NCBI GenBank assembly: GCA_028293545.1
Contig: JAQGOP010000007.1
Location: forward strand, 1-64,000
DNA length: 64,000 nt
Source of the DNA: Verrucomicrobiota bacterium
GTDB lineage: Bacteria > Verrucomicrobiota > Verrucomicrobiia > Opitutales > Opitutaceae
Reading direction: 5' to 3'
The translations under genes and the position numbers were made by a program. The stretch's first letter is position 1, and every line of letters begins with the position of its first letter. Below the pieces are notes generated by a model. It did no database searches, was not told where the DNA came from, and saw only the letters and a list, made by a program, of their open reading frames with translations. This document shows, in pieces, positions 1 through 64,000 of this stretch.

Positions 1-1
1 C

Positions 2-2326
2 TCGCTTACCCTCGCCAATATTACCGCGGCCCAGACGGGCAGCTATTATCTTGTGGTGACCACCGCCGCCGGGTCGACGCAGAGCGCGAGTGCCTTCGTG
101 GGGATCGTCACGCCCTACACCTTTACGGTCCAGCCCATCGCCCAATCAGCCGCGACCGGCAGCACCGTGGTCTTGAGCGCGGTTGCCACCGGGTTTCCTG
201 CGCCCAGCTCCTATCAATGGTACAAGAACAACGTGGCCGTCAGCGGCGCGACCAGCAACACGCTGACCCTGGTTAACGTCCAACCGAGCGATGCCGGAAA
301 CTACACCGTCAATGTCATCGGCACCGCCGGCGTCGCGGCGAGCAACAGCGCCCTCTTGACGGTCACCGCCGCCGTCTTGGCGGCGCCGAGTTTCACCCAG
401 CAGCCAGCGTCCGTTTGGGTTGCCCCGGGATCCAACCCGACGTTCACGGCCGCGGTTTCAGGCACGCCGGCACCGACGCTCCAATGGTGCAAGAACGGTG
501 TCCCGATCCCCGGCGCCACGAATGTGACGTTGTCGCTTTCCAATGTTCAGTCCGCGGATGCGGGCGCGTACACGGTGGTGGCCACGAGCTCGGCGGGGAC
601 CGTCACGAGCGCGGCGGCGACACTGACGGTTTCGACGTCGACAAATGCCCCGGTATTTTCGCTGGACCTCATCAGTCCGACTGTCGCGGCCGGCGGCACG
701 GTGACGTTCACGGTCGCAGTTGTGGGCACGCCGACGCCGACCCTTCAATGGTTCAAGAACGGCGTCGCGATCGTCGGCGCCACGAATTCGACGTTAAAGC
801 TGTCCAATCTCCAGTCTGCGGATGCGGGGGTGTACACCGTGGTGGCGACGAATTTGGCCGGGACAATCACGAGCGGACCGGGGACGCTGACGGTTTGGGT
901 GCCGACGAACTCGCCGATTTTTTCCCTGAATCCCGACAGCCAGACTGTCACTGCCGGCAGCACGGTGACGTTCACGGTCGCGGTTTCGGGCACGCCTTCA
1001 CCCACGCTCCAATGGTACAAGAACGGCGTCGCGATCACGGGTGCGACGGGCGCGACCCTGACTCTTTCGAACGTGCAGCCGGCCGACGCTGCCACTTACA
1101 CAGTGGTGGCCACGAATTCCCTGGGCACTGCGACCAGCGGTTCGGCGACACTGGTATTGGGAACGGCGACGGGGCCGGTGGTCATGGCGCAGCCGGCGAG
1201 TCACATGATGGCGGTCGGCAGCACGGTGATCCTGAGCGTGGACGCCTCGGGAACAGTGACGCCGGGATCGTTGCTTCGCGGGCATGGGATCAAGCCCGCC
1301 GCGATATCCGACGACCCGCTCACCTACCAGTGGAAGAAGAACGGCGCGGCGATTGCGGGCGCGACGTCGAGCCAGCTGCGGTTGACGAACCTGCAGGCAT
1401 ATGACGCCGGAGGCTACCGGGTGACGATTTCGAACGCGGCGGGTTCGGTCACGAGCAATCCTGCCACGCTCGATGTCGTGGCGACGGGCACGCCCGGACG
1501 GATCATCAACCTATCCGTCCGCACTGTTTCCGGTCCCGGGGAGGATACCCTTATCATGGGCTTCGTCGTGGGGGGCGCGAACACCGCGGGGACGAAGCAG
1601 CTCCTGATCCGCGGAATCGGCCCGACGCTGGCGAATTTCGGGGTGCCGAGTGCGATGGTTGATTCCCAGCTCGAGGTGTTGGCGCAGGGCCAGGCGATCC
1701 CGTTGGCCTCGAACGACAATTGGGCCGGAGATTCGGTGGTGACGACCCTGGCGTCGGCCACCGGTGCGTTCATGTTGCCCGATCCCGCGAGCAAGGATGC
1801 GGCGCTGACGACGAGCCTCGCTCGGGGAATTTATTCGGCAAAGGTCGGCGGCGTCCAGCAGACGACCGGCACGGTGCTCGCTGAAATCTACGATGGGGCG
1901 CCGGCCAATTTTGCGGCATCGAGCCCGCGGTTGATCAACGTTTCCGCGCGCGCGCGGATGGCGAACGACAATCCGCTCATTGCGGGTTTCGTGATCGGTG
2001 GGTCGACGGCAAAGACGGTGATGATCCGTGCCGTGGGACCGTTCCTCTCCTCGTTTTTTGGCTCCGCGGCGATGAGCGACCCGAAGCTTGAGCTCTACGT
2101 GCGCGAGTTGGGCGCGGACCGCTTGGTGGTGACGAACGATAACTGGGGCGGTGCGAGCCTGACCACGGCGGTCGGCAACAGCGTGGGCGCGTTCACTCTG
2201 CCCGAAGCCGCCAGCAAGGATGCGGTGCTGCTGCTCACGTTGGAGCCCGGGATATATTCCGCCAAAGTGACCGGCGTCGCCGGCGCCAGCGGCATCGTCC
2301 TGATCGAAGTCTACGAGCTGCCGTAG
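2..2326 (+). CDS. Ig-like repeat surface/secreted protein, 5' truncated
   Basis: The reading frame is open to the left edge, so the N-terminus, with any signal peptide, lies outside the window; the 774 residues present are partial. They hold the tail of one Ig-like (I-set type) domain and five further copies, each with the pattern W-x-K-N-G, then L-x-L-x-N-x-Q, D-A-G-x-Y-T. Three copies are nearly identical in DNA and spaced exactly 264 bp (88 residues) apart, at 443, 707 and 971. The fifth copy carries an insertion of about 20 residues near 1260-1310. The C-terminus has two homologous modules of about 130 residues, from about 1498 and 1925, each opening with an INLS/INVS strand and containing IRxxGP, NDNWG and GIYSAKV motifs. 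Such modules are usually surface adhesins or cargo proteins. Substrate and anchoring are unknown. The Ig calls are firm; the role is inferred. Confidence 0.85.
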   Translation, partial: SLTLANITAAQTGSYYLVVTTAAGSTQSASAFVGIVTPYTFTVQPIAQSAATGSTVVLSAVATGFPAPSSYQWYKNNVAVSGATSNTLTLVNVQPSDAGNYTVNVIGTAGVAASNSALLTVTAAVLAAPSFTQQPASVWVAPGSNPTFTAAVSGTPAPTLQWCKNGVPIPGATNVTLSLSNVQSADAGAYTVVATSSAGTVTSAAATLTVSTSTNAPVFSLDLISPTVAAGGTVTFTVAVVGTPTPTLQWFKNGVAIVGATNSTLKLSNLQSADAGVYTVVATNLAGTITSGPGTLTVWVPTNSPIFSLNPDSQTVTAGSTVTFTVAVSGTPSPTLQWYKNGVAITGATGATLTLSNVQPADAATYTVVATNSLGTATSGSATLVLGTATGPVVMAQPASHMMAVGSTVILSVDASGTVTPGSLLRGHGIKPAAISDDPLTYQWKKNGAAIAGATSSQLRLTNLQAYDAGGYRVTISNAAGSVTSNPATLDVVATGTPGRIINLSVRTVSGPGEDTLIMGFVVGGANTAGTKQLLIRGIGPTLANFGVPSAMVDSQLEVLAQGQAIPLASNDNWAGDSVVTTLASATGAFMLPDPASKDAALTTSLARGIYSAKVGGVQQTTGTVLAEIYDGAPANFAASSPRLINVSARARMANDNPLIAGFVIGGSTAKTVMIRAVGPFLSSFFGSAAMSDPKLELYVRELGADRLVVTNDNWGGASLTTAVGNSVGAFTLPEAASKDAVLLLTLEPGIYSAKVTGVAGASGIVLIEVYELP
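443..1235 (+). repeat. 264-bp tandem coding repeat (three close copies)
   Basis: Three in-frame units begin with the same TTCACGG segment at 443, 707 and 971. Each encodes one 88-residue Ig-like domain with the shared block Q-W-x-K-N-G. The DNA similarity is higher than domain fold alone needs, which suggests recent duplication or gene conversion. Confidence 0.8.
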
Positions 2327-2543
2327 CCAGTCTGCTCGGCGCCGACTATCACCCGGGAGTCCAACTCCGGATTTTTGTCACAGCGGCCACGGGGGGCGGG
2401 AAGAGGTCACGGAGCAAGGCAGGAAAACAGCTTTTCGCGGGGAGAGCCGCTGGGCCGACGTCTCCCCTCAAGGGGGAATCCAATTTAATTCGACAAGTTT
2501 TCCGCATTGGCCCAACGCCTGCATCGCGTTTCACGCCGTGAGC

Positions 2544-3137
2544 ATGCCGCCGAAAGAATCCACTTTTTCCACCGCAGTACCCGTTGCGCCGTGCGAGGCG
2601 GCGATCGCCGGGGGCGATCACGCCCGCTGGTTTTCCGAGGAAGTTCACGCGCACGACCAGCAGCTCAAGGCTTGGCTGCGCGGGAATTTTCCCGCCGTGC
2701 GCGACGTCGACGATGTCGTGCAGGAGTCGTATCTCCGCATCTGGAAAACCAAGGCCCGCCAGCCAATCCGCTTCGCCAAGGCCTTCCTTTTTCGGGTCGC
2801 CCGGCACCTCGCGCTCGACCTCCTGCGGCGCAATCGCATTTCTCCCGTCGAATCCGGGTATGATTTCGACCTCTCGTCCGTCTTGGATACGGGCCCCGAC
2901 GCGGTCGAAGCCCTGCTCAACGACGAATTGTTCAACCACGTGATCGAGTCCCTCCTCATCCTGCCGGCGCGAGAACGCGAGGTGATCGTCCTTCATAAAC
3001 TGAAGGGCCTGCCCCATCGGGAGGTCGCGGCGCAGCTCAACCTCACGGAAGGCACCGCGCAGAAGTACTGTTCGATCGGCATGAGCCGCTGCGCCGAGCA
3101 CCTGAAATCAAAGGGAATCACCGGATTCTTCAGCTAA
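2544..3137 (+). CDS. ECF sigma factor (FecI-like)
   Basis: This 197-residue protein has the two-domain layout of ECF sigma-70 factors. Region 2 (about residues 35-95) contains the DVDDVVQESYLRIW helix and a FLFRVARHLALDLLRR segment for -10 recognition. Region 4 (about 135-190) contains LPAREREVIVLHKLKG and a helix-turn-helix. There is no region 1 or 3, as expected. ATG at 2544 is preferred over the in-frame GTG at 2538. It ends one base before the FecR-like gene, and a TonB receptor with an STN domain follows. That order is the classic cell-surface signalling arrangement in which receptor occupancy releases the sigma factor through the membrane anti-sigma factor. The inducer is unknown. Confidence 0.9.
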   Translation: MPPKESTFSTAVPVAPCEAAIAGGDHARWFSEEVHAHDQQLKAWLRGNFPAVRDVDDVVQESYLRIWKTKARQPIRFAKAFLFRVARHLALDLLRRNRISPVESGYDFDLSSVLDTGPDAVEALLNDELFNHVIESLLILPAREREVIVLHKLKGLPHREVAAQLNLTEGTAQKYCSIGMSRCAEHLKSKGITGFFS

Positions 3138-3138
3138 G

Positions 3139-3981
3139 ATGCCTGCCGCCGCTCATCCGCCCGCTCCGCCGGAGCCGCCTTCGTTGTTCGATCGCTATCG
3201 CGACGCCGGACTCGGCGGACGCCTGGCGAGCGAACTCGAGCGGCGACTCAAGCAGCGGAAGCGCCGCCGCCAGGGAGCCGTGCGGAAAGCCGCCGCCGCG
3301 GCGATCCTGGCCGTCGCGATTTTCTGGGGGGTGCCGTATTTCAAGGAGACCGGGATGGTTTCCGCGTCTGCCTCGACGCTGGAGGATCTCGCGCTGGCGG
3401 ACGGCTCGCACGCCGAGCTGAACGCGAATTCCGAGCTCGCGACCGATTTTCGCTATGGCCGCCGGATCGTGAAACTCACGCGGGGCGAAGGCTTCTTTTC
3501 CGTGGCCCACGATCCCGCGCATCCCTTCCTCGTGGAAACCCCGGGCGGCACCGTGAGGGTCGTCGGGACGAAATTCAATGTGAGGCTCGACGCGCAGCTG
3601 CATCCCGAAGTCACGCTCGTCGAAGGCCGGGTGCTGTTCGCCGCGGATCGCGCGGACGGAGTCGCGCTGCATCCGGGTGAACAATTAAAAATCGAAAACG
3701 GCCAGCCCGCGATCCATCCGCTCACGACCCGGGCCATGGAGCAGGTGCTGGCTTGGCGACGCGGGCTGATCGTCCTCGACGGAATGCCCCTCGGTGAGGC
3801 GGCGGCGGGTTTCGCCCGGTTTCACGGTTGTCTCATCGCGGTGGATCCGGCGGTGGCGGGATTGCGGCTCGGCGGCACGTATTCGCTGAAAAACCTGCCG
3901 CTCTTCCTGGACTCGCTCAGGGCCACGGGCGCGGTGAAAATTTCTTCGGAAAATGGGGTTTACCACTTGAGGGCGAATTGA
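3139..3981 (+). CDS. FecR-like transmembrane anti-sigma factor
   Basis: The 280-residue protein has a cytoplasmic N-terminus rich in proline and then basic residues, one membrane helix at about residues 50-68, and a periplasmic part. That part contains a FecR domain (about 85-190) with the typical LADGSHAELNANS and RGEGFFSV strands, VVGTKFNVR and HPGEQ. The last 80 residues resemble the small STN-like fold found at the C-terminus of many FecR proteins. It starts one base after the sigma factor stop, so the two are almost certainly co-translated. It should hold the sigma factor inactive and sense the STN domain of the receptor downstream. Confidence 0.88.
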   Translation: MPAAAHPPAPPEPPSLFDRYRDAGLGGRLASELERRLKQRKRRRQGAVRKAAAAAILAVAIFWGVPYFKETGMVSASASTLEDLALADGSHAELNANSELATDFRYGRRIVKLTRGEGFFSVAHDPAHPFLVETPGGTVRVVGTKFNVRLDAQLHPEVTLVEGRVLFAADRADGVALHPGEQLKIENGQPAIHPLTTRAMEQVLAWRRGLIVLDGMPLGEAAAGFARFHGCLIAVDPAVAGLRLGGTYSLKNLPLFLDSLRATGAVKISSENGVYHLRAN

Positions 3982-4072
3982 ACCCCGTCCCGGCCTGAAC
4001 GAAGGCGCGCGGCGTGGGAAAAAAACCGCTGAAAAGCAGGTAAGCTTTCGCGGCGTCGGTCGTCCTTGGAGC

Positions 4073-7000
4073 ATGACCTCCTGCTGTCATGTTCGTCGGT
4101 TCCACTTCGCGTTCCTGGCTTCCTGGCGCTTTCTCGCGCTGGGTGCGATCGGCCTTTTGCCGCTGGCGGCGAGGGCCACGCCGGTGGCATTCGACCTCCC
4201 GGCGCAGCCGGCCCCGGCTGCGCTCCAACTTTTCATCCAGCAGTCCGGCGCCGAGGTCCTCTTCCTGCACGATGAACTGGCGTCCGTCCGCAGCCACGCC
4301 GTCAAGGGCGACATGGAACCCTTGGAAGCGCTGAAAAAGCTGCTCGAGGGGACGGGTTTTGAGGTGACGCAGAAAGCCCCCAATGCGTTTGTCGTCAAAC
4401 AAGCCGACATCCCCAAGACCACTGGGACGGTGCGCGGCAACCTGGCGAAGGAAAGCGGCGCGCCGGCGGAAGGCGTCCGCGTCGTCATTCGCGAAACCGG
4501 CCAGCAGGCCCGCACGGATCGCAACGGCGAATTCGCCTTCGCGAGCGTGGGGCCCGGCACTTATCTCCTGGTCGTTTCCGCCGAAGGGTACCAGCCGCTC
4601 CACATTACTGACGTGGTCGTGCGCGCGAATCGCGAGCTGACGCTGGGCAAGGAGGAACTCCGCCCCGCCAACGGCACCCTCAGCCTCGAACCCTATGTCG
4701 TGCATGCCGAAACGGTCACGCAGCTCGAAAGTTTCGAGGTCAATGACTCGAAGGTGAAACCCTATGCCGCCGGCAACATGGATGTCCCGCGCACGATCGA
4801 CGACGTGCAGCCCTATTATATTTTCAACGCCAAGACGATCGACCAATCCGGCGCGACGAATGTGGAGGATTTCCTGAAGCAGCGGCTGACGATGAACACC
4901 GCCGCGCTGACCAATTCCCAGCGTGCGATCGGCAACAGCTTCGGCAACACGAGTTCCATCAACCTGCGCGGCCTGGGCACGGACAAGACGCTTATCCTGG
5001 TCAACGGCCGGCGCGCCGCGGGCGTGTCCAATCGCGGCGTCGACGGCCAGCCTGACCTGAACGGAATTCCGCTCGCCTCGATCGAGCGGATCGAGGTCAT
5101 GCCTTCATCCGCCGCCGGCATCTACGGCGGCAGCGCCCTCGGCGGCGTGATCAACGTGATCCTGAAAAAAGATTACGTGGGCGGTGAAATCCGCTTGGGT
5201 TACGACAACACCTTCGACACGGACGCCGCGCGCCGGACGGCTTCGATCAACTACGGCCTGGCGCTGGAAGGTGGCAAGACGCACGTGACGCTCGGGGCGT
5301 CGTGGTCGGACGCGAACGACCTGCTGGCGCAGGACCGGCTCGGAGCGATCCTGGCGGCGCGGGCGACGATCCAGCGGAATCTCCCGTCCTTTTTCGCCAC
5401 GGCCAATGTTCCGATCCTCGGCGCGTCGCCGAATATCGGGCCGACCTCCGCCACGCAGACCACGTTAACTCTCAAGAACGGCGTGGTGCTCCCGTCCAAT
5501 CGCACGTTCATTTCTCCCGGCACGCCCGCGGACATTTCGCGCGCCGATCTTTATGCCATGCTGATCCGCAACGCCGGCGCGTGGAATTTCGACCTCGCGC
5601 CCACCGCGCAGGAACCAGGCTTGCTGCTTCCCTTCGATTCACCCGCCAAGGTCCGGTCGCTCTCGGCCAGCGTGCACCGCCAAATGTGGGCGCGGGTCGA
5701 GGCCTTCGCGGATTTCTCCTGGAATGAAAATTCCACCCGCCAGGTGTCGACGTTGATCGGCACCGGCGCCTTGGTGCCGTCGACCTCGGCCGCGAGCCCG
5801 TTCACGACGGATGTCAACGTGACGTTCCCCGCGCTGCTTTCGGTCCCGTACACGTCCCGCTCGGTCAGTCGTTCCCTGACCTTGGGCGCCATTGCGCAGC
5901 TGCCGTGGAGCTGGACCGGCGAATTCGACTACACGTGGACCAAGAACGTGCTCAACACGACGCTGGTCAGCCTCGACACCACCGCCACGTTTGCCGACCG
6001 CAACAGCGGTGCGATCAATCCCTTCAACGACACGGTGCAATTCCTCGATCTCTCGAAGTACGTCATCACCTCACCCTTCCAGGGCGTGACCGACCTCGAC
6101 GATTTCGCGCTGCGCGGGTCGGGCCCGCTGTTCCACCTGCCGTGGGGCGTGCCCACGCTGACCGTGGGGCTGGAGCACCGGCTGACGAAGGTCCCGACCA
6201 GCATTTACGACTCCAGAAGTCCGATCGCCACGACCACGAGCTTCCGCTTCCGGTATTTCGAGCGGGACTCCACCACGGACAGCGGCTACGCGGAGCTGCT
6301 CGTGCCGGTGGTGAAAAAAGACTGGGTGCCGCTGGTCCACGCGTTCGATCTCCAGTTTGCGGGCCGGCGTGAGGTCTACACGGCGGATACAGGCACATTT
6401 ACGGTCCGGGAAAATTACGGGCTGCCCACGCCGACGTATATCTACACCGGCGTGACCCGCAACGGTGCGCCGTTTTTTTCGCAGACCACGTTTTCATCAA
6501 GCGATTATACGGCGGGCTTCAAGTATCAGCCGCTGCCGGAAGTTACCTTTCGTGCATCGCGCGGCACGGCGTTCCTGCCTCCGACGCCCACGCAGCTGTC
6601 GCCCAACAACAATCCCAGCACGACGACCACGAATGTGTTCGATCCCGCCACGGGGAACACGGTGGCGGTGACGACGGTGCCCGGCGGCAATCCCGGGCTG
6701 ACGCCCCAGCATTCCAAGAGCACCAATGCAGGGGTCATCTGGGAACCGACTTGGAAGGTGGTGAAGGGCCTCCGGCTGAATGTTGAGTACTACAAGATCG
6801 AGCAGTTCGACGCCATCGCGGTCCTCTCCGCGGCGCAGATCGTGGGTGCGGGCAGCGTGTATGCGGACCGCATCACGCGCGACGCCAACGGCAAGATCAC
6901 GCAGGTCAATATTTCCAATTTGAACCTCTACAAGCTGGTCACCGAAGGCTGGGATTTGAGCGGCGATTACACGCTGAAGACCGACGTGGGCACCTTCAAC

Positions 7001-7519
7001 CTCGGTGCCGTCGGGTCGATCATCGAGCACCTCAAGACGCAGTTCTCAGCCACGCAGCCGGAGTATGAAGCGGCGGGCTACAATCCGGCGGAAAACGGCG
7101 CGCCGAAATATAAGTCCAATGTTCGCCTGACGTGGGAAGCGCGGCACTGGAGCGCGGGTTGGGCGCTGCGTTATTTCGGCTCGTACAAGGTGTACGGCGC
7201 GGTCGGCGGCCCGAGTTCGCGCCAGAACGCGAACGGCGGCGTGTTCAGCAATTACATCGCGGCCCAGGGCGGCGATACCGTGAGCTCGCAGATGTATCAT
7301 GACCTGTTCGCCGGTTACACGTTCGGGCGCGTCACGGAACATCGTTTCAAGGGTGAAACGCTCTTTGACGGCCTCGCGGTGCAGGTCGGCGTGCGCAATA
7401 TTTTCGACAAGGTCCCGCCGCTTGACTTGAACAACCTCGGCACCTCGACGTTTTACCTGAGCCCGTTCGGCGACATGCGCCTGCGCAGCTATTGGTTGAG
7501 TGTGCGCAAGGCGTTTTGA
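4073..7519 (+). CDS. TonB-dependent outer-membrane receptor with STN and carboxypeptidase-like domains
   Basis: The 1148-residue protein has a signal peptide with a probable cut after the LAARA segment near residue 35. It is followed by an STN domain (about 36-110, starting VAFDLPAQPAPAALQ), a carboxypeptidase-regulatory-like fold (about 115-195, GxVRGNL...GEFAFASVGPGTYLL), a plug from about 220 with LRGLGTDKTLILVNGRR and a GGxxNVILKK segment, and a long beta-barrel ending in an aromatic residue (VRKAF). The STN domain is the signalling part that contacts FecR, which fits the sigma/anti-sigma pair just upstream. Such receptors import siderophores, oligosaccharides or other bulky ligands using TonB energy; the ligand cannot be told here. 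A weak GGAG lies just before the ATG. Confidence 0.9.
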   Translation: MTSCCHVRRFHFAFLASWRFLALGAIGLLPLAARATPVAFDLPAQPAPAALQLFIQQSGAEVLFLHDELASVRSHAVKGDMEPLEALKKLLEGTGFEVTQKAPNAFVVKQADIPKTTGTVRGNLAKESGAPAEGVRVVIRETGQQARTDRNGEFAFASVGPGTYLLVVSAEGYQPLHITDVVVRANRELTLGKEELRPANGTLSLEPYVVHAETVTQLESFEVNDSKVKPYAAGNMDVPRTIDDVQPYYIFNAKTIDQSGATNVEDFLKQRLTMNTAALTNSQRAIGNSFGNTSSINLRGLGTDKTLILVNGRRAAGVSNRGVDGQPDLNGIPLASIERIEVMPSSAAGIYGGSALGGVINVILKKDYVGGEIRLGYDNTFDTDAARRTASINYGLALEGGKTHVTLGASWSDANDLLAQDRLGAILAARATIQRNLPSFFATANVPILGASPNIGPTSATQTTLTLKNGVVLPSNRTFISPGTPADISRADLYAMLIRNAGAWNFDLAPTAQEPGLLLPFDSPAKVRSLSASVHRQMWARVEAFADFSWNENSTRQVSTLIGTGALVPSTSAASPFTTDVNVTFPALLSVPYTSRSVSRSLTLGAIAQLPWSWTGEFDYTWTKNVLNTTLVSLDTTATFADRNSGAINPFNDTVQFLDLSKYVITSPFQGVTDLDDFALRGSGPLFHLPWGVPTLTVGLEHRLTKVPTSIYDSRSPIATTTSFRFRYFERDSTTDSGYAELLVPVVKKDWVPLVHAFDLQFAGRREVYTADTGTFTVRENYGLPTPTYIYTGVTRNGAPFFSQTTFSSSDYTAGFKYQPLPEVTFRASRGTAFLPPTPTQLSPNNNPSTTTTNVFDPATGNTVAVTTVPGGNPGLTPQHSKSTNAGVIWEPTWKVVKGLRLNVEYYKIEQFDAIAVLSAAQIVGAGSVYADRITRDANGKITQVNISNLNLYKLVTEGWDLSGDYTLKTDVGTFNLGAVGSIIEHLKTQFSATQPEYEAAGYNPAENGAPKYKSNVRLTWEARHWSAGWALRYFGSYKVYGAVGGPSSRQNANGGVFSNYIAAQGGDTVSSQMYHDLFAGYTFGRVTEHRFKGETLFDGLAVQVGVRNIFDKVPPLDLNNLGTSTFYLSPFGDMRLRSYWLSVRKAF

Positions 7520-7598
7520 GCGGTCGGGCCCGCGATAACCGTGAGTCGATGGATATTCCGTTGAGCAACGCCCGCGGGAAATTCAACTCGTTCGTCCC

Positions 7599-8780
7599 AT
7601 GAAAAAAATCCTGCTGCTGGGTTGTCTTCTCCTGCGTTCGCTCGCCGTGGCGGATCCCGCGCCGGGCGCCGACGCGGCCTGGGCGCGGATCAACGAGGCC
7701 GGGCTCGTCCAATACCAGGCGCCCGCGAACGCAGGGACGCTGTCGGCGCAGGAGCGTTCGACGGCGGTGGAGCGACATGCGCTCGCGCTGCGCGAGCAGG
7801 GGCTGGCCTTTTACGAGGCGTACCCGGCGGATCCGCGCCGGTGGATCATCGTGTGGCAGATGTTGATCATGCCCCCGCGGTTCGTCCGCTCGTATGGCCC
7901 AAACTTTGAAAAAGACCGTCACGACCTGGTGGTCGACGCCGCGGCGGCCGCGGAGTGGAAGCAACGCCGGGCGGCCCTGGACGCGGAGCTGGGGGCGGCA
8001 AAAGATGTCCCGGTGGAAATTCGCGAAGCATGGGATGCGCGCGCCGTGGGCCAGGCGCTGCGGGTCGTGGAGCAGGCTAAAGTCGGGTCCGATCCGGCCG
8101 ATTGGCAACCGCTGCTGGCGAAGATTGCGACGTTCGCGGAAAAATATCCGGAAAGCACGAAAGCGATTGGGATGATGCAGCGGTGGATGGATCATTACGA
8201 CGCGAGTCATTCGCTGGCCGAGAGTGCGGCGACTTGGGAGCCGTTTTCTGCTGGCCCCAATCGCGCGCTGGCGGCCGAGGCGAAGGAAAGGCGGCGGTTC
8301 CTGGCGCTGGCCGCGCGGCCGTTGGAGCTGAGGTTCACGGCGGCGGACGGCCGCGACGTGGACTTGGCGAAATTGCGCGGCCAAGTGGTGTTGATCGATT
8401 TTTGGGCGACGTGGTGCGGACCCTGCATCGCGGAACTGCCGAACGTGAAGCGCGCCTACGCGGCGTATCGCGAGCGCGGTTTTACGGTGGTGGGCGTCGC
8501 GCTGGAAAACGCGCGCCTAGTGGCGGGGGACACGCCGGAGCAGCAGGAGGCCAAGCTGGCGGCGGCGAAGCAGGTGCTGGCGGCATTCACCGGGAAGGAG
8601 CAGATGCCGTGGCCGCAGTATTTCGACGGGAAATTCTGGAAGAACGAAATTTCCACGCGGTACGCGATCCACAGCATTCCTGCGATGTTCCTGCTCGACC
8701 AGGACGGTAAGATTGTCTCCACCAACGCGCGCGGCCCGAAGCTCGAGGCGGAGATCAGGCGGTTGCTGAAGATCCCTTAA
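7599..8780 (+). CDS. TlpA-like thioredoxin-fold protein, exported
   Basis: This 393-residue protein begins with a short signal peptide (KKILLLGCLLLRSLAVA). A helical region of about 220 residues, which I do not recognise, comes next. The C-terminal 150 residues are a redoxin/TlpA domain: VVLIDFWATWCGPC with the active cysteines at about 273 and 276, a buried strand GFTVVGVALE, and the cis-proline loop SIPAMFL. It probably works in the periplasm as a thiol-disulfide reductase or as a redox sensor. It lies about 80 bp after the STN-type TonB receptor on the same strand and may belong to that regulon. The N-terminal part could bind a partner. Confidence 0.85.
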   Translation: MKKILLLGCLLLRSLAVADPAPGADAAWARINEAGLVQYQAPANAGTLSAQERSTAVERHALALREQGLAFYEAYPADPRRWIIVWQMLIMPPRFVRSYGPNFEKDRHDLVVDAAAAAEWKQRRAALDAELGAAKDVPVEIREAWDARAVGQALRVVEQAKVGSDPADWQPLLAKIATFAEKYPESTKAIGMMQRWMDHYDASHSLAESAATWEPFSAGPNRALAAEAKERRRFLALAARPLELRFTAADGRDVDLAKLRGQVVLIDFWATWCGPCIAELPNVKRAYAAYRERGFTVVGVALENARLVAGDTPEQQEAKLAAAKQVLAAFTGKEQMPWPQYFDGKFWKNEISTRYAIHSIPAMFLLDQDGKIVSTNARGPKLEAEIRRLLKIP

Positions 8781-9283
8781 GGTTTTTGTCGCCGGGATTC
8801 CGGCCAGGGGAAAGAAAGCGGAGCGGAGAGACGTGATGGAAAAGCTTTGATCCCGGTGCGCGGGGATTTCATTCAATCGTCGGTCCTGTTCTGACCCATG
8901 TTCCGCATTCTCTCCCGCGGACTTTCTTGGGCGTTATGAAGACGGATGTCGGGCAATCTACCCCGGTTGGTCATCCACGCTGCGCACCGTTCAAGATCCG
9001 CTGGGTTGGGATTTCGCGCGCGCGAGTGACTCCCGGCATCCAACCCAATTTTATCGCGATCCAGTGCCGCGCGCGCGGGCCTTCTTGCTCAAGTTTCCGG
9101 CGCCCAAATCCGGCAAGGCGGGCGACGCGTAGCTGATCGTTGGAAATTATAATAATTGAAACCCGAAATGGTCACCGTCGTTTCGCGGGGATTCCGGCCA
9201 TGGGAAAAAACGCGATTATCCGTGGATGGGCGGGGAACGGGTGAAACGCTCGGGGGTCAGTGGGCTCCCAACGAAATCCTCCC
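8781..9283. other. Intergenic stretch without a convincing gene
   Basis: I see no supported coding region. A 21-base block (GGGATTCCGGCCA then GGGAAA) occurs at about 8795-8815 and again, with one change, at about 9189-9209, as an imperfect direct repeat. An imperfect inverted repeat (TGGGTTGGGAT against ATCCAACCCA) flanks a GC alternating tract around 9003-9052. No terminator with a T-run is clear. Confidence 0.5.
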
Positions 9284-9649
9284 ATGAATCATCTACCGTG
9301 TTTGAATGGAAGAGCCGTCCTGGTCGTTGTTGGCGCCGCCCTGCTCGCGGGCTGCCGTCATGACCGGGTGATCGTCGTGCCCACGACCGTGGCCGCGCAA
9401 AGCCAGCCCAGCACCAACACCATCGTGGTCCGCGAAGCTCCGCCGCCGCCGCGCGAAACGAGCATGCCGCCCGAACCACCCCCGGCCGACAAGGCGTGGG
9501 AGCCGGCCCACTGGGAATATCGAAACAACAGTTACACCTGGGTCGAAGGCCGCCTGCTCGACAAGCCCCAGCCCAACGCCCAGTACGTGGCTCCCCATTG
9601 GGAGAACCGCGCCGATGGCTGGGTATATATCGAAGGTTCCTGGAAATAA
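9284..9649 (+). CDS. Small lipoprotein with WxxGxW-type repeats
   Basis: Starting at ATG 9284, the 121-residue product has a lipoprotein signal peptide with lipobox LLAGC, so the cysteine near residue 22 should be lipidated. A proline-rich linker (EAPPPPRE, PPEPPPADKAW) follows. Two repeats come next: W-E-P-A-H-W-E-Y ... Y-T-W-V-E-G and A-P-H-W-E-N ... G-W-V-Y-I-E-G-S-W, which match the YxWGxW / WxxGxW repeat family seen in small envelope proteins. An upstream GTG at 9260 is in frame but would spoil the signal peptide. A strong terminator lies 70 bp downstream, so the gene is probably monocistronic. Function is unknown. Confidence 0.75.
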   Translation: MNHLPCLNGRAVLVVVGAALLAGCRHDRVIVVPTTVAAQSQPSTNTIVVREAPPPPRETSMPPEPPPADKAWEPAHWEYRNNSYTWVEGRLLDKPQPNAQYVAPHWENRADGWVYIEGSWK

Positions 9650-9721
9650 CCGGGCAACATTCATCGCGGCACGTGGTGAAACCCCGTTGGCGGTGGTTTC
9701 AGCATTGATGCTGCAAGCAAC

Positions 9722-9750
9722 AAAAAGAGCCGCGAAACCGCGGCTCTTTT
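9722..9750 (+). terminator. Rho-independent terminator after the lipoprotein gene
   Basis: A perfect stem pairs AAAAGAGCCGCG with CGCGGCTCTTTT around a four-base loop (AAAC), so the 3' arm itself supplies the T-run. The A-run on the 5' side means it could also work leftward and end the small ORF that reads toward it. Confidence 0.85.
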
Positions 9751-9792
9751 CGTCGTTCCTCGGAACGCAGCAGACGTTCGGTGAGCGGTGGC

Positions 9793-9975
9793 TCAGCGCC
9801 GGCCGAACCGGCCGGTGCGGGAGCCTTGGATCCACCGAGATCCGTGCGTGAGGGAACTCGCTTGCTGGACCGCCACCATCCCGGCGACTTCCTGGAGGAG
9901 CAGGGCCGCTTCAGCGAGTGCTGCGGCCCGGGCTTTTTCTGAAGTCTTGGGGAGATAAGCGGAGTTGATCTGCAT
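9793..9975 (-). CDS. Small hypothetical protein (60 aa)
   Basis: A 60-codon frame begins at an ATG (MQINSAYLPK) and has a helix-like middle (KARAAALAEAALLLQEVAGMVAVQQ) and a basic C-terminus. The amphipathic alanine/leucine content is more protein-like than in the other frames here. The frame is open further upstream but that part looks like noise. It reads toward the bidirectional-looking terminator at 9722. No family recognised; it may not be a gene. Confidence 0.4.
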   Translation of the reverse strand: MQINSAYLPKTSEKARAAALAEAALLLQEVAGMVAVQQASSLTHGSRWIQGSRTGRFGRR

Positions 9976-10206
9976 GCGTGAAATCGTGCGGCTCGAACGC
10001 TGCGCAGCGAATTCGGTAAGTACGCATGAGGCGGTTGGAACTACGTAGGGCTGAGAGAAGTAGCGAGTAGCGGGTAGCGAGCATGGTGCCGGCCGGAAAG
10101 GGAGAGTGTTAGATCTGCGACTGGCTCCTTTGCGCGTTTCAATCACTATGTCGCAGGTTTGTTGTTGGAGCCGAATGAGCCAGTCGAAGACGTGGCGCTA
10201 CGTTTT

Positions 10207-10238
10207 TCCCGAGGCGGGTCATAGACCGCGCCCTACGT
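10207..10238 (-). repeat. Dispersed repeat B, single arm
   Basis: The reverse strand reads GTAGGGCGCGGTCTATGACC then CGCCTCGGG. Two more copies form an inverted pair at 13831-13861 and 13913-13942. It sits next to a copy of the 84-bp repeat A in the same intergenic gap. Confidence 0.7.
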
Positions 10239-10261
10239 CGAGTCGGGGAGGGATCGCTCGG

Positions 10262-10344
10262 ACGCCCCAACGGGGCAACCCAGCCAGAGCCCAGGGCAAC
10301 GCCCTGGGAATTTGATTAGAAAATCCCAGCCCTGAAGGGGCGGC
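10262..10344 (+). repeat. Dispersed 84-bp repeat A, copy 1
   Basis: It begins with ACGCCCCAACGGGGC, has the central palindrome CCCAGGGCAACGCCCTGGG, and ends with GCCCTGAAGGGGCGGC. The same element occurs at 41704-41787 (same orientation) and 53795-53878 (reverse). This copy lies 58 bp beyond the stop of the leftward signal peptidase gene. Small frames through it encode an ARAQGNALG peptide that should not be taken as a gene. Confidence 0.8.
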
Positions 10345-10402
10345 TCAAATGAGAACCATCAACCCCTTCCCGATCGGAGCAGGCGGGCCGCCTGCGCTAC
10401 TT

Positions 10403-11098
10403 TTAGCTTTTATCCAGTTTGAGCGAATGCACGAAGCGGCTCACCCGCGGGAGAAGATAGCGGGAAGTGTCGAAGGAGGCAATGACGCCGCCGGCGCGGC
10501 CGACGATCTGGTCGCGGGACACCGGCCCAAAGAAGCGGGAGTCGGCGCTGTTGTCGCGTGAGTCGCCCATCATGAAGTAGCCATGGTCGGGCATCACGCG
10601 GGGACCGAAGCTCCGCAGCGCGACGCGATGGGGCAGCGCCATCACATAATGATCGCACTCGCCGAGGTGCTCCACGGCCACGACGGGAGATTTGTCCTCC
10701 GAAACTTCGCGCAGGAAAGGGCTGGAATCGGTCGGGGTGTAATGTTGCGCGACGCCGTTGATAAAGAGGATTTCATCGCGCAGTTCGACCGTGTCGCCGG
10801 GCAGGCCCACGACGCGTTTCACGAGGCGCGTGCCGTCCTTGGGTGAATAGAACACCGCGATATCGCCTCGGACGGGGTCGCCCCATTGTGCGAGATGATG
10901 CGTGGTGAACGGCACCTTCAGGTCGTAGGCCAGCTTGTTCACGAGCACCAGGTCGCCTTCCAAGATGGTCGGTTTCATCGAACCGGTCGGCACCCAGTTC
11001 CAGTCGAGGATTGCGGATCGCAGCGGAGACATGATGGCGAGAAACAGGGCGGCCGGGAAGAGCCACTCGCGCCAGAACCGATGTAGGCGTTTTTTCAT
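10403..11098 (-). CDS. lepB: Signal peptidase I
   Basis: The 231-residue protein cleaves signal peptides of exported proteins at the outer face of the inner membrane. One N-terminal membrane anchor (about residues 11-28) precedes the catalytic part. The nucleophile is Ser40 in VPTGSMKPT, the general base is Lys94 in TRLVKRVVGLPGD, and box E (GDSRDNSADSRFFGPV) is complete. ATG at 11098 (MKKRLHRFW) is chosen because the in-frame extension to 11155 is proline-rich and would disturb the anchor. Length fits the short single-anchor form. It appears monocistronic; repeats A and B lie just beyond its stop. Confidence 0.95.
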   Translation of the reverse strand: MKKRLHRFWREWLFPAALFLAIMSPLRSAILDWNWVPTGSMKPTILEGDLVLVNKLAYDLKVPFTTHHLAQWGDPVRGDIAVFYSPKDGTRLVKRVVGLPGDTVELRDEILFINGVAQHYTPTDSSPFLREVSEDKSPVVAVEHLGECDHYVMALPHRVALRSFGPRVMPDHGYFMMGDSRDNSADSRFFGPVSRDQIVGRAGGVIASFDTSRYLLPRVSRFVHSLKLDKS

Positions 11099-11195
11099 GG
11101 GGAAGCTGGGTGCGACACGAGGGCTTGGGGAAAGTTGCGGGGAAGGCGCCCGCATCGCGGGGAAATTGGACTTTAGTCGGCCGATGCAGTTGAAA

Positions 11196-11356
11196 GTTGA
11201 AAGACGAAAGTTGAACGACCCGGCTCAGCAGGAGAGAGCGGACAGTAAAATGCCGCGACGGATCAGCACCAAAAGGTGAACCGACGGATGCGCTCGGCGA
11301 ACGCTTCGGGTGTCGTCGGTGCCGTGGCTTTCAACCTTCAACGATCGTCTTTCAAC
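11196..11356. repeat. Imperfect inverted repeat of a TTGAAAG-type element
   Basis: Arms of 22 bp at 11196-11217 and 11335-11356 match at 19 positions when one is reversed (GTTGAAAGACGA shared). They bracket about 117 bp of non-coding DNA between the GT2 fusion gene and lepB. Simple GTTGAAAG-type strings like these recur in some genomes as miniature repeats; here they may form a stem or be mobile remnants. Confidence 0.5.
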
Positions 11357-11368
11357 TACCTGCCCGGC

Positions 11369-13219
11369 CTAAAGCCTTCCCGAATCCAATCCCTGCAAAT
11401 CGAGCTTTCCATTGCCGACGTGAATCGCCTTGGCGGGCGGGCGGAACAGAGGGTTGAACTGCCGGCGAAGCAGCGTTCGGTAAATCCGCCAGGAATCGAT
11501 CAGCGGTCGGAAATGCGAGAGGCGGTTTCCGTCGAGGTAAACCGTAGGGATCGGCACCGAGCCGATTCGACGGCGGCGGTTCAGCGCAAGCAGCAGGATT
11601 TCCAGTTCGGTTTCGTAGCGCCCGCCTTCGATCGTGGCGACGATCTCGCGGATAAACTCCGGGGCGAATGCACGCAGGCCGGACTGCGTGTCGGTCGGGG
11701 CCGCCGGGTGGAGGAATTTCATCACGGCCGCGGTGAGCGTGTTGCCCAACCGGCTGCGAAAGGGCATTTTCACCCGCGCCAAGCGCTCGCCGATGACGAG
11801 GGTGCAGCGGCCGGCGACCAGCGCTTGGGCGAGCCGCGGGATGTCCTCCGGCCGATGCTGTCCGTCGCCGTCGAGAGTCACGACGACGTCGAAGGGTCCG
11901 GAGCGCGCGGCGACGCGAAACGCCTCGAGGAGAGCGATGCCCTTTCCTCGATTGGAAGGAAAAGTGAGGACTTGGACGCGGCCGCCGCTCTCCTCCGCCA
12001 CCGCAGCCAGCACGCGTTCCGTCGCGTCAGTCGATCCGTCGTCCACCGCGATCACGTGGTCCGCGAAATTAGCCGCGGCGCGGACGATCGGGCCGCAGAT
12101 GCCCGCGAGATTGTAGCAAGGAATGACACAGCAGACGCGGGGCCCGGCGCCGCTTTGATAAGATTCGATTTCCGAGGGGACGGAAGGGCGAGCCAGCGGA
12201 ATTTCGCACCATGAGGTCCGATCATATAGGCCGAACCTGGGCGGGCGGGAGACGATCTTCGCGAAGAGAGATTTGGCCGGGGCGAACAGTGGGGTGGGCA
12301 ACAGGAGTTCATCGTGTCCGCGGCGCAGGACCCGATGGGCTTGGGCTTCATCCCCGCGGGCGAACCTTTCCGGAACGCCTTCAAGCGAGAGGGAATGCCG
12401 GACGGATCCGGCCGGCGTTTCGGCGGCGAGGTAGAGGGTGCCGCGGGAGGGGAGATCCTTGGCCTGGAGACAGAGGAAGCCGTCGGAAAAATCGGCGGCA
12501 AGGATCGGATGCGACGAGTCGCCCGGCACCGACGTAGGACCGGTGAGAAAGACTTCGGACGGCTGCGCAAAGGCGAGAAATCGCCGTCGGCTCAAGGCCA
12601 TTTGCGTGGCGTGGCAGAGGATGGCCTGACGCTTCCGTTCGACCTGTTCCGGCGATAACGCAATTTGGAGGTGCTCGCCGGGCGCGTCGCCGCCTCTGCT
12701 GTGCACCACATACTGCAGGATAGCGAATGGACGGATTTTGGCGGTGACTTGGCGGGCCAAGGCCAATTCGAGCAGGACCGCGAGCGCGCTGTGATCGGGG
12801 TGGAGATCGTGAATCGAAGGCGCGACAAGCAGCGTGGGCTTCCACGCGTCAATAACAGTGCAAAGTCGAGCGATGACTGATTCGCCTCCGCCAACCAGAA
12901 GCGGGGTGAGTCCTTGGTCGGGAAAGTGCCAGAAGGAGACGTTCTCGCTCGCGACGCCGAGGCAGGCCAGCGCCGCGGTGGCTTCCGCACGACGACGTGC
13001 TCCCCAGCGGGCGCGGGCCCCGGAGTCGAGGTGCCAATGCCGCTCGATGAAACGCTGGGGCCAGGGATTGTTGTCGCCGTCGGTGACCACGATGACCTGG
13101 ACCGTCGCGCCGCGGGCAACGGCTTGCTGAATCAGGCCGCCTGCGCCGAGCGACTCGTCGTCGGGATGAACCGCGAGCACCAGCACGCGTTGCCAGGAGG
13201 AAAGAGGGAGCGGGTCCAT
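11369..13219 (-). CDS. PIG-L/LmbE-type deacetylase fused to a family-2 glycosyltransferase
   Basis: Starting at ATG 13219 this is 616 residues. The N-terminal 230 residues are a PIG-L/LmbE de-N-acetylase domain with the metal motif AHPDDE (H18, D20, D21) and a second HDLHPDH motif. About 120 unassigned residues follow. Residues 355-580 form a GT2 domain of the dolichol-phosphate-mannose/glucose synthase type: CCVIPCYN, VDDGSTD, RGKG and the LDGDGQH metal motif, then TDTQSGLRAF. No membrane helices are evident at the C-terminus. LmbE enzymes remove acetyl groups from N-acetylglucosamine conjugates, and GT2 enzymes of this class load sugars on polyprenyl phosphate. One protein carrying both suggests deacetylation coupled to glycan lipid synthesis. 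The exact substrates are not known. Confidence 0.85.
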   Translation of the reverse strand: MDPLPLSSWQRVLVLAVHPDDESLGAGGLIQQAVARGATVQVIVVTDGDNNPWPQRFIERHWHLDSGARARWGARRRAEATAALACLGVASENVSFWHFPDQGLTPLLVGGGESVIARLCTVIDAWKPTLLVAPSIHDLHPDHSALAVLLELALARQVTAKIRPFAILQYVVHSRGGDAPGEHLQIALSPEQVERKRQAILCHATQMALSRRRFLAFAQPSEVFLTGPTSVPGDSSHPILAADFSDGFLCLQAKDLPSRGTLYLAAETPAGSVRHSLSLEGVPERFARGDEAQAHRVLRRGHDELLLPTPLFAPAKSLFAKIVSRPPRFGLYDRTSWCEIPLARPSVPSEIESYQSGAGPRVCCVIPCYNLAGICGPIVRAAANFADHVIAVDDGSTDATERVLAAVAEESGGRVQVLTFPSNRGKGIALLEAFRVAARSGPFDVVVTLDGDGQHRPEDIPRLAQALVAGRCTLVIGERLARVKMPFRSRLGNTLTAAVMKFLHPAAPTDTQSGLRAFAPEFIREIVATIEGGRYETELEILLLALNRRRRIGSVPIPTVYLDGNRLSHFRPLIDSWRIYRTLLRRQFNPLFRPPAKAIHVGNGKLDLQGLDSGRL

Positions 13220-13390
13220 GGACGGCACACCGTGCGGTGACGGGGGCAGTTGTTCCCGGGCAAACCCGCGGGGAAATCCCTTTCCGGGTACCGGAGGTTT
13301 TGCCCGCGCGGCGTCGCTCGGTGGGAAGCATTGTCCTCAAGGCGCGGAGCCGCTCCGCTTGGCTCCGCCTAACCCGGCAACCCGCGAGCT

Positions 13391-13750
13391 CTATTCCCCA
13401 AGCACGCTCGCGGCTATTTTCCCTTTGAACCGGGTCACTTCCGCGCGATGGAGACGCTCCGCCAGTTGGATTGATTTTCCCAAGTGGCAGAGAAACTGCC
13501 GCTCCCGCTCCGAACCGTCGCGGTCTCCCAGCACGACCTCGAGCAATCGTTCGACCGAAGATCGCGGCATGTCCTCACAAAATATGTTCCATTGGGGTCC
13601 AAGAATAACGGCAAAGCGGAGAGGATCGCGCCTGATCGCGCGGTGGAGAAACGTCCGGACCGCCGCCCATTGGTCGAGGGCGAAGTCGCGATCAGTCAAC
13701 GTGCGGGGAGCGTCGGCGATCATGGTGTTTCTGAATCCATCGCGGGGCAT
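13391..13750 (-). CDS. Hypothetical protein (119 aa)
   Basis: The frame reads 119 codons from ATG 13750; an internal ATG at 13723 (MIADAPRTL) is an alternative. The product is charged and looks mostly helical, with segments such as DQWAAVRTFLHRAIRRDP and SSVERLLEVVLGDRD. It lies upstream of the deacetylase/glycosyltransferase fusion on the same strand, 171 bp away. No family is recognised. Codon use looks like its neighbours, so a real gene is plausible. Confidence 0.5.
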   Translation of the reverse strand: MPRDGFRNTMIADAPRTLTDRDFALDQWAAVRTFLHRAIRRDPLRFAVILGPQWNIFCEDMPRSSVERLLEVVLGDRDGSERERQFLCHLGKSIQLAERLHRAEVTRFKGKIAASVLGE

Positions 13751-13830
13751 TAACTAGGCGTTTTACCCTATGTCCAACCTTTCTTGTCTGGAACGTGGTT
13801 TTTATGGCCGAACGGCTGGCGGCCACCCGG

Positions 13831-13942
13831 CGTAGGGCGCGGTCTCCGACCCGCCTCGGGGAAACGTAGCGATATGCCGGATAGGCTCGGCGTGAAAAGC
13901 GGACGCAGTCTCCCCCGAGGCGGGTCAGAGACCCGCCCTACG
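13831..13942. repeat. Inverted pair of dispersed repeat B
   Basis: Arms at 13831-13861 (CGTAGGGCGCGGTCTCCGAC then CCGCCTCGGGG) and 13913-13942 (reverse, CCCCGAGGCGGGTC then AGAGACCCGCCCTACG) pair with a few mismatches across about 50 bp. A single arm also occurs at 10207-10238. The gap between the hypothetical gene and cysK is otherwise empty. Confidence 0.75.
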
Positions 13943-13962
13943 CGGATTACACACCCGACAAT

Positions 13963-13993
13963 GGCACCCATCGGGCCTGGCCCGATGGGTGCC
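13963..13993 (-). terminator. Strong GC hairpin just after the cysK-like stop codon
   Basis: A perfect 14-bp stem (GGCACCCATCGGGC with GCCCGATGGGTGCC) with a 3-base loop begins 3 bases after the leftward stop codon. There is no T-run, so it may be an RNA-protecting 3' structure or a factor-dependent terminator rather than a classic intrinsic one. Confidence 0.55.
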
Positions 13994-13996
13994 TCA

Positions 13997-15073
13997 TTAC
14001 ATTTGGAAACCGGGCGTCGACTGCGAAAGCTGCGTTTCCTCCGGGCTCATGGCTTCGGCGATGCCTTCGAAGAGCGGTGACGATAGGTAACGCTCCGCGG
14101 TGTCGGGCAGCATGCAGAGCAACACCGAGCCGGCGGGCGCCTTCTCGGCGATCTGCATGGTCGCGGCAAAGGTCGCTCCCCCGGAAATCCCGGTAAAGAT
14201 TCCTTCCTTGGCCGCGAGTTTGCGCGACCATTCGATGCCGAGCGGGCCGGGCACCGGCACAACTTGGTCGTAATATTTTTTGTCCACCGCTTCCTGCAGC
14301 ACGAATGGAATGAAATCGGGCGTCCAACCCTGGATCGGATGCGGCGTCCAGGCGGGATGGCTCGCAGCGGGAGCGTTGGCGGCGCCGCGAGATTGCGGCG
14401 TACCGCTGCCGATCAACGGGGCGCTGGCCGGCTCGCAGAGGATGATTTTCGTTTCGGGCCGCTCCTTGCGGAGAACGCGCGCGACGCCGGTGACCGTGCC
14501 GCCCGTGCCGTAGCCGGTGATCCAATAATCCAGGCGCGTGTCCGCAAAGTCGGCGATGATCTCGCGCCCCGTGGTGTTCTCGTGGATCTTTGCGTTGTCC
14601 ACCGTCTCAAATTGCCGCGCGAGGAACCAGCCATTGGCGTCGGCCAGTTCCTTCGCCTTTTGGTACATGCCGAGGCCCTTCGCCGCGCGAGGCGTGAGGA
14701 CGACTTTCGCGCCGAGGAAACGCATCAGCTTGCGCCGCTCGATCGAGAAACTGTCCGCCATGGTGACGACGAGCGGATAACCTTTCGCGGCGCAGACGAG
14801 CGCCAAGCCGATACCGGTGTTGCCGCTCGTGGCTTCGACGACGGTCTGCCCGGGCTTCAAATCGCCGCGCCGCTCGGCCTCCTCGATGATGCTGATGGCG
14901 AGTCGGTCCTTGACGGAGGAGGCGGGGTTGAAGAACTCGGCCTTGACGTAAACCGTGACGTGGGACGGCGCCAGATGGTTGACGCGCACGCAAGGCGTGT
15001 CGCCGATTGTCTCAACGATGCTATCAAACCGGCGTCCGCGGCCGGCCGTGGTGCGAGGATATTTCGTGCTCAT
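13997..15073 (-). CDS. PLP-dependent cysteine synthase family enzyme
   Basis: From ATG 15073 the product has 358 residues. It has the beta-substituting PLP fold: NPASSVKDR with the PLP lysine at about 55, the EATSGNTGIGLA substrate loop, TGYGTGGTVTGVAR for phosphate binding, and GISGGA near the end. O-acetylserine sulfhydrylase (CysK) makes cysteine from O-acetylserine and sulfide; cystathionine beta-synthase is close in sequence. It is longer than usual CysK (about 310), with an insertion of about 25 residues near 225-250 (RGAANAPAASHPAWTPHP) and no CBS domains. A GC hairpin follows the stop. The family call is firm; the substrate is likely but not proven. Confidence 0.88.
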   Translation of the reverse strand: MSTKYPRTTAGRGRRFDSIVETIGDTPCVRVNHLAPSHVTVYVKAEFFNPASSVKDRLAISIIEEAERRGDLKPGQTVVEATSGNTGIGLALVCAAKGYPLVVTMADSFSIERRKLMRFLGAKVVLTPRAAKGLGMYQKAKELADANGWFLARQFETVDNAKIHENTTGREIIADFADTRLDYWITGYGTGGTVTGVARVLRKERPETKIILCEPASAPLIGSGTPQSRGAANAPAASHPAWTPHPIQGWTPDFIPFVLQEAVDKKYYDQVVPVPGPLGIEWSRKLAAKEGIFTGISGGATFAATMQIAEKAPAGSVLLCMLPDTAERYLSSPLFEGIAEAMSPEETQLSQSTPGFQM

Positions 15074-15261
15074 AAATGGAAGGCCGGCGCTGCGATGCGC
15101 CGGCAATTGAACGAGGGAGCGACGCTAGAAGCGCGATCGAAGCGAGCGCAACGCTAAGGATTCAGCGAAGGGCGTTAATTTCGGATCGCGGATTGGCTGA
15201 GGTCGGAAACCGCTAGCGATTCCGAGGCGCGAATCTTTTCGGGACTGTCCCCAGCGTTGTT

Positions 15262-16191
15262 TCATCCGGAGTCCCGGGCCTTGAAGGAGGAAACGCTGGC
15301 GAGTTTTTCCCATGCGGCGCGCTCTTCTTCTGAAACCGTCGTGGGCAGTTGGACGCTTACCGTCGCGTAGAGATCGCCGCGCGACCCTCCTGCCTGCGGC
15401 AATCCCAGTCCGCGCAGCCGGAGTTGGCGTCCGGCGGACGTCCCCGCGGGCACGCGGAGCGAAGTCGGGCCATCGAGCGTCGGTACCGTGACCTGCACCC
15501 CGAGCACCGCCTCCCAAGGAGCCAAGGGAAGTTCATAGTAAAGATCCGAACCCTCCACCACCAGGTCCGGATGCCGGGCGAGCCGCACTTTCAAAAAAAG
15601 ATCCCCGGCCGCTCCACCGCCCGCACCGGCGCTGCCCTGCCCGGCGAGCCGGATGCGCTGGCCCTCGTGCACGCCCGCGGGAATCCGCACTTGATAGGTG
15701 TGGATCTGGCCCATCCCGTGCCCCTCGGAGCTTCGCCGAAGGGTGATCCGACGGGTTGAACCGCGCAGCGCCTCCTCGAGCGTCACCAAGAGGTCTGCTT
15801 CTGCGTCGGAACCGTCCTGCGAAAACCCCGCGCCGCCACCGCCGCTCCCGAAGAACGATTCGAAGAAATCGCTGAAGCCGGTGCCGCCAAATTCAAAGTC
15901 CGCGGGAGCACCCCGGGTGCGCGACCGACCGCGGGATGCACGGGGACCTGCGGATTGATCCGCCTGCCATCCCGGTCCCAGTTCATCGTAGCGCCGGCGT
16001 TTGTCCGGATCGCCCAGGACTTCGTAGGCTTCGTTGATCTCCTTGAATTTCGCTTCGCCGGTGACCTTGTTCTTGGCGACATCCGGGTGATGCAGGCGAG
16101 CCAGCGTGCGGAAAGCCTGCTTTATCTCCTCCGCGGAAGCCCCGCGCGGGATCCCCAGCGTCTCGTAGTAGTCCTGAAATTTTACCGCCAT
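15262..16191 (-). CDS. cbpA: DnaJ-type co-chaperone of the CbpA class
   Basis: The 309-residue protein has an N-terminal J domain (residues 5-70) with the HPD motif at 35-37 that stimulates DnaK ATPase. A glycine/phenylalanine-rich stretch follows (GFSDFFESFFGSGGGGAGF), then two beta-sandwich substrate domains (VRIPAGVHEGQRIRL..., DLYYELPLAPWEAVLG..., RVPAGTSAGRQLRLRGLG). The CxxCxGxG zinc repeats of classic DnaJ are absent, which places it with CbpA/type II J proteins. It starts 26 bp beyond the stop of the gene upstream and probably shares its transcript. Confidence 0.9.
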   Translation of the reverse strand: MAVKFQDYYETLGIPRGASAEEIKQAFRTLARLHHPDVAKNKVTGEAKFKEINEAYEVLGDPDKRRRYDELGPGWQADQSAGPRASRGRSRTRGAPADFEFGGTGFSDFFESFFGSGGGGAGFSQDGSDAEADLLVTLEEALRGSTRRITLRRSSEGHGMGQIHTYQVRIPAGVHEGQRIRLAGQGSAGAGGGAAGDLFLKVRLARHPDLVVEGSDLYYELPLAPWEAVLGVQVTVPTLDGPTSLRVPAGTSAGRQLRLRGLGLPQAGGSRGDLYATVSVQLPTTVSEEERAAWEKLASVSSFKARDSG

Positions 16192-16217
16192 GCGCTGGGG
16201 ATTCGCTCTCTTTCGGC

Positions 16218-16913
16218 CTAGGCCACGGGAGTGGCCAGGTTCGTATAGAAAGTGCGCGCATGGGCCAGCAGCTGGCCTTCCGTCAGGTGGTGCTCATCCA
16301 CCGCGAGCGATCCCACGACGCGCAGCGACACCGCGGGATGGTGCTGCTTCAACCATTCGAGAAATTGCTCCATCTCGCTCCCGGAACCGGTGCCCGTGCC
16401 GAAGACGAGAATGGAACCGGACGTCTCCAGCGCCTTCACCACCGGCTCAAAATAACTATTCAGCGCGGGCTTCTCCTGGCCCCGGGAAAAATCCTTCGAG
16501 TTCGGCTCGTGCCGAAAATGGTGCTCCGGCCGATGCGGCGTCACCACCTGCGGCGCCGACTCCTTCATCTCGGTTCGAAAAATGCGCGCCTCGTGATGGT
16601 CGATGACCAGAAGCCAGTGCGCGTCCGCGGACCCGGCCGGTTCCGCCGCGGCCACTTCCGAGCGCTCGAGAAAATGACGCAGGTTCATGATCCCCTCGGC
16701 CCCGTCGACGTCCTTGGAGCGCGGCGGCGGCAGGATCACGGTGTGCCCGTTGCGGATCACTTTGAAATTCCCGTTGGGTTCCTCCGTGATTTGGCCCAGG
16801 TGAGCGAAAAGGGAATGCACCGCCCGCCACTCCAGATTATGGGACAAAGGATGCGCGATAAGGGTATTGTAGGTGCGCAGGTGCGGACCGGATAGGGAGG
16901 AGAGCGATTGCAT
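16218..16913 (-). CDS. Protein with HicA-like N-terminus and release-factor-like C-terminus (tentative)
   Basis: The 231-residue product looks two-part. Residues 28-90 (WRAVHSLFAHLGQI ... VIRNGHTVILPPPR ... LRHFLERS) follow the helix-strand-strand-strand-helix pattern of HicA-type dsRNA-binding domains. Residues 98-225 (HWLLVIDHHEARIFRTE ... SILVFGTGTGSGSEMEQFLEWL ... VVGSLAVDEHHLTEGQLLA) resemble the bacterial archaeo-eukaryotic release-factor (baeRF) group. Combined proteins of this kind are often labelled 'translational machinery protein'. There is no HicB partner, so a toxin-antitoxin role is unlikely. It shares an operon with the CbpA-type co-chaperone 26 bp downstream, which would suit a job in ribosome rescue or stress. 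Domain calls are by eye. Confidence 0.55.
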   Translation of the reverse strand: MQSLSSLSGPHLRTYNTLIAHPLSHNLEWRAVHSLFAHLGQITEEPNGNFKVIRNGHTVILPPPRSKDVDGAEGIMNLRHFLERSEVAAAEPAGSADAHWLLVIDHHEARIFRTEMKESAPQVVTPHRPEHHFRHEPNSKDFSRGQEKPALNSYFEPVVKALETSGSILVFGTGTGSGSEMEQFLEWLKQHHPAVSLRVVGSLAVDEHHLTEGQLLAHARTFYTNLATPVA

Positions 16914-17318
16914 AAATGGGGAGGGCGGAGTGATGAAAGGGAGGATGGCTTTAGCTGGACAGCGCGGACGAGGATCGGTCCCGCGTATTTTGTTTCCTGG
17001 TCGGTGCCGCCGGCCTGGTTTGCCGACGTGGTTGTTTCATCGAGCGGACAGCGTCGCATGCCTGGCTCCCGAGAGCAAAGCAGGGTCCGAGGAAAATAAT
17101 GGCGCGTTGCGGGGCCAATGAGATGCCGGGGGAATTGCCCGCAGGTAACAACTTCGCGAGACCGTTCGGCCCTCATTCAATTCAGCCCGGGGAATGCGGC
17201 GGAGATCCGCACGGACGGAGTCGGGTTTTTTCCCGCGGAAACCTGGATCGACGCGGATAAAGGCCACAACTCCCAGCGTGGGGCGCCTCATCGGTTCAGA
17301 AGGCTGGAAACCAGACTG
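16914..17318. other. Intergenic stretch without a supported gene
   Basis: This 405-bp gap lies between the start of the HicA-like gene and the end of arsJ, both leftward. The frames here have no protein-like character. It should carry the promoter for the HicA-like/cbpA pair. I found no clear terminator for arsJ: only a weak CTGG-TTT-CCAG stem near 17305. Confidence 0.5.
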
Positions 17319-18557
17319 TTACTCGCCTTCGGCATTCACGACCGCGATGGCCAGCAATTCCGGATGAAGAGGGGTGCGGGGCAAACGGAACGCGATCAGC
17401 GCTGCGATCAAGGTGAACGCAAAGGTGCCCCAGAGGCATCCTTGCAATCCGGCCAATTGAAACAAAAGCCCGGATAAAAGGCATCCGACCAAACGCCCGC
17501 CCGCATTGGCCATGTAATAGAAACCCACATTGAGCGCGACCTTGTCGCCGTCCGTGTAGTCGAGAACGAGATAAGAATGGATCGCCGAATTCACGGCGAA
17601 AACGATGCCGAAGACGGCGAGCCCCGCGATAATGACGAACTGCGGATCGAGTCCCCCGGCCAATCCCAATGGAATCAGGGCCGCGACCACCGCGAGCGCG
17701 CAGGCCGTGACCGTCGCAAGGCCTCCTCCCGGAGCGTGCCCGCGCAGAAGCAGGGGCGAACCGGATTGAACCATCCCGTAGCCGATGACCCAAAGGGCCA
17801 TGAAGGCGCCCACACCAGCGAAGCTCCAATGCAACGTGCCTTCCAAAAATAGCGGTACGCCCACCACGAACCAAATATCCCGCGCCCCAAAAAGAAAAAA
17901 CCGGGCCGCGGAAAGCACGTTGATCGCGCGGCTTTTGGAGAACAGTTCCCTGAACTTAACCTTGCTCTTCGCCTGCCCCATCCCGGGTGGCAACGCAGCC
18001 CAGGAGCCGAGCGAGATCACCAGCAACGCTGCGGCCATGATCCAAAGCGAACCCGCGTAGCCGGCCACATGGAGCAGGTATCCGCCGACGAAAAAGCCCA
18101 CGCCCTTCAACGCATTCTTGGAGCCAGTGAGAATCGCCACCCACTTGAACAAAGTTCCATTCGCATCCGGGGGCACCAGCACCTTGATCGCACTTTTGGC
18201 ACTCATCTTCGTCAGGTCCTTTGCAACGCCGGAAAGCGACTGCATTACCATGACGTACGTAACGGACGCCGCCACCGACCAGGCGGGATTAAGCAGCGCC
18301 AGGAGTCCCAGGGCCAACACCTGCAAAAACAATCCTCCGATCAGCGTCACCCGGAGGCCCATCTGGCTTCCGACCCATCCGCCGAACAGATTCGTGACGA
18401 TCCCGAAGAATTCGTAGAAGAGAAACAGGAACGCGAGCGAGACCGGGCTATAGCCGAGATTGAAAAAGTGCAGCAGCACCAGCATCCGCAACGCGCCGTC
18501 GGTGATCGTGAATCCCCAGTAGGCCGCCGTGACGACGATGTAGTTGCGCAGATTCAC
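17319..18557 (-). CDS. arsJ: ArsJ organoarsenical efflux permease (MFS)
   Basis: The 412-residue membrane protein starts at GTG 18557 and has about 12 hydrophobic segments. It matches the ArsJ subgroup by its opening (NYIVVTAAYWGFTITDGALRMLVLLHFF), the GGWVGSQMGLR loop and the internal LTKMSAKSAIK and TGSKNALKGVGFF segments. ArsJ exports 1-arseno-3-phosphoglycerate. It follows the GAPDH gene by four bases, which makes that unstable product from arsenate and glyceraldehyde-3-phosphate. Export and spontaneous breakdown give arsenate resistance without arsenate reductase. Expression should respond to the ArsR gene at the head of the operon. Confidence 0.92.
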   Translation of the reverse strand: MNLRNYIVVTAAYWGFTITDGALRMLVLLHFFNLGYSPVSLAFLFLFYEFFGIVTNLFGGWVGSQMGLRVTLIGGLFLQVLALGLLALLNPAWSVAASVTYVMVMQSLSGVAKDLTKMSAKSAIKVLVPPDANGTLFKWVAILTGSKNALKGVGFFVGGYLLHVAGYAGSLWIMAAALLVISLGSWAALPPGMGQAKSKVKFRELFSKSRAINVLSAARFFLFGARDIWFVVGVPLFLEGTLHWSFAGVGAFMALWVIGYGMVQSGSPLLLRGHAPGGGLATVTACALAVVAALIPLGLAGGLDPQFVIIAGLAVFGIVFAVNSAIHSYLVLDYTDGDKVALNVGFYYMANAGGRLVGCLLSGLLFQLAGLQGCLWGTFAFTLIAALIAFRLPRTPLHPELLAIAVVNAEGE

Positions 18558-18561
18558 GCGG

Positions 18562-19575
18562 TCACAGGCTGGCCGCGACCTTGCGCGTCAATTCGACCAT
18601 CCGGTTCGAGTAAGCCCACTCGTTGTCGTACCACGCATAAATCTTAACGAGCGTCCCATCCACGATCATCGTCGATGGTGCGTCGATGATCGCGGAACGC
18701 GGGTCGCCTTTGAAATCAATCGAAACCAATGGGCGCTCTTCATAGCCGAGGATGCCTTTGAGCGGACCGCTGTCCGCGGCCGCTTTAAAAAGCTGGTTCA
18801 CCTCCGCGACCGTGGTGGGGCGCTTCACCTTGAAAACGCAGTCGGTGAGCGAAGCATTCAGCAGGGGAACGCGCACGGCATGACCGTTTAATTTTCCCAA
18901 CAGCTCCGGATAGATGAGCCCGATGGCCGTCGCGGAACCGGTCGTCGTCGGGATGAGCGACAGCCCGGCGGCCCGGGCGCGGCGCAAATCCTTGCCGGGT
19001 TTGTCCACGATACTTTGTGTATTTGTCGCATCGTGGATGGTGGTGATGACGCCGTTCTCGATACCGATCCATTCGTGAATGACCTTCACAATGGGAGCGA
19101 GGCAGTTGGTGGTGCACGACGCGTTGGTGAGCAGTCGGTGCTGCTTCGGATCGTAGAGGTGATCGTTGACGCCCATCACGATGTTGAGCGCATCGCCTTT
19201 CACGGGAGCCGCGACAATGACCTTTTTCACTCCGCGCTCGAAAAAGACCGCGAGGTCCTCGGGTTTGCGCAACTTGCCGCTGCATTCGAGGACAATGTCC
19301 ACGCCGTGTTCCGCCCACGGCACATCGCCGGGCTTGGCCACCTCGCTGAAGGCGATCGAGTGGTTGCCGATCACCACTTTGCCTTCCTGCGCCTTGGCTT
19401 CCTGCGACCACCGGCCTTGGATCGAATCGAAATTAAGGAGGTGAGCGGCACATTCGGGGCCGCCTTTGATTTCGTTGATCAAGGCCCATTCGAATTCCGG
19501 CCACAGGGCGGCGGCGCGCAGGCTGAGACGGCCGATGCGCCCAAAGCCGTTGATCCCAATGCGGGTCTTTTTCAT
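18562..19575 (-). CDS. ArsJ-associated glyceraldehyde-3-phosphate dehydrogenase
   Basis: The 337-residue enzyme has the Rossmann start [10 protein letters not shown], the catalytic cysteine at about 154 in [11 protein letters not shown], the partner histidine segment, and the conserved C-terminal [15 protein letters not shown]. Length is standard for GAPDH. The position between arsR and arsJ marks it as the arsenate-pathway version. It oxidises glyceraldehyde-3-phosphate with arsenate in place of phosphate to give 1-arseno-3-phosphoglycerate, which ArsJ exports. Nothing in the sequence rules out normal glycolytic activity as well. The start is ATG 19575, 111 bp after the ArsR stop. Confidence 0.92.
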
Positions 19576-19686
19576 GGGACGAGGTCGATTGAACCCGGCA
19601 TTTTTTCCCGGTCGCCGATCTCGCGGGTGAGCCGTTCACGCCGGACCTGGTCGGGCGAGGCGAGAGGCCAGCGTGGCTTCATCGGC

Positions 19687-20070
19687 CTATTTCGCGACTG
19701 CGGTCGCGCGATTCGCCTTGGCGCAGCAGATCGGGCTGGTGTCGGTAAATTTGCCGCGGAGTTTTGCCAACTTCGCCGTATCGCGCCGGAACACCGGGTC
19801 CTCCGCCACGCAGTCCTGCAAACAGGCCAGGTTGGACTTCAATTCGCGCGAAGGCCGGGTGGGGAGGCTATAGATCATCCAATTCGCTTCCCGGCGCACC
19901 TCGACCATGCCGCGGGTTTTGAGGTAGCTCAGGTGCTTGGAAATTTTCACCTGCGGTTCGTTGAGGATTTCCTGGACGTGACAGACGCACAGTTCCCCCG
20001 CTTGCAGGAGGTTCAGGATCCGCAGCCGCGTCTCATCGCACATGCACTGGTAGATTTGGATCAGGCTCAT
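19687..20070 (-). CDS. arsR: ArsR-family metalloregulator
   Basis: The 127-residue repressor has a winged-helix core (DETRLRILNLLQAGELCVCHVQEIL, then PQVKISKHLSYLKTRGMVEVRREANWMIY). The ELCVC pair at the start of the recognition region is the classic As(III)-binding site of ArsR, and a further CxxC-like pair (ICCAK) lies near the C-terminus. Arsenite binding should release it from the palindromic operator 47 bp upstream of its own start. GAPDH and arsJ follow on the same strand, so it controls its own operon. Confidence 0.93.
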   Translation of the reverse strand: MSLIQIYQCMCDETRLRILNLLQAGELCVCHVQEILNEPQVKISKHLSYLKTRGMVEVRREANWMIYSLPTRPSRELKSNLACLQDCVAEDPVFRRDTAKLAKLRGKFTDTSPICCAKANRATAVAK

Positions 20071-20117
20071 GGGAAAATCATCCGTGGGATTTCAATTCGG
20101 AGGAGTTCACAGGCCGA

Positions 20118-20141
20118 GCATATACCTATTAAGGTATATGC
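20118..20141 (-). promoter_or_regulatory. Perfect palindrome, probable ArsR operator
   Basis: Ten-base arms GCATATACCT and AGGTATATGC are exact inverted copies around ATTA. The site lies 47 bp before the arsR start codon and is AT-rich inside GC-rich DNA. ArsR proteins bind such dyads over their promoter. A TTGCAT / TATGCT pair on the leftward strand overlaps it and could be the promoter, although the spacing of 15 is short. Confidence 0.8.
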
Positions 20142-20302
20142 AAGCCAAAGCATGTGACAATTCGGTTGGAAGTAGCGCAGACGGCTCGCCTGCTCCGGGA
20201 GATCGAATTCCCTCTTCACGCCCATTCGCGGTCAAACCGGGTCGCCGAATCCCTCAGTCGGCCTACGCTTGCCGTGGTGCCGGTCGACGTTACGGTCGCG
20301 GC

Positions 20303-20860
20303 ATGAACCTAAAGCCCCTCGCGGTTGTGTTTCTACTGGGTGCGCCGGCACTCGCGGTTTTTGGCCAGGACGATGAGAAGGCGAAGGCGGATGCGCAGCA
20401 AGCGGCGCTGAAAATTGCGGCTGAGACACAAAGGGCGTCGTCCGGTGCGGGAGTGCCGCCAAATCCCAACGCCAAGACTGCCGAGGTCGCACCGAAGGAT
20501 GTGACGGTTGATGCGACGCGGACCCAGGAGGGGCAGGCGTTGGACGCGCAGGCCAAGGCGAAGGTGATCGATAATTCGCCGGCGGCGAAAGCGGAGCAGG
20601 AGGCGCAGCGCAAGAAGGCCGAGGCCCAGGCCGCGGCCTTCGCCGCCGAGCGTGCGCGCGCCGAGGCCGTCAAGAAGGCTGCGGTCGACAAATGGCGCGC
20701 ATCCGGCAAAGCCGCCTCGAGCATTATAGTGAACAGGAAATCCGACGGTAGCGTGAATGTGATGGTCGACGGAAAACTGTCGTCCTTCAAAACCGCCGCC
20801 GAAGCCGACGCATTCGTGGAGTCAAAGCGCAAAGTCGCCGAGACGACTCTGTCGTATTAG
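20303..20860 (+). CDS. Exported alanine/lysine-rich protein of unknown function
   Basis: From ATG 20303 the product has 185 residues, with a signal peptide (LKPLAVVFLLGAPALAVFG). A low-complexity, strongly helical middle is rich in Ala, Lys, Glu and Gln (AEQEAQRKKAEAQAAAFAAERARAEAVKKAAVDKW) and could form a coiled coil. The last 45 residues look folded (SIIVNRKSDGSVNVMVDGKLSSFKTAAEADAFVESKRK). The frame is open upstream to 20069 but that part crosses the ArsR operator. It has no operon partner. I do not recognise a family; a periplasmic structural or binding role is only a guess. Confidence 0.6.
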   Translation: MNLKPLAVVFLLGAPALAVFGQDDEKAKADAQQAALKIAAETQRASSGAGVPPNPNAKTAEVAPKDVTVDATRTQEGQALDAQAKAKVIDNSPAAKAEQEAQRKKAEAQAAAFAAERARAEAVKKAAVDKWRASGKAASSIIVNRKSDGSVNVMVDGKLSSFKTAAEADAFVESKRKVAETTLSY

Positions 20861-20899
20861 GTCGAGCGCGTTGTCTTTCGCGCGCGGGTCGATTCGCGG

Positions 20900-21304
20900 T
20901 TAACGACTGGACGGTTTGTCGCCGGTCGCTGCCGCCTGCGCCGCCATGTCCATGCGGCGCGTGCCGGGGATGTGCTGGGCGCCCCAATCGGCGATCGCGC
21001 GGATGATCGGGCGCAGGGCATCCCCTTTCGGGGTCAGCGCGTATTCGTAGCGCGGCGGATTATCTTGGTACGGCGTTCGCGTCACGATCCCGGCGGTTTC
21101 CAGTCGAGAGAGGCGATCCGCGAGCAGGTTCGTGGGGATTTTTTCCTTCGACCCCGCGAATTCCCCATAACGGCGGTGCCCCCGCAGCAAATCGCGCACG
21201 ACGAGCAGCGTCCAACGGTCGCCAAAAATATCGAGGCCGCACGCCACGGCGCAGGGTGAACGCCCCTCGAGGGGCGCGGTTTCAGAGGCCTTCTTTCGCT
21301 TCAT
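20900..21304 (-). CDS. HxlR-family transcriptional regulator
   Basis: From ATG 21304 the product has 134 residues. It has the HxlR winged-helix signature: CAVACGLDIFGDRWTLLVVRDLLRGHRRYGEF, then IPTNLLADRLSRLETAGIVTR, and YALTPKGDALRPIIRAIADWG. A cysteine near the start (PCAVACG) matches the redox or electrophile sensing cysteine of many members. It is divergent from the emrA/emrB-like pair across only 65 bp that carries a palindrome. Such regulators often repress a neighbouring efflux or detoxification operon, and that is the likely job here. Confidence 0.88.
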   Translation of the reverse strand: MKRKKASETAPLEGRSPCAVACGLDIFGDRWTLLVVRDLLRGHRRYGEFAGSKEKIPTNLLADRLSRLETAGIVTRTPYQDNPPRYEYALTPKGDALRPIIRAIADWGAQHIPGTRRMDMAAQAAATGDKPSSR

Positions 21305-21324
21305 GAGGCTCACTATTCTTTTTC

Positions 21325-21341
21325 ACTTGCAAATCGCAAGT
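21325..21341. promoter_or_regulatory. Palindrome in the divergent hxlR / emrAB region, probable operator
   Basis: ACTTGC and GCAAGT form an inverted repeat around AAATC. It is centred 28 bp from the HxlR start and about 37 bp before the emrA-like start, so one bound dimer could cover both promoters. The half-sites resemble known HxlR-family sites in general form; binding by this protein is inferred. Confidence 0.7.
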
Positions 21342-21369
21342 CACAACTCACCTTCGTGTCACTTTACTT

Positions 21370-22494
21370 ATGCAAGCGACTATTCCCTCCCTTCCCGGCG
21401 CCCCGTCGGCGGCGCCTTTTTCTCCTGCTCCCGTGATCGCGCGGAGGCCGGTCCGCTCCTTTCCGCGAATCACCCGTCGGGCTGTTTTGGTCGTCGCGGG
21501 AACACTTGTGCTCAGCGCCGCCGCGTGGCGGGGCAGCCACGTCCTGCTCTTTGCCTTGGCGCACGAATCGACCGACGACGCGCAAGTCGAGGGTCGCGTC
21601 AGCCCGGTGCTGCCGCGGGTGAACGGCTATGTGGCCCAAGTGCTCGTCGCCGACAACGAACGGGTCGCTGCCGGCCAGGCCGTGCTGGTGATCGACTCGG
21701 CGGAACTCGATTTGAAAGCCGCCAATGCGCGCGCGGCCTTGGCCAGCGCCCGTGCTGCCCTCGAGATCAGCGAGGCTACGCTCGCCAGCGTGCGTGCGAC
21801 GGCCCACGTCGCTGCAGCGAATGTCGGCGCCGTCCGCGTCGCGCAGGCCAAGGCCGCCTCGGACCTGGCGCGTGATGACCAGCTTGTCCGCACGGGCATT
21901 ATTGCCGAGCAACAGGGCACCGATTCGCGCGCGGCAGCGGATGCCGCCGCCGCCCAGCTTGAGGCGGTTCGCCTCCAAGCCGCCGCCGCGGCCAAACAAA
22001 TCGACGTCGCCGAAGCGCAGGTCGGTGCTGCGCGGGCGCAGGTGGCGGAACGCGTGGCGGACGTCGACTACGCGCAGTTGCAACGCAGCTATGCGACGGT
22101 CGTCGCGCCGATCGCCGGACTCGTTTCCCACAAGAACGTGGAGCTCGGGCAATACGTCCAGGCTGGCCAGACCCTGCTCTCGATCGCGGGCGACACCGAC
22201 CTCTGGCTCGTGGCCAATTACAAGGAAACCCAAGTGGCGCAGATGCACGTCGGCCAAGCGGTCGAATTCACGGTCGACGGTTATCCCGGCCTCCAACTGC
22301 ACGGTCGGGTCGATTCGATCGCCGGCGCCACCGGGGCGAGGTTCGCCCTGCTGCCGCCCGACAACGCCTCCGGGAATTTCGTGAAAGTAACGCAGCGCCT
22401 GCCGGTGAAGATCGCGATCGATCGCGCCGCGGCGCACGCTCCCGTGCTGCGACCGGGCATGAGCGTCGACGTCGCGGTGCGGACCAAGGGTTGA
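21370..22494 (+). CDS. HlyD/EmrA-type membrane fusion protein
   Basis: The 374-residue protein has a short cytoplasmic N-terminus, one membrane helix (about residues 36-55), and a periplasmic part. This has a biotinyl-lipoyl-like fold (VEGRVSPVLPRVNGYVAQVLV), a long alpha hairpin rich in Ala/Gln/Arg, and a barrel domain (YATVVAPIAGLVSHKNVELGQYVQAGQTLLSI). It is the adaptor that links the MFS pump encoded 13 bp downstream to an outer membrane channel. No channel gene is present here; a TolC-like protein elsewhere would be needed. It is divergent from the HxlR regulator, which probably controls it. Confidence 0.9.
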   Translation: MQATIPSLPGAPSAAPFSPAPVIARRPVRSFPRITRRAVLVVAGTLVLSAAAWRGSHVLLFALAHESTDDAQVEGRVSPVLPRVNGYVAQVLVADNERVAAGQAVLVIDSAELDLKAANARAALASARAALEISEATLASVRATAHVAAANVGAVRVAQAKAASDLARDDQLVRTGIIAEQQGTDSRAAADAAAAQLEAVRLQAAAAAKQIDVAEAQVGAARAQVAERVADVDYAQLQRSYATVVAPIAGLVSHKNVELGQYVQAGQTLLSIAGDTDLWLVANYKETQVAQMHVGQAVEFTVDGYPGLQLHGRVDSIAGATGARFALLPPDNASGNFVKVTQRLPVKIAIDRAAAHAPVLRPGMSVDVAVRTKG

Positions 22495-22507
22495 CCGCGG
22501 AGCCGCC

Positions 22508-24070
22508 ATGCCTGCCTCACGCCTGCGCCAAGCGATCATTACCCTCACGGTGATCGCGGCCGCCATGATCGAGCTGATCGACACGTCCATCGTGAATGTC
22601 GCGCTCTCGGACATGAGCGGAAACCTGGGAGCCACGCTGGAGAGCGTCGCGTGGGTCGTCACGTCCTATGCGATCGCGAATGTGATCATCATCCCGATGA
22701 CGAGCTTCCTTGCCGCCCGCCTGGGGCGGCGGAATTATTATATCGGTTCGATCCTGTTATTCACCGCGGCTTCCGTCGCCTGCGGCAGCGCGACGAACAT
22801 CTGGGAACTGGTGGCCTACCGTTTTATACAGGGCATCGGCGGCGGCGCCTTGATCTCGACGTCGCAGGCGATCCTTTTCGAGACCTACACGGTGGCCCAG
22901 CGTGGTTTTGCCGCGGCAATGTTCGGCTTGGGCATCTTCATTGGGCCGACGATCGGCCCGACGATCGGCGGCTGGATCATCGATCACTATTCGTGGCCCT
23001 GGATTTTTTATCTCAATCTCCCGATTGGCCTCGCCGCGGCCGCGCTGTCGTACGTCTACGTGACCGAGCCGGCGCAGGCGCGCCGCGCCGACATTGTCGA
23101 CTGGCCCGGCATTGGGCTGCTCATCGTGGGGCTCGGTTCGCTGCAGATCGTGCTGGAGCGCGGTGAAACCGACGACTGGTTCGCGGCGCCGTACATCGTC
23201 ACCCTGACCATCACGGCCGCGGTGAGCCTGGTGTGGTTCATCCTCCACGAACTCCGCACGCCGCAACCCGTCGTGGACCTGCGGATCCTGCGTTCACGCA
23301 CGCTCGCGGTGGCTGCGTGGCTGACGTTTGTGCTGGGGGTCGCGTTGTTTGCCTCGGTCTTCATTGTGCCGGTGTTCGCGCAGCAGCTGTTGGGTTTCAC
23401 GGCCGCCCAGACGGGACTGCTCTTCCTGCCGGGGGCGGTGATCTCAATCCTGGTATTGCCGCTGGTGGGGAAGCTGCTGACGCGCGGGGTGCCGCCGAGC
23501 GCGATGGTGATCGCGGGGTTTGGGGCGGTCGGGATTTTCTGCACGCTGCTCGCGCATTCAAGCCTGACGGTGGGCGCGGAGGACTTTTTCTGGCCGATCA
23601 TTTTACGTTCGATCGGACTCTGCCTGCTCATCGTGCCGCTGACGCAGCTGGCGGTGTCCGGCCTCGAGCCGCGCGACATCCCGCAGGGCACGGCACTCAA
23701 CAATATGATGCGCCAGCTCGGCGGTTCCTTCGGCATTGCCCTGGTCAATACCTACATTGCGCACCGGCTCGCCTTTCATCGCGTCGACTTGGTTTCAGCG
23801 CTGGCGCCGGGCAATCCGATCGTCGATGCGCGCCTGCAAACCTTCGCGGCGGCGGCGCGCGCGCATGGCGGTTCCACTTGGGACGCGGCGCGCCAGGCGC
23901 TGGGTTTGCTCGAGCACACGGTGGTGCGGCAGGCGACGCTGCTCAGCTATCTCGATGCCTTTTCGCTCGTGGCATTGCTGGCGTTCCTCTGCGTGCCGCT
24001 GGTACTTTTCGCCGGCCGGCCAAAACCGCTTTCGCGTGCGGCGGCGAGCGCGGCCGCGGATGCGCACTGA
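22508..24070 (+). CDS. DHA2-family MFS drug efflux pump (EmrB-like)
   Basis: The 520-residue membrane protein has about 14 helices. Helix 1 carries ELIDTSIVNVAL and motif C shows as GLGIFIGPTIGPTIGGWI, both typical of EmrB/QacA-type proton-drug antiporters. WVVTSYAIANVIIIP and the loop RLGRRNYY (motif A form) are also present. It follows the fusion-protein gene by 13 bp and forms a two-gene operon. Substrates are probably hydrophobic or phenolic toxins that the divergent HxlR regulator senses. Confidence 0.92.
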   Translation: MPASRLRQAIITLTVIAAAMIELIDTSIVNVALSDMSGNLGATLESVAWVVTSYAIANVIIIPMTSFLAARLGRRNYYIGSILLFTAASVACGSATNIWELVAYRFIQGIGGGALISTSQAILFETYTVAQRGFAAAMFGLGIFIGPTIGPTIGGWIIDHYSWPWIFYLNLPIGLAAAALSYVYVTEPAQARRADIVDWPGIGLLIVGLGSLQIVLERGETDDWFAAPYIVTLTITAAVSLVWFILHELRTPQPVVDLRILRSRTLAVAAWLTFVLGVALFASVFIVPVFAQQLLGFTAAQTGLLFLPGAVISILVLPLVGKLLTRGVPPSAMVIAGFGAVGIFCTLLAHSSLTVGAEDFFWPIILRSIGLCLLIVPLTQLAVSGLEPRDIPQGTALNNMMRQLGGSFGIALVNTYIAHRLAFHRVDLVSALAPGNPIVDARLQTFAAAARAHGGSTWDAARQALGLLEHTVVRQATLLSYLDAFSLVALLAFLCVPLVLFAGRPKPLSRAAASAAADAH

Positions 24071-24534
24071 TTCCTTGCCGCGGGAAATCCCGCCGCAGCG
24101 GCGATAAAGTGAAACCATTTTATACTTCGGGGACTCAAGGCGATTCCCAGTTCGCCGGAGCGCCGCGCGAATAAGTTTAAAAACGGGAGTGGGCCGCGGG
24201 CTGAAAGAAAAACTCCGGGGTTGTGAACGGAGCGACCGACGTTCGCCTCGGTGCGAATTGACGGTGGGTGATAAAAAGTGCCAGTCCTTCCGATTTGCTT
24301 CGCTTCGTCGCGCCTCGTTCGCTGGGCGCACAAGGATACCCCATCCTTTGCTTTCCCCCTCGTCTAAGGAGACGGACCCACCTCGATTGCACCTTAGCCC
24401 ACCAAACTTGTACGTGCGTGCGCCCATTTGCAGACATGTCATTGCTATATGAAAACAGCCAAGCAAATGGGCGGGCGCTGAACCGAGTCAGCCCTGTCGT
24501 TATCGTTACCACCAAGCAGTAATCCGTTTATACC
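24071..24534. other. Intergenic stretch, probable leader of the second TonB receptor
   Basis: No coding frame is convincing in these 464 bp. An AAGGAGACGG string near 24366 has no gene after it. The right end contains an 11-bp inverted repeat listed separately. The promoter for the TonB receptor should lie in the last 200 bp. Confidence 0.5.
24421..24473 (+). promoter_or_regulatory. Inverted repeat upstream of TonB receptor 2
   Basis: Arms CGCCCATTTGC (24421-24431) and GCAAATGGGCG (24463-24473) are exact inverted copies with 31 bp between them, ending 61 bp before the start codon. The spacer holds an inner dyad GACATGTC and a TATATG. It could be a leader hairpin or a regulator site. It does not match any riboswitch class I know. 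Confidence 0.45.
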
Positions 24535-26916
24535 ATGAAATTGTACCCCCCAATAAAGCTACTCGCGCTCATCGGCGCGTTCGCGTTGGCCTCGATCGCC
24601 CCCAGCACTGTCCGCGCCCAGTCAACGACTACGACTGCGACGACCCCAGCAACTACGATCCCGGCCGATCAAGAAGAGAATCCGATCAAACTGAGTCCTT
24701 TCGAAGTGCGCTCCGACAACAACGTCGGCTATGGAGCTTCGAGCACCTCGACCGCCAGTCGCGTGGCCCAAGCTTATATCGATGTGCCCCAGACGGTGAA
24801 CGTCATCACGAGCCAGTACATCGACGATTTGAATATCATCGATGAACGCGCGCTCCTGCAGAACGTGCCGAATGTATTGCTGGGATTCGACACCAACAAT
24901 TCGCGCATCATTCGCGCCAGCCAGGTCAACGCGACCTACATGAACGGGATGCTCCAGCTCGTCACCGCCCAGGCGCCGCCAATCGCGTTTTTCGATCGGG
25001 TGGAAATCGTCAAGGGCCCCTCCTCCGCCGGATTCGGCGTGGGCGAGCCCGGCGGCATCATCAACTATGTCTCGAAAACGCCCACGGGCGTGAATCGCAC
25101 CAAGCTCAGCCTGGGGGTGGGTAACTATGACAATTATAAATTCGCCGTGGATACCCAAGGGATCTCGCCCACCATGCCGAAGCTGAGCTACCGCCTGAAT
25201 GCCTTCTGGGACCAGGGTAATTATAGGATCCCGGTTTGGGTTCACAAGGGAGCGGGTGCGCAGCTCGCGCTGAAGTACCAGATCGATGCGAAAACGACGG
25301 CGCAATTGATCACGGGGTATTCGGACATTCTCACCCCGGCTGACAACAACCTTTCGGCGATCTGGCAGCAGTCCACGCTTTATACCGTGTGGCGCAGCTT
25401 GACCGGCGATGATTACCCCGCGCTGCCCAACACGCCGAGGAACCCGGGCAACAGCGTGCAGGACTGGGCGAAGGGTGCGACGCTCATGCCGAACAATTTT
25501 AATCCCAATCCTCCCTGGGGCGGATTCCAGAACCAGTCGTTCAACCTGACGTTCCTGGTGGACCATAGCTTCAACGAGCACCTCCACCTCCGGAACTCAT
25601 TCGAGACCTCGACGGACAACTGGACCTACAAGATGTCGCAGATTTCCTCGCTGCAGTCCAACCCGGTGGGATTTCCGCCCGGCCTGTATACCGACATTGC
25701 CCGTAACTATTCCGAGCGTCAGGCCCATGGCTTGGTCGATGATATAGATTTCTTGGCTGACTATAAGTTCAACCGGTTCATCCACTCCAAGACCCTGATC
25801 GGCGCTGTCTATAGCCAGGTCGCGGCCACCGGGATGTCCTATCAGCCTGCTGAAGTTGACTCCCAAGGTCGCCCCACTCTGGCGAGCCTGGCCAATCCGA
25901 GCCGGGAGCAGATGGGTGATCCCGCGGACAAACGCCTCTATACGTCCAGGAGCGCCGGACGAAGCTTCGGCACCGGCTGGTATATCCAGGAAGACTTGGG
26001 ACTTTTTGACGACCGCCTCACGCTGTCGGCTTCCTGGCGCAATGATTACCAGCATTCCTGGGGCCTCAACTACCTGACCCAGACCAGCGGCAACTTGGGT
26101 GGCTGGAAGGATAACAAGGGCGTGCCGCGCTTTTCTGTCAGCGTCAAACCGACGAAGAACCTGACGATCTACGGATTGTATTCAGAGCATGCCGACCCGC
26201 TCCAATCCACCGGCAAGTACTTCATCGTGTTGGGAAACCCGGATGCGGCCACCCGGGCCAAATACGGCAACTTCGCCGAAATCGAGTACTTCAACCCGGG
26301 CGGAAAGCTTGTGGAAGGCGGCATCAAAGGGACGTATTTCGACGGCAAGCTGACGTTTAGCTTCAATTATTTCCATGAAATCAACACGGGGCAGGTTTTC
26401 GGCCGCGTGCAGCAGCAGGACTACGATGCTTCCGGCAAGCAAGTGGACCAGATCGGCATCAACCTGATCAGCGGCGTCAACGCCCATGGATACGAATGGG
26501 AAATTTTCGGACAACCGACGGAACGACTGAGCTTCATCGTGAATTACGGCCAAACCAAGGGCCATTATCCCGACTTCGGGAACGGCAATCCCCATTGGTG
26601 GGGCCAAGCGCCTGGCATGTTCGGCCATGGCAAATACGATTTCGGCGACCTCAAGGGCAATGGATGGTATGTAACCTTTGGCGGCCAGTATTTCTGGGGA
26701 TACTGGAATTACCAGGATCCCTATGTTTGGCAGCGTGCCGGCCAATACTCGATGGATGCGGGCATCGGCTTTCGCTGGGACCATGGCCATCAGAGCATAT
26801 ATCTTAACGATAATAACTTCACCAACCAGCTGGTCGTGGTCGGAAATGAAGACAACGTGCCCTGGACGGTGCTGCCGCACGAACAGGGATATATTACCTA
26901 TACCTATACTTTCTAG
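24535..26916 (+). CDS. TonB-dependent outer-membrane receptor 2
   Basis: The 793-residue protein has a signal peptide ending near residue 28 (STVRAQ), a low-complexity threonine linker, and the LSPFEVRSDNNVGYGAS segment common at the head of Opitutaceae receptors. The plug domain has DVPQTVNVITSQYIDD, FFDRVEIVKGPSSAGFGVGEPGGIINYVSKTP. The beta-barrel ends in the aromatic YTYTF. There is no STN domain, so it is a transporter without sigma signalling, unlike the receptor at 4073. The plug resembles siderophore-type receptors, but sugar or cofactor uptake is possible. A strong terminator lies 35 bp after the stop, so it is a single-gene unit. Confidence 0.9.
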   Translation: MKLYPPIKLLALIGAFALASIAPSTVRAQSTTTTATTPATTIPADQEENPIKLSPFEVRSDNNVGYGASSTSTASRVAQAYIDVPQTVNVITSQYIDDLNIIDERALLQNVPNVLLGFDTNNSRIIRASQVNATYMNGMLQLVTAQAPPIAFFDRVEIVKGPSSAGFGVGEPGGIINYVSKTPTGVNRTKLSLGVGNYDNYKFAVDTQGISPTMPKLSYRLNAFWDQGNYRIPVWVHKGAGAQLALKYQIDAKTTAQLITGYSDILTPADNNLSAIWQQSTLYTVWRSLTGDDYPALPNTPRNPGNSVQDWAKGATLMPNNFNPNPPWGGFQNQSFNLTFLVDHSFNEHLHLRNSFETSTDNWTYKMSQISSLQSNPVGFPPGLYTDIARNYSERQAHGLVDDIDFLADYKFNRFIHSKTLIGAVYSQVAATGMSYQPAEVDSQGRPTLASLANPSREQMGDPADKRLYTSRSAGRSFGTGWYIQEDLGLFDDRLTLSASWRNDYQHSWGLNYLTQTSGNLGGWKDNKGVPRFSVSVKPTKNLTIYGLYSEHADPLQSTGKYFIVLGNPDAATRAKYGNFAEIEYFNPGGKLVEGGIKGTYFDGKLTFSFNYFHEINTGQVFGRVQQQDYDASGKQVDQIGINLISGVNAHGYEWEIFGQPTERLSFIVNYGQTKGHYPDFGNGNPHWWGQAPGMFGHGKYDFGDLKGNGWYVTFGGQYFWGYWNYQDPYVWQRAGQYSMDAGIGFRWDHGHQSIYLNDNNFTNQLVVVGNEDNVPWTVLPHEQGYITYTYTF

Positions 26917-26951
26917 CCCGGGGGCTAGAGTGGGTCTGATCGGTGTGTTTG

Positions 26952-26987
26952 ATGGGCGCCTTCTAACCCAAGGCGCCCATTTTTTTT
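26952..26987 (+). terminator. Rho-independent terminator after TonB receptor 2
   Basis: An 11-bp perfect stem (ATGGGCGCCTT with AAGGCGCCCAT) around CTAACCC is followed by seven or more T. It is textbook in form and starts 35 bp after the stop. Confidence 0.95.
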
Positions 26988-27072
26988 CCAATCGCCCGTG
27001 CGGTGATAAAACCCGCCAGGAACCCATACTAGGAATCGACTAGGGAAGCGTGCGGCTTACGCTTTTCACCCC

Positions 27073-29067
27073 ATGGACCAAGCCACCCCGAAAATTGACC
27101 GGGGCGTGATTTTAGCGTGGGTGATCATCATCCTCGCCGCGTGGGCCGCGTATGGAAACAGCTTCGCGGGACCCTTCGTCTTTGATGGCCAGGCCACCAT
27201 CCGGGACAACCCGAGCATTCGTCAGCTTTGGCCGCTCGGGCCGGCCCTAAGTCCACCGAGCGATGGGTCGCCGGTGAGTGGCCGACCGATCGCGAACTTG
27301 TCCTTTGCGCTCAATCACGCCGTCGGCGGCTTCGAGGTGCGTGGCTATCACGCGCTGAACCTCGCGATCCATATCCTGGCGGGCCTGACCTTCTTCGGGA
27401 TCATGCGCCGGACGTTGGCCGGAATTCCCGCGGCTCAGGCTGCAGGATTTGGCTCGCGGCGCGATTGGGCGCCGCTGGCAGCGGCGGTCATCTGGACCGT
27501 GCATCCCTTGCAGACCGAGGCAGTGACGTACCTCGCGCAACGATCGGAGTCGCTGATGGGCCTGTTCTATTTTCTCACCCTGTATGGTTTTATCCGCGGC
27601 GGGGAAGGAAGAGGGCCCGCCGGGAAAATGGCTTACTGCTGGCTCGGGCTATCCTGGCTGGCTTGCTTGCTGGGGATGGCGACCAAGGAGGTGATGGCCT
27701 CTGCGCCGGCGATGGTTTTTCTTTATGATCGCACGTTTGTCGCGGGCAGCTTTCGGACGGCATGGAACCGGCGACGCGTCTACTATGCGGGTCTCTTCGG
27801 CACGTGGCTCCTGCTCATCGGGCTGATGGTCCAGACCGGCTCGCGCGGCGGCACGGTGGGATTCCATACGAACATGCCGTGGTGGGACTACGCCCTGCAC
27901 CAGTCCGCGGCGATCGTGCACTACCTGCGGCTATCCGTTTGGCCTCATCCATTGGTCATCGATTATGGGCTGACGTGGGGGGCTTCTCCGCTGATGACCG
28001 CGCTCGATGGCTTGATCGTCGCTGGACTCGTCGGGGCCACGGGGATCGCGATTTGGCGCCGTTCCGCGCTGGGATTTCTTGGCGCCTGGTTTTTCGCCAT
28101 ATTGGCGCCAAGCTCGAGTGTCGTGCCGATCGCGACCGAGATCGTGGCCGAACATCGGATGTATCTCCCCCTCGCAGCCTTGGTGGTGCTCGTCGTCCTG
28201 GGGTCGTGGAAACTTTTCGGCGGAAAAAGCCTGCCTCTTTTCGTCGTGCTGGCTTTGGGATTGATCGGGGTCACGTGGCGGCGCAACGAAGACTATCGCA
28301 GCGAGCGGGCGCTATGGGCCCAGACGGTGGAAGCCGCTCCTCGCAATCCTGGTGCGCACAACAATCTGGCGAAGGCATTGCTCGAGGAAAAAGATTTTTC
28401 CGGAGCCGATCGGGAGTTTACCGAAGCTTTGCGCCTCAACCCGAATTTACCGGGTGCATGGAACAACGCAGGCGCGCTCCGGTTGCATGAAGGCAAAGTT
28501 CTGGAAGCCATCGCCGCCTACGAAAATGCGCTGCGCCTGGTTCCGGACTATGCCGACGCGCGTGCTGGGTTGGGACGCGCCTTGGTGCAAGCTGGGCGGC
28601 TCCCCGAGGCGATACTCCAATTTGAAAGAACGCTGGCGTTGCGTCCCGATTCCGTCGAAACGCACAACTTTCTGGCCTTTGCATGGTACAAGAGCGGACG
28701 AAAGGAAGAGGCCATCGCCGAATATAGGAACGTCCTCCGCCTCAAACCCGATCACTCGGAGGCTGGCTACAATCTGGCCAACCTCCTGGCGCAGAGCGGC
28801 CGGGTGGCGGAGTCGGTCGGCTATTTTGAGCAAATCCTGCGGATAAAACCCGACTGGTTGGAGGCGCGAATCAACCTGGGCAGCGCGTTCATCGCCACGG
28901 GTCGAATTGCAGAGGCGATCGCTCAATTTGAAGCCGCGGTCAGGCTGCGTCCCGATTATGCCGCGGCTCATTACGACCTCGCCATCGCGTTGCGGACGGT
29001 TGGCCGCGAAGAGGAAGCGAAGGCTGAATTCGAGACGGCGGCCAAACTCGGGGTGACGCCGCCATGA
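27073..29067 (+). CDS. TMTC-like membrane protein with C-terminal TPR repeats
   Basis: The 664-residue protein has about 9-11 hydrophobic helices in the first 400 residues. Motifs include FVFDGQATIRDNPSI after the first helix, SGRPIANLSFALNHAVGGFEVRGYHALNLAIHIL, and WTVHPLQTEAVTYLAQRSESL. Residues 420-655 form about six tetratricopeptide repeats (NPGAHNNLAKALLEE, NLPGAWNNAGALRLHEGK, YADARAGLGRALVQAGRLPEA and so on). This matches the TMTC/GT-C-like group, whose eukaryotic members are O-mannosyltransferases; bacterial members are little studied. The DN after the first helix could act as the acidic motif of GT-C enzymes. It appears to stand alone. Confidence 0.8.
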   Translation: MDQATPKIDRGVILAWVIIILAAWAAYGNSFAGPFVFDGQATIRDNPSIRQLWPLGPALSPPSDGSPVSGRPIANLSFALNHAVGGFEVRGYHALNLAIHILAGLTFFGIMRRTLAGIPAAQAAGFGSRRDWAPLAAAVIWTVHPLQTEAVTYLAQRSESLMGLFYFLTLYGFIRGGEGRGPAGKMAYCWLGLSWLACLLGMATKEVMASAPAMVFLYDRTFVAGSFRTAWNRRRVYYAGLFGTWLLLIGLMVQTGSRGGTVGFHTNMPWWDYALHQSAAIVHYLRLSVWPHPLVIDYGLTWGASPLMTALDGLIVAGLVGATGIAIWRRSALGFLGAWFFAILAPSSSVVPIATEIVAEHRMYLPLAALVVLVVLGSWKLFGGKSLPLFVVLALGLIGVTWRRNEDYRSERALWAQTVEAAPRNPGAHNNLAKALLEEKDFSGADREFTEALRLNPNLPGAWNNAGALRLHEGKVLEAIAAYENALRLVPDYADARAGLGRALVQAGRLPEAILQFERTLALRPDSVETHNFLAFAWYKSGRKEEAIAEYRNVLRLKPDHSEAGYNLANLLAQSGRVAESVGYFEQILRIKPDWLEARINLGSAFIATGRIAEAIAQFEAAVRLRPDYAAAHYDLAIALRTVGREEEAKAEFETAAKLGVTPP

Positions 29068-29229
29068 CCCGGGCATGGACAGCGCGTCGTGGAGTGGCTC
29101 CCTAATAGGGCCACCGTATTCGGTTTGAGTCGTTCCGCGCCCGTTTCAATCATCCCGGTTTGCGGCGCCAACCCCCCAGGCCTGCATATCCCCACGCTCG
29201 TTTTGCCCGTTAATGTTGGTTGCCCCCTC

Positions 29230-30621
29230 ATGTCTTCCTCCTCCCTCCCCACGAGCGACGCCAAGGCCGAAAAGGCGCGGAGTTATTACATCTTCTCAAC
29301 GGCGCTGACGGCGGCGATCAGCGGGTTCCTGCTGGGATACGACGGCTCCATTCTCGGTGCAGCGATCCTGTACTTGCGCGATCATTTTCACCTCAGCCCG
29401 CAAATGATGGGCTTCGTGATGGGCAGTGCCGTGATCGGCTGCATTGTGGGGCCGTTTACCGGCGGATGGTTCTGCGATCGTTTTGGGCGGGAAAAAACCA
29501 TGATCGGCGCGGCCTTTCTGCTCGCGGTGGGAGGGTTTGCCACCGCGATCGCAAGCAGCGTGGCGGTCTTCGTGATCTTTCGGATTGTCTGCGGCTTTGC
29601 ACTCGGCGTGAGCGCGATCGCTTCGCCGATGTACATTGCCGAAGTGGCGCCGCCCCGCATCCGGGGCAAACTCGGGTTGACGTTCCAACTGGCGATCGTG
29701 GTGGGCTCGGCCGCCGCCCCCTTGGTCGCTTACCCGATGGCTTTGCATCTGCCCGCCGAAACGGCATGGCGTTCGATGATCGCTTCGCAACTGGTGATGT
29801 TGATTCCCCTGATTTATTTCCTCTTCCAATTGCCGCCCAGCCCGAGGTGGCTCGCCGACCGGGGCCGGTTTGAAGAAGCGTTGGTGGTGCTCCGCAAGGT
29901 GCACGAGCCCCTCCTGGCCGAGCGCGAGTTGGTCGAGATCAAAGCGGCCGTGAATGAGGAGGAGGGCGGATGGGCGGAATTGTTTCAGCCCGGGATTCGC
30001 TTCGCCCTCGTGATCGGTTTGCTGCTCGCGTTTTTCAACAACTGGACGGGTTGGTCGGCGATGGGCGGTTATATCACAAACCTCGTGGAGATGTCCGGTG
30101 TCACGAGCCATAGCACGGCGATCCTCCAGTTCGCCTTCACGTATGTGGCCATGACGATCATGACGATCGTCTCAATGTGGCTCGTCGATCGCGTGGGGCG
30201 GCGGCCGCTGTGGATTTTCGCGTCCTTCCTGATGGCCGCCGTCACTTTGGCGACGGGGTTGGTCTTTCATTTTCACCTCCACGGGCCCGTCGTTTTACTG
30301 GTCCTGATTTTGTGCACGGTGCCCCATGGCATCGCGCTTGGTGGACTGCCTTGGCTGATGATGTCGGAGCTGTTTCCGAACCGGCTTCGCGCCAAGGCGG
30401 TGGCGCTCACGACGACGTTCCTCTTCGTCGTGATCTTCAGTTGCGGCCAGTTGTTCCCGATCCTCGTGCAGATCTCCACCGACCGAATCGGATCCGCCGC
30501 CGGCGTCTTCTGGCTTTTCACCTTCATCTGCCTGCTGGCCGCGCTGTTTGGTTTTACGATCATGCCCGAGACCAAGGGACGAACCTTGGAAGACATTTCG
30601 AATTCGTTGAAGCGCGACTGA
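29230..30621 (+). CDS. MFS sugar porter
   Basis: From ATG 29230 the product is 463 residues with 12 helices. All the sugar-porter signatures are visible: GFLLGYDGSILG in helix 1, DRFGREK, the RxxxG-type FALGVSAIASPMYIAEVAPPRIRG, PPSPRWLADRGR in the central loop, DRVGRRPL, and PETKGRTLEDI at the end. It imports a sugar or sugar acid by proton symport. A frame extension to 29089 is rejected because it lacks protein character. The Ldh-family gene follows 33 bp later and probably acts on the imported compound or its product. Confidence 0.92.
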   Translation: MSSSSLPTSDAKAEKARSYYIFSTALTAAISGFLLGYDGSILGAAILYLRDHFHLSPQMMGFVMGSAVIGCIVGPFTGGWFCDRFGREKTMIGAAFLLAVGGFATAIASSVAVFVIFRIVCGFALGVSAIASPMYIAEVAPPRIRGKLGLTFQLAIVVGSAAAPLVAYPMALHLPAETAWRSMIASQLVMLIPLIYFLFQLPPSPRWLADRGRFEEALVVLRKVHEPLLAERELVEIKAAVNEEEGGWAELFQPGIRFALVIGLLLAFFNNWTGWSAMGGYITNLVEMSGVTSHSTAILQFAFTYVAMTIMTIVSMWLVDRVGRRPLWIFASFLMAAVTLATGLVFHFHLHGPVVLLVLILCTVPHGIALGGLPWLMMSELFPNRLRAKAVALTTTFLFVVIFSCGQLFPILVQISTDRIGSAAGVFWLFTFICLLAALFGFTIMPETKGRTLEDISNSLKRD

Positions 30622-30654
30622 TCGCCGCCCGGCCCGAAACCCGTCCGTGTTTTT

Positions 30655-31725
30655 ATGAATCCAATTCCAGTCAGTGAGCTGAAGGCCTTTGTCGTGGAAG
30701 TGTTGGTCGCATGTGGAGTTTCCGCGGAAGACTCGGATGTCGCCGCTGAAGTCCTCGTCACCACCGATAGCTGGGGCGTTTTCAGCCACGGCACCAAGTC
30801 GCTTCACGGATATTGCCGCCGGCTGCAGAAGAAGGGCCTCAACCCTCGAGGGAAACCCAAGGTGGAAAAGGAAGGCCCGGCGTGGGCGCTGGTCGACGGC
30901 GATTCGGCCCTGGCGATGGTCACCGGTGTATTTGCGATGCGATTGGCGATCGCGAAGGCCCAACATTCCGGCATCGCCTTGGTCACCGTGCACAACAGCT
31001 GCCATTTCGGCGCCGCTGGCTACTATGCCTCGCTCGCCGCTGCCGCCGGCCAGATTGGTTTCGCTTTCAGTAACGATTTTCCGAGCGTCACCGCACCCGG
31101 CTCGCAAGGCCCGGTGATGGGCAGCAATCCTTTTGCGTTTTCCGCGCCGTCGGGCCGTGAAGGGACGATGGTGCTGGACATGGCCACGGCGGAGGCCGCC
31201 GGCGGAAAGGTTTCCGCGGCTGCCGCCGAGGGGAAATCGGTTCCGAATACATGGCTGGTCGATCTCCAGGGCCGGCCGACTATCGACCCGAACCAGTTTT
31301 TGCAGCATAAGGCTTTTCTCGCGCCGATGGCGGGGCACAAAGGCTATGGCCTCGCGTTGATGATCGAAATTCTCTCGGGAGCCCTGTCCGGGGCCGCGAT
31401 GCGCGAGCAGGTGGGCAAATGGTATTGGGAGCCGCGCGATATCAGCACCGATCACAGCCATGCTTTTATCGCGATCAATCCGGCGGTGTTCCTGGGTGCG
31501 GACATCATGCCGGCTCGAATGGACGAGTTGTTCCAAGATATCCGCAGCGGGCCGGTGGTTCCCGGCATGGGTAACGTCAAGATTCCCGGAGACATCGAGC
31601 GGGAAAAACGGGCGAAGGCGCTGCAGGCCGGCATCGAATTTCCCGTGGAAGTCCTCCAATTGCTGCAGGTCGCAGCCGAGGAAAACGGTTGCGCGATCCC
31701 GAGGTTTCTTCGCGCTTCAGGATAG
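30655..31725 (+). CDS. Ldh-family NAD(P)-dependent oxidoreductase (copy 1)
   Basis: The 356-residue enzyme belongs to the malate/L-lactate/ureidoglycolate/diketogulonate reductase family with its unusual non-Rossmann NAD fold. Diagnostic segments are TTDSWGVFSHGTKSL with the conserved histidine, NSCHFGAAGYYA, GSNPFAFSAPSG and GHKGYGLALMIEILSG. It reduces or oxidises a 2-hydroxy/2-oxo acid; sugar-acid members include 2,3-diketo-L-gulonate reductase and KDG-type reductases. It follows the sugar porter by 33 bp. A close paralogue is at 59855-60913 in the other catabolic block. The precise substrate is not known. Confidence 0.88.
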   Translation: MNPIPVSELKAFVVEVLVACGVSAEDSDVAAEVLVTTDSWGVFSHGTKSLHGYCRRLQKKGLNPRGKPKVEKEGPAWALVDGDSALAMVTGVFAMRLAIAKAQHSGIALVTVHNSCHFGAAGYYASLAAAAGQIGFAFSNDFPSVTAPGSQGPVMGSNPFAFSAPSGREGTMVLDMATAEAAGGKVSAAAAEGKSVPNTWLVDLQGRPTIDPNQFLQHKAFLAPMAGHKGYGLALMIEILSGALSGAAMREQVGKWYWEPRDISTDHSHAFIAINPAVFLGADIMPARMDELFQDIRSGPVVPGMGNVKIPGDIEREKRAKALQAGIEFPVEVLQLLQVAAEENGCAIPRFLRASG

Positions 31726-31787
31726 GAGGAGGCCGCCCATAACGTGTTCCACGCAGGAACCTGGCGGCGGTCCCAGCGATCCCGCCC

Positions 31788-31805
31788 ACCCGCGATGTCG
31801 CGGGT
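31788..31805. terminator. Short perfect hairpin between convergent genes
   Basis: ACCCGCGA and TCGCGGGT are exact inverted copies with a two-base gap, touching the leftward aldolase stop codon and 62 bp after the rightward Ldh stop. It has no T-run, so it may only be a weak shared 3' structure. Confidence 0.35.
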
Positions 31806-32476
31806 CAGCGGACCGCTTCGGCCGGGACGGATAAAGCGAGTGTTTCGCGCAAAACTTTCTCCAATCCTTCGCCATGGAGATCGTGCAGCCAGCCGGCGAT
31901 TACTCCCGCCACCAAGCGGTGCGACAGATGGGACGCGAAGTTCGCTTGGGTGACCCCATACGCCGCAATCAAGCGAAGCGGCGTGTGGCCGTAAGGGCTG
32001 TTGAGGGCGTCGAGGTAGGTGGTTCCTTCCGGGAGGAGTTTTTCCAGCGCATGCAATTCGACCGGGAAAAGTTTCTGCAGCACAAAGCCACGGCGCAGCG
32101 CGACGGCCACGTCGGTGGGAGTGCAGACCCCGGGAATGAAGGGCAGGCGGTGCAGATTTGCCGCTTCGCCGACCACGACATCCATCGCCGGGCTCACGAT
32201 GAATTGGGCGCCCGCTTGGGCGGCCGCTTCGACTTGCAGGGGAGTCAGCACGGTGCCCGCCCCGATCAGCAAGCCCGGGAACTGTTTGCGCGCGACCCGG
32301 ATGGTTTCCAGGGCGAACGGTGTGCGCAGGAGAATCTCCACCATCCCGTGCCCGGCCTTCTGATATTGGGCGATGTCCTCGAGGGTTACCGCGGGCTGCG
32401 TCGGAATGAGGGTAGGCAGCGTCTTTTGTCGCTGCAGTACATCGATGAGTTCGGTGGAGGATTTGGGAGCTTTCAT
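31805..32476 (-). CDS. eda: KDPG/KHG aldolase family (bifunctional 2-keto-3-deoxy-6-phosphogluconate / 4-hydroxy-2-oxoglutarate aldolase)
   Basis: The 223-residue TIM-barrel class I aldolase has the expected layout: TLIPTQPAVTLEDI with VEILLRTPFALETI, GAGTVLTPLQVEAA, AQFIVSPAMD, LPFIPGVCTPTDV and the Schiff-base lysine in LQKLFPVE. It splits 2-keto-3-deoxy acid phosphates to pyruvate and a triose phosphate or glyoxylate. VEILLRTPFALETI carries the catalytic glutamate region. It follows the esterase gene by 19 bp in the same leftward operon, so it serves sugar-acid breakdown. The gene symbol reflects the family; sugar specificity may differ, for example galactonate-type. Confidence 0.88.
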   Translation of the reverse strand: MKAPKSSTELIDVLQRQKTLPTLIPTQPAVTLEDIAQYQKAGHGMVEILLRTPFALETIRVARKQFPGLLIGAGTVLTPLQVEAAAQAGAQFIVSPAMDVVVGEAANLHRLPFIPGVCTPTDVAVALRRGFVLQKLFPVELHALEKLLPEGTTYLDALNSPYGHTPLRLIAAYGVTQANFASHLSHRLVAGVIAGWLHDLHGEGLEKVLRETLALSVPAEAVR

Positions 32477-32495
32477 ACAGAGTGAGGAGGGCCGA

Positions 32496-34580
32496 TCACG
32501 GGCGGGCTGCGAGAGGGGGAAGTCCCAGTCTTTGTTGATCGGTCAAACCGGGAAAATCGTCGGTGCGGAAAGGGCCCGCGGGGAGGCCCTCGCCGTTGTA
32601 CAGGTTGCCGATGGGACTATCGGCCCAATTATAGCGCACCGCCACAGGTTGGGAAACACCGGCGCCCCGGACCACCACCGTGCTGCCGTCGATGGAGGCC
32701 TTGGCCCATTTCCATTTGCGATCCGCTCCACAGATCGCGAAGCCCTCCAGTGGGCTCTCCGGCGAATGCCGCGTGAGCGGAACTGCGTGGGTGTCGACCG
32801 TCGCCATGCGCAAGGTGGCAGGGACCAAATGCGCCGCGAGTCCGCCGTCAGCGTGACCAAAATGAATTCGAATCGTGTCTTCCTCGACGGTGAACGACTG
32901 GTAGACCGGTCCCGAAAAAGCGACGGCGCGGCGATAAGTGTTGGCGAGTGCGATGCGCGCCAAGCGGGCGCCCGCCTCGGTTTTGCTGCGCGGGTGAATA
33001 TCCCCGGGTTCCCCGAGATCGAGCAGGATGGCTTGGCCCGTATTCGCGAGCGCCAGTGTCCGGGTTTGGGCCTCCCGCAATTCGGCCCAGCGGCTGTCGC
33101 CGGGCTCATCGGTGAGCGAGCCGAAGTTCGCCAATTGGCAGAAATAAAAAGCGAAGGAACCCTGGCCCCAGCGCTGTCGCCAATCGGAGATCATCAAAGG
33201 GAAGGCGGTTCGATATTGGTAGGCGCGCGGGCCGTTGTCCTCTCCTTGGTACCAAACCACGCCTTGGATCGCGTAGGGGATGACCGAGTGAAGCATGCTG
33301 TTGTAAACGTAACTGGGTGTCCTCGCTGGCGCCGGCGCGGCGGGCAGCGAGGTGGGATAATCGCGCCTGGCCTCCGCGCTTAATTCCGGGAGCGGAGTCT
33401 CCACCTTGGCCCACCATTTCCCGGCAAGCGATTCGCGGTCGACGCGAAAAGCCCCCTCCGGTCCCATCGCAGCGGCGCGACCGATGGGAGCCACGATGCG
33501 GATGGCGAGGGTGACTTCTCCCGACGTGGTCTTCTCAAGGTAATAGGTGCGCGCCGAGGCTCCGCCTGCGGCACCGTACGGAGTTTCGCCGACTTGCCGG
33601 CCGTTGAGATACACGGTGTCGAAATCATTGATGAGCCCCAGCTCGAGAAAGAGCGGCCCGACGGTCATTGCGGGGGTGATGTTGATCTGCCGGCGGATCC
33701 AAACCACCTGGCCTTCGGGCAAACCGGCCTGAGCCACGTTCCCCGGAAGAGTGATCGGCGTCCAATCGGACAGCGACACGTCCGCGCCCGCGAATGCCGC
33801 CGGATCCGCCGGGACTGGAAGCTTGATCTGATATTTCTGTTCCCAAGCGCGCAGTTGCGCAGCGTAGCGGTTCACCCGCGCGGGGAAGGCAACCTGCTCG
33901 GCAATCACGCGATCACTGCCTTCCCGCAAGTCGGGATCCTGCTGCAGCGCTTCGCGGCTGGTCCACGCCTCCACCGGCGTTCCGCCCCACGACGTGCTGA
34001 TCAAGCCCACGGGTGCAGCCAGAGCCTGCTGAAGGTCCTTGCCGAAGTGGTATCCCACGGCGGGAAAACGGCCCGCGACGTCCGGGCCGGAAATCAGCCA
34101 AGTGCCGTGGATCTCGTCCAGCGGCTGATCGGAAGTGAGATGTTTCGGCTCGAAAATCCGCAGCTGCGGACGGGAGGAAGCGGCGATCGCCGCGTCGGCA
34201 TCGGTCGTGCGGGAAACGCACCAGTCCATGTTGGACTGTCCCGAGCAAATCCAAACCTCCCCGATGAGCACATCGGGAACGACGACCCGGTTCGTGCCTT
34301 CAACCACCAGGGAAAAAGGGCCCGGCGCCTTCGCGGAAAGATCCATCTCGACGCGCCAGCGTCCTTGCTGGTCTGCCGTCGTGGTTTTGCTTTCGCCGGC
34401 GATCGTCGCGCGAATCGTCGATCCGGGTTCCGCCTTGCCCCACACGGGAACGGCAGCGGCTTTTTGCAGGACGGCGTGAGCGGAAAACAGGTCGGGCAGT
34501 GTCACTTCGCCGTGGAGGGCAGAGGCCACAGCAGCGGAGAGTATGAGCGTCGAGACTAGGGCAGCGTCTTTGGTCTTCAT
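32496..34580 (-). CDS. Sialate O-acetylesterase-like carbohydrate esterase
   Basis: The 694-residue protein has a signal peptide (LVSTLILSAAVASALHG), then a SASA/GDSL-like esterase arranged in several parts. The nucleophile serine is in WICSGQSNMDW near residue 118; oxyanion and later blocks appear as STSWGGTPVEAWTS and GVVWYQGEDNG. The His/Asp end lies near DLGEPGDIHPRSK. A beta-sandwich insert resembling GH2-type domains (about 260-360, WIRRQINITPAM ... FDTVYLNGRQVGET) interrupts the esterase fold. Such enzymes remove acetyl groups from hemicellulose or other glycans as often as from sialic acid. It heads a two-gene operon with the KDPG-type aldolase. Confidence 0.88.
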   Translation of the reverse strand: MKTKDAALVSTLILSAAVASALHGEVTLPDLFSAHAVLQKAAAVPVWGKAEPGSTIRATIAGESKTTTADQQGRWRVEMDLSAKAPGPFSLVVEGTNRVVVPDVLIGEVWICSGQSNMDWCVSRTTDADAAIAASSRPQLRIFEPKHLTSDQPLDEIHGTWLISGPDVAGRFPAVGYHFGKDLQQALAAPVGLISTSWGGTPVEAWTSREALQQDPDLREGSDRVIAEQVAFPARVNRYAAQLRAWEQKYQIKLPVPADPAAFAGADVSLSDWTPITLPGNVAQAGLPEGQVVWIRRQINITPAMTVGPLFLELGLINDFDTVYLNGRQVGETPYGAAGGASARTYYLEKTTSGEVTLAIRIVAPIGRAAAMGPEGAFRVDRESLAGKWWAKVETPLPELSAEARRDYPTSLPAAPAPARTPSYVYNSMLHSVIPYAIQGVVWYQGEDNGPRAYQYRTAFPLMISDWRQRWGQGSFAFYFCQLANFGSLTDEPGDSRWAELREAQTRTLALANTGQAILLDLGEPGDIHPRSKTEAGARLARIALANTYRRAVAFSGPVYQSFTVEEDTIRIHFGHADGGLAAHLVPATLRMATVDTHAVPLTRHSPESPLEGFAICGADRKWKWAKASIDGSTVVVRGAGVSQPVAVRYNWADSPIGNLYNGEGLPAGPFRTDDFPGLTDQQRLGLPPLAARP

Positions 34581-34716
34581 AACGGGGCGAGTCGCACGGC
34601 CGGAGGGGTGGGGAATGACCGTTGCGACGTGAAAGCGACTGCACGGCCAAACGACCCCTGCGGCAAATTCTATCCCCCGGCCTTAAAATAGAGCCAGCCG
34701 TCCAACCGAAAAGAGC

Positions 34717-35988
34717 TCACTCCATCGCCGCCGACGTGGGAGCCGATCCGGCTTTGCGATGCTGAATGGCAAACGCCCGCTGGAGCGCACTCGTCGAGTG
34801 TGAAACCACAATGTCGCGACACTCCGCGACGAGTTTTTCCAACGGTTCGCCGTAGCCTCCGTTCGCCATCATCTTCGGGACCCATTTTTGTCCGAACCGA
34901 ACGTGGTTGGTTTCGTCGATAATATCGTAGAGGACCGCCTGGGCTGATTCGGTGTCCCCGTTCTTCATGTGCTCCTGGTAGGTCTCGTGCTTGTACTTGA
35001 ACCCATCGGCCTCGATCACGTAGGTGAGCGCGGTGTAGCGGCGGAGCGGATCGTAAAGCTGGCGCCACGCGTAGTTGGCGACGCAATTGGGAAAGTCGGT
35101 GACGTGGTGGCCCAATTGACGGAGCCGGCTCTCGCCGAGCGCGGAGTGGCGCTCCTCATCGTAACAGTGGCGCGCGATATCGTAGTAGAAATCCCACTCC
35201 ATTCCCGCGGTTTCCCACAGGATGCTGCCGAGGGTTTCGGCGGCCTGCATTTCCTGCGAATAATTGAAAAACTGGAAAAGCACTTTCGCCTCGGTGTCAT
35301 TTTCGTCCGGCATCGCCATCCCCGACTCCGAGAGCTTGAAGCGGCTGTCGCGTAGCGCGCCCGGAAAAGGCAGGGGGCAGGAGCTGCCCGGGGGAGGAAC
35401 GGCCTCCGCTCCCGTCACGGGTTCGGTGCCGGCGATGCCGCCCACCTGCCCGAGCAACATCCGGATCCACGCCGTCCAACGGCTCGCCTGCCGCTGTTTT
35501 TCCCCGCTGTCCTGCAGCGCGGGCAGCTCCCGTCGGGCCCATTTGAGCTGGGCCTCTTTCTCCGGCAGCAGGCGCTGAATGATGGCAATGGTGGGGGCGT
35601 CGTAAACTTTATGGATATTGGCGACGATGCTGTGGTACGCGGCCACCAGTTCGGCTTTGAAGACGAGGTAGTGTCCGGCCAGAAATTCGTAGTCCGCTTG
35701 TGCGCACGCCAGCCCGGCAATGACCTTGGCCACTGCGGGGTCGGGTGCTCGGTCGGGATTCATCACCCGCAATTCCCAGAGACGGGTGCGCAGCTCCCGA
35801 CTGTGTTGTGCGTCCTGCCAGAGGTGCAGCGCGATCTCGTGCTTGATCTCCCAGCGTTCGACGCCGGGCAGCCAGCCGCCCAGCAGTCGGGCGGATTGGA
35901 TTTCAAACGCCTGCAAACGTTTCAGCCGGGAAATGACGTCGTCGGGACTCAACCGTTGAGAATCTGCAGGGGCGGGGATCGCGTTCAT
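34717..35988 (-). CDS. Double ferritin-like protein (DUF455 type)
   Basis: From ATG 35988 the product has 423 residues arranged as two ferritin-like four-helix units. Unit 2 (about 220-400) keeps diiron ligands: EMQAAETLGSILWE, YDEERHSALGE (ExxH), EADGFKYKHE and DETNHVRFGQKW. Unit 1 (about 15-175) has matching helices (FEIQSARLLGGW, WQDAQHSREL, KAELVAAYH, PEKEAQLKWARREL) but lacks the second ExxH, so it may not bind two metals. A proline/glycine linker joins them. DUF455 proteins are poorly characterised and may be diiron hydroxylases. It is divergent from the mutarotase-like gene at 36244. An in-frame extension to 36021 is not needed. Confidence 0.75.
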   Translation of the reverse strand: MNAIPAPADSQRLSPDDVISRLKRLQAFEIQSARLLGGWLPGVERWEIKHEIALHLWQDAQHSRELRTRLWELRVMNPDRAPDPAVAKVIAGLACAQADYEFLAGHYLVFKAELVAAYHSIVANIHKVYDAPTIAIIQRLLPEKEAQLKWARRELPALQDSGEKQRQASRWTAWIRMLLGQVGGIAGTEPVTGAEAVPPPGSSCPLPFPGALRDSRFKLSESGMAMPDENDTEAKVLFQFFNYSQEMQAAETLGSILWETAGMEWDFYYDIARHCYDEERHSALGESRLRQLGHHVTDFPNCVANYAWRQLYDPLRRYTALTYVIEADGFKYKHETYQEHMKNGDTESAQAVLYDIIDETNHVRFGQKWVPKMMANGGYGEPLEKLVAECRDIVVSHSTSALQRAFAIQHRKAGSAPTSAAME

Positions 35989-36243
35989 CGGGGTAATTGA
36001 TCGGAAAGCTAGCACAGGCACTCTGGCTTACGAAGTGCCAACCTCCGGCTCATTTATAGAACCAGTGGCCACCACTCGCATATTCACGTCGGCCATGGGA
36101 AAAGGTCCTCGTTGCGGCGTGCTTCCCCTGGCCCGCATATCCCACACTTGGTTTCGCGCGTTGATGACTTTCTTTCGCTCCAATCGCTCTGCCCGCCTGG
36201 ATTCATTGTGCCGAGCCAGCGGGCAAAACCCCATCACGGTGAC

Positions 36244-37428
36244 ATGAAGGTCATTTCCCAAAAACCCCGAACGGTCCGCGGTGCGGAATCATGGCGCCTG
36301 GCGAGTGACCGGGTGGAGGCATTTTTAACCTGCGAGGGCGGACATCTGGCTCCCGTCACATTCCAAACGGATCGCGGGCCGGTTCAGCCGTTCCATGTCG
36401 CGCCTTGGACCGAGAAGGCCGAGGCGAAAAAATATTCGGGGCCGTTGAAGGTTTTGCGCGGGGATTTCTTCTGCGCGCCCTTTGGCGGCAATGAGCGGAA
36501 ATGGCGGCAGGAGCAGCACACGATTCACGGCGAAACCTCCGGCAAACGGTGGAAGTTGCGTGCAATTGTCGCGGTCCCGGGCGGCATCGAGCTCTCCGCG
36601 GAGATGCGAACTTCCGTGCGGCGCGGCTTGGTCACCAAGCGAATTCAACTGCGGGACGGGGAAACCAATCTTTACTGCCAGCACGAACTGGCCGGGTTTA
36701 CGGGGCCGATGTGCCTCGGCCACCATGCGACGCTCGCCTTTCCACCCGAGGAAGGCAGCGGTCAGATCACGATCAGTTCGTGGCGCCAAGGGCGGGTTTG
36801 TCCCAGCGTCCTGGAAGACCCGGCGCGCGGAGGCTATTCGTGTTTGCAACCGGATGCGCCATTCCAGGATCTCCGGCGCGTGCCAAGGTCCGACGGCTCG
36901 ATGGCCGACTTATCGCGGTATCCTGCTCGGGCTGGATTTGAAGATGCAGTGATGGTTTCGGCGGCGCCGGGGGCAGGGCCGGCGTGGACCGCGGTGAGTT
37001 TCCCCAAATCCGGATACCTTTGGTTCGCCCTGAAGGATTCCCGCGTGCTTGCCTCCACGCTGTTGTGGATTTCCAACGGCGGCCGGCATTATTCGCCGTG
37101 GAACGGCCGGCACCGGGCCGTGATGGGGCTTGAGGAGGTGACGAGCTATTTTCATTACGGCTTGGCGGAATCGGCCGCTTCCAATCCACGATCGCGCCGG
37201 GGAATTCCGACGGTGCTGCAGCTCCATCCGTCGCGGCCCCTGAAGGTCAATTATGTGATGGGCGTAGTGGCGATTCCGCGGCGATTCGACCGGGTGCGCG
37301 GTGTGCGGTTTGGCGCGGGACAGGTTGTTTTCGAGTCGGAATCCGGGGCGTCGGTCGTCCACGCCGTCGACCTTGATTTTCTCGCGGCAGGCCGGAGCCG
37401 GCCCGGGGTTCGTTCAGCCAAGAGTTGA
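36244..37428 (+). CDS. Conserved hypothetical, possible sugar-binding/mutarotase-like fold
   Basis: From ATG 36244 the product has 394 residues with no signal peptide or membrane helix. It opens with RLASDRVEAFLTCEGGHLAPVTF and contains KVLRGDFFCAPFGG, a QHTIHGE...KW segment and LGHHATLAFP. Those features resemble the beta-sandwich of galactose mutarotase-like proteins, in which histidines and glutamates line the sugar pocket. It ends 7 bp before a second protein of similar character and just upstream of GH2 and GH36 genes, so it probably handles a sugar in the cytoplasm. The fold is inferred by eye and the function is unknown. Confidence 0.6.
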   Translation: MKVISQKPRTVRGAESWRLASDRVEAFLTCEGGHLAPVTFQTDRGPVQPFHVAPWTEKAEAKKYSGPLKVLRGDFFCAPFGGNERKWRQEQHTIHGETSGKRWKLRAIVAVPGGIELSAEMRTSVRRGLVTKRIQLRDGETNLYCQHELAGFTGPMCLGHHATLAFPPEEGSGQITISSWRQGRVCPSVLEDPARGGYSCLQPDAPFQDLRRVPRSDGSMADLSRYPARAGFEDAVMVSAAPGAGPAWTAVSFPKSGYLWFALKDSRVLASTLLWISNGGRHYSPWNGRHRAVMGLEEVTSYFHYGLAESAASNPRSRRGIPTVLQLHPSRPLKVNYVMGVVAIPRRFDRVRGVRFGAGQVVFESESGASVVHAVDLDFLAAGRSRPGVRSAKS

Positions 37429-37435
37429 GGAGCCC

Positions 37436-38488
37436 ATGGACGCTGCGCTGATGCGAACCTTGAAGGCTGCTGGCAAACCCGCGGATGCGGTGGTGCTGGC
37501 CGATGGCACGCGTTTGTTGGTGCTGCCGTATGGCGGGCGGGTGCTGGGTTTATTTGCGCCGGGAGATCGGGGCAATTTTTTCTGGGTCAATCCCGTGCTC
37601 CGGCGAGCGCGGACGGCGCGCGCGTTCTTCGCCGCCGATCGATGGCAGAATTTGGGCGGCGAGCGGACTTGGATTGGCCCTGAATTCGCCTTCTTCTTTC
37701 CCCGATTCCCCGCGCTGGAGGGCTATCGTCCACCCCACGCGTTCGACGCCACGACATTCAGAGTAAAGCGGCAAAAGGATGGCTATGCGCTTGCCGCGGA
37801 ATTCCGCGTCCACTGCCGCGCCCCCGTCGCCGCGGTGACAGTGCGGCTGACGAAACGCATCGAGCCGGCGCCCGATCCGCTGCGGGCTGGCACGGGTTCC
37901 GAGAATGTGCGCTACGCCGGCTATACTTTGCGCTCCACCTTGGAATTGATCGAAACGGATTCGCGCGCCGTGCAACTCGGGTTGTGGAGCATCGCCCAGC
38001 TTCCACCGGGTGGAGAGATGCTCATTCCCGTCTACGGGCGGGTAAAGCCGCGGGTTTTCTTTGGTCGCATTCCTCGCGGCGATCTCCAGGTGCGGCGCTC
38101 GTTGATCCGGTACCGCATGCGTTCCGCTGGCGAGCACAAGATCGGCGTGACCGCCGCGGCCGGCACGGGACGCATCGGTTACGTTCGTCGTGCGGAAGAC
38201 GGAACCGCCGAATTGGTGGTGCGGAATCATTCGGTAAATCCGTCGGGCGTGTACCGCGATGCGCCGGCGTCACTTCCCGCGGAGGGCGGATATGCGGTCG
38301 AAGCGTGCAGCGTGAATCATCCCGAACTGGGCCGATTCGCCGAATTGGAACACCATGCGCCGGCGATCGGGGTGGCACACCCTCGCGGCGAGGACCTCGT
38401 CCAAATGTGGGCTTATCGCGGCCCGGCGCGACAGCTCGCACGCATTGCAGAAACTCTCCTCGGCGCGCCCTTTCTTGGTTCCGAATAA
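37436..38488 (+). CDS. DUF6786-like protein, probable sugar-active
   Basis: From ATG 37436 the product has 350 residues. A GAGGAG Shine-Dalgarno overlaps the stop codon of the gene before it, which points to translational coupling. The protein has LPYGGRVLGLFAPGDRGNFFWVNP, then GGERTWIGPEFAFFFPRF, and later LELIETDSRAVQLGLWSIAQLPPGGEMLIPV. This pattern is that of the DUF6786 family, which has a galactose-mutarotase-like shape. It has no signal peptide. The GH2 gene begins 16 bp later. It may be an epimerase or binding partner for sugars freed by the hydrolases, but no catalytic assignment can be made. Confidence 0.65.
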   Translation: MDAALMRTLKAAGKPADAVVLADGTRLLVLPYGGRVLGLFAPGDRGNFFWVNPVLRRARTARAFFAADRWQNLGGERTWIGPEFAFFFPRFPALEGYRPPHAFDATTFRVKRQKDGYALAAEFRVHCRAPVAAVTVRLTKRIEPAPDPLRAGTGSENVRYAGYTLRSTLELIETDSRAVQLGLWSIAQLPPGGEMLIPVYGRVKPRVFFGRIPRGDLQVRRSLIRYRMRSAGEHKIGVTAAAGTGRIGYVRRAEDGTAELVVRNHSVNPSGVYRDAPASLPAEGGYAVEACSVNHPELGRFAELEHHAPAIGVAHPRGEDLVQMWAYRGPARQLARIAETLLGAPFLGSE

Positions 38489-38504
38489 TACAACCCCACT
38501 CGTT

Positions 38505-41504
38505 ATGAAAAATATTTCCCGCCCATGGCGAACCTCGCGACTGGCTGGCGCGGTCGCCGCGTTGCTCCTCGTTTTCCCCCTGCTTACCCGCGCCGCGGAT
38601 CCGGTCACGCCACCTCCGGCCGCGGACGCGCGGCGGCAATCGTTGGATGGCTCCTGGCAAATCGCCCAGGATTCCATCCCGGAAGGCGACGACGCGTGGT
38701 CCAAAACCGGTGCATTCCCGCTGGCATCGTCCCGACCGATCCTCGTGCCGGGAAACATCAACGAGGCCTGGCCGAACCCGGCGCCGGTGCTGTCCAGAGG
38801 GGCGGCAAATCGCGATTGGTATCAGCGGACCTTCACTCCCGCGATTCCTGTGGACGATCACCTGCGTTATTACCTGCGTTTTGGCGCGGTTTCCCAAACC
38901 TGCGAAGTCTGGCTCAATGGCCTCGACCTGGGTTCCCATGAGGGCGGCCAGGATCCGTTCGAATTCGACGTCACGGGTTTCCTGCATTTTGGGCAGCCGA
39001 ACTCCGTGGTGGTGCGAGTCTCCTCGCCTTACTTCGGCGGCATCACGCAGCACGTCTCCCTGGTCGCCCAGCCGGCGGTGCGAATTATCGACGCCTTTGC
39101 CCGGCCCAATGCGGAGGCAGGAAACATCGAGCTGACGGTTACCTTGGAAAATAACACTACCGCACCGGCTGTGGTCGACCTGGCTGCGATCGTCGGCGAA
39201 TACCGTCCGGCGAAGGAAGTGGGGCGGCGCCAGCAGGAGGTGACGGTGGCACCCGGGCGGATCGAAACAAAATTAAGCCTCGCCGTCCCGCAACCGCATC
39301 GGTGGGACCTGGATGATCCCTTTCTCTATACCCTCAAACTCACCAGCCGCTGGACCGGCGCATCGACCGCCGATTCCGGGCAGGATGAGTACGCGCTGCG
39401 CACCGGCTTTCGCGATTTCCGGATTTCGAATGGCTATTTTTATCTCAACGGCCGACGCATTTTCCTGAAATCGACCCACGGCAATTGGTACGACCCGATT
39501 GTGATCCAGGGGAATTCGCGGTCCATGACCTATTTGAGCCGGGATTTTACCCAGCTGAAAAAAGCGGGGTTCAACGTCTTGCGCTTCATCATCTCCGCCG
39601 CGCTGCCGGAGCAGCTCGACGAGGCCGACGAACGCGGATTCCTCATTTATAGTGAGCACGAAACTTCATGGTTTCTAAAGGACCCCACCAAATTTGGCCG
39701 CTCGCTCCAAGGCGTGGCCCGCCGCGATCGCAATCATCCGAGCCTGGTAATGTGGGGCATGCTCAATGAAACCGCGGCGCTGCCGGTGTATCGTCGCGCC
39801 CGCGCATGGCTCCCGACGCTGCGCTCGATCGACGACACGCGGCTGGTCATGTTGAGCAGTGGACGCTGGGACAAGGATTTCCACACTGGCTCGGCCTCCA
39901 ATCCCGGATCCTGGACTTGGGATGTTTACATGGGCGGAGAGGATCCCGTCGCTCCCGTCGCCACGGGCGAAGTGCCGGAGGATATTGGGGCTTACCACAA
40001 TGGCACCGGCGACGCTCACGTTTACCAGCGTTTCCCGACAACCTGGAATCACGTGCTGGCCTTTTCCGCGGTCGGCCAGGGCACCAAGCCGTTCCTTCTC
40101 TCCGAGACCGGGGATGGAAGCGCCTACAACCCATACGGGGAAAAACGAGGATTGGATCAGCTGGGAGTTTCCGCCGACGCGTACTCCCGCGGCTGGATCA
40201 ACCACGCGATTTCCGGCCTGGAGCGAACCTGGAAAGCCTACGGCTTGGAGGGAACCTATTCGACCGTGGAGGACGTGGTCGTCGACAGTTCACTCTCCGC
40301 CGCCGCGGAACGCGAACGCACCTTCAGTTATGTGCGCGGCAACCCGCACGTGAACGGATTCAACCTCACCAGCCTCAACGACTGCTGGGGCACCGGTGAA
40401 GGGTTCCTCGACAACTTTCGGGAGTTCAAGCCCGGGCAATTCACGGTGCTTCAGGCGGGGTGGGCGCCCCTGCGTTGGTGCCTGCTCGTCAATCCCCGCA
40501 ACGTTTACGCCGATCGTCCGCTGCGATTGCGCGTTTCGCTGGCCAATGAAGACCGGCTCCCGGGCGGCAACTATCCGGCCACGCTGAAAATCTCGGGCGC
40601 CGCGGGAACGGTTTGGTCGCAGCAGGTCGTGGCGCATTTCCCGGCTGGGCGCGACAATCCGTTTGCGACCCTCGTTTTCGATGCCGACGTCTCGCTTCCC
40701 GCCGATTTGCCGGAGGGAGAATACCGCCTCACATCCACATTGACGGGGCGGGAGAATGCCGCCGCGAGCGAGGTTCCCTTTACGGTGCTGCGTCGGCAAA
40801 ATCATCCCTCGGGTCTCGGCGCGGTGACGCTGCTGGGTGTGGAGCCGTCGGTGCGCGAACTCCTGGTCAATAGCGGAGCGGGAGCGCGCGATTATGTGCC
40901 GGGGAAGGGCAGCGATCGCGAGACGATCGTGGTCGGGGGACTTTTCCACGGTTCAGCCGCGGAGTGGCGGGCGCTGTATGGGCGCGTCGCGGGAGGCGCC
41001 CATGTGGTTTTCCTTTCGCCGCGGGTATTCCACAGCGGGGATGATCCCAAGAAGGACAAGCTGCACTGGCTGGCGCTGAAGGAGCGGGGCGAACTGGTCG
41101 ACGAACTGGAATGGCTCTACCACAAGGACGCGTTTGCGAAACCGGGGCGCGCGTTTACCGGACTCCGAACTCGGATCATGACGCCGCAATATTACGGCCC
41201 GGTGCTCGGCGACACGCCTTACTTGGCGCGCGGCCAAATCCCGGATGTGACCGATGCGGTGGCCATTCGATGTGCGGCGGATGGGGCGGACCAATTCAAT
41301 TACCGGGATGGAGTATTGGTCGGCACCTATCGCCATCATGCGGGACAATTCACGGTCAATACATTGAATCTCATCGGCAATCCCGGTGTGCCCGCCGCGG
41401 AACGGCTGATCCTCAATCTGGTGAAAGCAGCGCAGGCTGACGCCGCGCCCCTGCAGGCGCTGCCGGCCGATTATGAAACGGAGCTGAACACCCTCGGGCT
41501 CTAA
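38505..41504 (+). CDS. Glycoside hydrolase family 2 enzyme, exported
   Basis: The 999-residue protein has a signal peptide (RLAGAVAALLLVFPLLTRAA). GH2 domains follow: a sugar-binding jelly roll (about 45-210, NRDWYQRTF ... EVWLNGLDLGSHEGGQDPFEFDVT), an Ig-like sandwich (210-310), and a TIM barrel (about 310-610). The acid/base glutamate is E422 in WGMLNE and the nucleophile is E534 in LLSETGDGS. A C-terminal region of about 350 residues (from about 650) includes an Ig-like part and a further unassigned domain (VVFLSPRVFHSGDD). GH2 covers beta-galactosidases, glucuronidases and mannosidases, and the exact sugar is not clear. It is the third gene of a likely three-gene unit starting at 36244. 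Confidence 0.88.
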   Translation: MKNISRPWRTSRLAGAVAALLLVFPLLTRAADPVTPPPAADARRQSLDGSWQIAQDSIPEGDDAWSKTGAFPLASSRPILVPGNINEAWPNPAPVLSRGAANRDWYQRTFTPAIPVDDHLRYYLRFGAVSQTCEVWLNGLDLGSHEGGQDPFEFDVTGFLHFGQPNSVVVRVSSPYFGGITQHVSLVAQPAVRIIDAFARPNAEAGNIELTVTLENNTTAPAVVDLAAIVGEYRPAKEVGRRQQEVTVAPGRIETKLSLAVPQPHRWDLDDPFLYTLKLTSRWTGASTADSGQDEYALRTGFRDFRISNGYFYLNGRRIFLKSTHGNWYDPIVIQGNSRSMTYLSRDFTQLKKAGFNVLRFIISAALPEQLDEADERGFLIYSEHETSWFLKDPTKFGRSLQGVARRDRNHPSLVMWGMLNETAALPVYRRARAWLPTLRSIDDTRLVMLSSGRWDKDFHTGSASNPGSWTWDVYMGGEDPVAPVATGEVPEDIGAYHNGTGDAHVYQRFPTTWNHVLAFSAVGQGTKPFLLSETGDGSAYNPYGEKRGLDQLGVSADAYSRGWINHAISGLERTWKAYGLEGTYSTVEDVVVDSSLSAAAERERTFSYVRGNPHVNGFNLTSLNDCWGTGEGFLDNFREFKPGQFTVLQAGWAPLRWCLLVNPRNVYADRPLRLRVSLANEDRLPGGNYPATLKISGAAGTVWSQQVVAHFPAGRDNPFATLVFDADVSLPADLPEGEYRLTSTLTGRENAAASEVPFTVLRRQNHPSGLGAVTLLGVEPSVRELLVNSGAGARDYVPGKGSDRETIVVGGLFHGSAAEWRALYGRVAGGAHVVFLSPRVFHSGDDPKKDKLHWLALKERGELVDELEWLYHKDAFAKPGRAFTGLRTRIMTPQYYGPVLGDTPYLARGQIPDVTDAVAIRCAADGADQFNYRDGVLVGTYRHHAGQFTVNTLNLIGNPGVPAAERLILNLVKAAQADAAPLQALPADYETELNTLGL

Positions 41505-41703
41505 CCTCATATCCCATGAGGGCTGAAAAACCACCGGACTGATTCCTGGACGACATCCGAGTTGCTTCGGTCCGCGTGTGCAGGACTGGGAATTTATGGA
41601 ATCGAATCCCCCAGGGCCGTGTCCCGAGACTCTGGCTCGAGTGCGGCGTGGAGGCGTCGATTGCCGGATGTCGCACGCATCCGATCAACCCCAGCCGGGC
41701 TCG

Positions 41704-41787
41704 ACGCCCCATCGGGGCAACCCAGCCGGAGCCCAGGGCACCGCCCTGGGTTTCGGATTTGAAAATCCGTAGCCCTGAAGGGGCGGC
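41704..41787 (+). repeat. Dispersed 84-bp repeat A, copy 2
   Basis: ACGCCCCATCGGGGC, the central palindrome CCCAGGGCACCGCCCTGGG, and GCCCTGAAGGGGCGGC match the copy at 10262-10344 closely. It fills part of the 382-bp gap between the GH2 gene and the regulator, where I see no gene. Frames across it are artefacts. Confidence 0.85.
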
Positions 41788-41886
41788 ATAATTTACCTCG
41801 CCGCTGCGCTGACGTGCGGTCGGGTGTTTTTTGAATTGAGGAAATTGACTGCCGCCTCGGATCGGGCTTTCTGAAGGGCTCTCTTC

Positions 41887-42978
41887 GTGGCCCTTTCTTT
41901 TAAACGCGCTTCCCTGGTTGCCCAAGTTGCGGATGCCATCCGGGCCGAGATTCGGAACGGGACCTGGCGAGAGTGGATCCCGAGCGAACGGGAATTGAGC
42001 CGGTCGTTGCATGTCAGCCGGAACACCTGCCGATTTGCGCTGCACACTTTATCCCGCGACGGGTTGATCGAACCCCTGCAAGGCCGCGGCAACCGCGTGA
42101 AGCGCACGGTGCGAGGCGCGGCCAGCACAGTCGCGCGCCGCGCGAATTCCGTCGGCGTGATTGTCCCCGAGGTTCTCGGCAAACTGCGCCCGCGCAACTC
42201 GCTCGTCATCGAGGAACTGCAGGCCGAGCTCTATGACATGCAGGTCCGCCTGCAATTACACTCCAGCTCGGCCTACTACGCCAAGAACCCGCGGCGAGCG
42301 CTCGAGAAATTGGTGGAAAAAAACCGGCACGACTGCTGGGTCCTGATCCTGACGCACCGGCCGCTGCAACATTGGTTCATGCAGCAGGAAATCCCCTGCG
42401 TGGTGTCGGGATCGATTTACCCGGATATCGTCCTGCCGTCGATGGACTACGATTTCCGCGCGGTCTGCCGCCACGCCGTGGGCAAGCTCCTGGCGCTCGG
42501 CCACCGCCGCCTGGTCTTCATCAACCGCCAGTCCCGCGCGGCGGGAGACTTGGAAAGCGAGACGGGTTTCTACGAAGCCATCAAGGGCACTTCGTACCAG
42601 GGCGTGGAAGGCCGCGTCGTGTACCACAACGACGATCGCGAGAGCATTCCCCCGCTCATCAAGCAGCTCTTCAAATCCTCGGCCCGCCCGCCCACCGGTT
42701 TGATCGTGGCCAATTCGTTCTGTTATCTTTCCGTCGTGAGCAGCCTCGCGCGCCTGGGATTGCGGGTGCCGGAGGACGTGAGCCTGATCTCGCGCGACGA
42801 CGACCCCTTTCTCAATTACATCGACCCGGACCCTGCCCGCTATGTCGACGACGTGAACAACCTGGCCCACAAGCTGATGTCCCTGATCCGGTCCGTGCTC
42901 GACGGCGGAGCGGCCAAGCGCGATGCGGTTCGGATCGTTCCCCATTTTTCCGTGGGGAAGTCGACCCGCAAAATTTAG
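41887..42978 (+). CDS. GntR-type DNA-binding domain with LacI-type sensor, transcription regulator
   Basis: The 363-residue protein starts at GTG 41887. Residues 8-75 are a GntR winged helix (VAQVADAIRAEIRNGTWREWIPSERELSRSLHVSRNTCRFALHTLSRDGLIEP). From about 90 it has a periplasmic-binding-protein-like sensor as in LacI/PurR (NSVGVIVPEV, GKLLALGHRRLVFI, PPTGLIVAN, LGLRVPEDVSLISRDDD, and a YVDDVNNLAHKL segment). This swap of head domains is known, as in AraR-like regulators. It lies upstream of the alpha-galactosidase on the same strand, 153 bp away, and downstream of the GH2 unit. It likely represses these genes until a sugar binds. Confidence 0.85.
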   Translation: MALSFKRASLVAQVADAIRAEIRNGTWREWIPSERELSRSLHVSRNTCRFALHTLSRDGLIEPLQGRGNRVKRTVRGAASTVARRANSVGVIVPEVLGKLRPRNSLVIEELQAELYDMQVRLQLHSSSAYYAKNPRRALEKLVEKNRHDCWVLILTHRPLQHWFMQQEIPCVVSGSIYPDIVLPSMDYDFRAVCRHAVGKLLALGHRRLVFINRQSRAAGDLESETGFYEAIKGTSYQGVEGRVVYHNDDRESIPPLIKQLFKSSARPPTGLIVANSFCYLSVVSSLARLGLRVPEDVSLISRDDDPFLNYIDPDPARYVDDVNNLAHKLMSLIRSVLDGGAAKRDAVRIVPHFSVGKSTRKI

Positions 42979-43131
42979 CGGGTCGGAAACCGGTCGCGGT
43001 GCCCGCATCCGGTGGGCGGTAAATAGAACCAGCAGCCTCCCCTTGAGCGCGGCGCCGTGGCGGCTTTGCTTCAAGAACCGGCTGCCTTCCCGGTGTGTTC
43101 ATTGTTTCGCGACTCGAGCCCCTCTACCCCC

Positions 43132-45195
43132 ATGAAGTCTTTCTACCCCCTGACAGTCCTGCGCGGTGTTTCCGTCATCCTGTTTTTGCTGGCCGGCGCT
43201 GCCGGGATCGCAAGGGCTGCCGACCAAGCCGGCGTCCGGCCGGATCCTTTTGGCGCGAGCAAGGCCTGGAGCCAGCTAGCTTTCGATCCCGCGGGCGCAC
43301 CACCGGTGTCGTTTATTTATGGCGGAGTGCCGTCGACGAAATTCCTCCCGCAATGGCGGCGGACGCAGGGCGAGGCGAAGGCACTCACGGACGGACGCAC
43401 GCAGCGCACGTTGACGTGGACGGATGCAGCGACGGGCCTCGAGCTCCGTATCGTTGTGGTGGAGTACAGCGATTTTCCCGCGGTCGAGTGGACGGGATAT
43501 TTGAAGAACACCGGCCAGGCCGCGACGCCGCTCATCGAGCATTTGAAGGCCGTCGACACGGAATTCACGGGTGCCGGGGAGGGGACGAAGTTGCGCACGA
43601 TCCGAGGCGACGACTATTCGGCTGCAAGCTATGCCCCGATGGAATTTCCGCTCAACGCCTCGCCGAGGATTTTCCAGCCCGTGGGCGGGCGACCGACGGA
43701 CACCGGATGGCCGTACTATAACATCGATCACGGCACCGACGGCGCGCTCCTGGCCCTCGGGTGGCCCGGGCAATGGCAGGCGGAATTTGCCAGGGACCAC
43801 GGCGGCGTCCACGCCACCGGCGGGCAGCAGACCGTGCACCTGAGCTTGCGACCGGGAGAAGAAATTCGGACCCCGCTCGTCGCCTTGCTCTTCTGGAAAG
43901 GCGCCGACTGGATCGAGGGACAAAACGCGTGGCGCAAATGGTTCCTGGCCCACAACACTCCGCGACAGAACGGCCGGCTCCCACCTACCGCGAACATGAT
44001 TTGCCTGCCTGGGCTGAAGTCGGTGGCGGCGACCGAGCTCGAGGGCTTGAGGACCTACCTCCGCCACGGCATGCGGCCCGACTTCCACTGGATCGATGCG
44101 GGATGGTACGAAATGGACAAGAGCTGGTTCGCGGCGAAAGGCATCGGCACGTGGCGTCCGGATCCGATCCGCTTTCCGCACGGCATCCGCGAGGTATCCG
44201 ACGAAGTCCACAGCGAGGGCATGAAATTTGTCCTCTGGTTTGAGCCCGAACGCGTTTACCGGGGAAGCGAGTTGTGGGAAGAACACCCGGACTGGCTCCT
44301 GAAATGGGACGGCGCGGAAAAGAAAGACCTGCGCTTATTGAACCTCGGCAACGCCGCCGCCCGGGAATGGATCACGCGCCGGGTCACCGAGCTCATCACG
44401 CGCGAGGGCGTCGATATCTATCGGCAGGATTTCAACATCGAGCCGCTGGGCGCCTGGGCCGCGAACGACGCGCCCGATCGCCAAGGCATGACCGAAAATC
44501 TGCATGTGCAAGGCTACCTGGCCTTCTGGGATACGTTATTGAACGATCATCCCGGGATGATGATCGATTCCTGCGCGAGCGGCGGCCGGCGGAACGACCT
44601 CGAAACCATGCGCCGCAGCGTGCCGTTGTTGAGGAGCGACTACCAGGGCCCCGGCTTGCCGGCGGGTGCGGAATATAAGATGGGCATCGATGTTTTCGAC
44701 GGCAACCAAGGCCACACTTACGGGTTGAGCTTGTGGCTGCCCTATTTCGGCACAGGCGAATACGCCGATGACGTCTATTCGGCGCGCAGTCACCTCTGCC
44801 CGTGGATGGGTTTGGGCGTGCATCTCGACGACCCGGATTGGGCCGCGCTCCGGCGCCAGGTTTCCGACCATCGCAGCGTCGCCGATCTTTTCTCCGGGGA
44901 CTACTATCCGCTGACGCCCTATACGAGCAGCGACGCCGATTGGATCGCTTGGCAGTTCGTCCGGACCCGCCAGGGCGATGGGATGGTCCAGGCCTTTCGC
45001 CGCGAGAAAAATCCAGTCACCGTTTCCACGCTGAAACTGCGCGGCCTGAAGAACGATGCGCGTTATGAATTCCGCGACCTCGATTCCGGCAAGACCACCG
45101 TCCATGGCGGGCGGGAGTTGATGACCGAAGGTTTGACGGTGAAAGCCGCGTCGCCCCGCACAGCGCTGATTTTTGTGTTCACCGAAGTGAAATGA
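43132..45195 (+). CDS. GH36 alpha-galactosidase, exported
   Basis: From ATG 43132 the product is 687 residues with a signal peptide (LRGVSVILFLLAGAAGIARAA). It has the N-terminal beta-supersandwich of GH36 (about 30-270) and the TIM barrel with FHWIDAGWYEMDKSWF, KFVLWFEPERV, the nucleophile D433 in YRQDFN, and DSCASGGRRNDLETMRR...RSDYQGP, in which D503 is the probable acid/base. A C-terminal sandwich ends the protein. GH36 enzymes release galactose from raffinose-type sugars or galactomannan side chains. The signal peptide puts it in the periplasm or outside. It is preceded by the GntR/LacI-type regulator. Confidence 0.92.
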   Translation: MKSFYPLTVLRGVSVILFLLAGAAGIARAADQAGVRPDPFGASKAWSQLAFDPAGAPPVSFIYGGVPSTKFLPQWRRTQGEAKALTDGRTQRTLTWTDAATGLELRIVVVEYSDFPAVEWTGYLKNTGQAATPLIEHLKAVDTEFTGAGEGTKLRTIRGDDYSAASYAPMEFPLNASPRIFQPVGGRPTDTGWPYYNIDHGTDGALLALGWPGQWQAEFARDHGGVHATGGQQTVHLSLRPGEEIRTPLVALLFWKGADWIEGQNAWRKWFLAHNTPRQNGRLPPTANMICLPGLKSVAATELEGLRTYLRHGMRPDFHWIDAGWYEMDKSWFAAKGIGTWRPDPIRFPHGIREVSDEVHSEGMKFVLWFEPERVYRGSELWEEHPDWLLKWDGAEKKDLRLLNLGNAAAREWITRRVTELITREGVDIYRQDFNIEPLGAWAANDAPDRQGMTENLHVQGYLAFWDTLLNDHPGMMIDSCASGGRRNDLETMRRSVPLLRSDYQGPGLPAGAEYKMGIDVFDGNQGHTYGLSLWLPYFGTGEYADDVYSARSHLCPWMGLGVHLDDPDWAALRRQVSDHRSVADLFSGDYYPLTPYTSSDADWIAWQFVRTRQGDGMVQAFRREKNPVTVSTLKLRGLKNDARYEFRDLDSGKTTVHGGRELMTEGLTVKAASPRTALIFVFTEVK

Positions 45196-45321
45196 CCGGC
45201 GTCCGCCGCGCGGCTTGAAAAAAGAACCACCGGGTTTGACTCGTCCCCGCGGGCGGAAGCGTCAATTCCTGCGGTGTCGGTTTTTACCCCGTTTCGACCG
45301 TTAACCCCTCACGACCTCTTC

Positions 45322-46107
45322 ATGAAGATTGATTTGAATGGCAAAGTTGCCCTGGTCACCGGCGGCGCCATGGGCATCGGCCGGAAGATTGCCGAACTGC
45401 TGGCTGAAAATGGCGCGAAGGTCGTCGTCGCCGATATCAACGAGGCCGCCGCCCGGGAAACCTCCGCTTCCATCCCCGGCTCAAAGGCGCTCCGGATGGA
45501 TGTGGCTTCAGCCGACGAAGTCGCTGCCGCCGTCGACTCAATCGTGCGCGACTGGGGTCGCATCGACATCCTCGTCAACAACGCCGGGATCAACACCGGC
45601 AAGAATCGCGTCACGATCGACCAGTTTTCCGTCGAGGAATGGGATCGGATCATGTCCGTCGACCTGCGCGGCCTGTTCCTCGTGAGCCGGTCCGTTGCCG
45701 CCGTGATGCTTCGCCAGTCGAGCGGTCGCATCATCAATATTTCCTCGGTCCTGGGCGTGGTGCCCGCGCGGCTGCAATGCGCCTACACGACGGCGAAAGC
45801 GGGGGTCGCGCATCTCACGCGGACGATGGCGATCGAACTCGGCGATCGTGGGATCCTGACGAACGCGATTGCCCCCGGTTCGGTCGTCACCGCCGGCACC
45901 AAGGCCCTGTTCTATGCCAAGGATGCGTTCCAAGCGGAGAAGGCCAAGCGCATGCTGGCCCATATTCCCCTCGGCCGCGCCGGCGAGGTGGAGGAGATCG
46001 CGAACGCGGTCCTCTTCTTCGCCGCGCCGGAAAGCAGTTATATCAACGGCCAAGTCCTGTGCGTCGATGGCGGCTGGGCGGCCGGCGGTTTCCTGCGCGA
46101 TTTTTGA
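45322..46107 (+). CDS. SDR-family oxidoreductase 1
   Basis: From ATG 45322 the product has 261 residues of the classical short-chain dehydrogenase type: cofactor motif TGGAMGIG, DxNEAAA after the second strand (aspartate suggests NAD preference), NNAGI, and the catalytic Ser in INISSVLG with Y-T-T-A-K. The C-terminus (YINGQVLCVDGGW) is typical. Its job in this cluster is likely oxidation of a sugar or sugar acid. It is followed after 23 bp by a hydroxyacid dehydrogenase and then a GPH transporter, which form one rightward operon. Confidence 0.9.
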   Translation: MKIDLNGKVALVTGGAMGIGRKIAELLAENGAKVVVADINEAAARETSASIPGSKALRMDVASADEVAAAVDSIVRDWGRIDILVNNAGINTGKNRVTIDQFSVEEWDRIMSVDLRGLFLVSRSVAAVMLRQSSGRIINISSVLGVVPARLQCAYTTAKAGVAHLTRTMAIELGDRGILTNAIAPGSVVTAGTKALFYAKDAFQAEKAKRMLAHIPLGRAGEVEEIANAVLFFAAPESSYINGQVLCVDGGWAAGGFLRDF

Positions 46108-46130
46108 TCACCCCACTCGTTTGATTTTTT

Positions 46131-47093
46131 ATGCCCTACAAGATCGTCGTCACCGACTACAGTTTCCCCGACCTCAGCATTGAGCAGGAAATCCTGGCTC
46201 CCTTTGATGTGACCTGGGAGACCGCACAATGCCGCACGATCGAGGAAGTAACGGCCCTCACGCGCGACGCGACGGTCATCATCGCCCAGTTTGCCCCCGT
46301 GCGGGCGGCGACGATTTCCACCCTGAAGAATACCCGCGCGATCATCCGCTACGGGATCGGGGTGGACAACGTCGACCTCGCCGCTGCGGCCGCGCAGAAA
46401 ATTCCGGTCTGCAACGTGCCCGATTACTGCCTGGACGAAGTGGCCGAGCACACGCTCGCGTTTGTCCTGGCCCTTACGCGCCAGGTTGTGGCCAACGCCG
46501 TGGTCATCAGCGGTGGCGAATGGAAATCAGCCGTCCCGATCGAAGGCTACCGCTGCCTGAAGGACATGACCGTGGGCGTGGTGGGATTTGGCCGGATCGG
46601 ACGCGGAGTCATCCAGCGCCTCATCCCGTTCGGCTGCCGGGTCGTCGTTTTTGACCCGATGGTCCCGGCCTCGGCGGTGGAAGCGATGGGCGCAAAGCAG
46701 ATGGGCTTGGAGGATCTTTTGGCGCGGAGCGACCTCGTCACGCTGCATTGCCCGAGCCTGCCATCGACAAAGGGCATGATCAACCAGGCCGCGTTGCAGC
46801 GGATGAAGCGCGGGTCGTTGCTGGTGAATGCATCGCGCGGGGATCTCATTGTGACCGATGACTTGGTTGCGGCGCTCCGATCGGGCCAGATCGCGGGGGC
46901 GGCGCTCGATGTGACCAGCCCGGAGCCTTTGCCGAAGGAAAGCCCGCTGAGGACGATGCCGCAGGTGATCATCAGCCCGCACGTCGCCTCGGCGACGCCA
47001 CAGGCCGGTCGTCGTTTGCGGGAATCCGTGGCGAACCTCGCGGTTTTGGCGGTGCAGGGAAAACCGCTCAAGAACGTGGTCAACGGCGTATGA
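46131..47093 (+). CDS. D-isomer-specific 2-hydroxyacid dehydrogenase
   Basis: The 320-residue enzyme has a split catalytic domain around a Rossmann domain (VGVVGFGRIGRGVIQRL). Catalytic features are the arginine in VNASRGDLI, the glutamate region DVTSPEPLP and the histidine in ISPHVASATPQA. It is the length of C-terminal-binding-protein/phosphoglycerate dehydrogenase-like members without regulatory domains. It reduces 2-oxo acids or oxidises D-2-hydroxy acids with NAD(H). Here it sits in an operon with an SDR and a transporter, so a sugar-acid role is more likely than serine synthesis. The exact substrate is unknown. Confidence 0.9.
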   Translation: MPYKIVVTDYSFPDLSIEQEILAPFDVTWETAQCRTIEEVTALTRDATVIIAQFAPVRAATISTLKNTRAIIRYGIGVDNVDLAAAAAQKIPVCNVPDYCLDEVAEHTLAFVLALTRQVVANAVVISGGEWKSAVPIEGYRCLKDMTVGVVGFGRIGRGVIQRLIPFGCRVVVFDPMVPASAVEAMGAKQMGLEDLLARSDLVTLHCPSLPSTKGMINQAALQRMKRGSLLVNASRGDLIVTDDLVAALRSGQIAGAALDVTSPEPLPKESPLRTMPQVIISPHVASATPQAGRRLRESVANLAVLAVQGKPLKNVVNGV

Positions 47094-47130
47094 GGCACTC
47101 GGGCCAGCCCGGACGGATGGCCTTAACGGC

Positions 47131-48582
47131 ATGATTTCCGCACCTCGCGCGCCTGCCGGGAAACTGCCGTTCCGGCAGTCTTTCGGTTACGGCGTGGGGG
47201 CGATGGCCCATCAGGTTTTCGACAGCGGGATCGGGTACCTGGCCTTTTATGTCTTCAACATCGCGCTGGGGGTCAGCCCGGTGATGGTGGGCCTGGCCCA
47301 GTCGCTTTCACGCGGGGTTGATTTGTTCACCGATCCACTGGCCGGCTATCTCGCCGATTCACCGCGCTGGCGGTCGTCGCGACGGACCATGATCGTCATC
47401 GGCTCGTTGGTGGGAGGAATCTTTTTCTCGCTGGTCTGGCTGTTCCCGGCCGGGCTTTCCCCGACGGGATATTTCTTTTGGCTGCTCGGCTGTTTTTCCA
47501 TCACCTCGGCCGGATGGTCATTCTGCTCGGTGCCACGCCAGGCGATCGGCATCGAAATGACTTCCGCGCCCAACGAGCGCGCGATGCTCAACGCCCTGGC
47601 TTCCTTCATGGGCATGGTCTGCAACCTCGGCATGGTCTGGGCCTACGCGGCGACGCAGCTTCCGATATTCGGGGGAACCGTGAACGGCGCGCGTTGGGTG
47701 GGTGGCGCGATGGGCGCTGCGATCATCGTCTTCGGAATCATTTCGGCCGTCTTCTGCAAAACCAAGGAACTCACGCCGACTGAAATCGCGCGGGCAAAAC
47801 CCTCCACCAGCGGCATCGGGAATTTCACGGCGGGAATTCGGCGCGTGTCCAAGTGCCGCCCCTTCCTATTCCTGGCGCTTGCGGTGATGCTCGTGATCGT
47901 CGGGCTCATCAGCACGTCCTACGGCGTGACGCCCTGCATCGCGATTTACTACATCTGCGGCGGGAGCCAGTCCAAGGCCGCGATCATCATGGGTGGAGGC
48001 AGCACGCTTTGGATCACGTCCGGACTGCTGTTCACCCCGGTGATCCTCTGGCTGGCGCGCCGGTTCGGCAAAAGGGACGTGTTGATTTTTTTCCTGCTGC
48101 TCGGGCTCGCGGGCGATGTCGCCAAATGGATCTGTTATAACCCGTCCTTCCCGTGGCTGTTTATCATCCCCAAGGCCGCTTTCGGCGCGGCCATTGCCGC
48201 GGTCGCGGCCTTGGCGCCCTCGATGACGGCGGATGCCTGCGATGTGGAGGAAACGCTGACCGGCGCGTGCGATAGCGGGATGTTCTCCGCTTTCTACAAC
48301 TGGACTCTCAAACTTGGGATCAGCCTGGGGATTGCGCTGACTGGCCTGCTCCTGAACAGCACGGGTTTCCTGGTGGCCAACGGCGCCAACCAAAGCACCC
48401 AAACCCTGCTCAACCTGCGGCTGATGGATATCGCCGTGCCGGCGGTGACCATTGCAGGAGCGGTGGTTTTCCTGATGAAATATTCGATCAACAACTCGAA
48501 GATGGAATCCGTTCGAATCGAACTGGAGCAACGCCGCATGGCGGATACCGGAAACCCGAAAGTTTATTCCAGCGCGAAGTGA
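47131..48582 (+). CDS. GPH-family (MelB-like) glycoside/uronide symporter
   Basis: The 483-residue membrane protein has about 12 helices. The start (FRQSFGYGVGAMAHQVFDSGIGYLAFYV) and the DPLAGYLADSPRWRSSRRT loop are signatures of the glycoside-pentoside-hexuronide symporters. It also has the 'RQAIGIEMTSAPNERAMLN' block. It imports a glycoside or sugar acid with a cation. As third gene of the operon starting at 45322, it is the likely entry port for the substrate of the SDR and hydroxyacid dehydrogenase. It is convergent with the lactonase-like gene, with 64 bp between stops. Confidence 0.9.
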   Translation: MISAPRAPAGKLPFRQSFGYGVGAMAHQVFDSGIGYLAFYVFNIALGVSPVMVGLAQSLSRGVDLFTDPLAGYLADSPRWRSSRRTMIVIGSLVGGIFFSLVWLFPAGLSPTGYFFWLLGCFSITSAGWSFCSVPRQAIGIEMTSAPNERAMLNALASFMGMVCNLGMVWAYAATQLPIFGGTVNGARWVGGAMGAAIIVFGIISAVFCKTKELTPTEIARAKPSTSGIGNFTAGIRRVSKCRPFLFLALAVMLVIVGLISTSYGVTPCIAIYYICGGSQSKAAIIMGGGSTLWITSGLLFTPVILWLARRFGKRDVLIFFLLLGLAGDVAKWICYNPSFPWLFIIPKAAFGAAIAAVAALAPSMTADACDVEETLTGACDSGMFSAFYNWTLKLGISLGIALTGLLLNSTGFLVANGANQSTQTLLNLRLMDIAVPAVTIAGAVVFLMKYSINNSKMESVRIELEQRRMADTGNPKVYSSAK

Positions 48583-48620
48583 GGGAGTAGGACCGCTGAC
48601 GCGAACACCTCGCTTCGCGG

Positions 48621-48635
48621 GGAATAAATTATTCC
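48621..48635. other. Short AT palindrome between convergent genes
   Basis: GGAATAAATTATTCC is a perfect dyad around a central A, lying in the 64 bp between two stop codons. It is too AT-rich for a strong terminator and no T-run follows. Function unclear. Confidence 0.35.
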
Positions 48636-48646
48636 TGCGGCTGACA

Positions 48647-49525
48647 TTATCGTTTCGGTTTCTCCGAAACGGTTTCCGGCATCAGCGGTTGCAATCGTGT
48701 CCTGCGACGTGGGTCCTTTCGGAAGAGGCGCATCTTCCCGTACTCGACGGGACAGAACATATCCGCGATTCCCTCGAGCACCAGGTTGGTCCGGAAAAGG
48801 CGGTCGGGAAGGGAGTTGTCGGGAAAGAGATCGTGGTGGCATGGCACCACCCACCGCGGCCCGATTGCCTTGGCGAGCCGGGCGGCTTCGCGTGGGGAAA
48901 GGTTTCGGAACGCGGGGTTGATCACGCTGACCATCACGTCCGGTTGAAATGGAGCCACGCTGAGGCTCAGGATTTCGTTGTAGTCGGTGTCGCCGGTGAA
49001 GTAAATCCGCGGCCCGCCGCGCACCTCGACCAGGTAGCCGATGTGGGTGAGATCGTCTCCGCCGAACGGAATCGCGAACGTGGCGCGGAGGGTGAAGTCG
49101 CCGATCCGATGGGCGCGATTCGGCCACATCAAGGTGATGCGCCCCGCATCGGCGCCCAAATTCACGAGGCGAGCTGCGGCTTCGTGGGGCGCAACCAATG
49201 CCCCGGCGCCGCCGGCGCGCAAATAGGGCACCACCGTCTCGGGATCGACGTGGTCCTGGTGACTATGGGTGAAGAGGATTCCGTCGAACCCGACGAGCTC
49301 TTGCGGCCGCAACGCCGTTGGCAGCATGCGGCGCAGATTGAGGCCGGCGGCCTTGCCCACCGCCTCGCACGAATTGCTCAGGTACGGGTCGAGCGCGAGG
49401 CAGCAACCTTGCGGGCTCTTCAACACGAAGCCGGCTTGCCCCAGCCAGCCCAAGGCCACGGATCCCGAAGGAACCCGCAATGCGGCAAGGGAACGGCTGA
49501 GTTTTGTGGGGAAAGTTTTTTTCAC
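48647..49525 (-). CDS. UlaG-like metallo-beta-lactamase-fold hydrolase
   Basis: The 292-residue protein (GTG start at 49525) has the metal motif THSHQDHVD (H87, H89, D91, H92), GDTDYNE for the bridging aspartate, and a later VVPCHHD histidine. The opening GWLGQAGFVLKS and the layout match the L-ascorbate-6-phosphate lactonase UlaG group. It likely opens a sugar lactone or sugar-phosphate ring in the cytoplasm. It is the last gene of the leftward operon with E1, E2 and the FAH-family hydrolase, 28 bp after the latter, and so probably acts before it in a sugar-acid route. Confidence 0.85.
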   Translation of the reverse strand: MKKTFPTKLSRSLAALRVPSGSVALGWLGQAGFVLKSPQGCCLALDPYLSNSCEAVGKAAGLNLRRMLPTALRPQELVGFDGILFTHSHQDHVDPETVVPYLRAGGAGALVAPHEAAARLVNLGADAGRITLMWPNRAHRIGDFTLRATFAIPFGGDDLTHIGYLVEVRGGPRIYFTGDTDYNEILSLSVAPFQPDVMVSVINPAFRNLSPREAARLAKAIGPRWVVPCHHDLFPDNSLPDRLFRTNLVLEGIADMFCPVEYGKMRLFRKDPRRRTRLQPLMPETVSEKPKR

Positions 49526-49553
49526 AAAAACCCTTGGGCCGCATTTTTCCCGC

Positions 49554-50363
49554 TCAGGCCGATTCGCCTTGGACCGGGTTGGTCAGCGAACCGATTTTTT
49601 CGATTTCCACCGTGACGACGTCGCCGACCTTGAGGAACACCGGTGGTTTCCGCGCGACACCGACTCCTTGCGGGGTGCCCGTGAGGATCACGGTGCCGGG
49701 AAGCAGCGTGGTGCTGCTGCTCAGGAACTCGATCAGCGCGGGCACGTTGAAAATCATGTCCGAGGTGTTGGAATCCTGCATGGTCGCTCCGTTCAGCAGG
49801 GTGCGGATGCGCAGGGTGTTCGGATCCGGGATCTCGTCCGCAGTGACGAGGCACGGGCCCAGCGGCGCGAAGGTGTCGAACGTCTTGCCGCGGCACCATT
49901 GGCTGCCGCCCCATTTTCCCTGCCAGTCGCGCGCGCTGATGTCGTTCGCGCACGCATAGCCCAGCACGTGCTCGAGGGCGTTCGCGCGCGTGGCGTTCTT
50001 GCACGTTTTCCCGATCACTACCGCGAGCTCACATTCGAAATCCACCTCGGTGCTCTTGAGGAAACGCGAGGGAATGATGACGGGCTGCCCGGGATGCTGG
50101 ACCGCGCCGGGACTCTTGAAAAATAGCACCGGGTTTTCCGGGATCGGCGATCCCGTTTCGATGGCGTGCTGCCGATAGTTCAGCCCGATGCACAGGAAAA
50201 CCGTGGGGACGAGCGGGGCGAGCAGCTGCTTGATGTCGGCCGGGACCTGGGTCGCCTCCCGCGCGGAAAAGAGGTTTCCCCGCATTTCCATCGTGCGGCC
50301 ATCGGCCTGCTGCACGCCGTGTTTGATCGTTCCGGAAGAATCGAGATATCGGATGATTTTCAT
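49554..50363 (-). CDS. Fumarylacetoacetate hydrolase-family enzyme
   Basis: From ATG 50363 the product has 269 residues. Metal ligands are in STEVDFECELAVVIGK (E and E), and the DISARDWQGKWGGSQW and FLCIGLNYRQHA segments are typical of the family. LTGTPQGVG is near the end. Family members hydrolyse 2,4-dioxo acids (acylpyruvases, 2,4-diketo-3-deoxy-L-fuconate hydrolase) or act as 2-keto-3-deoxy-pentonate dehydratases. Product pyruvate would suit the E1/E2 dehydrogenase 10 bp upstream in the same operon. The in-frame extension to 50450 is rejected because it overlaps the E2 gene. Confidence 0.9.
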   Translation of the reverse strand: MKIIRYLDSSGTIKHGVQQADGRTMEMRGNLFSAREATQVPADIKQLLAPLVPTVFLCIGLNYRQHAIETGSPIPENPVLFFKSPGAVQHPGQPVIIPSRFLKSTEVDFECELAVVIGKTCKNATRANALEHVLGYACANDISARDWQGKWGGSQWCRGKTFDTFAPLGPCLVTADEIPDPNTLRIRTLLNGATMQDSNTSDMIFNVPALIEFLSSSTTLLPGTVILTGTPQGVGVARKPPVFLKVGDVVTVEIEKIGSLTNPVQGESA

Positions 50364-50373
50364 GAAAAAGGAA

Positions 50374-51198
50374 TCAGTGGCGGATGAATTCCGCCGGGCG
50401 GAGCAGGATCGCCTGCAGCCGCGCCAGGAACTGCGCCGCACCTTTCCCATCGATGATGCGATGGTCGCAGCTGAGCGTCAGGGTCAGCGCTTTCCCCACG
50501 GCCAGTTTCCCGGATTGGACCACCGCGGCGTCGCGCAACGCCCCGACGGCGAGGATTGCCGCCTCCGGTGGATTGATGATCGCGCTGAACTCATCGGCGC
50601 CGAACATCCCAAGGTTACTGACGCTGAAAACCGTGGGGCACGCCGTTTGGGGCCGGCGTTCGCGTGCCAGCGCAACGACCCGCCGAGTCTCCAGCGCCAG
50701 GGCGCGCAGCCCCAGCTGGTCGGCCTTGGCGATCGGTGCGACGACCACGCCTTCGTCGAGGCCGACGGCCAGCCCGATGTTCGCATCGGGGAGCTCCACG
50801 AGGACGTCGTCCTCGAGCCGGCAGCGGAAATCGGCGAACTCGCTCGCGGCCATGGCCGACGCCTGCACGATGATGTCATTGAGGCTGCACGGAAAGAGCG
50901 CCTTGCACGTGATGTAGAACTCCGCGAGCGCACCGGCGTCGATCGTCTGGCGAATATAGAAATGCGGAATGGTTTGCTTCGACTGCAGCAGCCGCCGTGC
51001 GATCGTGCGGCGCATCGCGCTCAGCGGGCGGGTCCGGCCGTGGGTCCGCGCGGGAGTTTTGACGGCGGCAGCGACATCCGCCGCCACAATCCGGCCATTG
51101 GGTCCTGATCCGCGCAGGGTGACAGCGTCGATGCCGGCGGCGCGGAGCGCCCGCCGGGCCCGTGGCGTCATTGGGCCGGCCATGGTGGAGGTGGACAT
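50374..51198 (-). CDS. 2-oxoacid dehydrogenase E2 acyltransferase lacking a lipoyl domain
   Basis: The 274-residue protein begins with a peripheral-subunit-binding domain (about 10-48, TPRARRALRAAGIDA ... GPNGRIVAADV). The CoA-dependent acyltransferase core follows (from about 57, SAMRRTIARRLLQSKQTIPHFY), ending with the catalytic histidine H246 and D250 in SCDHRIIDGKGA. Usual E2 proteins have one to three N-terminal lipoyl domains; none is present, and the start is a clean ATG 9 bp after the E1 gene stop. The lipoyl domain is instead at the end of E1. The two must therefore work as a pair: E1 supplies the swinging arm and E2 transfers the acyl group to CoA. Confidence 0.92.
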   Translation of the reverse strand: MSTSTMAGPMTPRARRALRAAGIDAVTLRGSGPNGRIVAADVAAAVKTPARTHGRTRPLSAMRRTIARRLLQSKQTIPHFYIRQTIDAGALAEFYITCKALFPCSLNDIIVQASAMAASEFADFRCRLEDDVLVELPDANIGLAVGLDEGVVVAPIAKADQLGLRALALETRRVVALARERRPQTACPTVFSVSNLGMFGADEFSAIINPPEAAILAVGALRDAAVVQSGKLAVGKALTLTLSCDHRIIDGKGAAQFLARLQAILLRPAEFIRH

Positions 51199-51207
51199 CG
51201 CCGGCGG

Positions 51208-53637
51208 TCAGTTCGGTTTGATGACGGCGAGCCCCTGGCCCATTTTCACGATCGTTCCTTCTGGAACGAGCCGGGCGACGAGCACGCCGGCGACGGCGGA
51301 ATCGACCGCCATGACGGCTTTGTCGGTTTCGACATCGAGGACGGTTTCGCCGTTGGCGACAGGGTCGCCGACCTGCTTGTACCACTTGACGACGGTGGCT
51401 TCCGTGACGGTGAGATCGCCATGCGGCATGCTGAGTAATTCCCCTTCCGGCACCGCGGCGGCAGCCGGGGCCGGGGGAGCGGGCGCGGCCGGCGTGATGG
51501 CTTCAACCGGCGGGGCAGACGGCTTCGAGGGTGCGGGAGGCAGCGCGACAGCCGGAGCGGCTGGACCGCTCGCTTTTGTGCCCTTGGCTCGCCGCGCCAC
51601 CGGCGCGATGCCGGCGATTACGCTCTTCGCCGCTGTGACGATCTTGTCGCGCGTGATTGCGATCGTCTCTTCCAACGTCGCGTTCACCGGATGCGAGACG
51701 GGATCGGTGTGAAGCCGGCCGATCGGGCCGTCCAATTCGTCGAACGCGAGCTCCATCATGGATTGCGCGATCTCAGCGCCGATTCCGCACATGCTGTAAC
51801 CTTCGTCGGCCACGAGCAGGTGGCCGGTCTTCGTCAGGCTTGCCGCGATCGTGTCGACGTCGAGCGGGACCAGGGTCCGGAGGTCAATTACCTCGCAGAA
51901 AACGCCTTCCTTTTCGAGCAACACGGCGGCTTCCAAGGCGAGGATCACGATCTGTCCCGCGGCGACGATCGTGAGATGTGTTCCCTCCCGGGCGATCCGG
52001 GCCTGGCCGAAGGGGACCATGTGTTCGCCGACGGGAACTTCGCCCTTGGAGGCGAAGAGTGATTTCGGCTCGAGGAAAATCACCGGGTCGTAGGCGCGCA
52101 GCGCGGTCTTCATGAGACCCTTGGCGTCGGCGGCATTGGACGGCATCGCCACGATGAGCCCGGGGACATGCGACCACATCGGGTGATAGGATCCGCTGTG
52201 ATGGGGGCCCGCGCCGCGGACGGCGCCCGACGCCGCCCGGATCACCATGGGTGCGCTCATCTGGCCGTTGCTCATGTACCGGAGCTTCGCGGCCTGCAGC
52301 ACGACCTGGCCGGCGGCTTCAAAGAGGAACTCGATGAACATCAGGTCGGCGACGGCGCGGCAGCCGGTGGCCGATGCGCCCAAGGCTGCGCCGGTGAAGC
52401 CGAGTTCGCTGATGGGTGTGTCGATGACCCGGCCGCCCCCGAATTCCTTCCACAGGTTTTTCGTATGCGCGAAACTGCCGCCGCGCTCGCCGATGCCTTC
52501 ACCGAGATAAATCATGTTCGGGTCGCGGCGCATTTCCTCCGCGATGCCATCCCGCACGGCGTCGAGCCAGCCTTGGACCACCGGCTTTCCCGTCGGCGCG
52601 GGAGGCATCGGGGGATTGAGCGGGTCGTGCCAGGTGTGCAGGTGCGCGCGCGCGGGATCGGGTTCGGGGGAGGCGTGTGAAAACTGGGTGGCCTCGTTCA
52701 TCTGCGCTTTGAAACGCTGCTCGATCGCGTCGAGCTCGGCCGCGGTCGCGATGCCAAACTCGTCGGTCAGCCGCCGGCGGAAAGCGACGATCGGATCGCG
52801 CTTCTTCCATTCGTCGACTTCCGCCTGCGTGCGGTAGGATCCGGTGACGGGATCGCCTTCGTGGTGGCCGACCGTGCGATAGGTTCGCGCTTCGATGAGT
52901 GTCGGCCCGTGGCCGGCGCGGGCCCGATCCATTGCAGTCTTCGTCGCCTGCCAGACCGCGACCACGTCGTTGCCGTCCACCGCCACGCCGGGAATGCCGT
53001 GCGCGGCGGCCTTGCTGGAAATATCGGTGTTGAGCGTCGCCACAGTCAGGGGCGTGGCGGTGGCGTAGAGATTATTTTCGCACACGAATACGACGGGTGC
53101 GTGCTGGACCCCGGCGAAATTGATCGATTCATGGAACGACCCGCTGTTCGAGCCGCCGTCGCCGAAGAACGCGACCGCGACCTGGCCGCTCTTGCGCACC
53201 GTGGCGGAGATGGCCGCCCCGACGGCGGACGGATTGCCGCCGCACACGATGCCGTTGGTTCCAAAGAGGCCGATTTTGGGATCATACAAATGCATGCTCC
53301 CGCCGCGGCCTTCGCAGCAGCCCGTGCCTTTGCCATACAACTCCGCCATCAGCACCTTGGGATCCATGCCCTTGGCCAAGGCGTGGCCGTGGCCGCGGTG
53401 CGTGCTGGTGATCCAATCGCGGGAAGTGAGATGCGCGCAGACGCCGACCGCCGTCGCTTCTTCGCCGATATACAGGTGGACGAATTTGATCTCCCCGGTC
53501 TTGCATTTTTCCTGGGCACTGAGTTCGAACTGCCGCAGGAGAACCATTTTTTCGAAGAGCTGCATGAGCTGTTCGCGGTCGAGCCCCGGGGGGAGGGATT
53601 GGGTCGGATTCGACCGGGTTTTATTGGCCGTATTCAT
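51208..53637 (-). CDS. Fused E1-alpha / E1-beta / lipoyl domain 2-oxoacid dehydrogenase
   Basis: The 809-residue protein combines three units. E1-alpha (about 15-335) has the ThDP motif GDGGSNSGSFHE ... CENN and the phosphorylation-loop-like RTYRTVGHHEGDP. E1-beta (about 355-665) has YLGEGIGERGGSFAHT, DTPISELGFTGAALG and GPHHSGSYHP, with DEGYSMCGIGAEIAQ in the C-terminal part. A linker rich in Ala and Pro (about 680-730) leads to a C-terminal lipoyl domain with K773 in DVETDKAVM. The enzyme decarboxylates pyruvate, a branched 2-oxo acid or acetoin and loads its own lipoyl arm. The E2 encoded 9 bp downstream has no lipoyl domain. No E3 gene is in the window. Confidence 0.93.
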   Translation of the reverse strand: MNTANKTRSNPTQSLPPGLDREQLMQLFEKMVLLRQFELSAQEKCKTGEIKFVHLYIGEEATAVGVCAHLTSRDWITSTHRGHGHALAKGMDPKVLMAELYGKGTGCCEGRGGSMHLYDPKIGLFGTNGIVCGGNPSAVGAAISATVRKSGQVAVAFFGDGGSNSGSFHESINFAGVQHAPVVFVCENNLYATATPLTVATLNTDISSKAAAHGIPGVAVDGNDVVAVWQATKTAMDRARAGHGPTLIEARTYRTVGHHEGDPVTGSYRTQAEVDEWKKRDPIVAFRRRLTDEFGIATAAELDAIEQRFKAQMNEATQFSHASPEPDPARAHLHTWHDPLNPPMPPAPTGKPVVQGWLDAVRDGIAEEMRRDPNMIYLGEGIGERGGSFAHTKNLWKEFGGGRVIDTPISELGFTGAALGASATGCRAVADLMFIEFLFEAAGQVVLQAAKLRYMSNGQMSAPMVIRAASGAVRGAGPHHSGSYHPMWSHVPGLIVAMPSNAADAKGLMKTALRAYDPVIFLEPKSLFASKGEVPVGEHMVPFGQARIAREGTHLTIVAAGQIVILALEAAVLLEKEGVFCEVIDLRTLVPLDVDTIAASLTKTGHLLVADEGYSMCGIGAEIAQSMMELAFDELDGPIGRLHTDPVSHPVNATLEETIAITRDKIVTAAKSVIAGIAPVARRAKGTKASGPAAPAVALPPAPSKPSAPPVEAITPAAPAPPAPAAAAVPEGELLSMPHGDLTVTEATVVKWYKQVGDPVANGETVLDVETDKAVMAVDSAVAGVLVARLVPEGTIVKMGQGLAVIKPN

Positions 53638-53794
53638 GGATGGCGTCGGACAGAAGTTTGGTCGCAGGGGGGTCGAGCGGGGAGTGTTGCCGCGGGAAGC
53701 CCCGACAACGGGTCCTGATGCTGCGTTCGGGAACCTTGCTCCTCCATTTAATTCGGGCGGCTCTTAAATAGTACCGGCAAGAAAGGAAGCATTG

Positions 53795-53878
53795 GCACGC
53801 CCTTTCAGGGCTACGGTTTTCTCCAATGAAAACCCAGGGCGTTGCCCTGGGCTCTGGCTAGCATGCCCCGTTGGGGCG
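53795..53878 (-). repeat. Dispersed 84-bp repeat A, copy 3 (reverse)
   Basis: In reverse orientation it carries GCCCTGAAAGGGCG, the palindrome CCCAGGGCAACGCCCTGGG, and the CCAACGGGGC end, as at 10262 and 41704. It lies about 160 bp upstream of the E1 fusion start, in a 545-bp gap that has no gene. Confidence 0.85.
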
Positions 53879-53904
53879 CAGAACTCGAAACGTCTGCGCG
53901 TAGT

Positions 53905-54088
53905 TTTTTTAACCACGAATGGACACGAATGAACACGAATCCGGAGTTAGACCCCGGACCTTTTAAAATGGTTCGGAAGCCAAAGTTAACCCACACCCAT
54001 CGGTATTGGTCCCGATCCACGCCCGCGAATTCCGTGGGGGGTTGAACTCCGGATTCGTGTTCATTCGTGTCCATTCGTGGTTAAAAAA
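53905..54088. repeat. Perfect 44-bp inverted repeat
   Basis: Arms at 53905-53948 and 54045-54088 are exact inverted copies; each reads TTTTTTAACCACGAATGG then ACACGAATGAACACGAATCC and GGAGTT. Within the arm the ten-base unit ACGAATGNAC is itself repeated. The spacer is 96 bp. The minus-strand frame inside encodes MDTNEHESG, an artefact. Confidence 0.92.
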
Positions 54089-54182
54089 TCCGTCGTCCGC
54101 GTTTGGCCCCGGCGGCGGTTCTTTTTCGGGCCCAGTCGATTTCGGTCGCCCGATTCATCCCGGGAATTGATGGTGCTGGAAT

Positions 54183-55007
54183 ATGATTGGAAAGAAGGTG
54201 CTGGTCACAGGCGCAGCCACGGGCATCGGGCGTGAAGTGGCGCTGGAGTTTGCCCGCCGCGGAGCGGACGTCGTGGTTCATTATGTGCCGGGCGTGGAAG
54301 ACCCCGGCACAGTCCGGCAGGAAATTCGGGCGCTGGGGCGTCGGGTGGAAGTGATCGGGGCGGATTTTTCCGACCCGTTGGCCTCGACTTCCTTGGCGGA
54401 ACGCGCGGTTGCGGCGTTCGGGGGAATCGACTGCCTCGTCAACAATGCCGGCATCACTTTCAACCGGCCCTTCCTCGAGGTGACGGCCGAACAGTTCGAC
54501 CGGCTCTGGCACGTTAATTTTCGCGCGCAGTTTTTGCTCACCCAGGTCGTCGTGCGCGACATGCTGCGCCGCGGATCCGGCGCCATCTGCAACCTCTCCT
54601 CCATCCACGGGCTGGCGGGCGCACCCGAGCACAGCGCCTACGCGGCCACCAAGGGCGCGATCATCGCGTATACCCGTTCGCTGGCGGTGGAGCTGGCGCA
54701 CCAAGGCATCCGGGTAAATGCCATCGCCCCGGGCTGGGTCACCGTTGAGAACTATTCGAAGGCGATCCCCGGCTTTAACGAAGAGGATGCCCGCAAAGCC
54801 GCCGCGGAGAAAATCCCGCTGGGCCGCTCCGGCGAAAAAAGCGAGATCGCGAAACTAGCAGTGTTCCTGTGTTCCGATGACGCCGGCTACATCGTCGGCC
54901 AAACGATTGTCGCCGATGGCGGGACGACGTCCATGATGTCCCTGATTTCCGATTTTCGCGCGCGGTCCGGGGCCTGCTTCGGGACGGGCTACATGCCGGG
55001 CGTCTGA
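54183..55007 (+). CDS. SDR-family oxidoreductase 2
   Basis: The 274-residue short-chain dehydrogenase has TGAATGIGRE at the cofactor site, NNAGITF, the catalytic serine in NLSSIHG and Y-A-A-T-K, then a normal C-terminus up to VADGGTTSMMSL. About 20 further residues (SDFRARSGACFGTGYMPGV) exceed most members and may help assembly or substrate choice. It has a stretch (VHYVPGVEDPGTVRQEIRALG) after the second strand that differs from the NAD-type aspartate and may point to NADP. It is alone on its strand and convergent with the epimerase operon, with 9 bp between the stops. Confidence 0.88.
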   Translation: MIGKKVLVTGAATGIGREVALEFARRGADVVVHYVPGVEDPGTVRQEIRALGRRVEVIGADFSDPLASTSLAERAVAAFGGIDCLVNNAGITFNRPFLEVTAEQFDRLWHVNFRAQFLLTQVVVRDMLRRGSGAICNLSSIHGLAGAPEHSAYAATKGAIIAYTRSLAVELAHQGIRVNAIAPGWVTVENYSKAIPGFNEEDARKAAAEKIPLGRSGEKSEIAKLAVFLCSDDAGYIVGQTIVADGGTTSMMSLISDFRARSGACFGTGYMPGV

Positions 55008-55016
55008 TGCGCCGGT

Positions 55017-55898
55017 TTACCGGAAGTGCTGCGCGATTTTCGCGCGCAGGAATTTCACGGAAGCGCGGAGGTCCTCCATGCCATCCATTCCGTCCTCAAT
55101 GGAAATCCAGGAATTGAAGCCCACTCCGTTCAACGTCGAAAAAATCCGGTCGTAATCGTTCATCCCGCGGCCGATCACGCCGTGTGAAAGTCGTTTCGTG
55201 TAACCGACCGAGTCCTCCTCGCGCCGCAGGTCGGCGATGGTGCCGCTCGTCAGGTAACGATCGCTGGCGTGCATCGTCACCGTCCGCTCCTTGACGCGTT
55301 CCAGCAGTTCGAGCGGATCCTCGCCCGCAAGGATCGTGTTGGAAGGATCGTAGTTTACGCCGAACCACGGGGATTTGATCTGGTTCACGATCTCCAGGAA
55401 CACGTCCATTTTCTGGGCGAATTCCGGGTAGGTCCAATAGTTGTCCTTGTAGTGATTCTCGAGCGTCAGGACGATGCCATGGCTTTCCGCGAAGGGCAGC
55501 AGGTCGCGAATGACGCGAACCACCTGGGCCACGCCCGCCTCGCGGGCCAGCCCGGGACGTCGCTGGCCTGAGAGCACCCGACAGAACTTCCCGCCGAAAT
55601 AGGCGGTGATCTCGATCATGCGTTTCTCGCGCTCGATCTCCTGTTGCAGCCGGACGGGATCGGGCTCGGTGAAGTCGGGCGAACAACACATCATCGGCAT
55701 CTCCAACCCGTGGCGGACGAGCGCTGCCTTGGTGGCCGCGAGGAAATCGGGCCGGTCCTCAATGAAGCCTGAATAGAACTCGAGGCCGTCGACGCCCAGG
55801 GTCGCCGCCAGTTCAATCCACTCTTCCAGGCTCATCGTGCGCTGCACGCACAACTGGTCCATGTAGCATTTCGGGAACGCTGCCAGCCGGGGTTTCAC
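55017..55898 (-). CDS. Sugar phosphate isomerase/epimerase 1 (xylose isomerase-like TIM barrel)
   Basis: The 293-residue product starts at GTG 55898, overlapping the stop of the SDR gene upstream by four bases. It is an AP-endonuclease-2-type TIM barrel with metal ligands in TLENHYKDN (Glu), GVNYDPSN (Asp), TMHASDR (His) and SIEDG (Glu). Relatives epimerise or isomerise ketoses and keto-sugars such as tagatose or erythrulose. It closes a leftward operon of five genes from the DHDPS-family gene. The exact sugar is not clear. Confidence 0.88.
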   Translation of the reverse strand: MKPRLAAFPKCYMDQLCVQRTMSLEEWIELAATLGVDGLEFYSGFIEDRPDFLAATKAALVRHGLEMPMMCCSPDFTEPDPVRLQQEIEREKRMIEITAYFGGKFCRVLSGQRRPGLAREAGVAQVVRVIRDLLPFAESHGIVLTLENHYKDNYWTYPEFAQKMDVFLEIVNQIKSPWFGVNYDPSNTILAGEDPLELLERVKERTVTMHASDRYLTSGTIADLRREEDSVGYTKRLSHGVIGRGMNDYDRIFSTLNGVGFNSWISIEDGMDGMEDLRASVKFLRAKIAQHFR

Positions 55899-56683
55899 TT
55901 CGGGCTGCGGGCCTGCATGCGGCCGATCATGGGGAACTGCTCCAGCTCCATCACGGTGCCGTTGATCAGCGCCGATTCATCCGAGAGGAAATAAACGGCC
56001 GCCCATGCGATGTCTTCTGGCGAGAGGATTCGGCCCGAGGGCGCAAACTCCTTCGAAACGTGGGACGGCCAGTCCGGCGGCAGCCCTTCCTTTTCCTTCA
56101 GCGCCTGCTCGTTGGTCGTGAGCGTCCAGCCCACGTTAAACTGGTTCACGCGGATTCCTTCGACGGCGTAGGCGTCCGCGATGTTGCGCGTGAGAGTCAT
56201 CAAGCCGCCTTTGCTGACCGAATAGGCGAACTGGTTCCTTTCACCGCTGTAGGCATTGACGGAGCCGATGTTCAGCACGCGCCCGCCGCCGACTTTCCGG
56301 AAATGGGGCAGGGCCGCCTGCGCGAGGAGGAAGGGCGCCCGGAGGTTGACCGCGATGGTGCGATCGAAGGCGGCCAGGTCCGTAACCTCGAAATTACCCC
56401 GGGTCATCACGGCGGCATTGTTCACCAGCCCGTCGATCCGCCCGCATTGCTCGATCACTTGTTTCATCATCTTCGCGGGAATGGTGGGATCCGCGAGGTC
56501 GCCCAAGACGAGGCCCGCGCGTCCACCCTCGCGGCGAATGTCTTCCGCCACCTGCCGCGCGACTTCCTCCCGGGTCCCATGCACGACCACGTGGGCGCCT
56601 TCGCGCGCAAACACGCGCGCCATGCCTTCGCCAATGCCCGTGGTTGAACCGGTCACAAGGATGACTTTGTCCTTCAGGCGCAT
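55895..56683 (-). CDS. SDR-family oxidoreductase 3
   Basis: The 262-residue enzyme has TGSTTGIGEG at the cofactor site, NNAAV, the serine in NIGSVNAYSGE and Y-S-V-S-K, then a family C-terminus that ends in a variation (YFLSDESALINGTVMELEQFPMIG) without the common DGG. The histidine/arginine after the second strand (VVHGTREEV) suggests NADP. It overlaps the epimerase before it by 10 bp and the one after it by 4 bp, so translation is coupled. It is likely a sugar or polyol dehydrogenase. Confidence 0.88.
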   Translation of the reverse strand: MRLKDKVILVTGSTTGIGEGMARVFAREGAHVVVHGTREEVARQVAEDIRREGGRAGLVLGDLADPTIPAKMMKQVIEQCGRIDGLVNNAAVMTRGNFEVTDLAAFDRTIAVNLRAPFLLAQAALPHFRKVGGGRVLNIGSVNAYSGERNQFAYSVSKGGLMTLTRNIADAYAVEGIRVNQFNVGWTLTTNEQALKEKEGLPPDWPSHVSKEFAPSGRILSPEDIAWAAVYFLSDESALINGTVMELEQFPMIGRMQARSPK

Positions 56684-57519
56684 ACTCGTCTCCAGATTTT
56701 ACCGAACACCTTTTGACCGTCGGCCGCCGTCCGGCGCGGATTTTTCCAGAGTGAATCCTTCAATCGCGGATCGGAGAAAATCTCGAGCGTGTAGGCGCCG
56801 CGGTAGCCGGACTGGCGAATGGTTTTGAGCAGCGCTACGATCGGGATCTCCCCTGCGCCCGGCAGCACCCGGTCACCGAAAGCGCGGGGCGTGCGCCAGT
56901 CGCTGATATGCACGCCGAAAATCCGCTTCGCCTGCCGGCGAATCTCCGCGGGGGCGGCGGCGTCTTCCCAGAAATGCCAGAGATCCAGGAACAGCCCGAA
57001 CGCCGGGTGTCCCACCTCGTCGATCATCTCGCCAGCGCGCGCGAGGGAGCAGACAAATGTGTCCGTGTTCATATACACGGGGTTCAGCGGCTCGAGGGCG
57101 ACACCCACGCCATGATCGGCCGCGACCCGCGCGATGGCCTTGAATTCACGGACGGCGACCCGGCGGGCCGCGGCGATGTTGCCGCCGGGGGCCAGGCCGG
57201 TGTTCAGCACGAGGACGGTCCCCGGAAAATAGCGGGAGAACAGCGTGATGCTTTTCCGCAGCCGCTGCATCCGCTCGCGGGGCGCAGCAGGGGTGGACCG
57301 CAGTGAATTGGGAAAGGGCGAGTGAATCCTGGGCTGGACGCTCGTCACCTGGAATCCGCCGGCCTGCACTGCGCGCAGTTCGCGATCCGGGTTGGCGCCA
57401 CTGAGCTTGGACTCGCAGATCTCGACCTGCTCGATGCCGAGCGCGCCATACAACTTGAGGTCCTCTGTGAATGTCAGCGGGAGGGTCGTGTACTGGCTGA
57501 TCGCAAAGGGTGGTTTCAT
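56674..57519 (-). CDS. Sugar phosphate isomerase/epimerase 2 (TIM barrel)
   Basis: From ATG 57519 the product has 281 residues. Metal ligands are in VALEPLNPVYMNTD (Glu), LFLDLWHFW (Asp), GVHISDWR (His) and YTLEIFSD (Glu). The sequence differs strongly from the epimerase at 55017, so the two are not recent duplicates. Its start overlaps the stop of the alcohol dehydrogenase gene (ATGA). The frame is open farther upstream, but that part lies inside the dehydrogenase gene and is rejected. It may act on a keto-sugar made by that dehydrogenase. Confidence 0.88.
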   Translation of the reverse strand: MKPPFAISQYTTLPLTFTEDLKLYGALGIEQVEICESKLSGANPDRELRAVQAGGFQVTSVQPRIHSPFPNSLRSTPAAPRERMQRLRKSITLFSRYFPGTVLVLNTGLAPGGNIAAARRVAVREFKAIARVAADHGVGVALEPLNPVYMNTDTFVCSLARAGEMIDEVGHPAFGLFLDLWHFWEDAAAPAEIRRQAKRIFGVHISDWRTPRAFGDRVLPGAGEIPIVALLKTIRQSGYRGAYTLEIFSDPRLKDSLWKNPRRTAADGQKVFGKIWRRVCA

Positions 57520-58565
57520 GTCGGCTTGATTACGCCCTTCACGATCCGGCCCGAATGCATTTCCTCGAACAATCCGTGCCAGTCGTCCAACGGACCGATG
57601 CGGTTGAGCACATGCGTCAGATCGAGCCGGCCTGAGGCCAGCAATGCGATGACTTTTTCCCAGATGGGCCAGTTGTGCGAAAAACTTCCCTGCAGGGTGA
57701 CGGCCTTGGCGACGAGTGGATCGAGGGAAAAATTCAGGGGCTGCGGTCCCCAGCCGACTTTGGAGATCTGGCCGGCGGGACGCACGATCTCGAGCGCCAG
57801 CTTGAGCGTGGCGGACACGCCGGCGGCATCGATCACGAGGTCGAAGCCAAATCCGTCGCCGAACGCGCGTGTCCACTCGACGACATTTTCGCCCTTCGCG
57901 CCCAGCACCGTGTCCGCGCCCAGCTGCTTCGCGACGTCGAGCCGATGGGCGTCGGCGGGAATGCCAATCACGACGACGTGCCCGGCCCCGGCGATGCGGG
58001 CCATCAAGGCGCAAAGCAGGCCGATCGGCCCGGGGCCGATCACCGCGACGGTGTCGCCGGGATTGAGGTGGGCGTTGCCGCAGGTGGCGTTGTAGGCCAC
58101 GCAGCAAGGCTCGGTGAGAGCGGCGGTTTCAAAGGAAAGATGCGCCGGGATCGGGTGCAGGCAGCGCTCGGGCACCTTCACAAAGCGGGCCATCGCGCCA
58201 TTGACCCCGTAACCGAACCCGAGCCGCTTGGGATCGAGGTTGTACAATCCACGCCGGGAATAGGCGGAGGAGGGGTCGATCACCGCCGCGGTTTCGCTGA
58301 CGACGCGGTCACCTTCCGCGAACTTCCGCACGTTTGCTCCCGCCTTCGCGATGACCCCGGAAAATTCGTGCCCGAGGACCACGGGATAATTCACCTTCCA
58401 GCTTTGAAGGCCGAGGTATTGATGCAGGTCGCTCCCGCAAACTCCCACGGCTTGGACGGACAGCAGCACATCGTCGTCGCCAATTTCCGGGATGGGAACT
58501 TCACGAAGCTCAACGCTGTGAGCTTCGGCCCCATAATTCACCAAGCCTTGCATCGTGTTTTTCAT
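57516..58565 (-). CDS. Zinc-type alcohol/polyol dehydrogenase (MDR family)
   Basis: From ATG 58565 the product has 349 residues. The GroES-like part has the catalytic zinc cysteine in VGVCGSDLHQYL and GHEFSGVIAKAG. The Rossmann part has VAVIGPGPIGLLCALMARIAGAGHVVVIG. The four-cysteine structural zinc loop typical of alcohol dehydrogenases is absent between about residues 87 and 110 (SETAAVIDPSSAYSRRG), as in some sorbitol dehydrogenases. It oxidises a sugar, polyol or sugar acid; threonine dehydrogenase-like use is less likely here. It is 68 bp downstream of the aldolase gene and overlaps the next gene by ATGA. Confidence 0.88.
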   Translation of the reverse strand: MKNTMQGLVNYGAEAHSVELREVPIPEIGDDDVLLSVQAVGVCGSDLHQYLGLQSWKVNYPVVLGHEFSGVIAKAGANVRKFAEGDRVVSETAAVIDPSSAYSRRGLYNLDPKRLGFGYGVNGAMARFVKVPERCLHPIPAHLSFETAALTEPCCVAYNATCGNAHLNPGDTVAVIGPGPIGLLCALMARIAGAGHVVVIGIPADAHRLDVAKQLGADTVLGAKGENVVEWTRAFGDGFGFDLVIDAAGVSATLKLALEIVRPAGQISKVGWGPQPLNFSLDPLVAKAVTLQGSFSHNWPIWEKVIALLASGRLDLTHVLNRIGPLDDWHGLFEEMHSGRIVKGVIKPT

Positions 58566-58633
58566 CGCGAGGGATCGCTCTGGGTTAGAATGGCCCATCG
58601 GACGCTGTCGTCATCGAAGCGCCGCAGCCGTCT

Positions 58634-59596
58634 TCAAGGGGAGTGGGCGACCGATGCCGTGGAGCGGCGACCCACGCCGTCTCCTCCTTTGATCGCGGCG
58701 AAAAAATTGATCGCGTCAAGCTCGCTCCGCACCGCGGCATGTGATTCCCGCGAGAGCGGGAGAAGCGGGGGCCGCGTGAGACCACAATCCACTCCCGCCA
58801 TGGCCATGATCGCCTTGTTGGCGGTCTGGCCGCCGTGCACGATGATGGGCAGGATTGCCCGCTGGATATAGACCTGCTGCTTGCGCGCGGCTTCGGAATT
58901 TCCCGCGGCATGCGCCTTCATGAGTTCCAGGTAGAGACCGGCCGCGTAGTTGTAGGTGCTGCCGACGGCGCCCGTGGCGCCCATCCCGAGTCCCGCGAGG
59001 AGGATTTCATCCCGCCCGAAGAGAATATCATAATCATCGCCGCCGGCGGCGACGGTCAGGGAATAATCCATCACATTCGAGTGGGTAAACTTGATCCCGC
59101 GGAAAGTTGGCACGTGCCGGACCAACTCGGGGAAGAGCGTGGCCATTTCCAGATGCACTCCCGTCATGTCCGGGATGTGGTAGTAGTAAAATGGGGTCTT
59201 GGGCGCCGCGGCGGCGATCGCGCGGGAGAATTCCACCACCGCCCGGAGGCCAGCCGGCTTGAAGTACGAGGGCATCAGCGCAGCGATGGCGTCGGCCCCG
59301 ATGCTCTCCGCCTGGCTGGCCAGGGCGCAGCTGTCGAAGAGGGAATTATGGCCGACGTGGACAACAATCTTCAACGCCGGGCCCGCGGCTGCGCGCCAGG
59401 CCGCGGCGAGGCTCATTCTTTCGTCCTGGGTCAGCGAAGCATATTCGCCGGTCGATCCCCCCACAAACGCACCCGTGACCTTCTGCTGCACCAGGTGTTT
59501 TACATAGGCCGGGATGACCTTCAGGTTTAAACTATAGTCCGCATTAAAGGGAGTAAACGGAGCTGCGATCAGCCCACTAAGGCGCGTCGTTTTCAA
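58634..59596 (-). CDS. DHDPS/N-acetylneuraminate lyase-family aldolase 1
   Basis: The 320-residue TIM-barrel aldolase has FVGGSTGEYASLT for the carboxylate, YYYHIPDMTG with the catalytic tyrosine, and GIKFTHSNVMDY with the Schiff-base lysine. The IPDMTG and KFTHSN forms are those of the N-acetylneuraminate lyase branch. It uses TTG as start (59596); no ATG lies nearby in frame, so the start is uncertain. It could split a keto-deoxy sugar acid into pyruvate and an aldehyde. It heads the leftward operon with a dehydrogenase, two epimerases and an SDR. Confidence 0.88.
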   Translation of the reverse strand: MKTTRLSGLIAAPFTPFNADYSLNLKVIPAYVKHLVQQKVTGAFVGGSTGEYASLTQDERMSLAAAWRAAAGPALKIVVHVGHNSLFDSCALASQAESIGADAIAALMPSYFKPAGLRAVVEFSRAIAAAAPKTPFYYYHIPDMTGVHLEMATLFPELVRHVPTFRGIKFTHSNVMDYSLTVAAGGDDYDILFGRDEILLAGLGMGATGAVGSTYNYAAGLYLELMKAHAAGNSEAARKQQVYIQRAILPIIVHGGQTANKAIMAMAGVDCGLTRPPLLPLSRESHAAVRSELDAINFFAAIKGGDGVGRRSTASVAHSP

Positions 59597-59854
59597 TGTA
59601 CTGGCGGATTGATCGAAATCTTCTGAGCAATGGCGAAGCGGGGATGTATCATTTTTTTGAGGTGAATAAAAACTGCCGGCAGCCGAATTGCCGCGAGGGC
59701 AGGAGGGAACGAGGCGCGCGAGGGAATGGCAAAACCTAGGTCGTGGTCCTATTTTTAGACCGATGCGGGTCGGTCATCGCCGATCGCGCGCCGCCCTTGG
59801 CGACGCCATTGTATCGTCCCCTCAAGCGGCTCGCGCTTGGATCCAGGTCGGGCC

Positions 59855-60913
59855 TTACTTGAGGAAATCCGGGATCGGGCACCCGACCTCGGCGGCGATG
59901 GCGCGATGCACTTCCGTCACGTCCGGGGGAAACACGATGCCCGCGGCGAGCGCTTTCTCCTGTTTCGCCCGCTCGATTTCCCCGGGGAGCATGATGTGGT
60001 CAACGCCCGACGCGGTCGGGACTTTCCTGATTGCGCCGAATAATTCGTCGAGGCGTCCGCCGATCACGTTTTCGCCGAGGAAGACCGCGGGGTTGATCGC
60101 CAGGAAGGCGTGGCTGTAGTTCGAGGGTTTGCTGGGCGGATCGACAAAGCGCCCGATCCCGTTGCGCATGGCGCCGCCGGACAACGCGCCGGAGAGGATC
60201 TCGATCATCAGGGCGAGCCCGTAGCCCTTGTGTTCCGCCATGGGGGTCAGGAAGGCTTCGAGTTTCAGGAAGAGGTTGGGATCGGTCGTCGGCTTCCCGG
60301 CGGAATCGACCAGCCAATGGCTTGGCACGGTCTTTCCCTCCGCCGCGGCCACCATGACTTTTCCGCCGGCCACCGACGCCGTGGAGATATCGAGCACCAT
60401 ATTCCCTTCGTGGGCCGACGCCGCGGCGAAGGCGAAAGGATTGCTGCCGAGGACCGGGCCGCGCGAGCCGGGAGCCGAGACGCTGGGAATCGCATTCGCG
60501 ACGGCTATCCCGAACTGCCCTTCGGCGGCGGCCATCCACGCGTAGTAACCGGCGGCGCCGAAATGATAGGAGTTGCGCACCGTGACGAGAGCGATGCCGG
60601 AGGTGGTCGCTTTCGCTATCGCCTGCTTCATCGCGAAAACCGCCGTGACCATGCCCAAGGCGCAGTCACCGTCGATCGAGGCCCAGGCCGGGCCTGAGTT
60701 CTCAATCCGCGGAACTCCGCGCGGATTCACTCCTTTCGCCCGAAGGCGACGCGTATAGTCGCCCAAAAATTTGGTGCCGTGAGTGAACACGCCCCAACTG
60801 TCGGTCGTGCACAGGACGTCGGCGGTGGTTTCCGCATCCGGCCGCGAGACTTCGCACCGTTCCAGGACTTGGATGACAAATGCCCTCAACTCCGCGATCG
60901 GGACTGGTTTCAT
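59855..60913 (-). CDS. Ldh-family NAD(P)-dependent oxidoreductase (copy 2)
   Basis: The 352-residue enzyme is a close paralogue of the one at 30655-31725: shared TTDSWGVF-HGTK, HFGAAGYYA, GSNPFAF and EHKGYGLALMIEILSGALSG. It has the conserved histidine of the family. It starts at ATG 60913, divergent from the DHDPS-family gene at 61032 with about 118 bp of shared promoter region. It lies 258 bp upstream of the aldolase 1 operon on the same strand. Substrate unknown; likely a sugar-derived 2-oxo acid. Confidence 0.88.
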   Translation of the reverse strand: MKPVPIAELRAFVIQVLERCEVSRPDAETTADVLCTTDSWGVFTHGTKFLGDYTRRLRAKGVNPRGVPRIENSGPAWASIDGDCALGMVTAVFAMKQAIAKATTSGIALVTVRNSYHFGAAGYYAWMAAAEGQFGIAVANAIPSVSAPGSRGPVLGSNPFAFAAASAHEGNMVLDISTASVAGGKVMVAAAEGKTVPSHWLVDSAGKPTTDPNLFLKLEAFLTPMAEHKGYGLALMIEILSGALSGGAMRNGIGRFVDPPSKPSNYSHAFLAINPAVFLGENVIGGRLDELFGAIRKVPTASGVDHIMLPGEIERAKQEKALAAGIVFPPDVTEVHRAIAAEVGCPIPDFLK

Positions 60914-61031
60914 GAGTGTCCCGGTAGCAGGACACCATTGTGGTTAAACAAAAGCATGGCCGACTGGTACTTTTTTGTCGCCGCGCGAACAGGTTTGGCG
61001 GCGTATCCGGGCAGCGTTTGGATCCTTTGTG

Positions 61032-61976
61032 GTGAAACCTCTTGGCGCTGCAGAAATCCGCGGGAATTGGGCAACCCTGCTTCTTCCCATCCTGCCCGAT
61101 GAATCGATCGACTTTGACCTGCTCGAGACGGGGCTGGACCATTTCGCGCGCGTGGGGGTCGACGGGATCTATTCCAATGGCAGCGCCGGGGAATTTTATA
61201 CCCAGACGGAGGCGGAATTTGACCGGATCAACGAACTCCTCGCCCGGAAATGTGAGGCCCGCCAAATTCCTTTTCAAATCGGAGCCACCCATACGAGTCC
61301 CCAAATCGCCTTGGAGCGGATAAAACGGACGCGGGCCCTTCAGCCGTCCGGTTTCCAAGTGATCCTTCCCGACTGGTTTCCGCCGACCTTCGACGATATC
61401 TGCCGGTTCCTCGACGTCATGGCCAAGGCGGCGAGTCCGATTCCCCTTATTATTTACAACCCTCCGCATGCCAAACGAAAGGTCAGCCCGGCCGAGTGGG
61501 AGATGATTGCAGCGCGGTTTCCAACGGTAGTGGGCGTAAAGGTCCCCGGCGGTGACGAGTCGTGGTACGCCGCGATGAAACCGCTTTTCTCGCGTCTTTC
61601 GGTTTTCATTCCCGGTCATACGCTGGCGACCGGCTTGAGCCGCGGGGCACACGGCGCCTACTCAAATGTGGCGTGCCTGAGCCCGGGCGGGGCGCAGTAC
61701 TGGTACGAGCTCTGTCGATCCGACCCAGCGGCGGGTTTGGCGCTCGAGGCGAAAATCAACCGGCTGTTCAGCGAGGAGGTGGTGTCCCTCGTGACCGAGT
61801 TGAAATTGCCCAACATGGCCGCCGACAAGGCGCTCGCGGCCGCGGGAGGTTGGCTCCCTGGCTTCCACCAGCGACTGCGCTGGCCCTACGCGCACGCGAG
61901 CGATGCTGATGTGGCCCGCATCTCCGCCGCGGCGCGCCGACTGGTGCCCGAACTCTTCAGCGTCCCGCTCGGGTGA
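61032..61976 (+). CDS. DHDPS-family aldolase 2
   Basis: With start at GTG 61032 (alternative GTG 61029 or TTG 60975) the product has 314 residues. It shows GIYSNGSAGEFYTQT for the carboxylate, LIIYNPPHAKR with the tyrosine, and GVKVPGGDE with the Schiff-base lysine. The N-terminal NWATLLLPILPDESIDFDLLE is a typical first strand. It differs from aldolase 1 (IYNPPHA versus YHIPDMTG), so it likely cleaves another keto-deoxy acid, or dehydrates a sugar acid like KDG/KDGluconate aldolases. It is divergent from the Ldh-family gene. Confidence 0.85.
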   Translation: MKPLGAAEIRGNWATLLLPILPDESIDFDLLETGLDHFARVGVDGIYSNGSAGEFYTQTEAEFDRINELLARKCEARQIPFQIGATHTSPQIALERIKRTRALQPSGFQVILPDWFPPTFDDICRFLDVMAKAASPIPLIIYNPPHAKRKVSPAEWEMIAARFPTVVGVKVPGGDESWYAAMKPLFSRLSVFIPGHTLATGLSRGAHGAYSNVACLSPGGAQYWYELCRSDPAAGLALEAKINRLFSEEVVSLVTELKLPNMAADKALAAAGGWLPGFHQRLRWPYAHASDADVARISAAARRLVPELFSVPLG

Positions 61977-62209
61977 CCCGGAATTTAACTGCTCATCGAA
62001 GCCGGAGTTCACCGCAGGCCTGCCCTTTTCGACCGGACGATTGGCGTTCATCCCGCGGTTGAAACTCCGTTGGCCCGCCTTCTCGAAGCTCGCGCACGGT
62101 GACTTGCGCCCTCATATGAAAACGCGATGAGCTCATCTGCGTGGTTCGCTGCGGCGGCGTATTCTAGATTCGAGTGAGAAGGCCGGCCCTTCCTGGATTT
62201 TGCTAACCC

Positions 62210-64000
62210 ATGGGCACGGCGTTCTCCAACGATGACTCCCGCCTGCGGCCTTCCACCGGCTCGCCCGGCCCCGAAGGCCCGGACGGCGGCGACGCGACGA
62301 TCGTCGCGCTTTCGGGCGGGCAGATTGTGTTCGGGCGGTATGAGCTCGAGGTCATCGCCGGGCGCGGAGGAATGGGCGTGGTCTGGCGCGCGCACGATCG
62401 TCAACTTGAACGGACCGTGGCCCTCAAGTTTCTCCCCGAGATGGTCGCCTCGGACCCGGAGGCGGTAAAGGACCTGAAAAGCGAAACCCGCCGCTGCCTG
62501 CAGTTGACCCATCCCCACATCGTGCGCGTGCACGATTTTGTGCAGGACGGAAATATGGCGGCGATCTCGATGGAATTCGTCGCCGGTGACAGCCTCGCAC
62601 GGCGCAAGGCCGAGGCGCCGCGTCGTCATCTGACGGTGCAGGAGCTCACGCCGCTGACGGCGCAACTCTGCGATGCACTCGACTACGCCCATCGATCGGC
62701 GCACATCGTGCACCGCGACCTCAAGCCGGCCAACCTGCTCGTCTCAAACACGGGTCACCTCAAGGTCACCGATTTCGGCATCGCCCGCAGCCTGACCGAA
62801 ACCCACACGCGCCTCACGAGCTCGACCCGCGGAACGAGCGGCACGCTCCTCTATATGAGTCCGCAACAGCTCATGGGTGACAACCCCACGCCGGCGGACG
62901 ACATCTACGCGCTCGGTGCCACGCTGTATGAACTGTTGGCCGGCAAGCCGCCGTTTCACCGGGGCGACGGCTACGGCCTGATGACGCAGATTCGTGAAAA
63001 GTCCCCGCCGTCCATTGCCGCCAAGCGCGCCGAACTGGAAATCCAAGGCGAGCCGATCCCTCCCGAGTGGGAATCCACCCTGCTGGCCTGCCTGGAAAAA
63101 GAGCCGGCGAATCGTCCGTCGTCGGCGCGGGAAGTCGCGCTGCGCCTCGGACTGACCCCTGCGTCCGCGACCATGGCGCCTTGGACCGTGCCCCCGCCGC
63201 CCGGGCCTGGCGCGCCGGATGGGCGCATCCCGATTTCTCCTCCTCCGTCGATGAATTCGCGCGGCGGCACAGCGTCCTCGCCGTTTCCGAGCTCCCTGTC
63301 GTTTCCCCAGCCGCCTGTCCGTCCCTTTCCCTGGCGAGCCGCCTCGATGGCGGCGCTGGTCGTCGCTGTGTGCGTCACCGGTTACTGGCTCAGCGTTCGC
63401 CTTCCGCAATGGCATGCGGAAGCCGAAGAGCAGCGCGTGGAGGCGCAGAGAAAAGAAGAGAAGGCCAAGCGCCAGGAGGAGGAGCGGCGCGAAGATGCCC
63501 TCGCCGCGGTCCGAAAGCAGGCCGAGGCGCAGCAGCGCGATGAGGCGGCGATCGCGGCGAAGCTCGCCGAGAACAATCGCATGGCCGGATCCAGTGATTC
63601 CCCGGCGGGCGAAAGTGGCAGTGGAGATGGATTTTTCCGCCGGACCTGGAGCAAGGTTAAGTCGATCGACCTTCCGGTGGTGGGCGGTGGCGCCCGGACC
63701 AACGGTCCGACGGCGGCAGACGCGGGCGACAACGGCGCGGGCGCCGCCAGCCCGGTCGCCGAGGCGAAACAACCTCCGCGACCGGGTGACGCCTGGACCA
63801 CCCCCGTGGCGGGGATCCGAATGGTTTGGATCCGCCCGGGCACCTTCACCATGGGCAGCCCGCTTGATGAAGCGGGCCGCGAGAAAAACGAGGGACCGCA
63901 GACCCGGGTCCGGATCACGAAAGGTTTCTGGCTCGGAAATACACCCGTCACGCGCAAGCAGTGGTTCGCGCTCATGGCGACCGATCCCAGCGACTACCGG
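62210..64000 (+). CDS. Membrane Ser/Thr protein kinase with FGE-sulfatase domain, 3' truncated
   Basis: The frame runs open from ATG 62210 to the right edge, so the 597 residues here are partial. A Pro/Gly-rich head is followed by a Hanks-type kinase (about 44-313) with GRGGMGVVW glycine loop, VALKFL (K73), HRDLKPAN (D170), DFGIA (D188), and SPQQ in place of the usual APE. A proline-rich linker, a membrane helix (about 377-397) and a charged coiled coil (402-455, EEQRVEAQRKEEKAKRQEEERRED) come next. From about residue 530, MVWIRPGTFTMGSP and TKGFWLGNTPVTRKQW begin a formylglycine-generating enzyme/SUMF1-type domain. It is an inner membrane sensor kinase; the FGE part may bind a peptide or cell-wall ligand. 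Confidence 0.9.
   Translation, partial: MGTAFSNDDSRLRPSTGSPGPEGPDGGDATIVALSGGQIVFGRYELEVIAGRGGMGVVWRAHDRQLERTVALKFLPEMVASDPEAVKDLKSETRRCLQLTHPHIVRVHDFVQDGNMAAISMEFVAGDSLARRKAEAPRRHLTVQELTPLTAQLCDALDYAHRSAHIVHRDLKPANLLVSNTGHLKVTDFGIARSLTETHTRLTSSTRGTSGTLLYMSPQQLMGDNPTPADDIYALGATLYELLAGKPPFHRGDGYGLMTQIREKSPPSIAAKRAELEIQGEPIPPEWESTLLACLEKEPANRPSSAREVALRLGLTPASATMAPWTVPPPPGPGAPDGRIPISPPPSMNSRGGTASSPFPSSLSFPQPPVRPFPWRAASMAALVVAVCVTGYWLSVRLPQWHAEAEEQRVEAQRKEEKAKRQEEERREDALAAVRKQAEAQQRDEAAIAAKLAENNRMAGSSDSPAGESGSGDGFFRRTWSKVKSIDLPVVGGGARTNGPTAADAGDNGAGAASPVAEAKQPPRPGDAWTTPVAGIRMVWIRPGTFTMGSPLDEAGREKNEGPQTRVRITKGFWLGNTPVTRKQWFALMATDPSDYR

What the first reader, a model, noticed from the sequence alone, without database searches (positions are those of the whole stretch)
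50374..53637. 2-oxoacid dehydrogenase with lipoyl domain moved from E2 to a fused E1-alpha/beta
E1-alpha and E1-beta are one 809-residue protein that ends in a complete lipoyl domain (K773), while the adjacent E2 starts directly with its binding domain and has no lipoyl domain. E1 would load its own swinging arm and E2 would take the acyl group from another protein. Lipoyl domains are known on some E1-beta N-termini, but a fused E1 with a C-terminal lipoyl domain plus lipoyl-less E2 is unusual to my knowledge.
Basis: partly seen in the sequence, partly recalled or inferred. Interest (0 to 1): 0.75.

Follow-up and report, generated by a model that had tools for sequence, protein, structure and literature searches.

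The report
Dehydrogenase E1 with built-in lipoyl arm
In some Verrucomicrobia and Planctomycetes the first enzyme of a keto-acid-burning complex carries the swinging cofactor arm that normally sits on the second enzyme, and the second enzyme encoded beside it is either an armless version or missing.

Summary
The 809-aa protein is E1-alpha + E1-beta + a complete C-terminal lipoyl domain (LD, K773); the adjacent 274-aa E2 has a binding and a catalytic domain but no LD. It is not an artefact: 15 genomes carry E1-LD with its LD visible, the lipoyl lysine is kept in 15 of 15, and the 14 that could be placed in a tree form one clade (100/99). Its sister clade is fused E1 without LD beside ordinary LD-bearing E2s.

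"LD moved from this E2" needs changing. An LD-less E2 directly follows E1-LD in 5 of 15 genomes; none is seen next to it in 9; 1 is undecidable. The five LD-less E2s do not share one origin (AU p = 0.004). The window's E2 derives from a planctomycete-type LD-LD-PSBD-CAT E2, a type held by three genomes whose E1-LD has no E2 beside it. The arm on E1 is the stable feature; the E2 is recruited and stripped, or borrowed.

Best reading: a self-armed E1 in a sugar-acid cluster that charges its own arm and delivers the acyl group to a dedicated LD-less E2 here, or to a shared core elsewhere. New variant of a known kind; no biochemistry.

The parts
51208..53637 (-). E1-LD gene: fused E1-alpha/E1-beta with C-terminal lipoyl domain, 809 aa
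   Evidence: Pfam; relatives
52654..53550 (-). E1-alpha (E1_dh) domain, residues 30-328, with GDG...NN stretch and loop YRTVGHHEGDP
   Evidence: domain; sequence; loop; the ThDP meaning of GDG/NN is recalled
51640..52569 (-). E1-beta (Transket_pyr + Transketolase_C), residues 357-666
51430..51636 (-). Ala/Pro-rich linker, 69 residues (668-736), 54% A+P
51220..51429 (-). lipoyl domain, residues 737-806 of E1-LD (own HMM; Pfam 743-806)
51319..51321 (-). codon of K773, predicted lipoylated lysine (ETDKA)
51199..51207 (-). 9-base gap between E1 stop (TGA) and E2 ATG; same frame
50374..51198 (-). LD-less E2, 274 aa
51073..51168 (-). E2 peripheral subunit-binding domain, residues 11-42
50386..51036 (-). 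E2 catalytic acyltransferase domain, residues 55-271, DHRIIDG
49554..50363 (-). FAA-hydrolase family gene, conserved neighbour (7 of 13 loci)
46131..47093 (+). D-2-hydroxyacid dehydrogenase family gene, conserved neighbour (6 of 13 loci)
45322..46107 (+). SDR gene, conserved neighbour
48647..49525 (-). metallo-beta-lactamase-fold gene, 50% identical to one in the Phycisphaerae cluster L044
54183..55007 (+). second SDR, 51% identical to one in L044

Best explanation
A self-armed E1. The fused alpha/beta E1 decarboxylates a 2-oxo acid with thiamine diphosphate and reductively acylates the lipoyl group on K773 of its own C-terminal lipoyl domain (or that of a neighbouring subunit), held by a 69-residue Ala/Pro-rich linker. 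The charged arm then visits an E2 catalytic core in trans: in this genome the dedicated LD-less E2 encoded 9 bases downstream, whose binding domain can dock E1 or E3; in relatives without such a gene, probably a housekeeping E2 core. A shared E3 reoxidises the arm. The arm on E1 arose once in this clade and is conserved, while LD-less E2s were recruited at least twice and probably three times, the window's copy from an LD-LD-PSBD-CAT E2 of planctomycete type that lost its own arms. Gene neighbours place the enzyme in a sugar-acid catabolic pathway; the substrate (pyruvate, hydroxypyruvate or another 2-oxo acid) is inferred, not shown. Shown here: domain layout, conservation, E1 monophyly, more than one E2 origin, absence of an E2 gene in the flanks of 9 of 15. 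Inferred: all catalysis, partner choice, substrate.
For: Domains. LD fold. Lipoyl lysine kept in 15 of 15 E1-LD proteins with a visible LD, linker 58-77 aa in the same 15. E1-LD is one clade, 100/99 (14 with LD plus two contig-cut copies; G255 left out because its gene is broken over frames), and joins, 100/99, a clade of LD-less fused E1 beside LD-PSBD-CAT E2. E2 follows directly and is LD-less in 5 of 15; each pair has a candidate E2 start codon between -5 and +25 nt of the E1 stop, so the two are probably translated together. DHRxxDG is intact in 4 of 5; the fifth is cut by a contig end before the motif. Window E2 lies in the clade of E2s from G252, G419 and G810 (100/99), 53% identical over the catalytic domain to that of G252. 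AU tests reject one origin of all five LD-less E2s (p 0.004), of the window's with those of G255, G274 and G769 (0.003) and of the window's with that of G560 (0.0016). Precedent for an acyltransferase using a lipoyl group borne by another protein: Corynebacterium OdhA depends on the lipoyl groups of AceF (passages in PMC8146983, PMC7568260, PMC10415282).
Against: No biochemistry, expression or lipoylation data. Nearly all genomes used are drafts in many contigs. The window's E2 has no evident ribosome-binding site in the 16 bases before its start (by eye). The CAT trees rest on 210 columns with long branches; the placement of the G560 E2 is weak (97/51), so three origins is less secure than two. 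Two of the 9 genomes without an adjacent E2 have LD-less acyltransferase genes elsewhere with altered active-site motifs (G419 L108 DHRIANG; G810 L143 VDQRLVD), plus one fragment each that could not be judged (L110, L134); any of these might be a partner. No E3 gene among the called window genes between 45 and 62 kb. E1-LD genes of the same genus (G004, G006, G009, G011) share only the SDR of the sugar-acid neighbours, so the pathway assignment may not hold for all.
Confidence: 0.7

Rival explanations
1. A simple gene-boundary shift: an ancestral operon fused E1 | LD-PSBD-CAT lost the E1 stop and gained a stop/start between LD and PSBD, so LD moved from this very E2 to E1.
For: Sister clade has fused E1 followed at once by LD-PSBD-CAT E2; the order E1-LD then PSBD-CAT is exactly what such a shift gives; the window's E2 is in frame with E1.
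Against: No LD-less E2 groups with the sister clade's E2s; the five LD-less E2s are not one clade; E1-LD's LD is not closest to the sister's LD; frame match is 1 of 5 pairs.
Confidence: 0.12
2. Sequencing or assembly artefact: a false stop splits a single E1-LD-PSBD-CAT protein, or a frame error cuts the LD from E2.
For: In-frame TGA between LD and PSBD in the window; single-chain E1-LD-CAT proteins do exist in the same genus.
Against: Four other pairs have E2 in a different frame with overlapping or closely spaced stop and start; 9 of 15 relatives end in the LD with no E2 in the fetched flanks. No reads were available to test the TGA itself.
Confidence: 0.04
3. E1-LD acts without any E2: the acyl group leaves the lipoyl arm to another acceptor or is hydrolysed, and the adjacent E2 is accessory.
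For: 9 of 15 have no E2 in the fetched flanks; in G002, G004, G006, G009, G252 and G501 every acyltransferase domain that the genome search found carries its own LD.
Against: LD-less E2s with intact catalytic motif were placed directly behind E1-LD at least twice, which suggests selection for an E2 partner; at least one LD-bearing E2 is present in each of those six genomes (same calls).
Confidence: 0.1

Closest known systems
Canonical alpha2beta2-type 2-oxo acid dehydrogenase complexes (PDH/BCKDH/acetoin dehydrogenase)
   Same: E1-alpha and E1-beta domains, LD, PSBD and CAT all present; the best NCBIfam matches, all below cut-off, are PDH E1 subunits and PDH E2
   Different: LD is on E1, not on E2; alpha and beta fused; often no dedicated E2 nearby
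PDH E1-beta with N-terminal LD (NF008854/PRK11892 type; that this family bears an N-terminal LD, in alphaproteobacteria, is recalled)
   Same: LD covalently on E1; NF008854 is the top NCBIfam match, 373.7 bits
   Different: Below the 454-bit cut-off; its best stretch covers profile 118-462 only (a second stretch passed, place not shown). Here the LD is C-terminal, alpha is fused, and E2 has no LD
Corynebacterium OdhA / mycobacterial Kgd
   Same: An acyltransferase domain served by a lipoyl group carried on another protein (AceF) (passages)
   Different: There CAT is fused N-terminally to E1o and the LD stays on the PDH E2; here the LD is on E1 and E2 is separate
E3 with LD (Neisseria P64K)
   Same: LD on another component; its LD structure (1gjx) is a hit of the LD model
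   Different: On E3, not E1; its E2 was not examined here
Single-chain E1a-E1b-LD-CAT proteins of the same genus (L081 in this genome, 1036 aa)
   Same: E1a, E1b, LD in the same order
   Different: CAT on the same chain, no PSBD detected, about 30% identity, separate clade

Membership tests
alpha2beta2-type 2-oxo acid dehydrogenase complex | E1_dh + Transket_pyr + Transketolase_C domains | tested here: met
alpha2beta2-type 2-oxo acid dehydrogenase complex | LD N-terminal on E2 | tested here: not met
   E2 has PSBD and CAT only; same in 5 of 5 E2s directly behind an E1-LD
alpha2beta2-type 2-oxo acid dehydrogenase complex | PSBD and CAT with DHRxxDG on E2 | tested here: met
alpha2beta2-type 2-oxo acid dehydrogenase complex | E3 (dihydrolipoamide dehydrogenase) available | not tested
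   none among the called genes at 45-62 kb; the rest of the genome was not searched for it
alpha2beta2-type 2-oxo acid dehydrogenase complex | overall 2-oxo acid:CoA:NAD activity | not testable with these tools
   needs enzymology
E1-beta with N-terminal LD (NF008854) | score above the family cut-off; LD before the transketolase-like domains | tested here: not met
   373.7 of 454 bits; LD lies after Transketolase_C
OdhA/Kgd two-in-one E1o | CAT fused to a 2-oxoglutarate-type E1 | tested here: not met
   CAT is a separate gene; 2-oxoglutarate E1 models match at 19-31 bits against cut-offs of 764-878
lipoyl domain | lipoyl fold with lysine in the ETDKA turn | tested here: met
   actual lipoylation not testable here

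The most novel reading that the evidence does not exclude
A family of E2-agnostic, self-armed E1 enzymes: the swinging arm belongs to E1, so one E1 can plug a pathway-specific 2-oxo acid into whatever acyltransferase core the cell has. Dedicated LD-less E2s are later, repeated add-ons made by stripping the arms from housekeeping E2s.
Probability: 0.45. Interest if true: 0.78.

Novelty: new variant of a known kind. Interest (0 to 1): 0.6.

Why it matters
Textbook 2-oxo acid dehydrogenases put the lipoyl arm on E2, the structural core. A conserved clade in which the arm sits on E1, and in which E2 is replaceable or not encoded nearby, tests whether channelling depends on who owns the arm. It also gives a natural case of how different E1s may share one E2 core; how the same lipoyl domains serve several active sites is called an open question for the actinobacterial PDH/ODH supercomplex (PMC10415282, passage).

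Tried and rejected
UGA read-through or one fused polypeptide: rejected as a general explanation, frames differ in 4 of 5 pairs.

LD-less E2 as one ancestral partner, inherited and then lost: rejected by the AU tests. E2 adjacency needs at least 3 changes on the E1 tree (4 rows present, 9 absent; G423, G254 and G011, whose contig ends hide the answer, and G255, which is not in that tree, were left out).

Whole-protein AlphaFold2 model: pLDDT 38.1 with 4 rows, discarded.

LD donor by similarity: inconclusive (ten E1-LD lipoyl domains queried).

Plasmids: 712 records match the query, all below 60% identity. In the 40 rows seen, most matches stop at about residue 677; those that reach the LD region (Mycetohabitans) run over separately annotated genes, including an acetoin dehydrogenase E2.

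Distribution counts are lower bounds: the phylum search missed G255 itself, whose E1-LD gene is broken over several frames in a low-coverage contig, and a planned search of the window's own phylum failed and could not be repeated.

Literature: no paper describing an E1 with a C-terminal LD plus an LD-less E2 appeared in the listings of searches (open-licence PMC only). Listings were read, and passages of four papers; one search was a listing on sugar-acid pathways.
Full report
What is there. On the minus strand, 51208-53637 encodes an 809-residue protein with E1-alpha, E1-beta and a lipoyl domain in that order. [quoted passage not shown] The LD folds as a lipoyl domain in a prediction from a 21-row alignment (pLDDT 85.8) and matches solved lipoyl domains at TM about 0.9. 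The E2 active-site motif DHRIIDG is intact.

Is it real? The genome is a draft (G000, 84% complete, 63 contigs), probably Opitutaceae, since its near relatives L042 and L043 are titled Opitutaceae and Opitutae. I found E1-LD genes with their LD visible in 15 genomes, at 52-72% identity to the query used. Six are G000, four of its genus (G002, G004, G006, G009) and G253 (L042). Nine come from genomes titled, or searched as class or phylum of, Planctomycetota: G252, G255, G274, G419, G423, G501, G560, G769, G810. Two more are cut off before the LD by contig ends (G011, G254). Within the genus the E1 is in 6 of 12 genomes, G000 counted. In larger samples E1-LD is in 2 of 223 of the order (4 matches, two without LD), 5 of 298 of the class of G252, G252 counted, and 3 of 294 of the phylum of G255 (6 matches, three without LD). 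These are lower bounds: G255 itself was missed. In 15 of 15 the LD ends within 9 residues of the C-terminus, keeps its lysine, and follows a 58-77-residue linker.

The E2. An LD-less E2 directly follows E1-LD in 5 of 15 (G000, G255, G274, G769, G560; in G769 it is cut by the contig end). In 9 of 15 no acyltransferase domain lies in the fetched flanks: G002, G004, G006, G009, G252, G253, G419, G501, G810. Flanks vary. In G253 only about 0.9 kb downstream is held, but an FAA hydrolase gene follows at once; in G002 the contig begins inside the gene. G423 is undecidable, with about 0.1 kb after the gene. Whole-genome searches show that in G002, G004, G006, G009, G252 and G501 every acyltransferase domain found carries its own LD. 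In G253 one of two is cut by a contig end and groups with an LD-bearing PDH-type E2. G419 and G810 each have an LD-less acyltransferase gene elsewhere, both with altered active-site motifs, and one fragment each that could not be judged.

History. In a 58-row tree of E1-alpha plus E1-beta, without the LD, the 14 E1-LD proteins that could be included and the two cut copies form one branch (100/99). Together with a clade of fused E1 without LD, whose next gene is an ordinary LD-PSBD-CAT E2, they form a branch of 100/99. The Opitutaceae-side sequences nest among those from Planctomycetota genomes, which suggests transfer (inference, the nearest fork outside them has 85/42). In trees of the acyltransferase domain (59 and 60 rows) the LD-less E2s fall in three places: G255+G274+G769 together (100/98), G560 apart (weakly placed), and the window's E2 inside the clade of LD-LD-PSBD-CAT E2s of G252, G419 and G810 (100/99). 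Forcing the five together is rejected (p 0.004), as are the window with the first three (0.003) and with G560 (0.0016). The window's E2 is 53% identical to that of G252 over the catalytic domain and 47% over PSBD plus CAT. G252, G419 and G810 are genomes whose own E1-LD has no adjacent E2, and the one E2 found in G252 is of this type. So the type of E2 I would expect those E1-LDs to borrow is the type from which the window's dedicated E2 was made, with its arms lost. This is the strongest indirect argument for use of a housekeeping core in trans.

Function. Neighbour genes conserved between the window and the Phycisphaerae cluster L044 are two SDRs, a D-2-hydroxyacid dehydrogenase, an MBL-fold protein, an FAA hydrolase and Ldh2-family dehydrogenases, at 43-56% identity. 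Of 13 E1-LD loci compared (window and the cut copy L077 included; several on short contigs), an FAA hydrolase lies nearby in 7 and a D-2-hydroxyacid dehydrogenase in 6. The genus loci of G009, G006 and G011 share only the SDR, as does G004 apart from a second, weaker SDR match. The sister clade shares some of these neighbours too (L120, L122). From general knowledge of FAA-type cleavage of 2,4-diketo sugar acids (recalled; one search gave only a listing, on L-fucose), such a cluster yields pyruvate plus a 2-hydroxy acid, and E1-LD would take a 2-oxo acid from it. The TPP loop GHHEGDP resembles GHFEGDP and GHFVGDP in L051 and L045; reading this as acetoin-dehydrogenase-like is from memory and unproven.

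Mechanism. E1 charges its own tethered arm, the arm visits an E2 core in trans, and E3 reoxidises it. An acyltransferase served by another protein's lipoyl group is known for OdhA, which depends on AceF (passages in PMC8146983, PMC7568260, PMC10415282). LDs on E1-beta N-termini are recalled from alphaproteobacteria; the NCBIfam model taken to represent them scores below cut-off here, its best stretch from position 118 on. I found no description of the present arrangement in the open-licence library (listings of searches).

Verdict. A real, conserved, uncommon architecture: a new variant of a known kind. The more surprising part is not that an LD sits on E1 but that E1 keeps the arm while E2 is repeatedly replaced or not encoded nearby.

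Noticed in passing
L081 4337-7444(-) (own genome, G000:C14); also L035, L036, L038, L041: Single polypeptides of about 1040 aa with E1a-E1b-LD-CAT in one chain and no PSBD detected; CAT and LD share a frame of 1034-1076 aa in 11 of 12 genus genomes, all but G001. A DHRxxDG-like motif was not found in the own copy and reads DHRIVNG in L036. G810 has a similar E1b-LD-CAT frame (L139).
   Followed up: partly
L080 5412-5894(-) (own genome, G000:C23): Free-standing 161-aa LD-PSBD protein with no catalytic domain. Small frames with a biotin/lipoyl domain (about 160-240 aa) occur in the other genus genomes, but their PSBDs and orthology were not tested and some are probably biotin carriers.
   Followed up: no
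L079 4963-16350 (own genome, G000:C32): Separate E1a and E1b genes and an LD-CAT E2 without detected PSBD, interspersed with genes whose products look like phytanoyl-CoA-type dioxygenases (by eye). In G009:C21 and G004:C118 the LD frame near split E1a/E1b has no catalytic-domain match.
   Followed up: no
L143 610-1698(+) (G810:C867): LD-less E2-like gene with PSBD-like stretches and the catalytic His apparently replaced (VDQRLVD), in a genome whose E1-LD has no adjacent E2.
   Followed up: partly
L119 11395-12612(+) (G560): LD-less E2 with two PSBD-like stretches before the catalytic domain, following E1-LD.
   Followed up: partly
window 51199-51210: E1 stop TGA and the E2 start are in the same frame, 9 bases apart, unlike the other four pairs.
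   Followed up: yes
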